Part shown: piece by piece, positions 1-37,776 of the stretch
Layout of the letters: each line of letters starts with the position of its first letter
How positions within the stretch are numbered: position 1 is the first letter of the stretch
DNA from: Pseudomonadota bacterium
GTDB lineage: Bacteria; Pseudomonadota; Alphaproteobacteria; Rhodospirillales; Magnetospirillaceae
Assembly: GCA_021818185.1 (NCBI GenBank)
Contig: JAKAFA010000002.1
Span: 1-37,776 of the forward strand
Length of the DNA: 37,776 nt
Direction: 5' to 3'
Made by a program: the position numbers and the translations under genes
Notes under the pieces: model-generated
What the model was told of the DNA's origin: nothing
Database searches by the model: none
What the model saw: the letters and a program-made list of their open reading frames with translations, nothing else

Positions 1-42
1 CTTGAAAGCCGGTGAATGCGTCCGGCGTGCGCGTCTCGTCAT
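1..42 (-). mobile_element. IS3-family transposase OrfA, 5' start only (runs off left edge)
   Basis: Reading the minus strand from position 42 gives 14 codons, MTRRARRTHSPAFK, before the window ends. This matches the usual opening of the small DNA-binding OrfA subunit of IS3-family elements, in which a basic start is followed by a HSPAFK-type motif leading into a helix-turn-helix. A strong Shine-Dalgarno sequence, AGGAGG, lies just upstream of the ATG at about 49-54. It is too short for the ORF track. The terminal inverted repeat should lie between here and about position 95, but its other end is outside the window so I cannot place it. The element sits right behind the peptidase-like gene and may have cut that gene's 3' end. 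The family call rests on few residues. Confidence 0.6.
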
Positions 43-92
43 AGCCCTTCCTCCTGGGCGGCATCTTCGCCGCCATCAGGCAGGAAATCCAC

Positions 93-1382
93 TTATCCCG
101 CTGTCCGAATTTCCAAGACCGGCTCTGGCGACAGCTGGGTGCCGGCCCCGAAGGTGGTGACCGTGCCGTTCTGGCTCAATTGGCCCGAGCCGTCGGTGGC
201 GACGATGCCGGAGACGGCGGAATCGCCGCTGCCGGTGCTGAAGGTGGTGCCGCCGGCGCTGCCGTTGCCGAGCGTCACCGCCTGCCCGGGGGGCGCGGTG
301 AACACTGTGCCGTTAGCCGAAGCCAGTGTGGCAATGCTCGTGCTGGGATTGATTGTCAGTGTGCCCGAGGCCAACGGAATCGAGATGGTGCTGTCGGCAT
401 TGGTCACCGCCGAGCCGGTTGTGCCGTTAATGGTGTAGGAACCAGTGAGACAATTACCGCTAGCATCCGGCACGCTGGCCGTTGTGATCACCAGGGTTCC
501 ATTAGACATACCTTGAACTTCGGACACGCTTCCATCGGAATTTTGCGTCGTTCTTGTCCAGCTTCCATCATATTTGAGCTGATATAGGTTACCTGTCGAG
601 GTAACAATTGCAATGCCATTGTCTATATTTTTATAGCTGCTGATCGTACCAATTTCCCCGGCGAAAGCATTTTGCCATTGATTTCCCAGGGCTGTGGCCT
701 CGGAGGGGGTTATTCCTGGCAGGCCGATATCGCCATTAATATCTGCAGACTGCCCTTGAGCGTATAACGCGCTCGTAATGACATTTGAAGCGCCGCTTGG
801 ATCGCTCATGTCAATGGGAAGGCTGAAACTTACAGAAGGAGCATCGACTTCTTTAAGAATGATGCCCTGGCTGTCGGTTATTGGCTGAAGTATCGCTGCC
901 GCTCCCTGCGGATCGTAGAGTGAATCGTTTGGCCTCAAGAAGCCCGTAATGGCTTTTGCTCCTCCCCAATACGTACCTCCATTTATGGAAAATTGCGCTT
1001 CGTCAGGGCCGGTACTAGTTTGCGAACCATAAAATATACCCTTGCCGGTACTTGGGTCATAGAATTTTACAATTCCAACATGCCCCTGGAATGTAATAAT
1101 ATCGCCCGCTTGGACATCTGCCGGGGCGACAGAGTCAAACATACTGCCTGCGACAAAGTTCCCTGTCGTCAGCCGCTGTGAGCCAACGTTGTAGCCGGCT
1201 GCCAGTAGTGATTGATAAACCAGTCCAGAGCAATCTATGCCTGGACCAACGTTACCATATTGATCAGACTCAAGGGTCGTACCGTTGTTGTGCCCTGGCA
1301 CGCCGTTGTAAATAAACGAACCATTTAACCCGACTCCGAAGCGCGATTCGGCGGCCGTAAGGATCTGACTGTTAGCTGGCAT
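93..1382 (-). CDS. NlpC/P60-type cysteine peptidase with Ser/Gly/Thr-rich tail, candidate T1SS cargo
   Basis: A 429-residue protein. Residues ~1-150 look like an NlpC/P60 or CHAP-type peptidoglycan hydrolase: IDCSGLVYQ carries the likely nucleophile Cys51 and QGHVGIV carries the likely His101. The rest is low in charge and rich in Ser, Thr, Gly and Asn, with beta-strand-like stretches (VTLGNGSAGG, GTVTTFGAG) resembling the stalks of proteins exported by type I systems. No N-terminal signal peptide is visible, which fits type I rather than Sec export. An AGGAGG lies 9 nt before the ATG. The gene follows the RCC1-like gene by 22 nt and is the last gene of the exporter cluster. Base composition is more AT-rich than its neighbours, suggesting acquisition. 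The C-terminus may be altered by the adjacent IS. Secretion and cell-wall cleavage are inferred. Confidence 0.7.
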   Translation of the reverse strand: MPANSQILTAAESRFGVGLNGSFIYNGVPGHNNGTTLESDQYGNVGPGIDCSGLVYQSLLAAGYNVGSQRLTTGNFVAGSMFDSVAPADVQAGDIITFQGHVGIVKFYDPSTGKGIFYGSQTSTGPDEAQFSINGGTYWGGAKAITGFLRPNDSLYDPQGAAAILQPITDSQGIILKEVDAPSVSFSLPIDMSDPSGASNVITSALYAQGQSADINGDIGLPGITPSEATALGNQWQNAFAGEIGTISSYKNIDNGIAIVTSTGNLYQLKYDGSWTRTTQNSDGSVSEVQGMSNGTLVITTASVPDASGNCLTGSYTINGTTGSAVTNADSTISIPLASGTLTINPSTSIATLASANGTVFTAPPGQAVTLGNGSAGGTTFSTGSGDSAVSGIVATDGSGQLSQNGTVTTFGAGTQLSPEPVLEIRTAG

Positions 1383-1404
1383 ATTGGCGCCCTCCTAGTC
1401 GAGA

Positions 1405-2535
1405 TTATGGTTCGTTGTTTGCGAACATGGAGAAAAATTTACCATTGTCGTCTAGCCCAATTATCCGTAAGTCTGGTCCCATATAAGTATCTGCAATCTG
1501 ATAAATGTTTTTTTTCTTAATAACAGGAACAGGAGAGAAGCGTTCTGGCATGTTTTCCGCACTTCCACCCCTTAACCTGCATTTGTCTCCAGAGTTGTAC
1601 CAGACAGAATTGATTGATCTGTACGAAACTGACCCGTCATACCTTAAGAAGAATACAGGATAATATTCGTCAAAATAAGGAATAAGTAATGTCTTTACAT
1701 CATAAATATCTTTTATCTCGAATGGAGATAGCGCTGAATCATCATTAAGCTGCGGGCACCCTCCCCAGACAAAAACCCGACCCGTTTTTGTTACGGCGTA
1801 ACTGTGAAAATGCCCGGAGAATACGTGGGCTACGTCTGCTATAGCTGTGATCCTGTTGACCCCCACACTTTTAAATTTTTCTGAGGCAATGCCAAGCACG
1901 CCGAATCTATTTAGACCCCACGCATAAATCGCACCGCTCTGGCCAAGAGCCAGCGCGTTAAGCCCGTTGGTGGAGATATCGATCACGGGCTCCGGAAGCG
2001 GCACATGAACCGGTGAAGATGGCTGAATAATTCGGTCCGGGCTGTCCAAAAGTCGTGAAGCAGGGTTAGGAGGGATGCCGTCGAGTACCCCAAACTTGGT
2101 ATGGCCTATCCCCCAGACGGTACCATCGGCCAGTCGGATCAATGTTGCCCAGGCCGTAGAGGTAACTTCCTGCGCATCGTTCAGTTTTCCTACGCGACGC
2201 GCCTTGGAAAATTTGACTGGGGCGGACTCACTTTCTTCATGCACAGGCCTGGCAGCATCCAAACCAGCATTCCATGTCCAAACCCAACCCCGCCGATCAA
2301 CTGCCGCAGTCCCCGAAACGGAAACAGCGTTGGATACGCCTTGAATGTTAGTGGGCTCAGTTAACTCGGCAGGATAGCGGAAAGCTACGATATGGCCGGA
2401 GGAGTCGATATAGGTAGGATAAACCGATTCAGTCACCATCCCCGCAGAAGAAACGCTTGTTTGGTATTGCAAAATAACAAGTAAAACTAGTGCTACGCTA
2501 AATTTAATGCACAAGTTTAAATAAAATTTCGCCAC
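1405..2535 (-). CDS. RCC1-repeat-like exported protein
   Basis: About 376 residues from the GTG chosen here. The N-terminus has a short basic stretch then a hydrophobic core (FSVALVLLVILQY) ending in SVSSAG, a plausible Sec signal or anchor. The body contains RCC1-type blade motifs such as IYAWGLNRFGVLG, VFVWGGC and VWGIGHTKFGVLDG, so a beta-propeller is likely. These propellers usually act as protein-binding scaffolds. The track ORF begins at 2724, and an ATG at 2715 has a good ribosome site. Those starts would translate an intergenic-type palindrome (2651-2677), so I prefer GTG 2535. GTG 2577 is another option, and neither GTG has a good ribosome site. Composition is markedly more AT-rich than the exporter genes upstream. 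It lies between hlyD and the peptidase on the same strand. The function is unknown. Confidence 0.6.
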   Translation of the reverse strand: MAKFYLNLCIKFSVALVLLVILQYQTSVSSAGMVTESVYPTYIDSSGHIVAFRYPAELTEPTNIQGVSNAVSVSGTAAVDRRGWVWTWNAGLDAARPVHEESESAPVKFSKARRVGKLNDAQEVTSTAWATLIRLADGTVWGIGHTKFGVLDGIPPNPASRLLDSPDRIIQPSSPVHVPLPEPVIDISTNGLNALALGQSGAIYAWGLNRFGVLGIASEKFKSVGVNRITAIADVAHVFSGHFHSYAVTKTGRVFVWGGCPQLNDDSALSPFEIKDIYDVKTLLIPYFDEYYPVFFLRYDGSVSYRSINSVWYNSGDKCRLRGGSAENMPERFSPVPVIKKKNIYQIADTYMGPDLRIIGLDDNGKFFSMFANNEP

Positions 2536-2650
2536 TGCGTGCAAATTGCAATCATGTATTATTCGTGGAATATTCACTTTTACAACATCCAGTTTGAGAG
2601 AGTTTGGTAAGTGTGGTGGCAGCGAGCCCTCATCCAGCCGCTGCGCGGCC

Positions 2651-2677
2651 ACCCTCTCCCACTTGGCGGGAGAGGGT
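2651..2677. repeat. Perfect palindrome of a dispersed intergenic repeat type
   Basis: ACCCTCTCCC and GGGAGAGGGT form a perfect 10-bp inverted repeat around a 7-nt loop. It is flanked by CCCTCATCCAGCCGCTGCGC and GCGGCCCCTCGCG, the layout of a widespread proteobacterial intergenic palindromic repeat. It lies about 45 nt after the hlyD stop, where it could attenuate transcription or protect the mRNA end. Being intergenic in type, it argues against the longest start of the RCC1-like ORF. Only one copy is in the window. Confidence 0.55.
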
Positions 2678-2720
2678 GTAGCGGCCCCTCGCGTCGCTAT
2701 GGCAGCATTGCTCATTCTCC

Positions 2721-4281
2721 TCACCTCTCCCTGAAGCTCTCATCGACATGCTGGATCACCGGGTCCAGCAGGTAGCTGATCACCCGGCGGCGGCCGGTCT
2801 TGATTTCGGCGGTGACCGCCATGCCGGGGGTCAGGGCCACGTCCTTGCCGTCGGCGCGGATGGTGGTGCGGTCGGGGTGGATGCGCACCGAATAGACCGG
2901 CCCGCCGGCCTCCGCCATCCGGCCGGCGGAATCGTGGCTGTCGCCATTCTCCGGCGGCGGGCGCCGGGTGGGGTCGCTGTCGGGGCCCTCGACGGCGTCG
3001 GAGGAGACCAGGGTCACCTCGCCCGGCACGGTGCCGTAGCGGGTGAAGGGGAAGGCCTCCACCTTGATCTCCACCTTCTGGCCGGGCAGCACGAAGCCGG
3101 CATCCTTGTTGGGCAGCGCCGCCTCGACGGCGATGCCCACGTCGTCGGGGACCACCATCAGCACCGGGGCCCCCAAAGTCACCACCGCGCCGGGGGCGTT
3201 GACCGCCAGTTGCTGCACCACGCCGTCCACCGGGGCGGTAAGGCGCAGCAGGCGGTCGCGGTCCCTGGCCTTGGCCAGGTCCTGGGCCAGCGAGGCGGCC
3301 TTCTGCTCGGCCTCGGCCAATTGGCCGAAGGCCTCGGCGCGGAACTGGCCGTCGGCCTGTTTCAGGCGCTCGGCGACGTTGTCCACCGCCGCCCGGGCTT
3401 CGGCCAGCTTGTGGGTGGCGCCTTCCAGTTCCTGGCGGCGATCCACCAGATCCTGCTGCACCTGCAGGTAATCCAGCTTGCTGCTCAGGCCCTTTTCCGC
3501 CAGGCCGCCGCGGATGCGGGCGCGTTCGGCCAGCAGCGGCACAGTGTCCTTGAGGCGGGCGATCTCCGCTCCGGCGGCCTGGACGTCGGCCCGTCTCTCG
3601 TCGCGCTCGCGTTCCAGGGCGCCGATGGTCGAACGGTAATCGGCCAGCTTGTGGGCCAGTTCGGCCTGATGCACCGCCAGCAGGTCGGGCGGCGCCGACA
3701 CTCCCCGCGGCAATTCCAGCCGGTCGCTGCCCCGCAGCAGGGCGCGCAGCCGCGAAGCGGTGACCACCTGTTCCAGCCGCTCCCGCGCCAGCCGGGCGGT
3801 GTCGGCCTCCGACCCGGTGCGATCCAGCTCGATCAGCACCTGGCCGGCCGTCACCCGGTCGCCGTCCTTGACGTGGATGGCCGCCACCGTGCCGGATTCG
3901 GGCGCGGCCACCGGCTTGGTCTTGCCGGCCGGGATGATGCGCCCCTGGGCGGTGGCGTGGATATCCACCCGGCCGAGGCTGGCCCACAGCAGCGCGGCGG
4001 TGAACAGGGCGACGATGGCCGCCCCGGTGGTGCGGCCCAGCGGCGAGGCGGGCGTCTCGGTGATTTCGATCACCGCCGGCAGGAAGGCCAGTTCGTCGGC
4101 ATTGCGCCCGGCCAGCCTGGGGCGTAGGCGGTCGAGCTGCCAGGCCGCCTGCCACACCGCGGCGTGCCGGCGCAACGGTTCCAGGCGCATCAGGGCCTCG
4201 TCGTGCCAGCCCTCGGGCAGTCGGGCGCCGACCCAGTCCGTGGCCGCGCGAAGGCGGGTTTCAAGCGCGGCGCGGACACGG

Positions 4282-4295
<14 letters not shown>
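2721..4295 (-). CDS. Type I secretion membrane fusion protein (HlyD family)
   Basis: A 524-residue periplasmic adaptor linking the inner-membrane ABC exporter to an outer-membrane TolC-type channel. A cytoplasmic N-terminus of ~90 residues leads to one membrane helix (IVALFTAALLWASLG, ~93-107). A biotinyl-lipoyl-like half follows (ESGTVAAIHVKDGDRVTAGQ), then a long Ala/Arg/Glu-rich coiled-coil hairpin, the second lipoyl half (TAPVDGVVQQLAV), and the typical C-terminal HlyD region ending VISYLLDPVIQHVDESFRER. I chose ATG 4295 rather than the track start because AGGAGG precedes it by 6 nt. That start overlaps the ABC gene's stop by 14 nt, indicating translational coupling. No tolC homologue is in the window, so the outer-membrane partner must be elsewhere. 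Confidence 0.92.
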
Positions 4296-6429
<2,134 letters not shown>

Positions 6430-6607
6430 CGTCCCCCCACACCGCGGCCGTGGCGGCCCAGCAACTTTTGACTACAGGATTGGCGTGTTTCCGCCTTTTC
6501 GGTTCATCCTATCGTACTGAAACGGATAGTCGAGTCGTTTTGTGCGCATCCGGTGTAGGATGTGACGGGAGGCGGCTTGCCGAGGTCGTGGTGCGCAGGG
6601 AGGGGCC

Positions 6608-6892
6608 ATGAGGGGAATGGCGGCGGTGGCGATTGCCGGCCTGGTTGCCGGCTGCACCGGCATGGTGAACCGCTACGATGCGATGTCAGACTGCCAGAAG
6701 GACTATCCGATCCCCCAGGGCGCCCTCATCCGCTATTGGGCGTCGTATTACAGCGATCGTGGGGCCGCGCAGCAACTTGCCGACCATGACCGTCAGATCG
6801 AGGCTTGCTATCGGAACAAATTGGCGGCAATGGGGGCGGGCGGCCGGGCGAAGGGCAAGGGGGCGGAGCCGGGCGGGGTGGCAGGGAATTGA
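6608..6892 (+). CDS. Small putative lipoprotein
   Basis: A 94-residue protein starting MRGMAAVAIAGLVAGC. This is a short hydrophobic signal with a lipobox (LVAGC, Cys16), so a lipid-anchored envelope protein is likely. After processing it contains a compact region with two Cys (SDCQKDYPIPQG, IEACYRN) that might form a disulfide, then a Gly/Lys/Ala-rich tail. GGGAGGGG lies just before the ATG. It is transcribed away from the type I exporter with a ~178-nt divergent gap. I do not recognise a named family. Small entry-exclusion or outer-membrane lipoproteins have similar layouts, but nothing here shows the role. Confidence 0.6.
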   Translation: MRGMAAVAIAGLVAGCTGMVNRYDAMSDCQKDYPIPQGALIRYWASYYSDRGAAQQLADHDRQIEACYRNKLAAMGAGGRAKGKGAEPGGVAGN

Positions 6893-7247
6893 GACCGCCG
6901 AGGCGGTGAACCGCGCCGCGGAGCGCGGTAGCGGGCAATTTCCGAATGCACTTCAACCCCAGCCGCGACAGCCTCAGGGCGCGGGCGGCGGCGCTGTCTT
7001 CGCCGATCAATCCTCGGTCGCGGCAATCGACCCCCAGCGTTCGAGACGGAGATTGGGGTGCGGCCGCCCCGGCGGCCGGCGACGACAGACCGTGACAGAG
7101 GGCCGTCGCATCCGCCCTCGATCCGGCCGGCTTGCTCGGTCCGGGGGCGGTGCGGTTCATGCCCGGGCACGTGCGAAGCTATGACGGTTGGGCTGGCCGT
7201 CGCTCGCCACGAATCCCCGCCCAATCATGGTGGCGCGGAAACTCACT
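6893..7247. other. 355-nt stretch without a convincing gene
   Basis: This lies between two converging genes, the lipoprotein and the last cas-type gene. I see GC-rich hairpins just after the lipoprotein stop, for example ACCGCGC-cgcgga-GCGCGGT, which could end transcription although no T-run follows. ORFs in all frames here are short shadows without recognisable motifs. I looked for CRISPR repeats and for remains of cas4, cas1 or cas2, which often lie beyond cas3 in this subtype, and found none. Confidence 0.5.
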
Positions 7248-8255
7248 TCATCCCGCGGGGCGCGCCCTGGTGAAATTCATGAATTTTCCAACCGAAATCC
7301 GCCTCGCCACCAAGAGGTGATCGACGCCCAAATGGGTGAGGCCGCCGGCCTTGTGCAGATCGGGATGGGCAAGCAAAGCGCGGATAGCGGATAGCGTCGC
7401 CGGGTGGCTCCAGATGGGCCATGCGAAGGAAAAGCCGTCTTGGCCGAAGGAACCGCCGACGATCGCGGGGCGCACCCTGCCGGCCCGCGTTTCCGGAACC
7501 AGCGGGATCGCAGCGAGGCCAACGGCGGCCAGACGATTGGCCCCGTGCTGGGTGCCACCCTTGTAGGCGGGATCGGTGGGATCACCGGCCAGGAGGGCGT
7601 AGCGCACATCCTCTTCCGGATCCCAGCGGAAGGAAAAGGTCGGGTCCCGGCGGTGCCACGGCATGAACAGGGCCTCGGCGAGGCAATCGGCGGCGGAAAG
7701 GGTAACGGCCGCCTTGCCCCTTCCGCGCGGCGGCGGGGCGGGGTCGGCGGGAACCTTCGCCAGTCTCTCCAGGAAATGCTGGTGACCCTGGCCAAACAGA
7801 AGGCACAGCGGCGTCGGATCAATGGGGGAGTTGCCGGGATGCCGGTCCTCCTTAACGGCGGCATCGCTCATCAGGGCGGCCAGCAGGTCCGCTCGCCCGC
7901 GTGCCGAGATTGTCGCGTTGCCAGCGACCTCCTCGAGCAGTCGAAGTGCCTCGTCGCGCGCGTAGTTGAGATCCTTCCGGGTCCACTGCCCCAAATCATG
8001 GTCGGCGGCAAGGACGGAAAGGCCGGCAGCGGCGGCCTCGGCGACCTCTTCCCTGGTGACCGAAACGGCAAGACACAGCAGCGGACGCAACGGTGGAGTA
8101 TCGAGGTCCCAGGCGGCTCGGGGATGACGCTTGCCGCCCTCCGGCCGATCACGGTCGGCGGCCTCCAGCGCCCTCAACACGCCGAGCAGGGCCAGGAAGG
8201 CGAGCAGATTGTCCGGTTCCAGCCCGTCGAGCCGGTGGCGGGTCGCGGCGGTCAT
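7248..8255 (-). CDS. Type I-G CRISPR-associated protein, probable Cas3-extension family
   Basis: A 335-residue protein beginning MTAATRHRLDGLEPDNLLAFLALLGVLRALE. The LEPDNLLAFLALLG-type opening followed by acidic and aromatic segments resembles proteins encoded just after cas3 in type I-G (formerly I-U) loci, annotated as the Cas3-extension family. A short Cas8-like large subunit is the alternative. I chose ATG 8255 because it overlaps the cas3 stop as ATGA, a tight coupling, while the longer ORF start lies inside cas3. Other visible features are a basic proline-rich linker (DPAPPPRGRGKA) and a His/Trp-rich patch (FMPWHRRDPTFSFRWDP). No catalytic motif is evident. It is the last gene before a gene-poor stretch, so its C-terminus could be altered by the deletion that removed the rest of the locus. 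Confidence 0.6.
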   Translation of the reverse strand: MTAATRHRLDGLEPDNLLAFLALLGVLRALEAADRDRPEGGKRHPRAAWDLDTPPLRPLLCLAVSVTREEVAEAAAAGLSVLAADHDLGQWTRKDLNYARDEALRLLEEVAGNATISARGRADLLAALMSDAAVKEDRHPGNSPIDPTPLCLLFGQGHQHFLERLAKVPADPAPPPRGRGKAAVTLSAADCLAEALFMPWHRRDPTFSFRWDPEEDVRYALLAGDPTDPAYKGGTQHGANRLAAVGLAAIPLVPETRAGRVRPAIVGGSFGQDGFSFAWPIWSHPATLSAIRALLAHPDLHKAGGLTHLGVDHLLVARRISVGKFMNFTRARPAG

Positions 8256-11233
8256 GCGGAGGCTCCATCCTCGGCCAGGCGAAGGGCTGCCTCCTCCGAA
8301 GCCCGGTGGTCGGCCAGGCGCAGGATGGCCTCCAGGCGGGCCAGTTCCCAAACGCCGTAGCGGGCCTTGAGGCATTCGTAAAGCGCGGGCCAGTCGAGGC
8401 CGTCGCGATCATAGGCCAGGGACTGGGGCCCGGCTCCGGGCGGCAGCGTTGACAACGGCAGGCCGAGTATCCCGGGCAGACCGGTGCGCGCCTCTCGGTC
8501 CTCGGGATCGGCATGGGGAAAGAAGGGACGCCCATGGCCGTGGTGGGTTCCCACCAGCCACAGCACCAGATCGGCATCTTTCGCTTCGGCGAAACGGGGG
8601 ATCAGGGGGGCCAACCGAACGGATAGTGCCTCGTGCCGCCAGTGGTCGGGCAACCGGGTGCGCGCCCTGGCCTCGCGGGGGAGCGGCCGGGCCGACTTGG
8701 CGAGGACATGGGCGGGGTCGGTGCCGAGCGGGTCACCAAAGGCCAGCCACCCCTGAAACCGTGGATCGGCCTTGCCGATGTCGTGGCAATACCCCGCCAC
8801 TTTCAGGTCAAGGACACGCTCCTCCGCCAGGCCGGCCCGCCGCGCGAACGCTTCCGCTACCGCTTCCACCTCCCGGGCGTGCCGGTCGAGCGGCAGGGCA
8901 TAGCCCGGCAGCGATCCGGCCATGTCATCCTCGGTGGCGGCGCCATGCCCATCTTCAGCGTCGCCGCCCCCTTTCAAGCCCGACCGCGCGACGAACACGA
9001 CCCCCCGCGGGCGCCCGTCCTCGTCGACGCCGTAGAGATCCGTGCGCGCCTCCACACTGCGGCGGCCTTTCCTGGCGTGATCCAGGCACCCGAGGGCCTC
9101 CCGGATGGAATCGGGCAGGGGGAGCGCGGCCACGGCATCGCGCAGATCCCGCCAGTGCCGGGTTTCGGCCCCGACGATGGCCTGGGCGAGCGCCTGGCTG
9201 CCACCGTCGTCGTCACCGGTCAGCAATCCCGGCGCCACCCGCACCGCGAAATGGCGCCCGACGAAAGGCCGAGCGGCCTTATCGGCCACATCGGCGGCCG
9301 GATCGCGGCGATCGGGGGTCCAGCCGAATTCGTCCACCCCGCCATAGGCCGCCGGAACCACCACCGCGTCGCCGGGACGAATATCCCCAGGCCGGATCCA
9401 GGCGGAGCGGTCATCGTCGCCGGCCCAGCGGAACACCGGCCTCGCTTCCGGCCGCCGCCGCGACAGCGTCGCTTCTTCGGGACCGGCGGCGGGAATGTCG
9501 GCCAGGAGGCCGGCGGTCCCGTCAGCGTCTTCAAGCCAGCGGCGCACCGCCCACACCGGCAGGTCGATGGCCTCGGCGGCCCGCGGCGGCACCAGCAGGA
9601 GAAGGCGGCGCATGCCTTCCTTCGGAACAGCGGTGTCCACGTCCGCCCGCCAGATGACGGACACCGCATCCGCGGCGCGGTCGGGGCCATGGAGATAGAG
9701 CGCCACCTCGGGATCGGCCGCGGGAACGGGCGAGGTCTGGGACAACAGGTCGAGATGGGCGGGCAACAGCACGGGGGCGTCCGGCTTGGGGGAAAGAGCG
9801 TCCTCCGGCACCGACCGCTTCGCGAAGGCGGCCAAGCCGAAATCGACGACGGCATCGGCACCTTTGCGGGGCGGGCCATCGGCGGTGCCGGTCAGATACG
9901 TCCATGCCTCTCCGGCGGCTGTGCCGTAGACCGGATCCTTGGCGTCGGCCTTGCCGCCGACGATGGCGGCGTGGGGGGTGATGTTCCGACCGGCGCGGTT
10001 GAGCCGCCCGAAGCGCTGGCGCAGGGCATCGACGGGGGCGGCGTCGGTAACGAGTCCGTCCAGGTCGATGTCCACTCCCGCCTCGACGCATTGGGTGGCG
10101 ACGATCACCAGCGGCCGGTCCAGCTCGCGTCGGCAACCGGTGCGGATCGGCTTCAGCTTGCCGGCGAGGTCGTCGCGATCCACGGGCCGGGCCGGGCCGA
10201 TCATCAGCAGCCGATCGGCGGCCTCGGCATCGAGGTGCCGGCCAAGCTCCTCAAACACCGTCCGTGCCCGCCCCACGCGGTTGACCACCACGCCGAGGGC
10301 GGAGTTCTTGTCCATGGCCATCAACGCCCGCAGCGTTTCGCCGACGATCACTTTGACTCGTCGCCGCTCTTCGGCCTGATCCGCTGCCTCGTTCCCGTCA
10401 TCGGCCTCGGCGGTCCGCATGCCGCCGAGATCGACCAGCCGGGCCGGCTTGGGGCTGTGCCAACGGGTGGCGAGAACGGGATCGGCGTAGTCCTCCGGCT
10501 CCAGGCCGACGCGGCCGCCCGCCCTGTCTCCCGGCGTGGCGGTCAACAGCGACACCCCCCAGGGGGCGGCGGCATCCGTGCATTGGCGCCAGTCGTTCTC
10601 CCGGTAGCGCCTTACCCAATGAAGCGTCTGGCGGAACGGTTCGGAGAGATGCGCCTCGTCCAGCAGGATCAGGCAGTCGGCACCGACCAGACCGGCATGA
10701 ACCGGCTTCATGCGGTCGGACACGCCGTAGCCCCGGAACAGCAGGCGCGAGCCCACCTGATCCACGGTCGAGCACAGGATGGTGGGCTGGGACGGCGTGC
10801 GGGCCCAGTCGTCCTCCCGCGGAATGCCGCCGCGCAGGCGGCGGGCGACCAGCGGCGGGGCGTCCGGCCCGGCCAGCAACCACAGGCGGTCCGCCACCCT
10901 CCCGATGACGGAATGGCCCGGATCGGCAAGGGCGTTGACGATCCTCTCCGCCCGCGCGAAGGCATCGTCCACCACCAGCCGGCGGTCCACCACCAGGGCG
11001 ATCCGCACCGGCGCCCGTCGCGCCGCTCCGCGATCGGCGTCCAGGGCGAGAGTGAATACGGCCACGTCCAACGCCGCCGTCTTGCCGAAGCCGGTGGGCA
11101 GGTCCAGCACCGCGGGCCAGGTGCCGTCCTCGGCCACCAGCCGGGCGAGCCGCGTCTGCCAGGGGAACGGCGGATGCCCATGGATCGCCTGGAAGAAGGC
11201 GGGGAAATCATCGGCCGTCAGGTCAGGGGACAT
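8252..11233 (-). CDS. cas3: Type I-G CRISPR-associated helicase-nuclease Cas3 (HD domain at C-terminus)
   Basis: A 993-residue protein that in an active system is recruited by Cascade to unwind and cut target DNA. The helicase comes first: Walker A DLPTGFGKT (~44-52), LILLDEAHL (~193), motif III LLTATPG, and motif VI QRFGRLNRAGR (~404). The HD nuclease is at the C-terminus (GYCHDIGKADPRFQGWL, ~816), followed by further metal-ligand-type His (DHWRHEALS, GTHHGHGRPFF). Helicase-then-HD order is the hallmark of type I-G/I-U Cas3, opposite to most type I systems. ATG 11233 has GGAGGG 5 nt upstream and overlaps the csb2 stop by 11 nt. All motifs I can check are intact, yet Cascade genes other than a csb2 stub are missing, so interference from this locus alone is impossible. 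Confidence 0.9.
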   Translation of the reverse strand: MSPDLTADDFPAFFQAIHGHPPFPWQTRLARLVAEDGTWPAVLDLPTGFGKTAALDVAVFTLALDADRGAARRAPVRIALVVDRRLVVDDAFARAERIVNALADPGHSVIGRVADRLWLLAGPDAPPLVARRLRGGIPREDDWARTPSQPTILCSTVDQVGSRLLFRGYGVSDRMKPVHAGLVGADCLILLDEAHLSEPFRQTLHWVRRYRENDWRQCTDAAAPWGVSLLTATPGDRAGGRVGLEPEDYADPVLATRWHSPKPARLVDLGGMRTAEADDGNEAADQAEERRRVKVIVGETLRALMAMDKNSALGVVVNRVGRARTVFEELGRHLDAEAADRLLMIGPARPVDRDDLAGKLKPIRTGCRRELDRPLVIVATQCVEAGVDIDLDGLVTDAAPVDALRQRFGRLNRAGRNITPHAAIVGGKADAKDPVYGTAAGEAWTYLTGTADGPPRKGADAVVDFGLAAFAKRSVPEDALSPKPDAPVLLPAHLDLLSQTSPVPAADPEVALYLHGPDRAADAVSVIWRADVDTAVPKEGMRRLLLLVPPRAAEAIDLPVWAVRRWLEDADGTAGLLADIPAAGPEEATLSRRRPEARPVFRWAGDDDRSAWIRPGDIRPGDAVVVPAAYGGVDEFGWTPDRRDPAADVADKAARPFVGRHFAVRVAPGLLTGDDDGGSQALAQAIVGAETRHWRDLRDAVAALPLPDSIREALGCLDHARKGRRSVEARTDLYGVDEDGRPRGVVFVARSGLKGGGDAEDGHGAATEDDMAGSLPGYALPLDRHAREVEAVAEAFARRAGLAEERVLDLKVAGYCHDIGKADPRFQGWLAFGDPLGTDPAHVLAKSARPLPREARARTRLPDHWRHEALSVRLAPLIPRFAEAKDADLVLWLVGTHHGHGRPFFPHADPEDREARTGLPGILGLPLSTLPPGAGPQSLAYDRDGLDWPALYECLKARYGVWELARLEAILRLADHRASEEAALRLAEDGASA

Positions 11234-11868
11234 GCGGGCCCTCCGCATCGACGGGGCGGCACAACCCCAGGCCGACGAACCGGCCGGCGCCCAGGATCAT
11301 CGGGCCATCCACCCGCTCGGAAAAGCGGATCACCGCATGCGTGAGCGTCCGGCTGGCGAGCGAGGTCGGCAGCCGCCAGCGCATCCAGTCGGGTGACCGG
11401 CCGGCCGGCTCTGCCGAGACCGCGCCTTCCACGGCGGAATGCTTGTCGGGAACCACGACTTGCGGGTCCGGCAGGCCGATGTTGCGGCAGGCGGCGGCGA
11501 TCTGCGCGGCGATTTCCGTCTGCCGTGCCGGCCCGTCCTGCTTCAGATGGCGATCCAGCACGATGGGGGTGACGGAGGCGAAGGTGGACGAGGTTGCGGT
11601 GTACAGGGCCGGATCGAGGGAAACCTTGGCCGGCTCCAGGGTGGGGGACAGGGTCAGCCCGAAGCGGTGGAGGCGCAACACCCGGCGTCCGGTTCCGCCG
11701 TCCATCGGAGCGATGGCGCGCAGGGCGGCACGGAAGCCGGGATCATCCATCAGCCCATCGGCGGACGGCGCCAGGGCAAAGCCCAGAATCCGGCCATCGG
11801 CATGGGGGAAGCCGGCGAAGGCCAGCGGCACGATGGCAAGGTGAGGCGCCCGCGTCGGGCGGCCATCT
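11223..11868 (-). pseudogene. csb2: csb2 (type I-G Cas5/Cas6-like), 5' end missing
   Basis: The reading frame carries the C-terminal part of a Csb2/GSU0054-type protein. It begins near DGRPTRAPHLAIVPLAFAG, continues through HADGRILGFALA, and ends with the Gly-rich RAMP-type loop GAGRFVGLGLCRP. Csb2 fuses Cas5 and Cas6 roles (crRNA processing and Cascade assembly) and is normally about twice this long. The track ORF starts at a GTG (11831), but recognisable homology continues upstream in frame to about 11868. Beyond that the DNA becomes the repeat-protein fragment read on the other strand. There is no sensible start codon or ribosome site at the break. I therefore call it truncated by recombination. 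It is coupled to cas3 by an 11-nt overlap. Confidence 0.75.
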
Positions 11869-12510
11869 GACCACCACCGGCAGCAGCGACACGGTGACGA
11901 TGAGCAGCGGCACGGTGACGCTGGGCAACGCCAGCACGGTGACGGTCGCGGGCACCGGCGACAGCATCATCGGCGGCAGCGGTGACGTGCTGACGCTGAG
12001 CGGCAGCAGCGACACCGCCACCCTCAGCAATGGTGCCGTCGGGCTTGCCAACGGCAGTCAGGTGACGGTGACGGCCAACAGCCTCACAGTCAGCGCGTCT
12101 GGCCTAGTGGTGAACGGAAGCAACGACGGCCTGCAGCTTTCAAGCGGGACGGTCAGCCTTGCCGGCAGCCTGTCCGAGGCGGTAACCGGCAATTCCGACG
12201 TGATTTCCGGCGGTACCGGCGACGTGCTGAGCTTGAGCGGCAGTGGTGATACGGTGACCTTCAGCTCCGGCACGGTGACGCTAGCCAATGCCAGCGTCGC
12301 CGTGGTGAGCGGCATTGGCGACGTGATCAGCGGTGGGGCGGGCGACAGCCTCAGCTTGAGCGGCAGCACTGCGACGGTCACCTTGAGCAGCGGCACGATC
12401 AGCCTGATTGCAGCCGGTGTGACAACGACGCTCGCCGGCAACGGCGACAGCATTTCCGCGCTGGGCAGTGACACGGCGACGGTGAGCGGGTCGTCGGATG
12501 TGATCACCGT
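11866..12510 (+). pseudogene. Fragment of a 41-residue tandem-repeat surface or secreted protein
   Basis: In the frame of the 11594-12622 track ORF, about 215 residues form imperfect repeats of ~41 residues. An example is LSLSGSGDTVTFSSGTVT followed by LANASV, GIGDVISGGAGDS, then LSLSGS again. Repeats rich in Gly, Ser, Asp, Thr and Val with alternating strand patterns are typical of very large adhesins or type I secretion substrates. Both ends are abrupt: upstream it runs directly into csb2 DNA, and downstream (12504-12525) it switches frame into an FkbM-type methyltransferase. There is no start, ribosome site or stop of its own. It is therefore an internal piece of a larger gene. The DNA-level repeat unit is ~123 bp, which would favour recombination or mis-assembly. 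Confidence 0.7.
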
Positions 12511-12518
12511 CAGCGGCA

Positions 12519-14405
12519 GTGGCGGCCAACCGCCTAGCGGATGTGATCGAGGTCGTCGGTGCGGCGGCCGGGGAGGCTGCCGGACGGGGCGACCTCAAGC
12601 CCCAGAGCACCATGGGCCATAGCGTCACCCGCAGCGACGATGGGGCAATCCCCATGGTCACGGTCGACGGCCTGCTGGCTGACCGGCCGGCCCTAAGGGG
12701 GCAGCGGGTCATCGTCAAGATCGATGTCGAAGGCAACGAGACCGAGGTCATCCGGGGCATGGCAGATCTGCTGGGCTCCGGCTGGGTCGCTGCCGTCATC
12801 TGGGAGCGCGGCCGCGAGTACGACCATCCCGAAGGCCAGGAGCGGCTGCGTCTCCTGCGCGCCTACTTCGCTTCCCTGGGGTTCACCGCGTGGTATTTCG
12901 AGTCCGAGGACGCGGCGGGCCCGCTGCTCCCGTTCACGGACACCGGCCGGATTTGCAATGTCTTCGAGCTTGCCCCCGGCATCTCTCCGCATGCCAGTTA
13001 CGGCCTGCCCCGGCCGCAACCCATGGCCCAGCCGGCCAGCCCGATATTGGATGCCGTCTTCGAGGCGCGGCGCGGGTTCCAGCTCGGCATCCAGGCGCAG
13101 TCGGCCGGCAAGGTCGAGGACGCACTGGCGTATTTCGCGCAGGCCGCCGCTGCCGATGCCACGCTCAGCGATCTCTACAACAGCCTCGGCGTGATGCTGT
13201 TCGGGCTTGGCCGCCATGCCGCCGCCACCGCCTGCTGTCACCGAGCCGCCGCGATGGCGCCGGGAGACTTCACCGTGTGGTGCAATCTCGGCAACGTGCT
13301 GCGGCAGCAGGGCAAGTTCGAGCGATCCGAGGAGTGCCATGCGCGGGCGCTCGCCCTGGCACCCGATCATCCCAGCGTGGTCTACAATTTCGGCCTGCTG
13401 AAACGGGATCAGGGAAAGCCGGAAGAAGCCCTGACCGCCTTCGAACGGGCGCTGGTGCTGAAACCGGATCACAGCGCCTGCCGGTGGGACCATGCGCTCG
13501 CCCTGTTGCAGAAGGGGGATTACGGGCAAGGGTTTCCCGCCTACGAAGCGCGCTGGGCCTTGACCCGTGGTACGCCCCGCAAGGTGTCGCTGCCGCGCTG
13601 GGACGGCACCTCGCTGGAGGGCCGCTCGATATTCCTGCAGGACGAACAGGGCTTCGGCGACATCCTGCAGTTTGCCCGCTTTATTCCCGAGGTGAGGCGC
13701 CGCGGTGCAACCAGGGTGGTGCTGGAGTGCCGCCCCGAACTGATGCGCCTGATGGCGATGGCCCCTGGGATCGATACCGTGGTGCCGCGTGACGGCTCCG
13801 CGCCAAACTGCGACGTCTACGCACCGCTGCTCAGTCTTCCGGGGCTTCTCGGCACCACTCGGGAGACCCTTCCGGCCGACGTGCCCTATCTGGTCGCCCC
13901 CGCTCCGGCCCACGCGTTGCCGGATGATGGCCGCCTCAAGCTAGGCCTGGTTTGGGCCGGCAAGGCGACGCCTACCGATCGCTCCTGTCCCCTGGAGCTG
14001 CTGCTGCCACGGCTGGGCGACCCCCGGTATGCCGTATTCAGCCTGCAGACCGGCCCGCGCGCCGACGACTTGAAGGCGCTTGGCGGGGATGCCTTCATCA
14101 CCGATCTCGGCCCCCTGCTGGAGGATTTCGCCGAGACGGCTGCCATCCTCGCTCAGCTGGACCTGCTGATCACCGTCGATACCGCTGCCGCCCACCTTGC
14201 CGGTGCGCTGGGCGTACCGACCTACCTCCTGTTGCACCATGTTTCCGACTGGCGCTGGCCGGGTTTCGGGAAATCCTCTCCCTGGTATCCGAGCATGACG
14301 CTGTTCCGACAGCATCGGCCCAAATGCTGGGATGGCGCCCTCGATGATTTGGCCGCCGCCTTGGGCGGCTTTATGCCCCGAGACGAGCTTCGCCGCGCAT
14401 TCTGA
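12519..14405 (+). CDS. 5'-truncated FkbM methyltransferase - TPR - glycosyltransferase-like protein
   Basis: The ORF encodes up to 628 residues in three parts. Residues ~1-150 match the C-terminal half of an FkbM-family methyltransferase (VIVKIDVEGNETEVIRGM). The SAM-binding GxNxG-type motif that should precede it is absent. Residues ~180-340 form about four TPRs (YNSLGVMLFGLGRH, WCNLGNVLRQQGKF, VYNFGLLKRDQGKP). Residues ~350-620 resemble glycosyltransferase-9/O-GlcNAc-transferase-like domains found behind TPRs (FLQDEQGFGDILQFARF, LITVDTAAAHLAGALG). The GTG start has no ribosome site, and upstream DNA is repeat-protein sequence in a different frame. The gene has therefore lost its 5' end and may be silent. 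The parent probably modified cell-surface glycan or flagellin, which is inference. Confidence 0.75.
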   Translation: MAANRLADVIEVVGAAAGEAAGRGDLKPQSTMGHSVTRSDDGAIPMVTVDGLLADRPALRGQRVIVKIDVEGNETEVIRGMADLLGSGWVAAVIWERGREYDHPEGQERLRLLRAYFASLGFTAWYFESEDAAGPLLPFTDTGRICNVFELAPGISPHASYGLPRPQPMAQPASPILDAVFEARRGFQLGIQAQSAGKVEDALAYFAQAAAADATLSDLYNSLGVMLFGLGRHAAATACCHRAAAMAPGDFTVWCNLGNVLRQQGKFERSEECHARALALAPDHPSVVYNFGLLKRDQGKPEEALTAFERALVLKPDHSACRWDHALALLQKGDYGQGFPAYEARWALTRGTPRKVSLPRWDGTSLEGRSIFLQDEQGFGDILQFARFIPEVRRRGATRVVLECRPELMRLMAMAPGIDTVVPRDGSAPNCDVYAPLLSLPGLLGTTRETLPADVPYLVAPAPAHALPDDGRLKLGLVWAGKATPTDRSCPLELLLPRLGDPRYAVFSLQTGPRADDLKALGGDAFITDLGPLLEDFAETAAILAQLDLLITVDTAAAHLAGALGVPTYLLLHHVSDWRWPGFGKSSPWYPSMTLFRQHRPKCWDGALDDLAAALGGFMPRDELRRAF

Positions 14406-14620
14406 ACGTCTGGGGATCAGCGAACGGCTGGGACGCCGCCCCACTTGGGTGCCTGCCGGAAAAGACTGGATTTCCCCTCCGAAGAGAGCGTTGCTGGTGG
14501 GTGACGGCGTGCCGGACTTCCTCCTGGCCTGCCGCCCGCCCCGACCGGGAGACCGGCGGGGCTCCCGGTGGTGGCAGCGCCGCGGCGGTTCGCGGCGCCA
14601 CGAAACGGGAGGCCCTCACC

Positions 14621-15211
14621 ATGTCGCACGGAAAAATCACGGAAGCCATCGCGCCGGCCACCGAGCATACCCCATGTCCTCCCGGGGCGGTGGAGCCGCC
14701 CGAGGGATCGGGCGGTGCCATCGCCGTTATCCCGCCGACCATTGCGATCAAGAGCCGGCGGAAGCCCCGGACCAAGGCCGTCACATCGGAGGGCGCGGTT
14801 GATGGCGTGGCGGCGTCGGAACCATCCGCCGCCCAGAAGATCGACGAACCGAAGCCGCTTCCCAGCGGCGAGGAGATCGCCGCCGCCTGCCGGACCCTGC
14901 TGCTCGACTATCTTGCCGGTGCTGCCGGCCTGTCCCCCGGGGAGGCCGAGGCTGCCGCCGACCGTGCCGTCCGGGCGCTGGCGCCGCCTCCATCTGCCGC
15001 CGGCCGTGACGATACCAAGCTGGCCCGCCTGATCGTCTTGCTGCGCCGCCGGGAAGGCGCGACGCTCGCCGAGATGGTCGAGGCCACCGGCTGGCAGACC
15101 CATTCGGTGCGCGGGTGCTTGAGCGGCACCCTCAAGAAGAAGATGGACCTCGCGGTGGCCAGCGAGATGGCCGAGGGCCGCCGCATCTACCGCCTGCCGG
15201 CGGAGGGCTGA
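14621..15211 (+). CDS. DUF3489 domain protein of a recombinase module
   Basis: A 196-residue protein. The N-terminal ~110 residues are Ala/Pro/Lys-rich and probably disordered. The C-terminal part, KLARLIVLLRRREGATLAEM, followed by WQTHSVRGCLSGTLKKK and EGRRIYRLP, is a DUF3489 domain. Its predicted winged-helix look suggests DNA binding. I chose the ATG with GGGAGG 8 nt upstream rather than the longer track ORF. It is the first gene of a three-gene set with the DUF2924 protein (3 nt downstream) and a serine recombinase. That set recurs together in alphaproteobacterial genomic islands. A role as accessory or directionality factor for the recombinase is inference only. Confidence 0.8.
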   Translation: MSHGKITEAIAPATEHTPCPPGAVEPPEGSGGAIAVIPPTIAIKSRRKPRTKAVTSEGAVDGVAASEPSAAQKIDEPKPLPSGEEIAAACRTLLLDYLAGAAGLSPGEAEAAADRAVRALAPPPSAAGRDDTKLARLIVLLRRREGATLAEMVEATGWQTHSVRGCLSGTLKKKMDLAVASEMAEGRRIYRLPAEG

Positions 15212-15214
15212 GCC

Positions 15215-15685
15215 ATGCGCCGCGGCCAGGTCGATCGGACGGCACTCGCCGCCGAGCTGGCAGGCCTCCCCCATCTCGCTGATGCAGACCTCCGGAGCCG
15301 CTGGAGGGATCTGTTCGGCCACCCGCCGCCCCGGCTCGGCAGGGGTCTGCTGGCGGCTGCGGTTGCCTACCGCCTGCAGGAGAAGGCCCTGGGTGGGCTC
15401 AAGCCGTCGGTGCGCCGGATGTTGGCCCAAGCGGCCGGACATGCCGCTGCCGGCCGACCGGTGGCACCGCCGCCGCCCATCGCCAAGGCCGGCACCTGTC
15501 TGATCCGGCAATGGCATGGTGAGGTGCACGAGGTGGCGGTGTTGGACGACGGCGCGCTGTATCGGGGTGAGCGCTACCGCTCACTGTCGCAGGTGGCGCG
15601 CGCCATCACCGGGGTGCGTTGGTCGGGACCGCGCTTTTTCGGCCTCCAGGGCAAGGAGGCTGCCGATGCCGCCGACCAAGCCTAA
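15215..15685 (+). CDS. DUF2924 domain protein of a recombinase module
   Basis: A 156-residue basic protein. The first half (LRSRWRDLFGHPPPRLGRGLLAAAVAYRLQ) is the DUF2924 signature region. The second half (GTCLIRQWHGEVHEVAVLDDG and YRSLSQVARAITGVRWSGPRFFGL) resembles the small DNA-binding modules that accompany recombinases. It starts 3 nt after the DUF3489 stop, and its last 20 nt overlap the recombinase start, so all three genes are probably co-translated. The biochemical function of the family is not established. Association with recombination is inferred from conserved neighbourhood. Confidence 0.85.
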   Translation: MRRGQVDRTALAAELAGLPHLADADLRSRWRDLFGHPPPRLGRGLLAAAVAYRLQEKALGGLKPSVRRMLAQAAGHAAAGRPVAPPPPIAKAGTCLIRQWHGEVHEVAVLDDGALYRGERYRSLSQVARAITGVRWSGPRFFGLQGKEAADAADQA

Positions 15686-17342
15686 CCCCAAACGGTGCGC
15701 CGTCTACACCCGCAAGTCTTCCGAGGAAGGACTGGAGCAGGACTTCAACTCGCTCCATGCCCAGCGCGAATCCTGCGAAGCCTTCATCAGGAGCCAGAAG
15801 GCGGAGGGCTGGCGGCTGGTGGAGGCCGCCTACGACGACGGCGGCTTCTCGGGCGGGACCATGGACCGCCCCGCCCTGCAGCGCCTCCTGGCCGACATCA
15901 AGGCCCGGCGCATCGACGTGGTGGTGGTCTACAAGATCGACCGCCTGACCCGCGCTTTGGCCGACTTTGCCAAGATGGTCGAGGTGTTCGACGCCCATTC
16001 CGTCTCCTTCGTGGCGGTGACCCAGCAGTTCAACACCACCACCTCGATGGGCCGGCTCACCCTCAACATCCTGCTGTCCTTCGCCCAGTTCGAGCGCGAG
16101 GTCACCGCCGAGCGCATTCGCGACAAGATCGCCGCCTCGAAGAGGAAGGGAATGTGGATGGGGGGCGTGGTGCCCTTGGGCTACGACGTCGAGGACCGCC
16201 GGCTGGTGGTCAATACGGCCGAGGCCGCGACGGTGCGCACCATCTTCCGCCGCTACCTCGACCTCGGCTGCGTGCGGCGGCTGGCCGAGAATCTGGAGCG
16301 GGATGGTATCCGCTCCAAGCGGCACACCGGCAAGCGATGTGGCGGCACCGTCCTCGGCCGCGGCGCGCTCTACACCCTGCTCGCCAATCCCCTCTATGTC
16401 GGCGAGGTGCGCTACTGCAAGGCCACCTATCCCGGCCTGCACGAGGCGATCATCGAGCGGGAGCAATGGGACGAGGTGCAGCGGATGCTGGCCGGCAACG
16501 GCGTCACCCGCGCCATGCGCCCTACCAGGGTCGCCCCCAGCCCGTTGGCCGGCAAGCTCTACGATGGCAACGGTGAGCGCCTGACCCCCAGCCACACGGT
16601 CAAGGCTGCGCGGCGCTACCGCTACTACGTATCCCATCCGCTCATCACCGGCACCGTCGATCAGGCTCCCGAGCGATGGCGGTTGCCGGCGCAGGAGGTG
16701 GAAAACGCCGTCGGCGAAGCCTTGTCCGGCATCCTCGCCGACCGCGCGGGCCTGGCCACAGCGATGCGCGCCGCCGGCTTGGCGCTGGAGAAGCTATCGG
16801 CGGTGTTCGCCGCGGCCGCCGCTTGGCGCAAGAGGGTGGAAGCCGGCACCGAAGCCCCTGCGGCGGTGGCGGCCATCGTCGAGCGGGTCGAGGTGCGGGA
16901 CGATGGGCTGCTGCTGACGGTGTCGCTGGCGGCGCTCTTGCAGCCGGAGGCGATCGTCACCGATGTCGAGGCGCTCACCATCACCCGCGCCATCCCCATG
17001 CAGCTGAAGCGGCGCGGCTGCGAGATGCGTCTCGTGGTCGATGGCGCCGGCCCATTGCCCAAGGTCGATCCCGCCCTGATCAAGGCCCTCGCCCGAGCGA
17101 GGGCGTGGTTTGACGAACTGGCCAGCGGCGCGATGCCGTCGCTGGCCGCCATCGCCCGGCGCGAGGGCATCACCGACCGCTACATCGGCCAGCTCCTGCC
17201 GCTGGCTTTCCTCGCCCCCGACCTTGTCGCGGCGATCGTCGCCGGCACCCAGCCGGTCGGCCTCACCGCCGAAACCCTCATCCGGCACATCGACCTGCCG
17301 GCCGATTGGGGCGAGCAGCGCCGCGCCCTCGGGTTCGGCTGA
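15666..17342 (+). CDS. Large serine recombinase (resolvase/invertase family)
   Basis: A 558-residue site-specific recombinase. The N-terminal resolvase domain has CAVYTRKSSEEGLEQDFNSL, which contains the catalytic Ser region, followed by VVVYKIDRLTRALADF and an ERIRDKIAASKRKG linker. A Recombinase domain follows (MGGVVPLGYDVEDR, TLLANPLYVGEVRY), then a variable C-terminus with a likely second DNA-binding part. The Cys-rich zinc ribbon common in large serine integrases is not obvious. I chose ATG 15666, which has AAGGAGG 6 nt upstream; the track ORF's first 50 residues are a shadow of the DUF2924 gene. The gene ends ~250 nt from tRNA-Ser. It probably mobilised this island, but I cannot identify att sites. 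Confidence 0.92.
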   Translation: MPPTKPNPKRCAVYTRKSSEEGLEQDFNSLHAQRESCEAFIRSQKAEGWRLVEAAYDDGGFSGGTMDRPALQRLLADIKARRIDVVVVYKIDRLTRALADFAKMVEVFDAHSVSFVAVTQQFNTTTSMGRLTLNILLSFAQFEREVTAERIRDKIAASKRKGMWMGGVVPLGYDVEDRRLVVNTAEAATVRTIFRRYLDLGCVRRLAENLERDGIRSKRHTGKRCGGTVLGRGALYTLLANPLYVGEVRYCKATYPGLHEAIIEREQWDEVQRMLAGNGVTRAMRPTRVAPSPLAGKLYDGNGERLTPSHTVKAARRYRYYVSHPLITGTVDQAPERWRLPAQEVENAVGEALSGILADRAGLATAMRAAGLALEKLSAVFAAAAAWRKRVEAGTEAPAAVAAIVERVEVRDDGLLLTVSLAALLQPEAIVTDVEALTITRAIPMQLKRRGCEMRLVVDGAGPLPKVDPALIKALARARAWFDELASGAMPSLAAIARREGITDRYIGQLLPLAFLAPDLVAAIVAGTQPVGLTAETLIRHIDLPADWGEQRRALGFG

Positions 17343-17590
17343 TTTCCCATCTTTCGGCGGGCCTCTTTCCGCCACTCCGCACGGGGGCAAGCGCGTCGTG
17401 TTGCCAGCGTGCGCGTTCGGGTATTCGGTCGACCCGAAGCGGCAAAGTGGCAAACGGAGAAAACGGGAGCGGGCAGCGCCGATGGGGGAGGGATCGCGCC
17501 GGTCTCCCCTTCGGGTGAGCCCGCAGACATGGCCGGACGGCCGCCCTTGCGGCCGCTTACACAGATGATCTGCGCGCTACCGCAAAAGAA

Positions 17591-17683
17591 TGGCGGAGGG
17601 GGAGGGATTCGAACCCTCGGTAGGGGTTTACCCCCTACGACGGTTTAGCAAACCGTTGGTTTAAGCCACTCACCCACCCCTCC
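17591..17683 (-). tRNA. tRNA-Ser (anticodon GCU)
   Basis: The minus strand folds as a class II tRNA. The acceptor arms are GGAGGGG and CCCCTCC with an encoded CCA. The D-arm begins GGTGAGTGGC. The anticodon stem-loop ACGGT-TTGCTAA-ACCGT has anticodon GCT. A long variable arm (TAGGGGG with CCCCCTA) and T-arm GAGGG-TTCGAAT-CCCTC complete it. It decodes AGC/AGU. Lying beside a recombinase gene, it may mark an island boundary, although I found no duplicate of its 3' end in the window. Confidence 0.95.
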
Positions 17684-17727
17684 GCGGAGCGGCGCACGGG
17701 CGCGGTGCCCAAGGCTGGAGGCCGTTT

Positions 17728-19287
17728 CTAGCGGAACGCGGGCGGTCCGTCAATCGTGCTTGCAGATTTCCTCGCCTGGTCGAGGAATGGTGCGCCGCGG
17801 CAAGAGCGGCCGGCGCTGGCGATCCGCCACAGCGCCGCCATGTCGAGGTGGCTTTCCAGGTGGTCGGCCAGACGGTCCAGGATGGCATCCACCAGCGGCT
17901 CGTAGGTTACGCCGCCCGTCGCCGCACCGGGGCGCAGGGCGTCCAGCAGGGCATGCCGCCACGGATCGGAGGCGAACAGGCCATGCAGGTAGCACCCCAT
18001 CACCCGGCCGTCGGCAGCCACCGCCCCGTCAGGCCGTCCGTCCAGGACCAGCATCGGCCGGGCGGCGTCGGGGCCGTCGGTACGGCCCATATGCATTTCA
18101 TAGCCGGCCACCGGCCGGCCGGCGGAATCGGTGCCGGCGACCCGGCGCAGCACCTTGTCGCCTCCCATCACCGTCGCCACGTCCAGCAGCCCCAACCCGG
18201 GGGCCTGGGCCCCGGCCGGGCCCTCGACCCCCAGAGGGTCGGCCACGCTGCGGCCCAGCATCTGATAGCCGGCGCAGATTCCGATCACCCGGCCGCCGCG
18301 GCGCAGGTGGGCGCGCAGATCGATATCCCAGCCCTCGTCGCGCAAAACCGCCAGGTCGGCGATGGTGGCCTTCGACCCGGGCAAAATCACCAGATCGCAA
18401 TCGCCGGGCAACGGCCGGCCGCGCGGCACCATGGTCAGCCGCACCGCCGGTTCGGCGGCCAAGGGGTCGAAATCGTCAAAATTGGCGATGCGCGACAGCA
18501 TCGGTACGGCAACGTGGAGGCGCCCCGCCTCCGTCCCGCCGCCGCCCAGCGAGGCCGAATCCTCGGCGGGCAGGCGGGCGGCCTCGGCGAACCATGGCAC
18601 GATGCCGAGGCAGGGCAGGCCGGTGCGCTCGGCGATGATCGCCAGGGCGGGGTGGAACAGCGCCGGGTCGCCGCGGAAACGGTTGATGACATAGCCCTTC
18701 AGGCGGGCTCGTTCGGCGGGCGGCAGCAATTCCCAGGTGCCGACGATGCTGGCGATCACCCCGCCGCGGTCGATGTCGCCGACCAGGACCACCGGCAGGT
18801 CGGCGGCCTCGGCGAATCCCATATTGGCGATGTCGGCGGCGCGCAGGTTGATCTCGGCGGCGCTGCCCGCCCCTTCGACCACCATCAGATCGGCGGCGGC
18901 GGCCAGCCGGCGGAAGCTGTCCAGCACCCGGGGCAGCAGGCTGGGCTTCAGCGCATGGTAGTCGCGCGCTCCGGCCTGGGCCACCACCCGGCCCTGCACC
19001 ACCACCTGGGCGCCGGTGTCGCTCTGCGGTTTCAGCAGAACGGGATTCATGTCGGCCACCGGTGCCACGCCGCAGGCGCGGGCCTGCAATGCCTGGGCGC
19101 GACCGATCTCGCCGCCGTCGATCGTCACCGCGGCGTTATTGCTCATATTCTGCGGCTTGAACGGCCGGACGGCCAGGCCGCTTCGGGCGAACAGCCGGCA
19201 CAGGCCGGCCGCCAGCAGGGATTTGCCGACATCCGAGCCGGTGCCTTGCAGCATCACCGCCGCGGCGGGGCGCGGATCAGCGGGCAA
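17728..19287 (-). CDS. cobQ: Cobyric acid synthase (glutamine-hydrolysing)
   Basis: A 519-residue enzyme that amidates four side chains of adenosylcobyrinic acid a,c-diamide to give cobyric acid in the cobalamin pathway. An N-terminal dethiobiotin-synthetase-like ATPase domain ([13 protein letters not shown]-loop; FKPQNMSNN) is followed by the CobB/CobQ-type class I glutamine amidotransferase domain. Its catalytic Cys is in [14 protein letters not shown], and the likely His is in MGCYLHGLF. Length is normal for the family. The start appears to be TTG overlapping the SYLF stop by 11 nt, with GAGGG upstream. The family usually has only a few residues before MLQGTGS, which supports it over the GTG/ATG just inside. 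It is the last gene of the hsp20-DUF1150-cobO-SYLF-cobQ run. Confidence 0.95.
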
Positions 19288-19954
19288 GGACGTCCCTCAA
19301 CCGGTCGGCCTGGGGATTGTCCACCCGCATGCGCAGCAGGATGTCCTCGGGCGAGGGATTGCCGCCGTAATAGGCGGCGTTCCAGGAGTCGCGCGGCAGG
19401 ATGGCCGAGCCCTCCAGGCTGACTCCTCCATAAAGGCCGACGGGATCGTCGAAGGCGTAGATGTCGGCTCCGACATTGGTCGTGGTCGAGGCCGAGGCGC
19501 CGGCGCCCACCGCCACAAGGGCTATCCCAGCATCGGCTCCCAGCTTCATGCGGTTGCTCATGATGGCCTCAAGGCCGCCTTCGCTCATGATGACATACAT
19601 GGCCTCGGCATCCTGCACGCCGAACTGCAGGCCGAAACTGCCCGACGCCACCGAATAGAAGGCGGGGCCGCTCCAGCGTCCGTGCCGGTCGCGGGTCAGC
19701 AGGATGCCGGTCCCATATTCGGCGCCAACCAGCAACCCGCCCTTGACCAGATTGGGAACGATCAGCACCGCCCGCGCCCGCACCAGCTTTTCCCCGACCA
19801 GCTTTTCCAGATTGGGATCGGTGCGCAACCGCTCGACCGTCGTCACCGCCTTGGCCACCAGCAGGGTCTGGTCGGTCACCGCCTGGGCCCGCGCCGGCCC
19901 GCCGCCCGCCAGCAGGATCAGGACGGCGGTCAGAGAAAGCAGGCGAGCGAGCAT
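19277..19954 (-). CDS. SYLF-domain (Ysc84/DUF500) lipid-binding-type exported protein
   Basis: A 225-residue protein with a Sec signal peptide ([25 protein letters not shown]). The mature part is a SYLF domain: [19 protein letters not shown], then [18 protein letters not shown], and a Gly/Ala/Ser-rich run before a [18 protein letters not shown] motif. SYLF proteins bind phosphoinositides in eukaryotes; bacterial members are periplasmic or outer-membrane associated with unclear roles. I start at the internal ATG because it opens the signal peptide and has GGAG upstream. The longer track start would add a GC-rich leader. Its stop overlaps the cobQ start, and cobO lies 72 nt upstream. There is no obvious functional link to cobalamin. 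Confidence 0.88.
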
Positions 19955-20026
19955 CGACGGTCTCCACGGAAACGCCAGGCCGGCCCCGGTCGGCGCCGGC
20001 CCCGGCGCAAGGATGGCGGCCACCGG

Positions 20027-20659
20027 CTAGAACTCCACCCCGGGCTGAGCCTTGATCCCCTGTTTGAAGGGGTGCTTGACCAGGGTCATCTCGGTGACCA
20101 GGTCGGCGGCCTCGATCAACGGCGGCAGGGCGTTGCGGCCGGTCAGGACGACGTGCTGGCCGGCGGGGCGGGCGGCCAGGGCGTCGAGCACCGGCGGCAG
20201 GGAAAGGTAGTCGTAGCGCAGGGCCACGTTGATCTCGTCCAGCACCACCATGCCATAGGCCGGATCGGCCAGCATGGCGGCAGCGGTTTCCCAGGCGCGC
20301 AGCGCGGCGGCCACATCGCGGGCGCGATCCTGGGTTTCCCAGGTGAAGCCCTCGCCCATCGCCCGGAAGGTCACCAGGTCGCCCATGCCTTCCAGCACCC
20401 GCCGCTCGGCGGTGTCCCAGGCCCCTTTGATGAACTGCACCACGCCGACCTTCATCCCGTGGCCGATGCAGCGCAGGACCATGCCGAAAGCCGCCGTCGA
20501 CTTGCCCTTGCCGGGGCCGGTGTGGACGATCACCACGCCGCGCGCCCCGGTCTTTTTCGCCATCAGCTTGTCGCGGCTGGCCTTCTTCCTGGCCATCTTC
20601 TCCTTGTGCCGTTGCAGGGTCTCGTCGCCAGGGGCGGGGGCAGGGGCGGCATCGGTCAT
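20027..20659 (-). CDS. cobO: Corrinoid (cob(I)yrinic acid a,c-diamide) adenosyltransferase
   Basis: A 210-residue ATP:corrinoid adenosyltransferase (CobO/CobA/BtuR type). It transfers the 5'-deoxyadenosyl group of ATP to the reduced cobalt of corrinoids. Visible features are a basic N-terminal helix (HKEKMARKKASRDKLMAKK), P-loop VHTGPGKGKST, VVQFIKGAW, the Walker-B-like MVVLDEINVAL, and the C-terminal LVTEMTLVKHPFKQGIKAQPGVEF ending typical of the family. The acidic-site and ATP-binding segments look complete. I use ATG 20659, just 11 nt after the DUF1150 stop. The track TTG overlapping that stop is possible, and neither has a strong ribosome site, so translation is probably coupled. Together with cobQ it supplies the adenosyl-cobyric acid branch. 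Confidence 0.95.
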   Translation of the reverse strand: MTDAAPAPAPGDETLQRHKEKMARKKASRDKLMAKKTGARGVVIVHTGPGKGKSTAAFGMVLRCIGHGMKVGVVQFIKGAWDTAERRVLEGMGDLVTFRAMGEGFTWETQDRARDVAAALRAWETAAAMLADPAYGMVVLDEINVALRYDYLSLPPVLDALAARPAGQHVVLTGRNALPPLIEAADLVTEMTLVKHPFKQGIKAQPGVEF

Positions 20660-20670
20660 CGGCGGGGGGC

Positions 20671-20889
20671 TCAATGCACGCTCATCGGTTCCAGGTCGTG
20701 CTGGCGGATGGCGGCAAAGGCCAGGTCCCGATCGGGGGCCAGCCCCATCTGGGTTCCGTCCGCCGCATGAATCGACCAGTGCTCGCCGGCGCGCTTGACG
20801 AAGGCCAATTCCGGCATGCCCCAGGCGGCGAAATCGGCCGGCGACATGCTGCGGGCCGGAGGAGCCTTGCAGGGATTGTTGTCGTTCAT
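20671..20889 (-). CDS. DUF1150 family small protein
   Basis: A 72-residue protein, MNDNNPCKAPPARSMSPADFAAWGMPELAFVK and on to ADGTQMGLAPDRDLAFAAIRQHDLEPMSVH. The FAAxGMPELAFVK and DLEPMSVH segments are the DUF1150 signature. The family is found in alphaproteobacteria and often lies right after a small heat-shock gene, as here (15-nt gap). The ATG has GGAGG 6 nt upstream, preferred over the track start. Function is unknown; co-regulation with hsp20 suggests a stress role. Confidence 0.9.
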   Translation of the reverse strand: MNDNNPCKAPPARSMSPADFAAWGMPELAFVKRAGEHWSIHAADGTQMGLAPDRDLAFAAIRQHDLEPMSVH

Positions 20890-20904
20890 GGCAACCTCCA
20901 TATC

Positions 20905-21393
20905 CTATTCGGGGCGCCGGCGGGCGGGCTTGCCGCTTTCGTCGCCGTCGACAGTGATGGTGCGCCGCGCCGCGCCGGTCGCCGCGCCCTGGATCGGGAT
21001 GCTGCGCACCCGTGGCTCGGGCATCGGCCGCACCAGATCGATATGCAGCAGGCCGTTATCCAGGGTGGCGCCGGTCACCTCCATGCCTTCGGCCAGGACG
21101 AAGCTGCGCTGGAACTGGCGGGCGGCGATGCCCCGGTGGAGGAACACCCGCCCGGACTCGTCCTCGCTCTGGCGCCCGCGCACGGCCAATTGGTTGTCCT
21201 CCAGCGTCACCGCCAGATCGTCCATGGAAAAACCGGCCACCGCCAGGGTGATGCGCAGGCCGTTTTCCGACGTCTGTTCGATGTTGTACGGCGGATAGCC
21301 CTCGGCCGAGGTCTTGGACACACGGTCGAGCACGCGCTCGAAATGGTCGAATCCCAGCAGAAGCGGAGAGTTGAAGACGGACAGTCGGGTCAT
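20905..21393 (-). CDS. Small heat-shock protein (Hsp20 / alpha-crystallin family)
   Basis: A 162-residue ATP-independent holdase chaperone that binds unfolding proteins in the cytoplasm. The start MTRLSVFNSPLLLGFDHFERVLDR is typical of alphaproteobacterial IbpA/HspA-like proteins. The alpha-crystallin domain covers ~38-135 (PPYNIEQTSENGLRITLAVAGF, LAVRGRQ, FLHRGIAARQFQRSFVL, ATLDNGLLHIDL). The C-terminal IPI motif (RSIPIQ), used for oligomer assembly, is present. The ATG has GAGGAGG upstream. A heat-shock-sigma-like promoter lies ~70-100 nt upstream. It is the first gene of the run that continues into DUF1150 and cobO. Confidence 0.95.
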   Translation of the reverse strand: MTRLSVFNSPLLLGFDHFERVLDRVSKTSAEGYPPYNIEQTSENGLRITLAVAGFSMDDLAVTLEDNQLAVRGRQSEDESGRVFLHRGIAARQFQRSFVLAEGMEVTGATLDNGLLHIDLVRPMPEPRVRSIPIQGAATGAARRTITVDGDESGKPARRRPE

Positions 21394-21461
21394 GTCGTAA
21401 CGTCCTCCTCGATTGAGCGAGAAACGGTCGCGGGCCCGTCAATCGGCACCCGTTTCCTACT

Positions 21462-21490
21462 ATTTTGGGCGCAACGCACCCTTCGTCAAG
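21462..21490 (-). promoter_or_regulatory. Putative RpoH (sigma-32-like) promoter of hsp20
   Basis: On the minus strand CTTGACG is followed after 14 nt by CCCAAAAT. This resembles the heat-shock sigma consensus (CTTGAAA, 11-16 nt, CCCATNT). It lies ~70-100 nt before the hsp20 ATG, in the correct orientation. I saw no ROSE-type anti-Shine-Dalgarno element in the leader. The call rests on pattern match only. Confidence 0.45.
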
Positions 21491-21534
21491 ACAAGCCGCG
21501 CACCGCCGGGCCGCTGTCGCCGCCCGCCTGACAC

Positions 21535-22068
21535 CTAGGGCCGGCCGGGCGGCGGCAGAGACTCGGCCCGGACCGGCCGGCTCGTCGCCCCGGTCTGGTA
21601 CCCAGACGACCCGCCATAACTGCTGGCCGAGGCCGCGCCGCCGGTCTGCCGCGGTGCCACGGTCACCGACACCACCGAGGTCATGCCGAGCAACGATTTC
21701 TCGATCTGGATCGTGGCGGCGCGGTCGCCGTGAACATAGCTGAGCACGCTGGAGTCCGAGGTCACGCTCATCACCGGTTCCCAGCCGAAGCCGGGCATCT
21801 GGTTCTGGTAGAACACCGTCAGTTCGGGCGGCGCCTGCCAGAACCGCATCACCACCCGTCCCTCCCAGTGGTCGTGGTCGGACAGGATGAGCGAACGCTC
21901 GTTGTCCATGGTGGCGCCGGGTGGAATGGGAATGTCGGTGACCAGTTGGAAATTGGCCGGCTGGCCGGTCTCGCTTTGCGCCGGCGGAAGATTGGTCCGG
22001 CCACCGCAGCCGGCGGTCACGAGGGGGGCTGCGACGGTCAGGGCGATGCGAAGGCCACGTCCGATCAT
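21535..22068 (-). CDS. Putative lipoprotein of unknown function
   Basis: A 177-residue protein starting [23 protein letters not shown], a lipoprotein signal with lipobox VTAGC. The mature part begins with a Pro/Gln-rich linker. A globular domain follows, with [33 protein letters not shown] and the strand-rich [24 protein letters not shown], then a Ser/Gly/Pro-rich tail. The pattern 'IPIPPGA ... FYxxxMPxxGWE' recalls small envelope lipoproteins with a domain that pairs a beta-sheet with one helix, but I do not recognise a named family. The internal ATG is chosen over the track start, which adds a non-signal leader overlapping the Rieske gene. It is transcribed divergently from petA with a 110-nt gap, and downstream is the hsp20 promoter region. 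Confidence 0.65.
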
Positions 22069-22178
22069 GGTCGCGAGGCTACAGACAAAGCCGGCCTCCG
22101 GCAAGGGTTTGCCGCCCCCCTTGCCGGCGGCGGGGGCGGGTTCCCAAATCTTCCCCACACGCGCATCCGAGGCCCGCC

Positions 22179-22760
22179 ATGACCGACACCACGCCATCCG
22201 AACCCAGCGCCCCCGAGAATTCCGGCCGCCGCGACTTCCTGCTTTACACCACCGTTGCCACCGCCGCCGTGGGCGCCGCCCTGGCCCTGTGGCCGTTCAT
22301 CGATTTCATGAATCCCTCGGCCGACGTGCTGGCCCTGTCGACCACCGACGTGGACCTGGCGCCCATCCAGGTCGGGCAGCGGGTCACGGTGAAGTGGCGC
22401 GGCCGTCCGGTCTTCATCGCCCGGCGCACCGAAAAGGAGATCGCCGAGGCCCGCCAGGTGAATGTCGCATCGTTGCGCGACCCGCAAACCGATGCCGACC
22501 GGGTGGTGGACCCCCAATGGCTGATCGTCGTCGGGGTCTGCACCCATCTGGGCTGCATCCCGCTGGGCGAGAAACCGTCCGACCCGCGCGGTCCCTATGG
22601 CGGCTGGTTCTGCCCGTGCCACGGCTCGATCTACGACACCTCGGCCCGCATCCGCCAAGGCCCGGCCCCCAAGAACCTCTACGTACCCCATTACGCCTTC
22701 ATCGCCCCGCACGCTGTGCAGATCGGCGCCCCCGGCGGCCCTAAGGCCGCTTCCGTTTAA
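22179..22760 (+). CDS. petA: Ubiquinol-cytochrome c reductase Rieske iron-sulfur subunit
   Basis: A 193-residue Rieske protein that moves electrons from ubiquinol to cytochrome c1 in complex III. The N-terminus has a Tat-type motif (GRRDFLLY) followed by one membrane helix ([18 protein letters not shown]). The [2Fe-2S] ligand boxes CTHLGC and CPCHGS are intact, with the Pro-loop region [10 protein letters not shown]. The length is normal for alphaproteobacterial PetA. Unusually, petB and petC do not follow; the next genes are pstCAB. The 3' end carries an 18-bp direct repeat (see separate entry). It may be the sole Rieske with unlinked cytochrome genes, or a second copy. Confidence 0.92.
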
Positions 22761-22788
22761 AGCGACGGCTCTAAGGCCGCTTCCGTTT
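22741..22788 (+). repeat. 18-bp direct repeat at the petA stop codon
   Basis: CTAAGGCCGCTTCCGTTT occurs at 22741-22758 and again at 22771-22788, offset by exactly 30 nt. The first copy encodes the last residues of PetA and leads into TAA. The second, in the same frame, leads into TGA. The arrangement looks like a tandem duplication of the gene end. The spacer and second copy can form an imperfect hairpin (AAGCGACGGC with GCCGCTT) that might serve as a terminator. Confidence 0.7.
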
Positions 22789-22889
22789 GAGGCAGGACGC
22801 CCGCATTAAGGTTTCATGACCCGCCTCACCGCGCTGGCCGGCCGTTCCCATGTCTGGCGGCGTATGAAACGGGGCGGGGGCGGGCGTGG

Positions 22890-23879
22890 ATGGACATCGA
22901 AGAGGCCGTTTCGCGGACCGGGAAAGGGACGTTCGAGGCCCGCGCGCGGGCACATCGCGCCGCCGACGGCGGCTTTTCCCGTCTTACGGCGGCGGCGGCC
23001 GCCTTGGTGCTGGTCCTGCTGGGAGGCGTGGTGGCGGCGCTGGTGGCCGGTGCCGCGCCGGCCCTGGGGCGATTCGGCGGGGGCTTCCTGACCTCCATCT
23101 CGTGGAATCCGGTAACCGGGCAATTCGGCGCGCTGCCCGCCCTGGCGGGTACCCTGATCACCTCGGCCATCGCCATGCTGGTGGCGGTGCCGCTGTCGTT
23201 CGGCGTGACCTTCTTCCTCACCGAGCTGTGCCCGCACCGCCTGCGCCGGCCCATCGGCACGGCGATCGAATTGCTGGCCGCCATTCCCAGCATCATCTAC
23301 GGCATCTGGGGCCTGTTCGTACTGGTGCCGCTGATGCAGGCCCATGTCGAGCCCGTCCTGACCCGGCTGTTGGGCCCCCTGCCGCTCATCGGGGCGCTGT
23401 TCCAGGGCGCGCCCTATGGTATCGGCCTGCTGACCGCCGGATTGGTGCTGGCCGGCATGGTGTTGCCCTATGCCGCCACGGTGATGTGCGACGCCTTCGA
23501 ACAGGTGCCGGCCGCCTTTCGCGAATCCGCCTACGCCCTGGGCTGCACCCGTCTGGAGGTGGTGCGGGCGGTGGTCATTCCCTACAGCCGGCGGAGCATC
23601 GTCGGCGGCGTCATGCTGGGACTGGGCCGCGCCCTGGGGGAAACCATGGCGGTGACCTTCGTCATCGGCAACGCCCACCGGCTGTCGGCCTCGTTGCTCG
23701 CGCCGGGCACCACCATCGCCGCCACCCTGGCCAATGAGTTCACCGAGGCGAGCGGCGGGCTCTATACCTCGGCCCTGCTCGCCCTGGGGCTGGTGCTACT
23801 GGGCATCTCCCTCGCCGTGCTGGCCACCGCCAAGCTGATGCTGCGCCGTGACACCCCGGCGGGCGGGAGGCCGCGGTGA
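22890..23879 (+). CDS. pstC: Phosphate ABC transporter permease PstC
   Basis: A 329-residue inner-membrane permease of the high-affinity phosphate importer. Six helices are visible, starting LTAAAAALVLVLLGGVVAAL. The motif FGALPALAGTLITSAIAMLVAVPLSFGVTFFL is the start of the BPD_transp_1 domain, and the EAA-type loop (ESAYALGCTRLEVVRAVVIPYS) contacts PstB. PIGTAIELLAAIPSIIYGIWG is a family landmark. Its stop overlaps the pstA GTG start (GTGA), so translation is coupled. The phosphate-binding protein gene pstS, normally just upstream, is absent here; petA precedes it by 130 nt. Confidence 0.93.
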   Translation: MDIEEAVSRTGKGTFEARARAHRAADGGFSRLTAAAAALVLVLLGGVVAALVAGAAPALGRFGGGFLTSISWNPVTGQFGALPALAGTLITSAIAMLVAVPLSFGVTFFLTELCPHRLRRPIGTAIELLAAIPSIIYGIWGLFVLVPLMQAHVEPVLTRLLGPLPLIGALFQGAPYGIGLLTAGLVLAGMVLPYAATVMCDAFEQVPAAFRESAYALGCTRLEVVRAVVIPYSRRSIVGGVMLGLGRALGETMAVTFVIGNAHRLSASLLAPGTTIAATLANEFTEASGGLYTSALLALGLVLLGISLAVLATAKLMLRRDTPAGGRPR

Positions 23880-24751
23880 GGCCGCGCCCGCGCCTGCCTT
23901 CCCGTCCGCCCTTGCGCCTGACGATGCGCCGGGCGCGCAATGCGGTGGCCATTGCCTTGGCTTCGGCGGCCACCGCCATCGCGCTGGCCTTCCTTGCCGC
24001 CGTGCTGTGGGCGTTGGTGGCGCGCGGGGCGGCCGCTCTCGATCTGGATGTGTTCCTGCGCTCGACGCCGCCGCCCGGGGCCGCCGGCGGCCTGGCCAAT
24101 GCTCTGACCGGCAGCCTGCTGCTGACCGCCGCCGCCATCCTGGCGGCAGCGCCGCTGGGCATCCTGGCTGGCACCTATCTGGCCGAAATCGGGCCAGCCA
24201 GCCCGCTGGCGCGGTCGGCGCGCTTCGTCAACGACCTGCTGCTATCGGCACCGTCGATCGTCGTCGGCCTGTTCGTCTATCAGGCGATGGTGGTGCCGGC
24301 CGGCCATTTCTCGGGCTGGGCGGGGGCGGCGGCCCTGGCGGTCATTGCCCTGCCCATCATCGTGCACACCACCGAGAACACGCTGGGCTTGGTCCCCGAC
24401 ACGTTGCGTGAAGCTGCTGCCGCCCTGGGCGCGCCCCGCTGGAAGGCGGTGGTGGCCGTCACCTGGCGGGCGGCGTCGCAGGGTATCCTGACCGGGGTGC
24501 TGCTGGCGGTGGCGCGCATCAGCGGCGAAACGGCGCCGCTGCTGTTCACCGCCCTCAACAACCAGTTCTGGAGCGCCAACCTCAACCGTCCCCTGGCCAA
24601 CCTGCCGGTGGTGATCTTCCAGTTCGCCATGTCGCCCTACGACGACTGGCGCGATCTGGCCTGGGCCGGCGCCCTGTTGATCACCGCCGCGGTCCTGGCC
24701 CTCAACATCCTCGCCCGTCTGGCGGCCGGCCGTCGCCGCGAGGCGCCATGA
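23876..24751 (+). CDS. pstA: Phosphate ABC transporter permease PstA
   Basis: A 291-residue second permease that pairs with PstC to form the phosphate channel. The sequence shows [30 protein letters not shown] at the domain start. [21 protein letters not shown] is the PstA landmark, and the EAA-type loop is [41 protein letters not shown] near the end is also typical. It starts with GTG overlapping the pstC stop, and its own stop overlaps the pstB ATG (ATGA). A methionine 16 codons in ([14 protein letters not shown]) is an alternative start. Confidence 0.94.
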
Positions 24752-25518
24752 CCGCGCCGGGGTCCGCAGGCAAGATCGAGGTGCGGGGCCTGCGCTTCTA
24801 CTACGGGACTTTCGAGGCGTTGCGCGGCGTCGACCTGGCCATCCCCGACCGCAGCGTCACCGCCATCATCGGCCCGTCGGGCTGTGGCAAGTCCACTCTG
24901 CTGCGGGTGTTCAACCGGATCTATGCCCTGTATCCCGGCCAGCGCGCCCATGGAACCGTGCTGATGGACGGAACGGACATCCTGGACGACGCGGTGGACG
25001 TCACCCGGTTGCGCGCCCGCGTCGGCATGGTGTTCCAGAAGCCGACCCCTTTCCCCATGTCGATTTACGACAACATCGCCTTCGGAATGCGGCTCTACGA
25101 GCGACTGGGGCGGGCCGACATGGACGAGCGGGTGGAAAGCGCACTGCGCAAGGCGGGGTTGTGGGCCGAGGTCAAGGATAAGCTGCGCCAGAGCGGTCTG
25201 TCGCTGTCCGGCGGACAGCAGCAGCGCCTGTGCATCGCCCGCGCCATCGCCGTCCGGCCCGAGGTGATCCTGCTGGACGAACCCGCCTCGGCCCTTGATC
25301 CGGTCTCGGCCAGCCACATCGAGAACCTGGTCTGCGAACTGCGCCGCGACTACTGTATCGTCATCGTTACCCACAACCTGCAACAGGCGGCGCGCACGTC
25401 GGACTACACCGCCTTCATGTTCCTGGGCGAACTGGTGGAATTCGGCCACACCGATCTGGTTTTCACCCGCCCCCGGGACCCCCGCACCCAGCAATACGTC
25501 ACCGGACGGTTCGGCTGA
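24748..25518 (+). CDS. pstB: Phosphate ABC transporter ATP-binding protein PstB
   Basis: A 256-residue ATPase that powers PstCA. It has Walker [11 protein letters not shown]-loop [22 protein letters not shown] (a PstB-specific segment), signature LSGGQQQRL, Walker [13 protein letters not shown] and a His switch [10 protein letters not shown]. The C-terminus ([18 protein letters not shown], then [10 protein letters not shown]) is standard PstB. The operon stops here: phoU does not follow, and the next gene is kup on the opposite strand 18 nt away. Regulation by PhoB is expected for the family, but I found no convincing Pho box upstream of pstC. Confidence 0.96.
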
Positions 25519-25536
25519 AGCCGGGCCGGTTTCCGC

Positions 25537-27435
25537 TCAGATCCGCAACTGCACCCCCAGTTCGATGACGCGATCATGGGGCAGGCCCAGGAACTCGGTG
25601 GCGGGCACCGCCTCATGGCTGAGGAAGATGAAAATGCCTTCCCGCCAGGGCGGCAGATCGGGCTCGTCGGACGGCACCAGGGTGGTGCGCGACAGGAAGA
25701 ACGAGGTGTCCATCAGCGCCAGTTCGCGCCGCAACAGGCCGCATTCCATCAGGGCCTCCGGCACGTTGGGGTGCTCCATGAAGCCGTAGCGCAGCCGCAC
25801 CGAATGGACCTCCTCGCCCCAGGAGGTGGCCGTCATCCGCCGGGCGGGGTCGACCCGCGGGATGTCGGCGGTTTCCACCGTCACGATGATGTTGCGCCCG
25901 TGCAGGACGTGGTTGTGCTCGATGTTCTGCAGCAGCGAGCGGGGGGCGACGCCGACGCGCCCCGACAGGAACACCGCCACCCCCGGCACGCGATGGATGC
26001 CGCTGCGGCCGATATCGCGCACGAAGGCGTCGAGGGGCACGGATTTGAGATAGAGCCTGCGGAATACCGCCGACCGGCCGGTGCGCCAGGTCGACATCAG
26101 CAGGTAGACCAGGGCGGCCAGGGCGATGGGAAACCAGCCGCCCTCGGCGATCTTCAGGGAATTGGCCGAAAAATAGCCCAGATCGACCAGAAGCAGCGGC
26201 AGGAACACCGCCAGCGTGGCCGGCAGCGGCCAGCGCCATTGCTCGCGGGCGACGACGCGAGCCAGGATCACCGTGATGGCCATGGTCCCGGTCACCGCGA
26301 TGCCGTAGGCCGCCGCCAGCCGGGCCGAACTGCCGAATCCCAGGACCAGCAGGATCACCGCGACCATCAGCAGCCAGTTGATCTGCGGCACATAGACCTG
26401 CCCGGCCTCGTGTTCCGAGGTGTGGCGCACCTCCATGCGCGGCAGGAAGCCCAGTTGGATCGCCTGGCGGCTGACGGAGAATGCGCCGGAAATCACCGCC
26501 TGCGAGGCGATCACCGTGGCCGCGGTGGCCAGCGCCACCATGGGCAGCAGCGCCCAGGGCGGCACCAGGAGATAGAAGGGATTGGCCGCCGCTTGCGGCT
26601 GGCGCAGCAGCAGTGCCCCCTGCCCGAAATAGTTGAGGACTAGTGACGGCAGCACCAGGCCGAACCAGGCCAGGCGGATCGGCCGGCGGCCGAAATGGCC
26701 CATATCGGCATAGAGCGCCTCGGAGCCGGTCACCGCCAGCACCACCGCCCCCAGCGCGACGAAGGCCGTCCAGCGGTAGGTCAGGACGAAATGCACGGCA
26801 GGGACGGGGGACAGCGCCCACAGCACTCGCGGCGTGGCAAGCACGGAGAGCAGGCCGGCCAGGCCGCTGACCACGAACCATACCACCATGACGGGGCCGA
26901 ACAGGCGGCCGACCCGGGCGGTTCCGTAGTGCTGGAACAGGAATAGCCCGACCAGGATCGCCACCGCCAGCGGCAGCACCAGGCGATCGACCACCGGGGT
27001 GGCGACATGCAGGCCTTCCACCGCCGACAGAACGGAAATGGCCGGGGTGATCACGCCGTCGCCGTAGAACAGGGCGGCCCCCAGGGTCGCCAGGGCGATG
27101 GCCGAGGCCTGGCCTGCCCGGCCGCGCAGGGTCCGCTGCACCAGCGCCGACAGCGCCAGGATGCCGCCCTCGCCGCGGTTGTCGGCGCGCATGATCAGCC
27201 CGACATATTTGAAGGATACCACCACCACCAGCGACCAGAAGATCAGGGACAGCACCCCGAACACCGCGCCGGCCTCCACCGGAAGCCCTCCGGCTTGGCC
27301 GAACGCCGCCTGGACGGCATAGAGCGGCGAGGTGCCGATATCGCCGTAGACCACCCCCAGCGCGGCCAAGCTCATCCCGGCCAGCCCAGGGGCGGAAGAG
27401 TGCGCGGGCAGTCTGGCGGAATCGCTGACGCTCAT
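25537..27435 (-). CDS. kup: KUP-family potassium uptake protein
   Basis: A 632-residue K+/H+ symporter of the KUP/HAK/KT family. The first membrane helix has the canonical AALGVVYGDIGTSPLYA. Further landmarks are RADNRGEGGILALSAL, GAALFYGDGVITPAISVLSAVEGL and about twelve hydrophobic helices. A ~170-residue cytoplasmic C-terminal domain follows (VFLSGRVGVAPRSLLQNIEHN, SFFLSRTTLVPSDEPDLPPWREG). Length and motifs are complete. It is transcribed on its own, convergent with pstB and downstream of the PAS protein on the same strand. Confidence 0.96.
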   Translation of the reverse strand: MSVSDSARLPAHSSAPGLAGMSLAALGVVYGDIGTSPLYAVQAAFGQAGGLPVEAGAVFGVLSLIFWSLVVVVSFKYVGLIMRADNRGEGGILALSALVQRTLRGRAGQASAIALATLGAALFYGDGVITPAISVLSAVEGLHVATPVVDRLVLPLAVAILVGLFLFQHYGTARVGRLFGPVMVVWFVVSGLAGLLSVLATPRVLWALSPVPAVHFVLTYRWTAFVALGAVVLAVTGSEALYADMGHFGRRPIRLAWFGLVLPSLVLNYFGQGALLLRQPQAAANPFYLLVPPWALLPMVALATAATVIASQAVISGAFSVSRQAIQLGFLPRMEVRHTSEHEAGQVYVPQINWLLMVAVILLVLGFGSSARLAAAYGIAVTGTMAITVILARVVAREQWRWPLPATLAVFLPLLLVDLGYFSANSLKIAEGGWFPIALAALVYLLMSTWRTGRSAVFRRLYLKSVPLDAFVRDIGRSGIHRVPGVAVFLSGRVGVAPRSLLQNIEHNHVLHGRNIIVTVETADIPRVDPARRMTATSWGEEVHSVRLRYGFMEHPNVPEALMECGLLRRELALMDTSFFLSRTTLVPSDEPDLPPWREGIFIFLSHEAVPATEFLGLPHDRVIELGVQLRI

Positions 27436-27491
27436 CGTTGCCCGGGAAAACAGCCGGGGCGGGAATTTGGTTTCCGCGCCGCCTCCGGCGC

Positions 27492-28634
27492 CTAGCGCTC
27501 GCCGATATCGGTGACCACGCCGATGATTCCGACCGGCCGCCCCTCATCGTCCAGATAGGCCGTCTTGCTGACCAGGGCATGGATGCGCCGCTGGTCGGGC
27601 GTGGTGAACGCCGCCTCGAAGGTGATGCGCTCGACGCGGCCGGCCAGCAGGTCGCGGTCACTTTCGGGCAGGGCGGGATCTTCCAGCCGGGCCGGATCGC
27701 CGATCAGATCGTGAAACGCCCGGTTGGCGACCTCGAACCGCCCACAGGCGTCGCAGTACCACACCGGGTTGGGAAGCAGTTCCACCAGCTTTTCGGTGAA
27801 ACGCCGCGCCGCCGCTGCGGCAGCGCCGTGCCGCAGCGTCACGACCGCGCGGTTGTGGGCGGTGATGTCGCGGGCCTCCACCATCAGTTCCAACCCGTGG
27901 CGGGTCGGCAGACGGGCGATCCGCACCATGGCGTCCACGGTCCCCCCATCGTCGCGCCGCAGGCGCATGGGCAGAGCCACCCCCTCGCCGATGGCACTTT
28001 CCAGCGCCTCGCCCACCACCACTTCGGCATAGGGACCGGCGAACAGGGCGGCAAGCGGCCGGCCGACCACCGCGGCGGCGCCGGCCGCCCCCAGCATCCG
28101 CACGCCCGCCGGATTGACATAGCGGACCAGGCCGTCCAGCACGTGGCAGACCAGATTCATCGCATTATCGACCAGCAGGGTGAACCGCGTTCCGCGATCC
28201 CTGGCCGTATCGGCCGGCCGGCCTTCGGCGGTGATGTCGCGGCCGGTCACCACCGCCGCGTCGGGAGCGATTTCGCGGGCCCGGTACACGCGCAGTTCCA
28301 CCGCCTTGACCGAATGATCCAGGGCGATGATACGGGTGGGGGTGGGCGAATCGTCGGCCCGGTTGCCCCCCAGGAAGCGTTCAATCACTTGGCTGTATTC
28401 GGGGATCAGGAAGTCGGACAGACGGCGGCCGCGCACCTCTTCGCTGGAGGTGGCGCCCAGCAGGCGGAGGCCGGCCCCGTTGATGGCGACGATCAGCCCG
28501 CCGCGGCACAGGCAGACCAGATCCCGCGAGACCTCCAGAATGCTCATCAGGCTGCCGTCGAAGCGCGGTCCCCGACGCCTGCGCTCGCTGGCGAAATCGA
28601 CGACGTTGCCGCCAGCCCTGCCGATGGTCGTCAC
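27492..28634 (-). CDS. Multi-PAS sensor protein without an output domain
   Basis: A 380-residue cytoplasmic protein made of three PAS-like domains. PAS1 (~25-135) has LEVSRDLVCLCRGG and ends VVTGRDIT. PAS2 (~148-265) has LLVDNAMNLVCHVLDGLVRYVNPAG and ends MVEARDIT. PAS3 (~280-380) has LVELLPNPVWYCDACGRFEVANRAF and ends GIIGVVTDIGER. Each closes with the PAC-type '(R/T)DI(T/G)' ending. There is no kinase, GGDEF, EAL or DNA-binding domain and no membrane helix. It must act through a partner, perhaps one of the kinases encoded nearby. The start is GTG with GGGGAGGGAG upstream. It lies divergent from the SiaA-type phosphatase gene with a ~200-nt shared control region. Confidence 0.82.
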   Translation of the reverse strand: MTTIGRAGGNVVDFASERRRRGPRFDGSLMSILEVSRDLVCLCRGGLIVAINGAGLRLLGATSSEEVRGRRLSDFLIPEYSQVIERFLGGNRADDSPTPTRIIALDHSVKAVELRVYRAREIAPDAAVVTGRDITAEGRPADTARDRGTRFTLLVDNAMNLVCHVLDGLVRYVNPAGVRMLGAAGAAAVVGRPLAALFAGPYAEVVVGEALESAIGEGVALPMRLRRDDGGTVDAMVRIARLPTRHGLELMVEARDITAHNRAVVTLRHGAAAAAARRFTEKLVELLPNPVWYCDACGRFEVANRAFHDLIGDPARLEDPALPESDRDLLAGRVERITFEAAFTTPDQRRIHALVSKTAYLDDEGRPVGIIGVVTDIGER

Positions 28635-28831
28635 CGCTCCCTCCCCGGCCTACCACGAAAGTCCATGGATACTCCCTGAACCACCCATTTTCAACCCGGC
28701 CGGACGTTCTAGCATATCGGGTAATCACCCTACACATGCACGTATTTCGCCAATTCATTGATGCTTGGGGGTGGCGGCGTTTCATGCGATAGAAGGCGGG
28801 GTCTTCATCCTCTTGTCGGAAAGCCCGGCCT

Positions 28832-30520
28832 GTGCACACCTCGCGCATCGATCCGGCCCCCGTAGCATCCGGCGGCTTCACGCCGCCCTTGCTGGACCGC
28901 CTGTCGGTCAAGCAGGCGGTCGCCACCCTGGCCATCGCCCTGCTGCTGGGCATCGCCGCCGGCGGCTGGGACCTGATGAGCGATTTCCGTGCGCAGCACG
29001 AGGCGGTGCGCCAGCGCGCGGCCGCCAACCTGATGCTGGTCCACGGCCTGGCCGTCGAAGCGGCGTTCCAGATGTCCAACGACTTGGCCGGTGAAGTGGT
29101 GCGCGGCCTGGCCGCCGACGATGCCGTGGCGGAAGTGGTCTTGAGCGACAATTACGGCGACGAGCTGGGCGCGGTGAAACGCCAGCCCGCACGCAGCCCC
29201 TTTCCCGGCCTGGCCGTCCGGCTGTTCGGCGACGTCGCCCACCAGGATCTGATTCTGGAAGGCCGGGCTCCCGACGGGTCCACCGCCACGGTGGGCCGGC
29301 TGCGGCTGCGGCTTGACCCCAACCGGCTGCTTGACCGCTTCCTGTCGCGGCTGCTGGCCACCATCCTGAGCGGTGCGGCCCGTGCCGCCCTGCTCTGCGG
29401 GCTGGTGGTTGCGGTGTTCTATGGGCTGATCACCAAGCCGTTGCTGAAGATCACCACGGCGATCGCCACCGTCGATCCGTCGCAGCCCGGCGCCCGCCCC
29501 ATCGCGGTGCCCAAGCGGCACGAGCGGGACGAGCTCGGGTTGCTGGCCGCCACCGTCAACCGCCTGCTGGCGCAGTCCCAAGCCGGCTTGGACGGTCGCG
29601 ACCGGGCCGAGGCCGAACTGGCCGCCTTGGCCCGCGACCTGGAACGCCGGGTCGCTGAACGCACCGCCGAGTTGGCCCGCGAGAAGGAGGCGGTCGAACG
29701 GACCAACGGCGAGTTGGAGCGGGCCAACCGCTACGTCAACGACGGCATCCGTTACGCCAGCCGCATCCAGACGGCGTTGCTGCCCGAGGCCGGCGCCCTG
29801 GACGGGGTGGTGGCCGAACTGGCCGGCGGCTGGCAGCCTCTCGATATGGTGGGGGGTGACTATTATTGGATGGGGCGGTTCGGCCCCCAGGGGGTGATCG
29901 CGGTGTTCGACTGCACCGGGCACGGCGTGCCGGGGGCGTTCATGACCGCGGTGGCGGCCTCGGCCCTGGCCCGCGTGCTGCACCACCATGGGCATGACGA
30001 TCCGGGCGAGATTCTGACCCAGCTCAACCGCCTGATGCGCTCGGCCCTGCGCCAGGACCGCGAGGGCGCGGTATCCAACGACGGGCTGGATGCCGCCGTC
30101 TGTGTGGTCGATGCCGGTCGCGGTCGGATCCGCTTCGCCGGCGCCAACCTGCCGCTGCTGCTGCGCCAGGCCGGTCAGTTTCGTCTGGTTCGCGGCGACC
30201 GCATGAGCCTGGGCTATGTCGAAACTCCCGGCGATTACCGCTTCACCGGCCACGACATCGCCATTGCGCCGGGCGAGTCCTGCTATCTGTTCACCGACGG
30301 GGTGACCGACCAGGTGGGCGGCCCCAGCCGGCGGCTGTTCGGGCGTAACCGGTTGATCGCGGCACTGGGCGAACTGGCCGACCTGTCCCTGGAAGACCAG
30401 ATGGGCGCCCTGTTCCACCGGCTGGCGGAATGGCGGGGAACCGAGGCCAGGCGCGACGACATGACCTTCCTGGCCTTCCGCCCGTTGCCCGTCCTCCCTC
30501 CGGCCGACGCGGCGGGGTGA
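28832..30520 (+). CDS. siaA: SiaA-type membrane PP2C/SpoIIE phosphatase with HAMP domain
   Basis: A 562-residue sensor phosphatase. Helix 1 (AVATLAIALLLGIAAGG, ~30-47) is followed by a ~130-residue periplasmic sensor, then helix 2 (ALLCGLVVAVFYGLIT, ~188-203). A HAMP region (TKPLLKITTAIATV) and a coiled coil (LARDLERRVAERTAELAREKEA) follow. The catalytic PP2C domain has metal-binding residues in GGDYYW (~340), DCTGHGVPGAF (~360), FTDGVTDQ and RRDDMTFLAF. This is the architecture of Pseudomonas SiaA, which dephosphorylates SiaC. SiaB- and SiaC-like genes lie 1-3.7 kb away, convergent with it. The phosphatase probably counters the SiaB-type kinase on the SiaC-type protein. Start is GTG with a weak ribosome site. 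The symbol is by architecture and context. Confidence 0.82.
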   Translation: MHTSRIDPAPVASGGFTPPLLDRLSVKQAVATLAIALLLGIAAGGWDLMSDFRAQHEAVRQRAAANLMLVHGLAVEAAFQMSNDLAGEVVRGLAADDAVAEVVLSDNYGDELGAVKRQPARSPFPGLAVRLFGDVAHQDLILEGRAPDGSTATVGRLRLRLDPNRLLDRFLSRLLATILSGAARAALLCGLVVAVFYGLITKPLLKITTAIATVDPSQPGARPIAVPKRHERDELGLLAATVNRLLAQSQAGLDGRDRAEAELAALARDLERRVAERTAELAREKEAVERTNGELERANRYVNDGIRYASRIQTALLPEAGALDGVVAELAGGWQPLDMVGGDYYWMGRFGPQGVIAVFDCTGHGVPGAFMTAVAASALARVLHHHGHDDPGEILTQLNRLMRSALRQDREGAVSNDGLDAAVCVVDAGRGRIRFAGANLPLLLRQAGQFRLVRGDRMSLGYVETPGDYRFTGHDIAIAPGESCYLFTDGVTDQVGGPSRRLFGRNRLIAALGELADLSLEDQMGALFHRLAEWRGTEARRDDMTFLAFRPLPVLPPADAAG

Positions 30521-30529
30521 GGCCCCCGC

Positions 30530-31570
30530 TCAGGCTCCGTCCACCGCGATCGGCAGGGTGAGGACGAATTCCGCCCCCTGGCCCGCCCGGCCGGTCACCG
30601 CGACACTCCCCCGCAGCGGGCCGGTGACCAGATTATAGACGATGTGCAGCCCCAGGCCGCTGCCCCCCGTGCCGCGCCGCGTCGTGAAGAACGGGTCGAA
30701 GACCCGGCCGCGATATTCCTCGGCGATGCCCTTGCCGTCGTCGTGATAGACGATGCGGACGGTATCGGCGCGCGGACGCTCGACGACGATGGTCAGCTGG
30801 CCGGACATGCCGTCGTCGTAGGCATGGATGATGGAGTTCATCACCAGATTGGTCAGCACCTGCGACAACGCCCCGGGATAGGAATCCATGATCGTTCCGG
30901 GCGGGCAGGCGACCGTCATCCGATGGCCGGCCTGACGCAGGCGCGGGCCCAGGCTGACCAGGGTCTCGGCGATGGTGGCGGCCAGATCGAAGGTCCGCCG
31001 CTCGGAACTGGTCCGGTCCACCGCCACTTGCTTGAAACTGCGGATCAACTCGGCGGCCCGTTCGCAATTGGCCAGGATCAGCGCTGCGGTGTCGGCGGCG
31101 GTGGCCAGATAGGTTTCGAAATCATCGATGCCCACATCGTCGGCCCGGTACAGCGCCGACAGCCGGCCGGTGGCGTCGGCCAGGTGCGAGGCGCAGGACA
31201 GGGCGATGCCGACCGGGGTGTTGATCTCGTGGGCGACACCGCCGACCAGGGCGCCGAGCGACGCCAGCTTTTCCGCCTGGACCAGCGTCTCCTGCGCCTC
31301 GGTGAGGCGGGCGAGCGCCTCTTCCGCCTGGGCGGTTCGGCCGGCCAGTTCCTGGTTCAGGCTGGCCAGCTGAGCCTGCTGCCGGTCGCTCAGCTTGACC
31401 AGCCGGCGCTGCTCGCGGATGCTTTTGCCATAAGCCTTGACCAGGGCTTCGACGCCGGCGCGGCATTCCAGCGAGGCATCGCCCAGGTGCTCCGCCAGGG
31501 TGCGCCCCTCGGCGAGAATCCGTTCCTCGGCATCGAACAGGTTGAAGCCGGACGAATCGGACTCGGTCAC
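30530..31570 (-). CDS. Soluble histidine kinase coupled to SiaC
   Basis: A 346-residue cytoplasmic histidine kinase. Residues ~1-60 are helical (ILAEGRTLAEHLGDASLECR, YGKSIREQRRLVKLSDRQQ), with a coiled coil to ~100. The HisKA-type helix is LASLGALVGGVAHEINTPVG with phospho-acceptor His114. The ATPase domain has the N-box (LTNLVMNSIIHAYDDG), G1 (DDGKGIAEEYRGRVFDPFFTT) and G2 (GGSGLGLHIVYNLV). There is no transmembrane or PAS sensor. Its GTG start overlaps the siaC stop (GTGA), so the two proteins are made together. In Pseudomonas this position encodes the diguanylate cyclase SiaD. I infer that the N-terminal helical region is the SiaC docking site. Its response regulator is not assigned; an OmpR-type one lies 2.3 kb upstream. 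Confidence 0.88.
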   Translation of the reverse strand: MTESDSSGFNLFDAEERILAEGRTLAEHLGDASLECRAGVEALVKAYGKSIREQRRLVKLSDRQQAQLASLNQELAGRTAQAEEALARLTEAQETLVQAEKLASLGALVGGVAHEINTPVGIALSCASHLADATGRLSALYRADDVGIDDFETYLATAADTAALILANCERAAELIRSFKQVAVDRTSSERRTFDLAATIAETLVSLGPRLRQAGHRMTVACPPGTIMDSYPGALSQVLTNLVMNSIIHAYDDGMSGQLTIVVERPRADTVRIVYHDDGKGIAEEYRGRVFDPFFTTRRGTGGSGLGLHIVYNLVTGPLRGSVAVTGRAGQGAEFVLTLPIAVDGA

Positions 31571-31962
31571 TCGGCGGCCGCGTCGGCTGCGACGAGGTTG
31601 AACGCCAGATGCTCAAGATCCTCGGAAAAATCCTCGCCGAATTCCCGTAGCGTCTCGTCGTCGGGGGCGAACCGCCAGTTGACCACCAGGCGCACACCCG
31701 ACGCGGCGGCCCGGTCCAGCATCTGGAACAGGTTCATCAGCGCCTTGGCGCTGGAACTGTTGAAATAGATCATCTCGATGTCGAACCGGATGTCGCGTCC
31801 CGCCGCCCCGGCGAGGAAGGGGTCGAGCGCCCCGAAAATCGGGCCGAACACCCGCGAGGCATCCTCGGGATAGGATTCCCCGCTGAGGCGGAGGATGCCG
31901 GCAGCGAAGTCGAAATCGACTTCGGGCGAACGTTCCGTAGCGGGAATGTGCAGCTTGTCCAT
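31567..31962 (-). CDS. siaC: SiaC-family regulatory phosphoprotein (DUF1987)
   Basis: A 131-residue protein, MDKLHIPATERSPEVDFDFAAG followed by LRLSGESYPEDASRVFGPIF. It matches SiaC/DUF1987, whose hallmarks are the GESYPE and YFN(T/S)SSAK motifs. In Pseudomonas, SiaB phosphorylates a Thr in the second motif, SiaA removes the phosphate, and the dephospho form binds and activates SiaD. Here the motif reads EMIYFNSSSAKALM, so the acceptor position is Ser69 instead of Thr. The C-terminal GEDFSEDLEHLAFNL segment is also typical. It starts 6 nt after the siaB stop with GAGG upstream, and its end overlaps the histidine kinase start. Confidence 0.88.
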   Translation of the reverse strand: MDKLHIPATERSPEVDFDFAAGILRLSGESYPEDASRVFGPIFGALDPFLAGAAGRDIRFDIEMIYFNSSSAKALMNLFQMLDRAAASGVRLVVNWRFAPDDETLREFGEDFSEDLEHLAFNLVAADAAAE

Positions 31963-31968
31963 GGGGCC

Positions 31969-32520
31969 TCAGATGGAAACTTTCAGGCAGAAGAAGGAAA
32001 CATGCTCGTCCACCGGGTCGAAGTCGAATTCGATCGGCTCGCTGGCCCGCCGCGCGATCTCGATCAGCCCGATGGTGGCGCCGCGGCTGTTCTCGTCGGG
32101 GGCTTCGCGCAATTGTTCCTTGTAATATGCCTTGATCTGCTCGCGCCCCATTCCCTTCAGCAGCTCCAGCCGTCCGCGCAGGCGGGCGACATCCTCCTGC
32201 CGCACCATGTTGGCGCAGACGATGAAGAATTTCCCATCCTGGGTCCCGATGGTGACCATGCCGGAGGATAGTTCAATATTGGCGCCATCCGGCCCCGTCA
32301 CTTTGTCGGCAGAATATCGGATGATATTTTGGGATTGCTCGATGAAAACCGAAAATACCTTCTTGACGGTTGTGACGTTGGTTTCTTCCAATGTCATCTT
32401 CTGCCGCAACGCTTCTCCGAGGGAATACAGGATCGATTCGGACAGATAGCCCGAGAAGGAGAAGATAATTCCTTCCTCATCAAGGACATGCTTGAAGGAT
32501 CGGTAGTGTCGCGCGAGCAT
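31969..32520 (-). CDS. siaB: SiaB-family protein kinase (DUF6272, divergent GHKL)
   Basis: A 183-residue protein resembling SiaB: IIFSFSGYLSESILYSLGEALRQKM, then VFSVFIEQSQNIIRYSAD as a degenerate N-box, a glycine-containing segment (SSGMVTIGTQDGKFFIVCANMV), and a long helix (DVARLRGRLELLKGMGREQIKAYYKEQLRE). It ends SRGATIGLIEIARRASEPIEFDF, the likely nucleotide-lid/G-box region. The family phosphorylates SiaC. AAAGGAA precedes the ATG. A 69-nt gap with two stem-loops separates it from the REC-kinase gene upstream, so siaB-siaC-kinase may be a sub-operon. Base composition is more AT-rich at the N-terminal half than nearby genes. Confidence 0.82.
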   Translation of the reverse strand: MLARHYRSFKHVLDEEGIIFSFSGYLSESILYSLGEALRQKMTLEETNVTTVKKVFSVFIEQSQNIIRYSADKVTGPDGANIELSSGMVTIGTQDGKFFIVCANMVRQEDVARLRGRLELLKGMGREQIKAYYKEQLREAPDENSRGATIGLIEIARRASEPIEFDFDPVDEHVSFFCLKVSI

Positions 32521-32534
32521 CCAAATTCCTTTCA

Positions 32535-32572
32535 GGAGCGGCGCTCCCCGCCGATCATAGTAAGATCGGCGG
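32535..32572 (-). promoter_or_regulatory. Two adjacent stem-loops between the REC-kinase gene and siaB
   Basis: CCGCCGATC and GATCGGCGG (32548-32572) form a perfect 9-bp stem around a 7-nt loop. Immediately next to it GGAGC-ggc-GCTCC (32535-32547) forms a 5-bp stem. No T-run follows on the minus strand, so a classical intrinsic terminator is unlikely. The smaller stem ends ~15 nt before the siaB ATG, just upstream of its ribosome site. Attenuation, mRNA processing or control of siaB translation are possible roles. Confidence 0.45.
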
Positions 32573-32589
32573 CCGGTCCACGCAATCGG

Positions 32590-33894
32590 TCATCCACCCG
32601 AGGCCGTGGCGCCGGCCGGTGCCCGGCGCAGCCGCACGCTAAAGGTCGTTCCCTCGTCGGGGCGGCTGGTCACGCCGATGCTGCCGCCATGGAGTTCGAC
32701 AATCTGCCGCGCCATATGCAGGCCGATGCCCGACCCACCGACGGTCCCGACATTGGCGCCGCGATGGAATCGCTCGAAGACCCGCGGCAGATCGGCGGCG
32801 GGAATGCCGATGCCGCGGTCGCGGACCTGGACGCACAGCATGCCGGCGACCTCGGCTGTGACGACCTCGACGGGGCTGCGCTCCGGTGAGTACTTGACGG
32901 CGTTGCCCACCAGATTGGCGAAGACCAGCCCCAGCAGCCCGGCATCGCCCCAGGCGGCCGGCAGCGAGGTGGCCTGCAACCGAATGTCGCGATCGGGGGT
33001 GACGGCCCGCTGCTGCTCGACCGCCGCCACCACCACTGCGCCCAGGTCGACGGCCGCCTCGTGCAGGACGATGCTGCCGCTCTCCAACTGCTCGTCGGAC
33101 AGGCAGGTATCGATCAGGCCGATGAGGCGGGCCACCGCGCCGCGAATCGAGCCCAGCCGGGGCGCGAGGCCTTCGCCGCCGTCCAGCCGCCCGGCGCGCA
33201 TCAGCAGCATTTGCGCCGCGGAATCGATGATGGCCAGCGGGGTGCGGAATTCGTGGGACATCATCGACAGGAACTGCCGCAACTGCCGTTTCGCTTCGCT
33301 TTCCCGGGCCAAGGCCACCTCGGCGGCATTCTTGGCATGGCCCAGCGCCTCGGTGCGCTCCGCCACCCGCCGTTCGAGGGACGCGTTGAGCTCGGCCAGT
33401 TCATCGGCCAGGGCGGACACCCGCACGATTTCGCGCCAGGCCCGCACGGCGCCCACCAAGGCGGTGAACAGCTTGGCCGCCGTCAACTCGGTCTTGTTCT
33501 TATAGTCGTTGATGTCGTAGGCCAGCATCACGTCCCGTTCCGGGGCTTCGCCCGGCTGGCCGGTGCGCAGGATGATGCGCAGCCGCCGGTTGCCCAGGTC
33601 GTCGCGGATGCGCCGCACCAGATCAAGGCCGGCCGCGGCGGTTTCCATCACCACGTCGATCAGCGCTACGGGGAAGTCGGAATCGGCGGCCAGAACGGCG
33701 GCGGCTTCGGCCGCGGAGCGCGCCGACACCATGGCGAACGGCCGCCCTTCGAAGGTGAAATCACGCAGCAGCACCCCGGTCATGGCGTGCACCTGTTCGT
33801 CGTCGTCCACCACCAGCACCCGCCAGGGCCGCGCCGGTCTTTCGCCGCCGACGGGCCGTGCCGGCTTGAGGACGAGCTTGCCGCCGGTACTCAT
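32590..33894 (-). CDS. Receiver-histidine kinase (REC-HisKA-HATPase)
   Basis: A 434-residue soluble kinase with an N-terminal receiver domain. The receiver (~25-150) has VLVVDDDEQVH, the phospho-Asp in ALIDVVME (~78), ILRTGQPG, and the conserved Lys in NDYKNKTEL. A coiled coil (LNASLERRVAERTEALGHA) leads to HisKA (FLSMMSHEFRTPLAIIDSA, His ~212). The ATPase domain has NLVGNAVKYSPE, DRGIGIPAADLPRVFERF and GGSGIGLHMARQIVELHGG. The receiver-first layout with the NDYKNKTEL motif resembles the receivers paired with DUF3369 in other regulators. The ATG overlaps the OmpR-type regulator stop (ATGA), so these two are a cognate pair. The long track start would lie inside that regulator. Confidence 0.92.
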   Translation of the reverse strand: MSTGGKLVLKPARPVGGERPARPWRVLVVDDDEQVHAMTGVLLRDFTFEGRPFAMVSARSAAEAAAVLAADSDFPVALIDVVMETAAAGLDLVRRIRDDLGNRRLRIILRTGQPGEAPERDVMLAYDINDYKNKTELTAAKLFTALVGAVRAWREIVRVSALADELAELNASLERRVAERTEALGHAKNAAEVALARESEAKRQLRQFLSMMSHEFRTPLAIIDSAAQMLLMRAGRLDGGEGLAPRLGSIRGAVARLIGLIDTCLSDEQLESGSIVLHEAAVDLGAVVVAAVEQQRAVTPDRDIRLQATSLPAAWGDAGLLGLVFANLVGNAVKYSPERSPVEVVTAEVAGMLCVQVRDRGIGIPAADLPRVFERFHRGANVGTVGGSGIGLHMARQIVELHGGSIGVTSRPDEGTTFSVRLRRAPAGATASGG

Positions 33895-34601
33895 CCCTTT
33901 GCCGCCACCGGGGCGGTAAAGGCGTAGCCGGTGCCGTGGACCGCCTCGATGGGAATCGGGCCGCCCATCGCCTCTTCGCATTTGGCCCGCAGCCGGCGCA
34001 CCATGGAATCCACCGAGCGGTCGAGCGGGTCCCACTGGCGCTTGCCCAGCGCCGCATAGATATCGGCCCGCGTCACCGGCTCGCCCGGGCGGGCGACCAG
34101 AAGAGACACGAAGACCCGCTCGTTGCCGGTCAGCTTGACGGCCACGCCGTCCGGCGAGTTCAGCGTCCAGGCCAGGCGGTCGTAAACCCAGGCGGATGCC
34201 CGCGCCGGCGCGGCCGGCGGCGGAGCGTCTTCGGCAGGCAGGCGCAGGCGGCGGGCCAGGGCGCGCACCTGCGCCTCCAACTCGCGCAGTTCCACCGGCT
34301 TGACCATGTAGACGTCGGCCCCCAGTTCCAGGCCGACCACCCGGTCGACGCTGAGCCCGCGGGCGGTCAGCATGATGATGCCGACCGCCGCCCGCTCACG
34401 CAGCCGCGAGGCGATGGCGAACCCGCTTTCACCGGGCAGGTTGACGTCCAGCACGACGATTTCCACAGGGGCCTGGGCGAGCACCCGATCAAGGGCGGGG
34501 CCGCCGTCGCAGCCCCAGGCCCGGTGGCCGCTGGCCTCAAGGTACTCCACCAGATCGGCGCGCAGCGAATCCTCGTCCTCGACGACAGCGATGCAGGCCA
34601 T
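33891..34601 (-). CDS. OmpR/PhoB-family response regulator
   Basis: A 236-residue transcription regulator. The receiver has the acidic pair in VVEDED, phospho-Asp52 in VVLDVNLPGESG, Thr in IIMLTARG and Lys in YMVKPVELREL. After a Pro/Ala-rich linker comes a winged-helix DNA-binding domain (LTGNERVFVSLLVARPGEPVTRADIY, then DRSVDSMVRRLRAKCEEA and VHGTGYAFTAP). I start at MACIAVVEDED with GGGGA ~8 nt upstream; the track start five codons earlier is equally possible. The gene is coupled to the REC-kinase. Its targets are unknown and no repeat-type operator is evident nearby. Confidence 0.92.
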   Translation of the reverse strand: MACIAVVEDEDSLRADLVEYLEASGHRAWGCDGGPALDRVLAQAPVEIVVLDVNLPGESGFAIASRLRERAAVGIIMLTARGLSVDRVVGLELGADVYMVKPVELRELEAQVRALARRLRLPAEDAPPPAAPARASAWVYDRLAWTLNSPDGVAVKLTGNERVFVSLLVARPGEPVTRADIYAALGKRQWDPLDRSVDSMVRRLRAKCEEAMGGPIPIEAVHGTGYAFTAPVAAKG

Positions 34602-34661
34602 GACGGTATTCCCCATGAGCGAGTTTCCCCACCCGAGGAAGCCTTAGACAGAAGCGTCCCG

Positions 34662-35030
34662 TCAAATACCTTGTTCATTGGCCCGCGGCACGATGATCTT
34701 TTCCAGCAGTCGCACCAGCAGGCGATCCATGCGCGCCGCCCAGTGGTCGTCGGTCTCGATCATGTCGCGGCAGCGGCGGAAGGCGCGCAGCACGGTGGTG
34801 TGGCTGCGGCCGCCGAAGATGCGCCCCAGCTCGGGCAGCGAGCAGCCGGTCAACAGCCGGGTGTAATACATGGCGGCCATCCGCGGCCGCCAGACGCCGT
34901 GGCCGCGGCAATGCGCCATCATCTCCGTCTCGGTCAGGCCGAATTCCTCGGCCACGGCGGCCAGGATCTCGGTCACCAGCGGGTCGCGCGAGGCCTGGCG
35001 GAGCGGGGTATGGATTTGGGTGGCGTTCAT
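34662..35030 (-). CDS. Stand-alone DnaA domain IV-like DNA-binding protein
   Basis: A 122-residue protein that is essentially only the C-terminal DNA-binding domain of DnaA. VTEILAAVAEEFGLTETEMM is the first helix, VWRPRMAAMYYTRLLTG the basic loop and recognition region, and CSLPELGRIFGGRSHTTVLRAFRRC corresponds to the DnaA signature (usually GGRDHTTV). The AAA+ ATPase and DnaB-contact domains are absent, so it cannot melt an origin. It could compete for or mask DnaA boxes, or act as a transcription factor. The start ATG has GGTGCCGCC only, a weak ribosome site. It is upstream of the OmpR-type regulator on the same strand with a ~60-nt gap, preceded by a ~180-nt lower-GC region that may hold the promoter. 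Not a full-length dnaA gene. Confidence 0.88.
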   Translation of the reverse strand: MNATQIHTPLRQASRDPLVTEILAAVAEEFGLTETEMMAHCRGHGVWRPRMAAMYYTRLLTGCSLPELGRIFGGRSHTTVLRAFRRCRDMIETDDHWAARMDRLLVRLLEKIIVPRANEQGI

Positions 35031-35211
35031 GGCGGCACCTTGCAGTCTTCAGTCAAATTGTGCTCATTCAAAATTGCCCGGGACAACCGCAAGGCTCCAG
35101 TCCAAAGTTGAGGCCTTCTGTGTCGAAATGTGGCGAATGAGCAAACGATGGTTTGGCGCTGATCGCTAATAATAGTAGTGACGCAAACATCAGTTACTTA
35201 ACGGAGGCCGC

Positions 35212-36165
35212 TTACCCGCGCAACTCCCGCGGGATCAGGCGCCTCATCCCTTCGACCGCAGCCACCAGGGCGGTGCGCACCCCCGGCTCCATCGCCGAAT
35301 GGCCGGCATCGGGCACCAGCGCCAGACGGGCACCCGGCCAAGCCCGCGCCAGTTCCTCGGCGGTGGCCGGCGGACAGACCATGTCGTAGCGGCCCTGGAC
35401 GATGGCGGCCGGCAGATGGGCGATGCGGGGAAGGTTGGCCAGCAATTGGCCGGGTTCGAGAAAGCCGCGATTGACCATGTAGTGGCATTCGATGCGAGCC
35501 ATGGCCAGGCAGGCGGCATCGTCCATGGTCCCGCGGTCGGGGCGCGGCAACAGGCGGGCGCAGGATTCTTCGTACGCGCACCATTCGCGCGCCGCCGCCA
35601 GTTGGACGGCAGGATCGGAATCGGTCAGCCGCCGATGATAGGCGGCCAGCAGATCGACCCGTTCGTGCGGCGCCAGATGGCCGGTGAACGCGCGCCAGGC
35701 TTCGGGAAAGAAGCGGCCCATGCCGGTCATGAACCACTCGACCTCGGCCGGGCGGAACAGGAAGACGCCGCGCAGCACGAAGCCCAGCACCCGCTCGGGG
35801 TGGGCCTGGCCATAGGCCAGGGCCAGCGTGCTGCCCCACGACCCGCCGAAGGTCAGCCAGCGGGCAATGCCCAGATGGACCCGCAACCGCTCGATATCGG
35901 CGACCAGATGGGCGGTGGTATTGGCCTCCAGATCGGCATTGGGCGAGGACCGGCCGCAGCCGCGCTGGTCGAACAGCACGATGCGCCAGAAGGCCGGGTC
36001 GAAGAAGCGCCGATAGGGTGGCGCGGTGGCCGCCCCCGGCCCGCCATGCAGGAACACCACCGGGATGCCGCGGGGATTGCCCGAGACTTCCCAGGCCATG
36101 CGATGGCCGTCGCCGACGTCGAGCCAGCCGGAGGCGAAGGGGTCGAGGGGCGGAAACAGATCCAT
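35212..36165 (-). CDS. pip: Proline iminopeptidase (prolyl aminopeptidase, alpha/beta hydrolase)
   Basis: A 317-residue cytoplasmic peptidase that removes N-terminal proline from peptides. The start MDLFPPLDPFASGWLDVGDG is typical of the S33 family. The oxyanion HGGPG motif is at ~40-44, followed by FDQRGCGRS. The nucleophile Ser109 is in GGSWGSTLALAYG, the likely Asp is in QGRYDMVCPP, and the His is in DAGHSAMEP. The cap region (FFPEAWRAFTGHL, CHYMVNRGFL) is present. The track ORF runs on upstream to 36879, into the antisense of queA, but homology begins only here. A GTG five codons earlier (VAQWRMDLF) is an alternative. It is divergent from queA. Confidence 0.94.
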   Translation of the reverse strand: MDLFPPLDPFASGWLDVGDGHRMAWEVSGNPRGIPVVFLHGGPGAATAPPYRRFFDPAFWRIVLFDQRGCGRSSPNADLEANTTAHLVADIERLRVHLGIARWLTFGGSWGSTLALAYGQAHPERVLGFVLRGVFLFRPAEVEWFMTGMGRFFPEAWRAFTGHLAPHERVDLLAAYHRRLTDSDPAVQLAAAREWCAYEESCARLLPRPDRGTMDDAACLAMARIECHYMVNRGFLEPGQLLANLPRIAHLPAAIVQGRYDMVCPPATAEELARAWPGARLALVPDAGHSAMEPGVRTALVAAVEGMRRLIPRELRG

Positions 36166-36529
36166 GCGCCATTGTGCCACGGCGCGGGCGGATGGGCGAG
36201 GGCCGGGCGAGAGACTCTGACCGGCGGGGGTCTTCCCGCCATTTCGCAGGTCATCAAGGCAGGATGATGGGGGTATCCCGGCGGACGAGACGGAAAGCTG
36301 GTCGCGGACCACTATCCGCAAGAAGGTGGTTGAAGTGTGGTGCGAGGGTGCCAGCCGCAACCTCCGAGGGAGAATGCCCCGCCCCAGGTCGGCGCAGGTT
36401 CGGCACGCGGCACAATGGCGGCTGACGGGGACGTCAAAATAGGGGCTGGAATATTGCTGAGCAAGGCAGAGAGGTGCGCGGCCAACGCGGCCCTTGACCT
36501 GCGACCGGTTTCCTGCCACTCCCGCCGCC
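36166..36529. other. 364-nt divergent intergenic region without a convincing gene
   Basis: This lies between pip and queA. It should contain the promoters for both, but I see no clear -35/-10 pair or operator. Track ORFs crossing it are low-complexity Arg/Pro-rich shadows. One plus-strand frame (TTIRKKVVEVWCEGASRN) is faintly like a transposase helix-turn-helix, and GTCAAAATAGGGGC resembles sequence near IS66-type ends. The match is too weak to call a remnant. Confidence 0.4.
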
Positions 36530-37567
36530 ATGCGTGTCGATGAGTTCGACTTTGACCTGCCGCGCGAGCTGATCGCCGAGCGCCCCGCCCGCCCGCGGGA
36601 CGCCGCCCGCCTGCTGCATGTCCACGGCAACACCCTCGGCGACCTGGGGGTGCGCGACCTGCCGCGCCTGTTGCGCCCCGGCGACGTCATGGTCTTCAAC
36701 GACACCCGGGTCATTCCGGCCCGCCTGACCGGCCGGCGGGGCCAAGCCGGCATCGAGGCGACCCTGCACGAACGGATCGGGGCGGACACCTGGAAGGCCT
36801 TCGCCCGTCCGGCCAAGAAACTGCGCCCTGGCGACGCCATCACCTTCGGCCCCGATTTTACCGCCACGGTCGCGGCCAAGGGCGAGGCCGGCGAGGTGGA
36901 ATTGCGGTTCGACCGGGGCGCCGAATCCTTGATGGCCGCCCTGGCCGAACACGGCAGCCTGCCGCTGCCCCCCTATATCCGCCAGGGCCGGGCCGACGCC
37001 GCCGACCGCGAGGATTACCAGACCGTCTATGCCCGCGCCGAGGGCGCGGTGGCCGCCCCCACCGCCGGCCTGCACTTCACCCCCCGCCTGCTGGCCGCCC
37101 TGGATGCCGCCGGCATCCGCCGGGTGGCGGTGACCCTGCATGTGGGGGCCGGCACCTTCCTGCCGGTCAAGGTGGACGACACCCGCGACCATCGGATGCA
37201 TTCCGAGCGCGGCGTGGTGACCGCCGAGGCCGCCGCCGCCATCGCCGAGGCCCGCGCCGCCGGCGGCCGGGTGGTGGCGGTGGGTACCACCGCCCTGCGC
37301 CTGCTGGAAAGCGCGGCCGCATCCGGCGGGGCCGTCGCCCCCTTCGACGGCGCCACCGACATCTTCATTACCCCCGGCTATCGCTTCCGCGCCGTCGACG
37401 TGCTGATGACCAACTTCCATCTGCCGCGCTCCACCCTGTTCATGCTGGTGGCGGCCTTCGCCGGGCTGGACCGCATGAGGCAGGCCTACGCCCATGCCCG
37501 GGCGGCCGGCTACCGCTTCTATTCCTATGGCGATTCCAGCCTCCTGCACCGCGAGGACCGTCCTTGA
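36530..37567 (+). CDS. queA: S-adenosylmethionine:tRNA ribosyltransferase-isomerase QueA
   Basis: A 345-residue enzyme that transfers and rearranges the ribosyl group of SAM onto 7-aminomethyl-7-deazaguanine in tRNA, giving epoxyqueuosine. The canonical start [20 protein letters not shown] fixes the ATG, although the ribosome site is poor. Further landmarks are [78 protein letters not shown] and [23 protein letters not shown]. The length is normal. Its stop overlaps the TTG start of tgt (TTGA), as expected for a queA-tgt operon. Confidence 0.97.
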
Positions 37568-37776
37568 GCCGTTTCACCTTCGACCTGCTTGCCACCGATG
37601 GCGCCGCCCGCCTGGGGCGCTTGTCCACCGCCCACGGCCCGGTCGACACGCCGGCCTTCATGCCGGTGGGGACGGCCGGCACGGTGAAGGCCATGCTGCC
37701 GGCCTCGGTGGCGGAGACCGGCGCCCAGATGGTCCTGGGCAACACCTACCACCTGATGTTGCGCCCCGGCGCCGAA
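37564..37776 (+). CDS. tgt: Queuine tRNA-guanine transglycosylase, 5' part (runs off right edge)
   Basis: The final 213 nt encode the first 71 residues: a TTG start, then [39 protein letters not shown] and [14 protein letters not shown]. These are standard Tgt N-terminal motifs; GTAGTVK and LGNTYHL line the base-binding pocket. Tgt swaps guanine-34 for preQ1 in GUN-anticodon tRNAs, the step before QueA. The catalytic Asp and zinc site lie beyond the window. It is coupled to queA by a 4-nt TTGA overlap. It is missing from the ORF track because no stop occurs before the edge. Confidence 0.95.

Follow-up and report, generated by a model that had tools for sequence, protein, structure and literature searches.

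Type I-G CRISPR-Cas was formerly termed type I-U. The intact I-G operon of Prosthecomicrobium hirschii is ordered csb1-csb2-cas3-extension-cas4/1, and variants of this order were found in two further genomes, one with csb2-cas3-extension followed by a cas4-like start (G014) and the other with csb1-csb2-cas3 and the extension fused (G021). In the I-G system that has been studied, the Cas6 half of Csb2 alone still cleaves crRNA, and effector assembly fails when the Cas5-like half of Csb2 is missing (PMC9638904). Two other kinds of gene bear on the locus described here: (i) large adhesin-like proteins with a 41-aa repeat (123-bp unit), which are encoded on contig C187 of the assembly under study and at two places in a related genome (G070:C33 and G070:C217); and (ii) a TPR-GT9-FkbM-TPR-GT9 gene of 1,299 aa, which is divergent from hlyDB in the related genome G013 (contig C18). 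A literature search on TPR/FkbM/type I secretion adhesin clusters found nothing relevant.

Pieces of all three were found side by side in the window, by which we mean the whole stretch of DNA analysed (37,776 nucleotides). Contig C50, one of 362 contigs in a draft assembly that is 95% complete with 2.5% contamination, is covered by the window from end to end. The features that concern the argument are as follows.

2721 to 6429, minus strand: HlyD and HlyB type I secretion genes, the left syntenic flank (TIGR01843, TIGR01846)
7248 to 8375, minus strand: type I-G Cas3-extension/Cas8g gene, complete (NF049934 positions 1-298 of 299; PADLOC Cas8g)
8252 to 11248, minus strand: cas3g, complete (TIGR02621 positions 1-854 of 854)
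11223 to 11867, minus strand: csb2 remnant, C-terminal (Cas6-like) part only (TIGR02165 positions 288-492 of 492; alignment to intact Csb2)
11858 to 11870: junction 1, csb2/repeat (homology to csb2 runs out at 11867-11870, and that to the repeat sets in at 11858-11867)
11868 to 12517, plus strand: piece of a repeat protein with 41-aa (123-bp) units, lacking both the start and the C-terminus (repeat families; relatives on C187 and in G070, G013, G003, and G020)
12505 to 12520: junction 2, repeat/FkbM, with a frame change (FkbM homology from 12519 in all relatives aligned)
12519 to 14405, plus strand: TPR-FkbM-GT9 remnant, consisting of FkbM without its SAM motif, TPR, and GT9 (Pfam; alignment to the G013 orthologue)

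A truncated type I-G Cas operon

The minus strand carries, in order, the 3' part of csb2, cas3, and the third Cas gene, and the plus strand carries the 650-bp repeat piece followed by the TPR-FkbM-GT9 gene. The csb2 remnant, cas3, and the extension/Cas8g gene were in the same order as in P. hirschii and shared 56%, 57%, and 66% amino acid identity with their counterparts, whereas csb1, the N-terminal half of csb2, and cas4/cas1 of that operon were missing from the window. Homology to the intact P. hirschii Csb2 (L096) was found to start at window positions 11870-11865, and the profile search aligned only the C-terminal part of the family, in agreement with a preliminary description of this DNA in which csb2 stopped matching at about 11868. 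The cut lies near a domain boundary and leaves roughly the Cas6-like half, including the conserved histidine of the LTH motif. An AlphaFold model of the remnant (mean pLDDT 58) gave no meaningful structure match, and the remnant had no sequence relative in the PDB.

Of the components of a functional I-G system, Cas3g and the large subunit were present at full length, while a full-length Csb2 (Cas5-Cas6 fusion), the Csb1 (Cas7g) backbone, and the Cas4-Cas1 adaptation genes were not detected. The csb2 copy of the window was the single one in the assembly, in which csb1 (no PF09617 match at E-values up to 10), cas1, and csx17 were likewise absent. A scan of the window revealed no CRISPR array. 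An additional edge was located at about position 7245, the site where cas4/cas1 would be expected after the third Cas gene. Since among 55 genomes of the family only four had a csb2 match (three of them above the cut-off), and the Cas3 of the window was closer to that of P. hirschii than to that of G014 (48% identity), the I-G operon was likely acquired laterally, as judged from these sequence comparisons. In tetranucleotide composition, the Cas block correlated with the host at 0.83, compared with 0.854-0.919 for host segments of equal length; a contaminant contig was rejected on the basis of this value, slightly below the host range but close to it, and of the syntenic flanks.

With Cas7g and the Cas5-like half of Csb2 gone, the I-G effector would be unable to assemble, and by this reasoning it is very unlikely that the Cas remnant still works in interference. 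The trimmed operon could conceivably have been kept as a unit, in which a free-standing Cas6-like Csb2 half together with Cas3g and Cas8g would serve a role other than I-G interference. The position of the cut near a domain boundary and the intact state of the two downstream genes favor such retention, which we nevertheless regard as extremely improbable.

The repeat fragment and the FkbM remnant

Repeat coding was found to begin at about 11867 and to end at about 12517, giving a piece of about five units with spacings of 123, 237, and 123 bp; the period of about 123 bp described previously is thus correct and the repeat homology is real, although the end lies slightly beyond the 12510 first proposed. 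The fragment matched many places in the 2,467-aa repeat protein on C187 at 37-48% amino acid identity. Compared with that protein and those of G070, it has lost both its own start and the C-terminal end of the adhesin at the joints. An identical copy of the piece was not present in the assembly, where the best DNA match was 78% over 81 bp.

At junction 2, FkbM homology starts at a valine (position 12519) in a frame that differs from the repeat frame. The PF05050 match covers positions 48-171 only, and because positions 1-47 of the Pfam domain are missing, the glycine-rich SAM-binding motif of its N-terminal third (IDVGAHWG in the G013 orthologue) is absent from the window; the frame change into an FkbM domain without its SAM site, also described previously, was therefore confirmed. 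The remnant is open over 633 codons and is 60-63% identical to residues of about 650-1283 of the G013 orthologue. While the neighbors and orientation are the same in both genomes, the first 650 or so residues of the G013 gene are replaced in the window by the Cas fragment and the repeat piece. The sequence suggests that the FkbM piece is probably part of a pseudogene. Concerning the parent genes that the preliminary description proposed to look for, the related repeat protein on C187 was recovered, but an orthologue of the missing transferase half was not, as the assembly held only paralogues of at most 46% identity.

Gene order in related genomes

Four related genomes carry the closest relatives of the window HlyB and FkbM as divergent neighbors, at five loci in all (G013:C18, G069:C294, G070:C295, G070:C212, and G041:C236, the last on a contig that holds the FkbM start only). 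HlyB identity between the window and these loci was 72-78%, and the FkbM gene at G070:C212 was 46% identical. HlyB and the FkbM half are 1.3-2.7 kb apart at four of the loci (G041 excluded) and 6.1 kb apart in the window, where the Cas fragment and the repeat piece lie between them. This conserved adjacency indicates that the outer flanks of the window belong together. A repeat gene between HlyB and FkbM was detected at none of the five loci. A shorter transferase gene occurs naturally in G041 and at one G070 locus, which makes the extent of the deletion in the window uncertain.

In two relatives (G070:C70 and G020:C51), a repeat adhesin gene immediately precedes a TPR-GT9 gene on the same strand, just as the repeat piece precedes the FkbM remnant in the window. 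The middle piece need not, therefore, be of distant origin. Three genes are indeed joined, with two abrupt mid-coding joints within about 700 nt as initially reported and as substantiated here by truncated profile matches and alignments to relatives; however, to call the genes unrelated was too strong for junction 2.

Similar configurations were observed elsewhere in the family. In G013:C16 (L176, 8626-9754), a 203-aa repeat-protein end and a truncated GT9 piece meet in divergent orientation and form an independent joint, and in G070:C70 (L177, 8829-10663), a stop codon interrupts the repeat-protein gene directly upstream of the TPR-GT9 gene. Repeat genes of this kind seem to decay often, and repeat and TPR-GT9 genes meet and break repeatedly in the family.

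Other features of the contig were also recorded. At its left end (93-2724), genes for an NlpC/P60-domain protein and an RCC1-repeat protein adjoin HlyD; these proteins may be substrates of the type I secretion system. A possible small mobile module at 14501-17683 comprises a DUF3489 gene, another small gene, and one for a large serine recombinase, and it ends next to the 3' terminus of a tRNA-Ser gene. Integration at this tRNA-Ser (17591-17683) beside the recombinase was considered and rejected, as no repeat of at least 14 bp of the tRNA 3' end occurred elsewhere in the window. A 30-bp tandem pair (87% alike) was located at 22733-22792.

Origin of the two junctions

Three alternatives to deletion were considered for the origin of the joints. 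The contig may be an assembly chimera that joins loci which are apart in the real genome or separated by unassembled gaps, as the preliminary description had allowed. The fragmented and slightly contaminated draft is compatible with such an error, as are the mid-coding ends of all three genes and the fact that repeat genes are typical break points (C187 itself begins inside one). Against this, synteny of the outer flanks is seen in relatives, the rest of the assembly yielded none of the lost parts (csb2-N, csb1, cas1, and FkbM-N) and no identical copy of the repeat piece, and the joints share words of at most 17 bp with the own contigs compared, the 17-bp word being ordinary repeat coding. We thus consider mis-assembly unlikely. 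A second possibility, which we judge to be less probable still, is that a distant 650-bp adhesin fragment, perhaps together with the Cas fragment, was captured as filler DNA during repair of a break in the transferase gene. Such capture would account for a repeat piece with both ends inside coding sequence and for the lack of a repeat gene between HlyB and FkbM in relatives; however, the assembly holds no identical donor copy, and a local origin is simpler given that repeat genes reside beside TPR-GT9 genes in relatives.

The remaining alternative, also raised in the preliminary description, is recombination mediated by GGCAGC-type repeats, in which both edges were said to be rich. These words are frequent in the repeat piece (15 per 650 bp versus a mean of 1.6 per tile), but they are the Gly-Ser codons of the repeat and do not border the joints, with a single one (AGCGGC) on the csb2 side and none on the FkbM side. 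Moreover, just one pair of repeats (12495/12538, 22 bp, 77%) lies around a joint, and it does not coincide with that joint. There is accordingly hardly any likelihood left for this mechanism.

Our analysis instead suggests that the locus is probably a real chromosomal mosaic generated by deletions, an ordinary scar of genome decay and not a functional fused gene. This reading is supported by the two clean joints, the truncation of three genes, the absence of their partners, and the conserved outer flanks, while the draft state of the assembly and the lack of a local adhesin gene at the syntenic loci count against it. The relatives show HlyD-HlyB facing a TPR/FkbM/GT9 gene. A horizontally acquired I-G cas operon may have settled between hlyDB and the adhesin/transferase genes. 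Through one deletion, the operon would have lost csb1 and the Cas5 half of csb2, and the repeat-adhesin gene its 5' part; through another, the adhesin would have lost its 3' end and the transferase its 5' part, fusing the repeat fragment to the FkbM remnant; cas4/cas1 may have been lost on the other side of the operon. The joints could have formed by end joining, with a possible overlap of a few bases at most. Because the I-G effector would not assemble, and because the FkbM remnant has lost its SAM site and is read in another frame than the repeat, what remains of the locus is best read from its sequence as a non-functional relic.

The importance of these findings is mainly for annotation. 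The locus is an example of how the gene order of relatives can argue against mis-assembly without read data. Annotators should neither treat the open reading frames at the joints as a fused gene nor credit the genome with a working type I-G CRISPR system.

Follow-up and report, generated by a model that had tools for sequence, protein, structure and literature searches.

A SiaA-SiaB-SiaC partner switch with a proposed histidine kinase output in a Magnetospirillaceae bacterium

Organization of the locus

The window analyzed here is a 37,776-nucleotide stretch of a Magnetospirillaceae genome. Genes for a SiaA-like PP2C phosphatase, a SiaB kinase, the phosphoprotein SiaC and a soluble histidine kinase (HK) all lie at 28832-32520. 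This is the gene set described in the initial annotation, except that the HAMP domain assigned to siaA is only weak (18.4 bits, under the Pfam cut-off of 25). The GTG start of HK and the stop of siaC overlap by 4 bp, and ORFs and Pfam searches reveal no GGDEF gene in the siaABC-HK locus, both as previously noted. The siaA gene converges on the siaB-siaC-HK run and is not co-operonic with it. Upstream on the same strand, the run extends to a receiver-histidine kinase hybrid and an OmpR-type regulator, and the ATG start of the hybrid kinase overlaps the stop of the regulator. Promoter and terminator scans gave results at chance level. The features are as follows.

28832..30520, plus strand: siaA-like PP2C phosphatase, 562 aa, with a membrane sensor part, weak HAMP, coiled linker and PP2C domain (SpoIIE; 6k4e)
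30530..31570, minus strand: soluble histidine kinase, 346 aa, GTG start, proposed SiaC-controlled output (HATPase_c; conserved boxes)
31229..31231, minus strand: predicted HK phosphoacceptor His114 in GGVAHEINTP (invariant in a 12-row HK alignment)
31346..31546, minus strand: putative HK N-terminal docking module, residues 9-75 (alignment of 35 proteins; genome-wide search)
31376..31408, minus strand: putative SiaC-docking motif RRLVKLSDRQQ, HK residues 55-65 (register with the SiaD motif)
31567..31962, minus strand: siaC, 131 aa, STAS-like phosphoprotein adaptor (PF09345; PDB 6kko/7e6g family)
31756..31758, minus strand: predicted SiaC phosphosite Ser69 in YFNSSSAK (mapped to P. aeruginosa SiaC Thr68)
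31969..32520, minus strand: siaB kinase, 183 aa (NF038262; PDB 6kko_A)
32590..33894, minus strand: receiver-HisKA-HATPase hybrid kinase, proposed HK phosphotransfer target (Response_reg, HisKA, HATPase_c)
33490..33819, minus strand: receiver domain of the hybrid kinase (conserved across HK-type siaC loci)
33891..34616, minus strand: OmpR-type response regulator, proposed downstream output (Response_reg, Trans_reg_C)

SiaA, SiaB and SiaC

In Pseudomonas, SiaC is an on/off switch protein for the synthesis of c-di-GMP, a biofilm signal. In the SiaABCD system of P. aeruginosa, the enzyme responsible is the diguanylate cyclase SiaD, which is activated by SiaC (PMC8457831, PMC7647112). The biochemistry of the SiaC phosphosite, Thr68, has been described (PMC7647112).

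The siaC product of the window matches PF09345 (DUF1987) with 133.8 bits (E=3.2e-39, cut-off 24.5) and reaches 90.7 of the 150 required by the narrower NCBIfam SiaC equivalog model. Its closest solved structures are those of SiaC (PDB 6kko/6k4f and 7e6g family; E=8e-41 with profile A1). Ser69 corresponds to P. aeruginosa Thr68, and this position 68 is Ser or Thr in all 23 homologues. The contact residues Y31, Y65, N67, S69, M75 and D114 are invariant in the 23 homologues across output classes. The adjoining siaB reaches 214.4 bits against NF038262 (cut-off 85), which places it among SiaB-family kinases, and with 114.6 falls short of the 225 set for the Pseudomonas SiaB equivalog. Its closest solved structure is SiaB (PDB 6kko_A, E=2.1e-20). 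Judged by sequence, siaC thus encodes a SiaC-family member with a SiaB-family neighbor and a phosphorylatable residue at position 68.

The siaA product contains a SpoIIE/PP2C domain (Pfam, E=2.4e-27), and its closest solved structure is the PP2C domain of Pseudomonas SiaA (PDB 6k4e, E=3.7e-43). It scores 213 bits against the SiaA model NF038263, below the equivalog cut-off of 700. The layout is that of a SiaA-type membrane PP2C phosphatase with a sub-threshold HAMP, and the protein is proposed to dephosphorylate SiaC. SiaA-like phosphatases (E<=1e-30) are present in exactly the siaC-positive relatives. In most Magnetospirillum, however, siaA is not linked to siaC, which counts against the model, as does the convergent orientation here.

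The histidine kinase and its N-terminal stalk

HK has an HATPase_c domain (Pfam, E=2.6e-21) and the H-box GGVAHEINTP, and the Pfam HisKA model does not score on it. H114, N245, D277xGxG (D277/G279/G281) and GxGLGL (G302-G307 region) are conserved in 12 orthologues, so that the H-box histidine, N-box, G1 and G2 of a HisKA-type kinase are all present. The fold matches HK853 and ZraS. The N-terminal stalk is confined to siaC-adjacent kinases and is missing from kinase-core homologues encoded elsewhere.

In the SiaC-SiaD crystal structure, SiaD S82 and Q86 are hydrogen-bonded by SiaC T68, and phosphorylation of T68 blocks binding (PMC8457831). The segment RRLVKLSDRQQ, which had been proposed as the docking site, coincides by alignment with this crystallographic SiaC-binding motif. 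HK S61 and Q65 take the positions of SiaD S82 and Q86. In total, S61, D62, R63 and Q65 of HK are identical to S82, D83, R84 and Q86 of SiaD, and R56, L57, K59 and L60 are conservative. HK carries KLSDRQQ as a candidate ISDRxQ-type SiaC-binding motif in a helical stalk, in register with SiaD. When the stalk profiles of HK and SiaD are aligned, the motif register is obtained with a score of 29.6, which none of 100 column shuffles reaches (maximum 22.5); the reversed and unrelated-kinase-linker controls score 17.1 and 8.9. Profile comparison of HK with the N-terminal modules of other siaC-linked GGDEF proteins gives 99.7% (E=2.8e-25). Several differences count against the docking proposal. HK does not retain four of the 13 SiaD contact positions (R74E, M88Q, R90A and D91S), SiaD Y85 is replaced by Gln, and HK has one copy of the motif where SiaD has two.

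In a model of an orthologue, the helix is unbroken through the motif and the stalk forms one helix into the DHp region. A short construct of SiaC and the N-terminal module folds with a pTM of 0.69 (pLDDT 88 at the motif and 94-98 on the flanks). The in-frame siaC-stop-HK read-through of a Magnetospirillum fulvum locus, with the stop read as Trp, gives a pTM of 0.42. Neither model is taken as evidence of docking. A supposed natural SiaC fusion in a long open frame (G229) turned out to be an ordinary siaA-like/siaB/siaC run. Comparative evidence strongly supports the N-terminal motif of HK as a putative SiaC docking site.

Distribution of the putative docking module

Other proteins whose genes adjoin siaC share the N-terminal module of HK, namely diguanylate cyclases, class III cyclases and GAF/HD-GYP proteins. 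Counting HK, at least four output types have the same module, a point missed by the initial annotation. Across the four aligned output classes (HK, GGDEF, cyclase and HD-GYP), the S-D-R triplet is present without exception in 35 representatives. Among the relatives, 33 of 37 with siaC also have the module, vs 0 of 24 without siaC, far above the chance level that would have spoken against a link. In a sample of the phylum, it is present in 47/53 siaC-positive and 2/345 siaC-negative genomes. At least 36 loci have an HK orthologue after siaC.

Genome-wide statements come from searches of the window's genome, whose assembly is 95% complete in 362 contigs. These searches found one SiaC, a single copy of the docking module, located on HK (9.4e-28), and no SiaD-type stalk. 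A SiaD GGDEF protein as output, as in SiaABCD, is thus found neither at the locus nor in this genome, which answers the earlier reservation that such a cyclase might be the partner. The best candidate elsewhere is a globin-coupled DGC without the motif. Two relatives of the same family (L021 and L023) have Pseudomonas-type siaC-siaD.

A receiver domain conserved in HK-type loci

HK-type loci are those of Magnetospirillum, Azospirillum and kin. One conserved receiver domain is encoded in 35/36 of them vs 1/44 other siaC loci. This receiver travels with the HK type of locus, which had also been overlooked. Depending on the locus, it is carried by a hybrid kinase, as in the window, or by a PAS-GGDEF protein. 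Some relatives regain GGDEF in a receiver-PAS-GGDEF protein immediately after HK. The hybrid kinase of the window contains Response_reg (5.3e-06), HisKA (1.4e-10) and HATPase_c (2.7e-28) domains in Pfam. The OmpR-type regulator has Response_reg (2.2e-18) and Trans_reg_C (1.8e-13) domains and lies upstream of siaB in most relatives. This gene linkage suggests that the neighboring receiver may be the phosphate acceptor of HK.

Proposed mechanism and alternatives

We favor, with a probability of roughly 70%, a SiaA-SiaB-SiaC partner switch in which HK takes the place of SiaD as output. SiaB would phosphorylate SiaC at the predicted Ser69, and the phosphate would be removed by SiaA and probably also by a second soluble PAS-PP2C phosphatase encoded elsewhere in the genome. 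Unphosphorylated SiaC would then bind the SDR motif in the N-terminal helical stalk of HK, as on SiaD. Binding would alter the state of the stalk, which leads straight into the phosphoacceptor helix. Signaling by HK would proceed through His-Asp phosphotransfer, with the hybrid kinase's receiver as the most likely acceptor and the OmpR-type regulator as the next step. Of the SiaC-to-HK wiring claimed in the initial annotation, what is read from the DNA stands: gene content, motif and register, conservation, co-occurrence, synteny and the absence of a SiaD-type partner elsewhere in the genome. Docking, its dependence on dephosphorylation, activation as the direction of control and the phosphotransfer chain are what we infer.

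The motif and the co-occurrence are also compatible with a different flow after docking, with no activation, in which SiaC inhibits or sequesters HK or switches it from kinase to phosphatase, or in which HK feeds back on SiaB/SiaC. Because the stalk is continuous with the DHp helix in the model, binding could set either register, and the sign is not fixed by sequence. SiaD, the sole characterized case, is nevertheless activated by unphosphorylated SiaC (PMC8457831), and such a flow appears unlikely. It is still less probable that the module does not bind SiaC at all. A dimerization or SiaB-binding domain that spread with siaBC would leave the kinase co-expressed and without direct SiaC control, and the loss of several SiaD contacts in HK fits this reading. 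However, conservation within the module is highest at the residues in contact with T68 of SiaC in the SiaD structure, the SiaC contact face is invariant across output classes, and the module hardly ever occurs without siaC.

Least probable, and by our estimate very improbable, is a diguanylate cyclase elsewhere as the main SiaC target, with HK as a passenger or second target. The partner in P. aeruginosa is SiaD, L021 and L023 keep that arrangement, and a gene could be missing from an assembly in 362 contigs. Against this stand the single docking module of the 95%-complete genome, its lack of a SiaD-type stalk, a best match without the motif, and the recurrence of HK after siaC.

With SiaC docking on the HK stalk as the preferred reading, a wider view is also probable. 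SiaC would be a general adaptor and the docking stalk a mobile N-terminal plug. Through it, evolution would have attached a single Ser/Thr partner switch on repeated occasions to diguanylate cyclases, HD-GYP proteins, class III nucleotide cyclases and histidine kinases. In the kinase case, a Ser/Thr phospho-switch would be wired directly to a His-Asp phosphorelay, in bacteria of the Magnetospirillum and Azospirillum type.

Relation to known systems

SiaC/DUF1987 proteins are widespread, and the single characterized target in the literature found is a diguanylate cyclase. The literature searched contains no description of SiaC with a histidine kinase, in agreement with the earlier statement that no such pathway was known, or of SiaC in Magnetospirillum/Azospirillum. 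DUF1987 appears there in the SiaC-SiaD structure paper only. If the proposal is correct, the SDR stalk motif predicts SiaC-controlled enzymes from sequence, in c-di-GMP synthesis, HD-GYP proteins, nucleotide cyclases and two-component systems, and a defined route exists for Ser/Thr phosphorylation control of a histidine kinase.

The system shares with P. aeruginosa SiaABCD the SiaA PP2C, SiaB kinase and SiaC adaptor, the phosphosite position, the SiaC contact face, and a helical stalk with the SDR motif in the gene after siaC. It differs in its histidine kinase output with one motif copy, Ser for Thr68, the convergent siaA, and the link to a receiver-kinase hybrid and an OmpR-type regulator. 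HsbA-HsbD of P. aeruginosa and BgrV-BgrR of S. meliloti (named in PMC8457831) similarly use a STAS-fold phosphoprotein that is freed by a kinase/phosphatase pair and binds a signaling enzyme. Unlike here, their targets are diguanylate cyclases and their STAS adaptors are not SiaC/DUF1987.

Gram-negative stressosome loci (RsbRSTX; PMC9237108) also feed varied output enzymes, two-component proteins included, from a partner-switching module, sometimes by way of a common N-terminal docking domain (RsbU_N-like). There, unlike in SiaC loci, the kinase RsbT acts as adaptor, with RsbU_N as the docking domain. Most stressosome downstream proteins, including a Vibrio two-component protein, lack RsbU_N and show no interaction (PMC9237108). 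In contrast, the SDR module is present on nearly every siaC neighbor examined here.

Organization of the siaC locus

The SiaA-like PP2C phosphatase, siaB, siaC and soluble histidine kinase that the initial annotation placed at 28832-32520 are all present. The siaB, siaC and kinase genes are on the minus strand, and the SiaA-like PP2C gene is on the plus strand, convergent with them. The claimed overlap between siaC and the kinase is 4 bp (kinase GTG start at 31570, siaC stop at 31567-31569). Of the SiaA layout with HAMP, the PP2C domain was recovered, but the HAMP score fell below the Pfam cut-off. The SiaA equivalog model covers only residues 263-550 of this protein, and its N-terminal half is unlike Pseudomonas SiaA. 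Solved relatives are 6k4e (SiaA PP2C), 6kko (SiaB-SiaC) and 6k4f (SiaC). The kinase and two signaling genes upstream of siaB are as follows.

30530-31570, minus strand, soluble histidine kinase
32590-33894, minus strand, receiver-HisKA-HATPase hybrid kinase, whose ATG overlaps the preceding stop
33891-34616, minus strand, OmpR-type regulator, upstream of the hybrid kinase

Just upstream of the regulator lies a gene (34662-35030, minus strand) for a small protein made up largely of the DnaA C-terminal DNA-binding domain, and many relatives keep it at this position.

The genome (3.85 Mb, 362 contigs) encodes a single SiaC, and the nearest named siaC loci are those of Magnetospirillum-type Rhodospirillales. 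SiaA-like phosphatases (E<=1e-30) are present in exactly the 37 siaC-positive relatives, and in Magnetospirillum their gene usually does not adjoin siaC. A second SiaA-type phosphatase of the same genome, a soluble PAS-PAS-PP2C protein (L151, contig C244, 5700-7379), is 69% identical to the first in the PP2C region. It could provide a second input into one SiaC, judging from its sequence. A PAS-only protein with three PAS stretches and no output domain (27492-28634, minus strand) adjoins siaA; its start resembles the PAS part of this second phosphatase.

The kinase N-terminus resembles the SiaD stalk

In the crystal structure of the SiaC-SiaD complex, SiaC binds two motifs on the stalk of the diguanylate cyclase SiaD. 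SiaC T68 enters between the stalk helices and hydrogen-bonds with S82 and Q86. Phosphorylation of T68 blocks binding, and SiaD S82A/Q86A weakens the complex and reduces biofilm formation (PMC8457831). When the kinase N-terminus is aligned with SiaD, RRLVKLSDRQQ (kinase residues 55-65), the proposed docking region, falls on the SiaD motif, and an unguided profile comparison gives the same register. S82, D83, R84 and Q86 are identical, K77, V78, R80 and I81 are conservatively replaced, and R74, Y85, M88, R90 and D91 are changed. Fifteen kinase N-termini compared with eight Pseudomonas-type SiaD stalks scored 29.6 in the motif register, against a maximum of 22.5 in 100 column shuffles, 17.1 for the reversed profile and 8.9 for unrelated-kinase linkers. 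Other GGDEF proteins linked to siaC gave a much stronger match at their N-termini (99.7%, E=2.8e-25).

Among 23 SiaC homologues covering four output types, the contact residues Y31, Y65, N67, S69, M75 and D114 do not vary; position 68 holds S or T, and the only exchange at D29 and E110 is between D and E. In a read-through model of Magnetospirillum SiaC and kinase (pTM 0.42), both parts are well folded and a continuous helix (162-270) runs via the motif into the phosphoacceptor helix. A short construct gave pTM 0.69; neither model bears on docking. Foldseek hits were HK853, ZraS and LvrB for the kinase part and 6kko for the SiaC part (TM 0.95, normalised by target length).

One module on four output classes

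The motif lies in an N-terminal module (kinase residues 9-75) that has an LFxxE-like segment at its start and RLVRxSDR inside it. Assigned by sequence motif, the gene after siaC at 95 distinct loci encodes GGDEF (41), histidine kinase (35), HD-GYP (9) or class III cyclase (8) proteins, with two unassigned. The S-D-R triplet is invariant in 35 representatives spanning all four classes. A Pfam scan of ten proteins confirmed the class for nine (two class III cyclases, four GAF/HD-GYP, two GGDEF and the second kinase of locus L104); the tenth is the receiver-PAS-GGDEF protein of L055. Output type is clustered on the SiaC tree (11 changes versus a shuffled mean of 43.7; 0/200 shuffles as low), which is weakly resolved over 127 columns and gives neither number nor direction of output swaps. 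Loci with a class III nucleotide cyclase or GAF/HD-GYP protein carrying this stalk module after siaC are L010, L014, L016, L018, L030, L072, L092 and L093; L009, L017, L065, L068, L108 and L109.

A profile of the module was run across whole genomes. The module (E<1e-10) was found in 33/37 siaC-positive versus 0/24 siaC-negative relatives, which do not count as independent samples. Of the 38 copies, 32 are no more than 200 bp from a siaC. Because the profile was made from siaC neighbours, this adjacency is partly built in, and it is the lack of the module in genomes without siaC that carries the information. In two of the four siaC-positive genomes without a strong match (G025 and G029), siaC is followed by a siaD of Pseudomonas type, and weak matches adjoin siaC in G020 and G029. 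Across 398 genomes of the phylum, scoring the best 14 candidates per genome, the module occurred in 47/53 siaC-positive versus 2/345 siaC-negative genomes, both exceptions borderline. Several module proteins away from siaC in some of these genomes suggest fan-out. Full-length kinase matches are the siaC-adjacent kinases; homologues of the kinase core elsewhere, including in siaC-less genomes, begin after the module or cover little of it.

A candidate pathway from SiaC to a receiver

In Pseudomonas, SiaB phosphorylates and SiaA dephosphorylates SiaC (PMC7647112), and by analogy they would do so here. Free SiaC may then bind the kinase stalk, as motif and contact-face conservation suggest, and binding would alter kinase activity, presumably activating it as with SiaD. 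Phosphate would pass to the neighbouring receiver. Among 80 named siaC loci, a homologue of the hybrid kinase's receiver lies near siaC in 35/36 kinase-type versus 1/44 other loci, and the exception, L104, encodes a kinase of its own whose N-terminus is related. On this linkage, the receiver is the most likely phosphotransfer target. It is the conserved part (57-81% identity), and the domains joined to it differ between loci. The window and most relatives have HisKA-HATPase; Azospirillum and Telmatospirillum have HisKA-HATPase together with an extra domain; and at loci of M. fulvum, Paramagnetospirillum and Terasakiella the kinase gene is immediately followed by one for a receiver-PAS-GGDEF protein. 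A receiver-PAS-GGDEF gene stands in this place at L035, L038-L040, L042-L045, L048 and L055. With PAS-GGDEF, linkage suggests that the pathway would return to c-di-GMP by an indirect route.

A diguanylate cyclase is the only SiaC target in the papers found, and the authors of the SiaC-SiaD study suggested that modulating adjacent proteins is a general role of DUF1987 proteins. Our literature search, in which subscription journals were sparsely covered, turned up no account of SiaC paired with a histidine kinase, in keeping with the initial annotation, and none of the shared module. Downstream modules of stressosome loci are comparably diverse (PMC9237108).

Elsewhere in the window, Type I-G CRISPR-associated genes encode a Cas3-extension family protein and a Cas3-like protein (7248-11248, minus strand). 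A large serine recombinase (608 aa, 15516-17683) ends near a tRNA-Ser(GCT) gene, possibly marking an integrated element.
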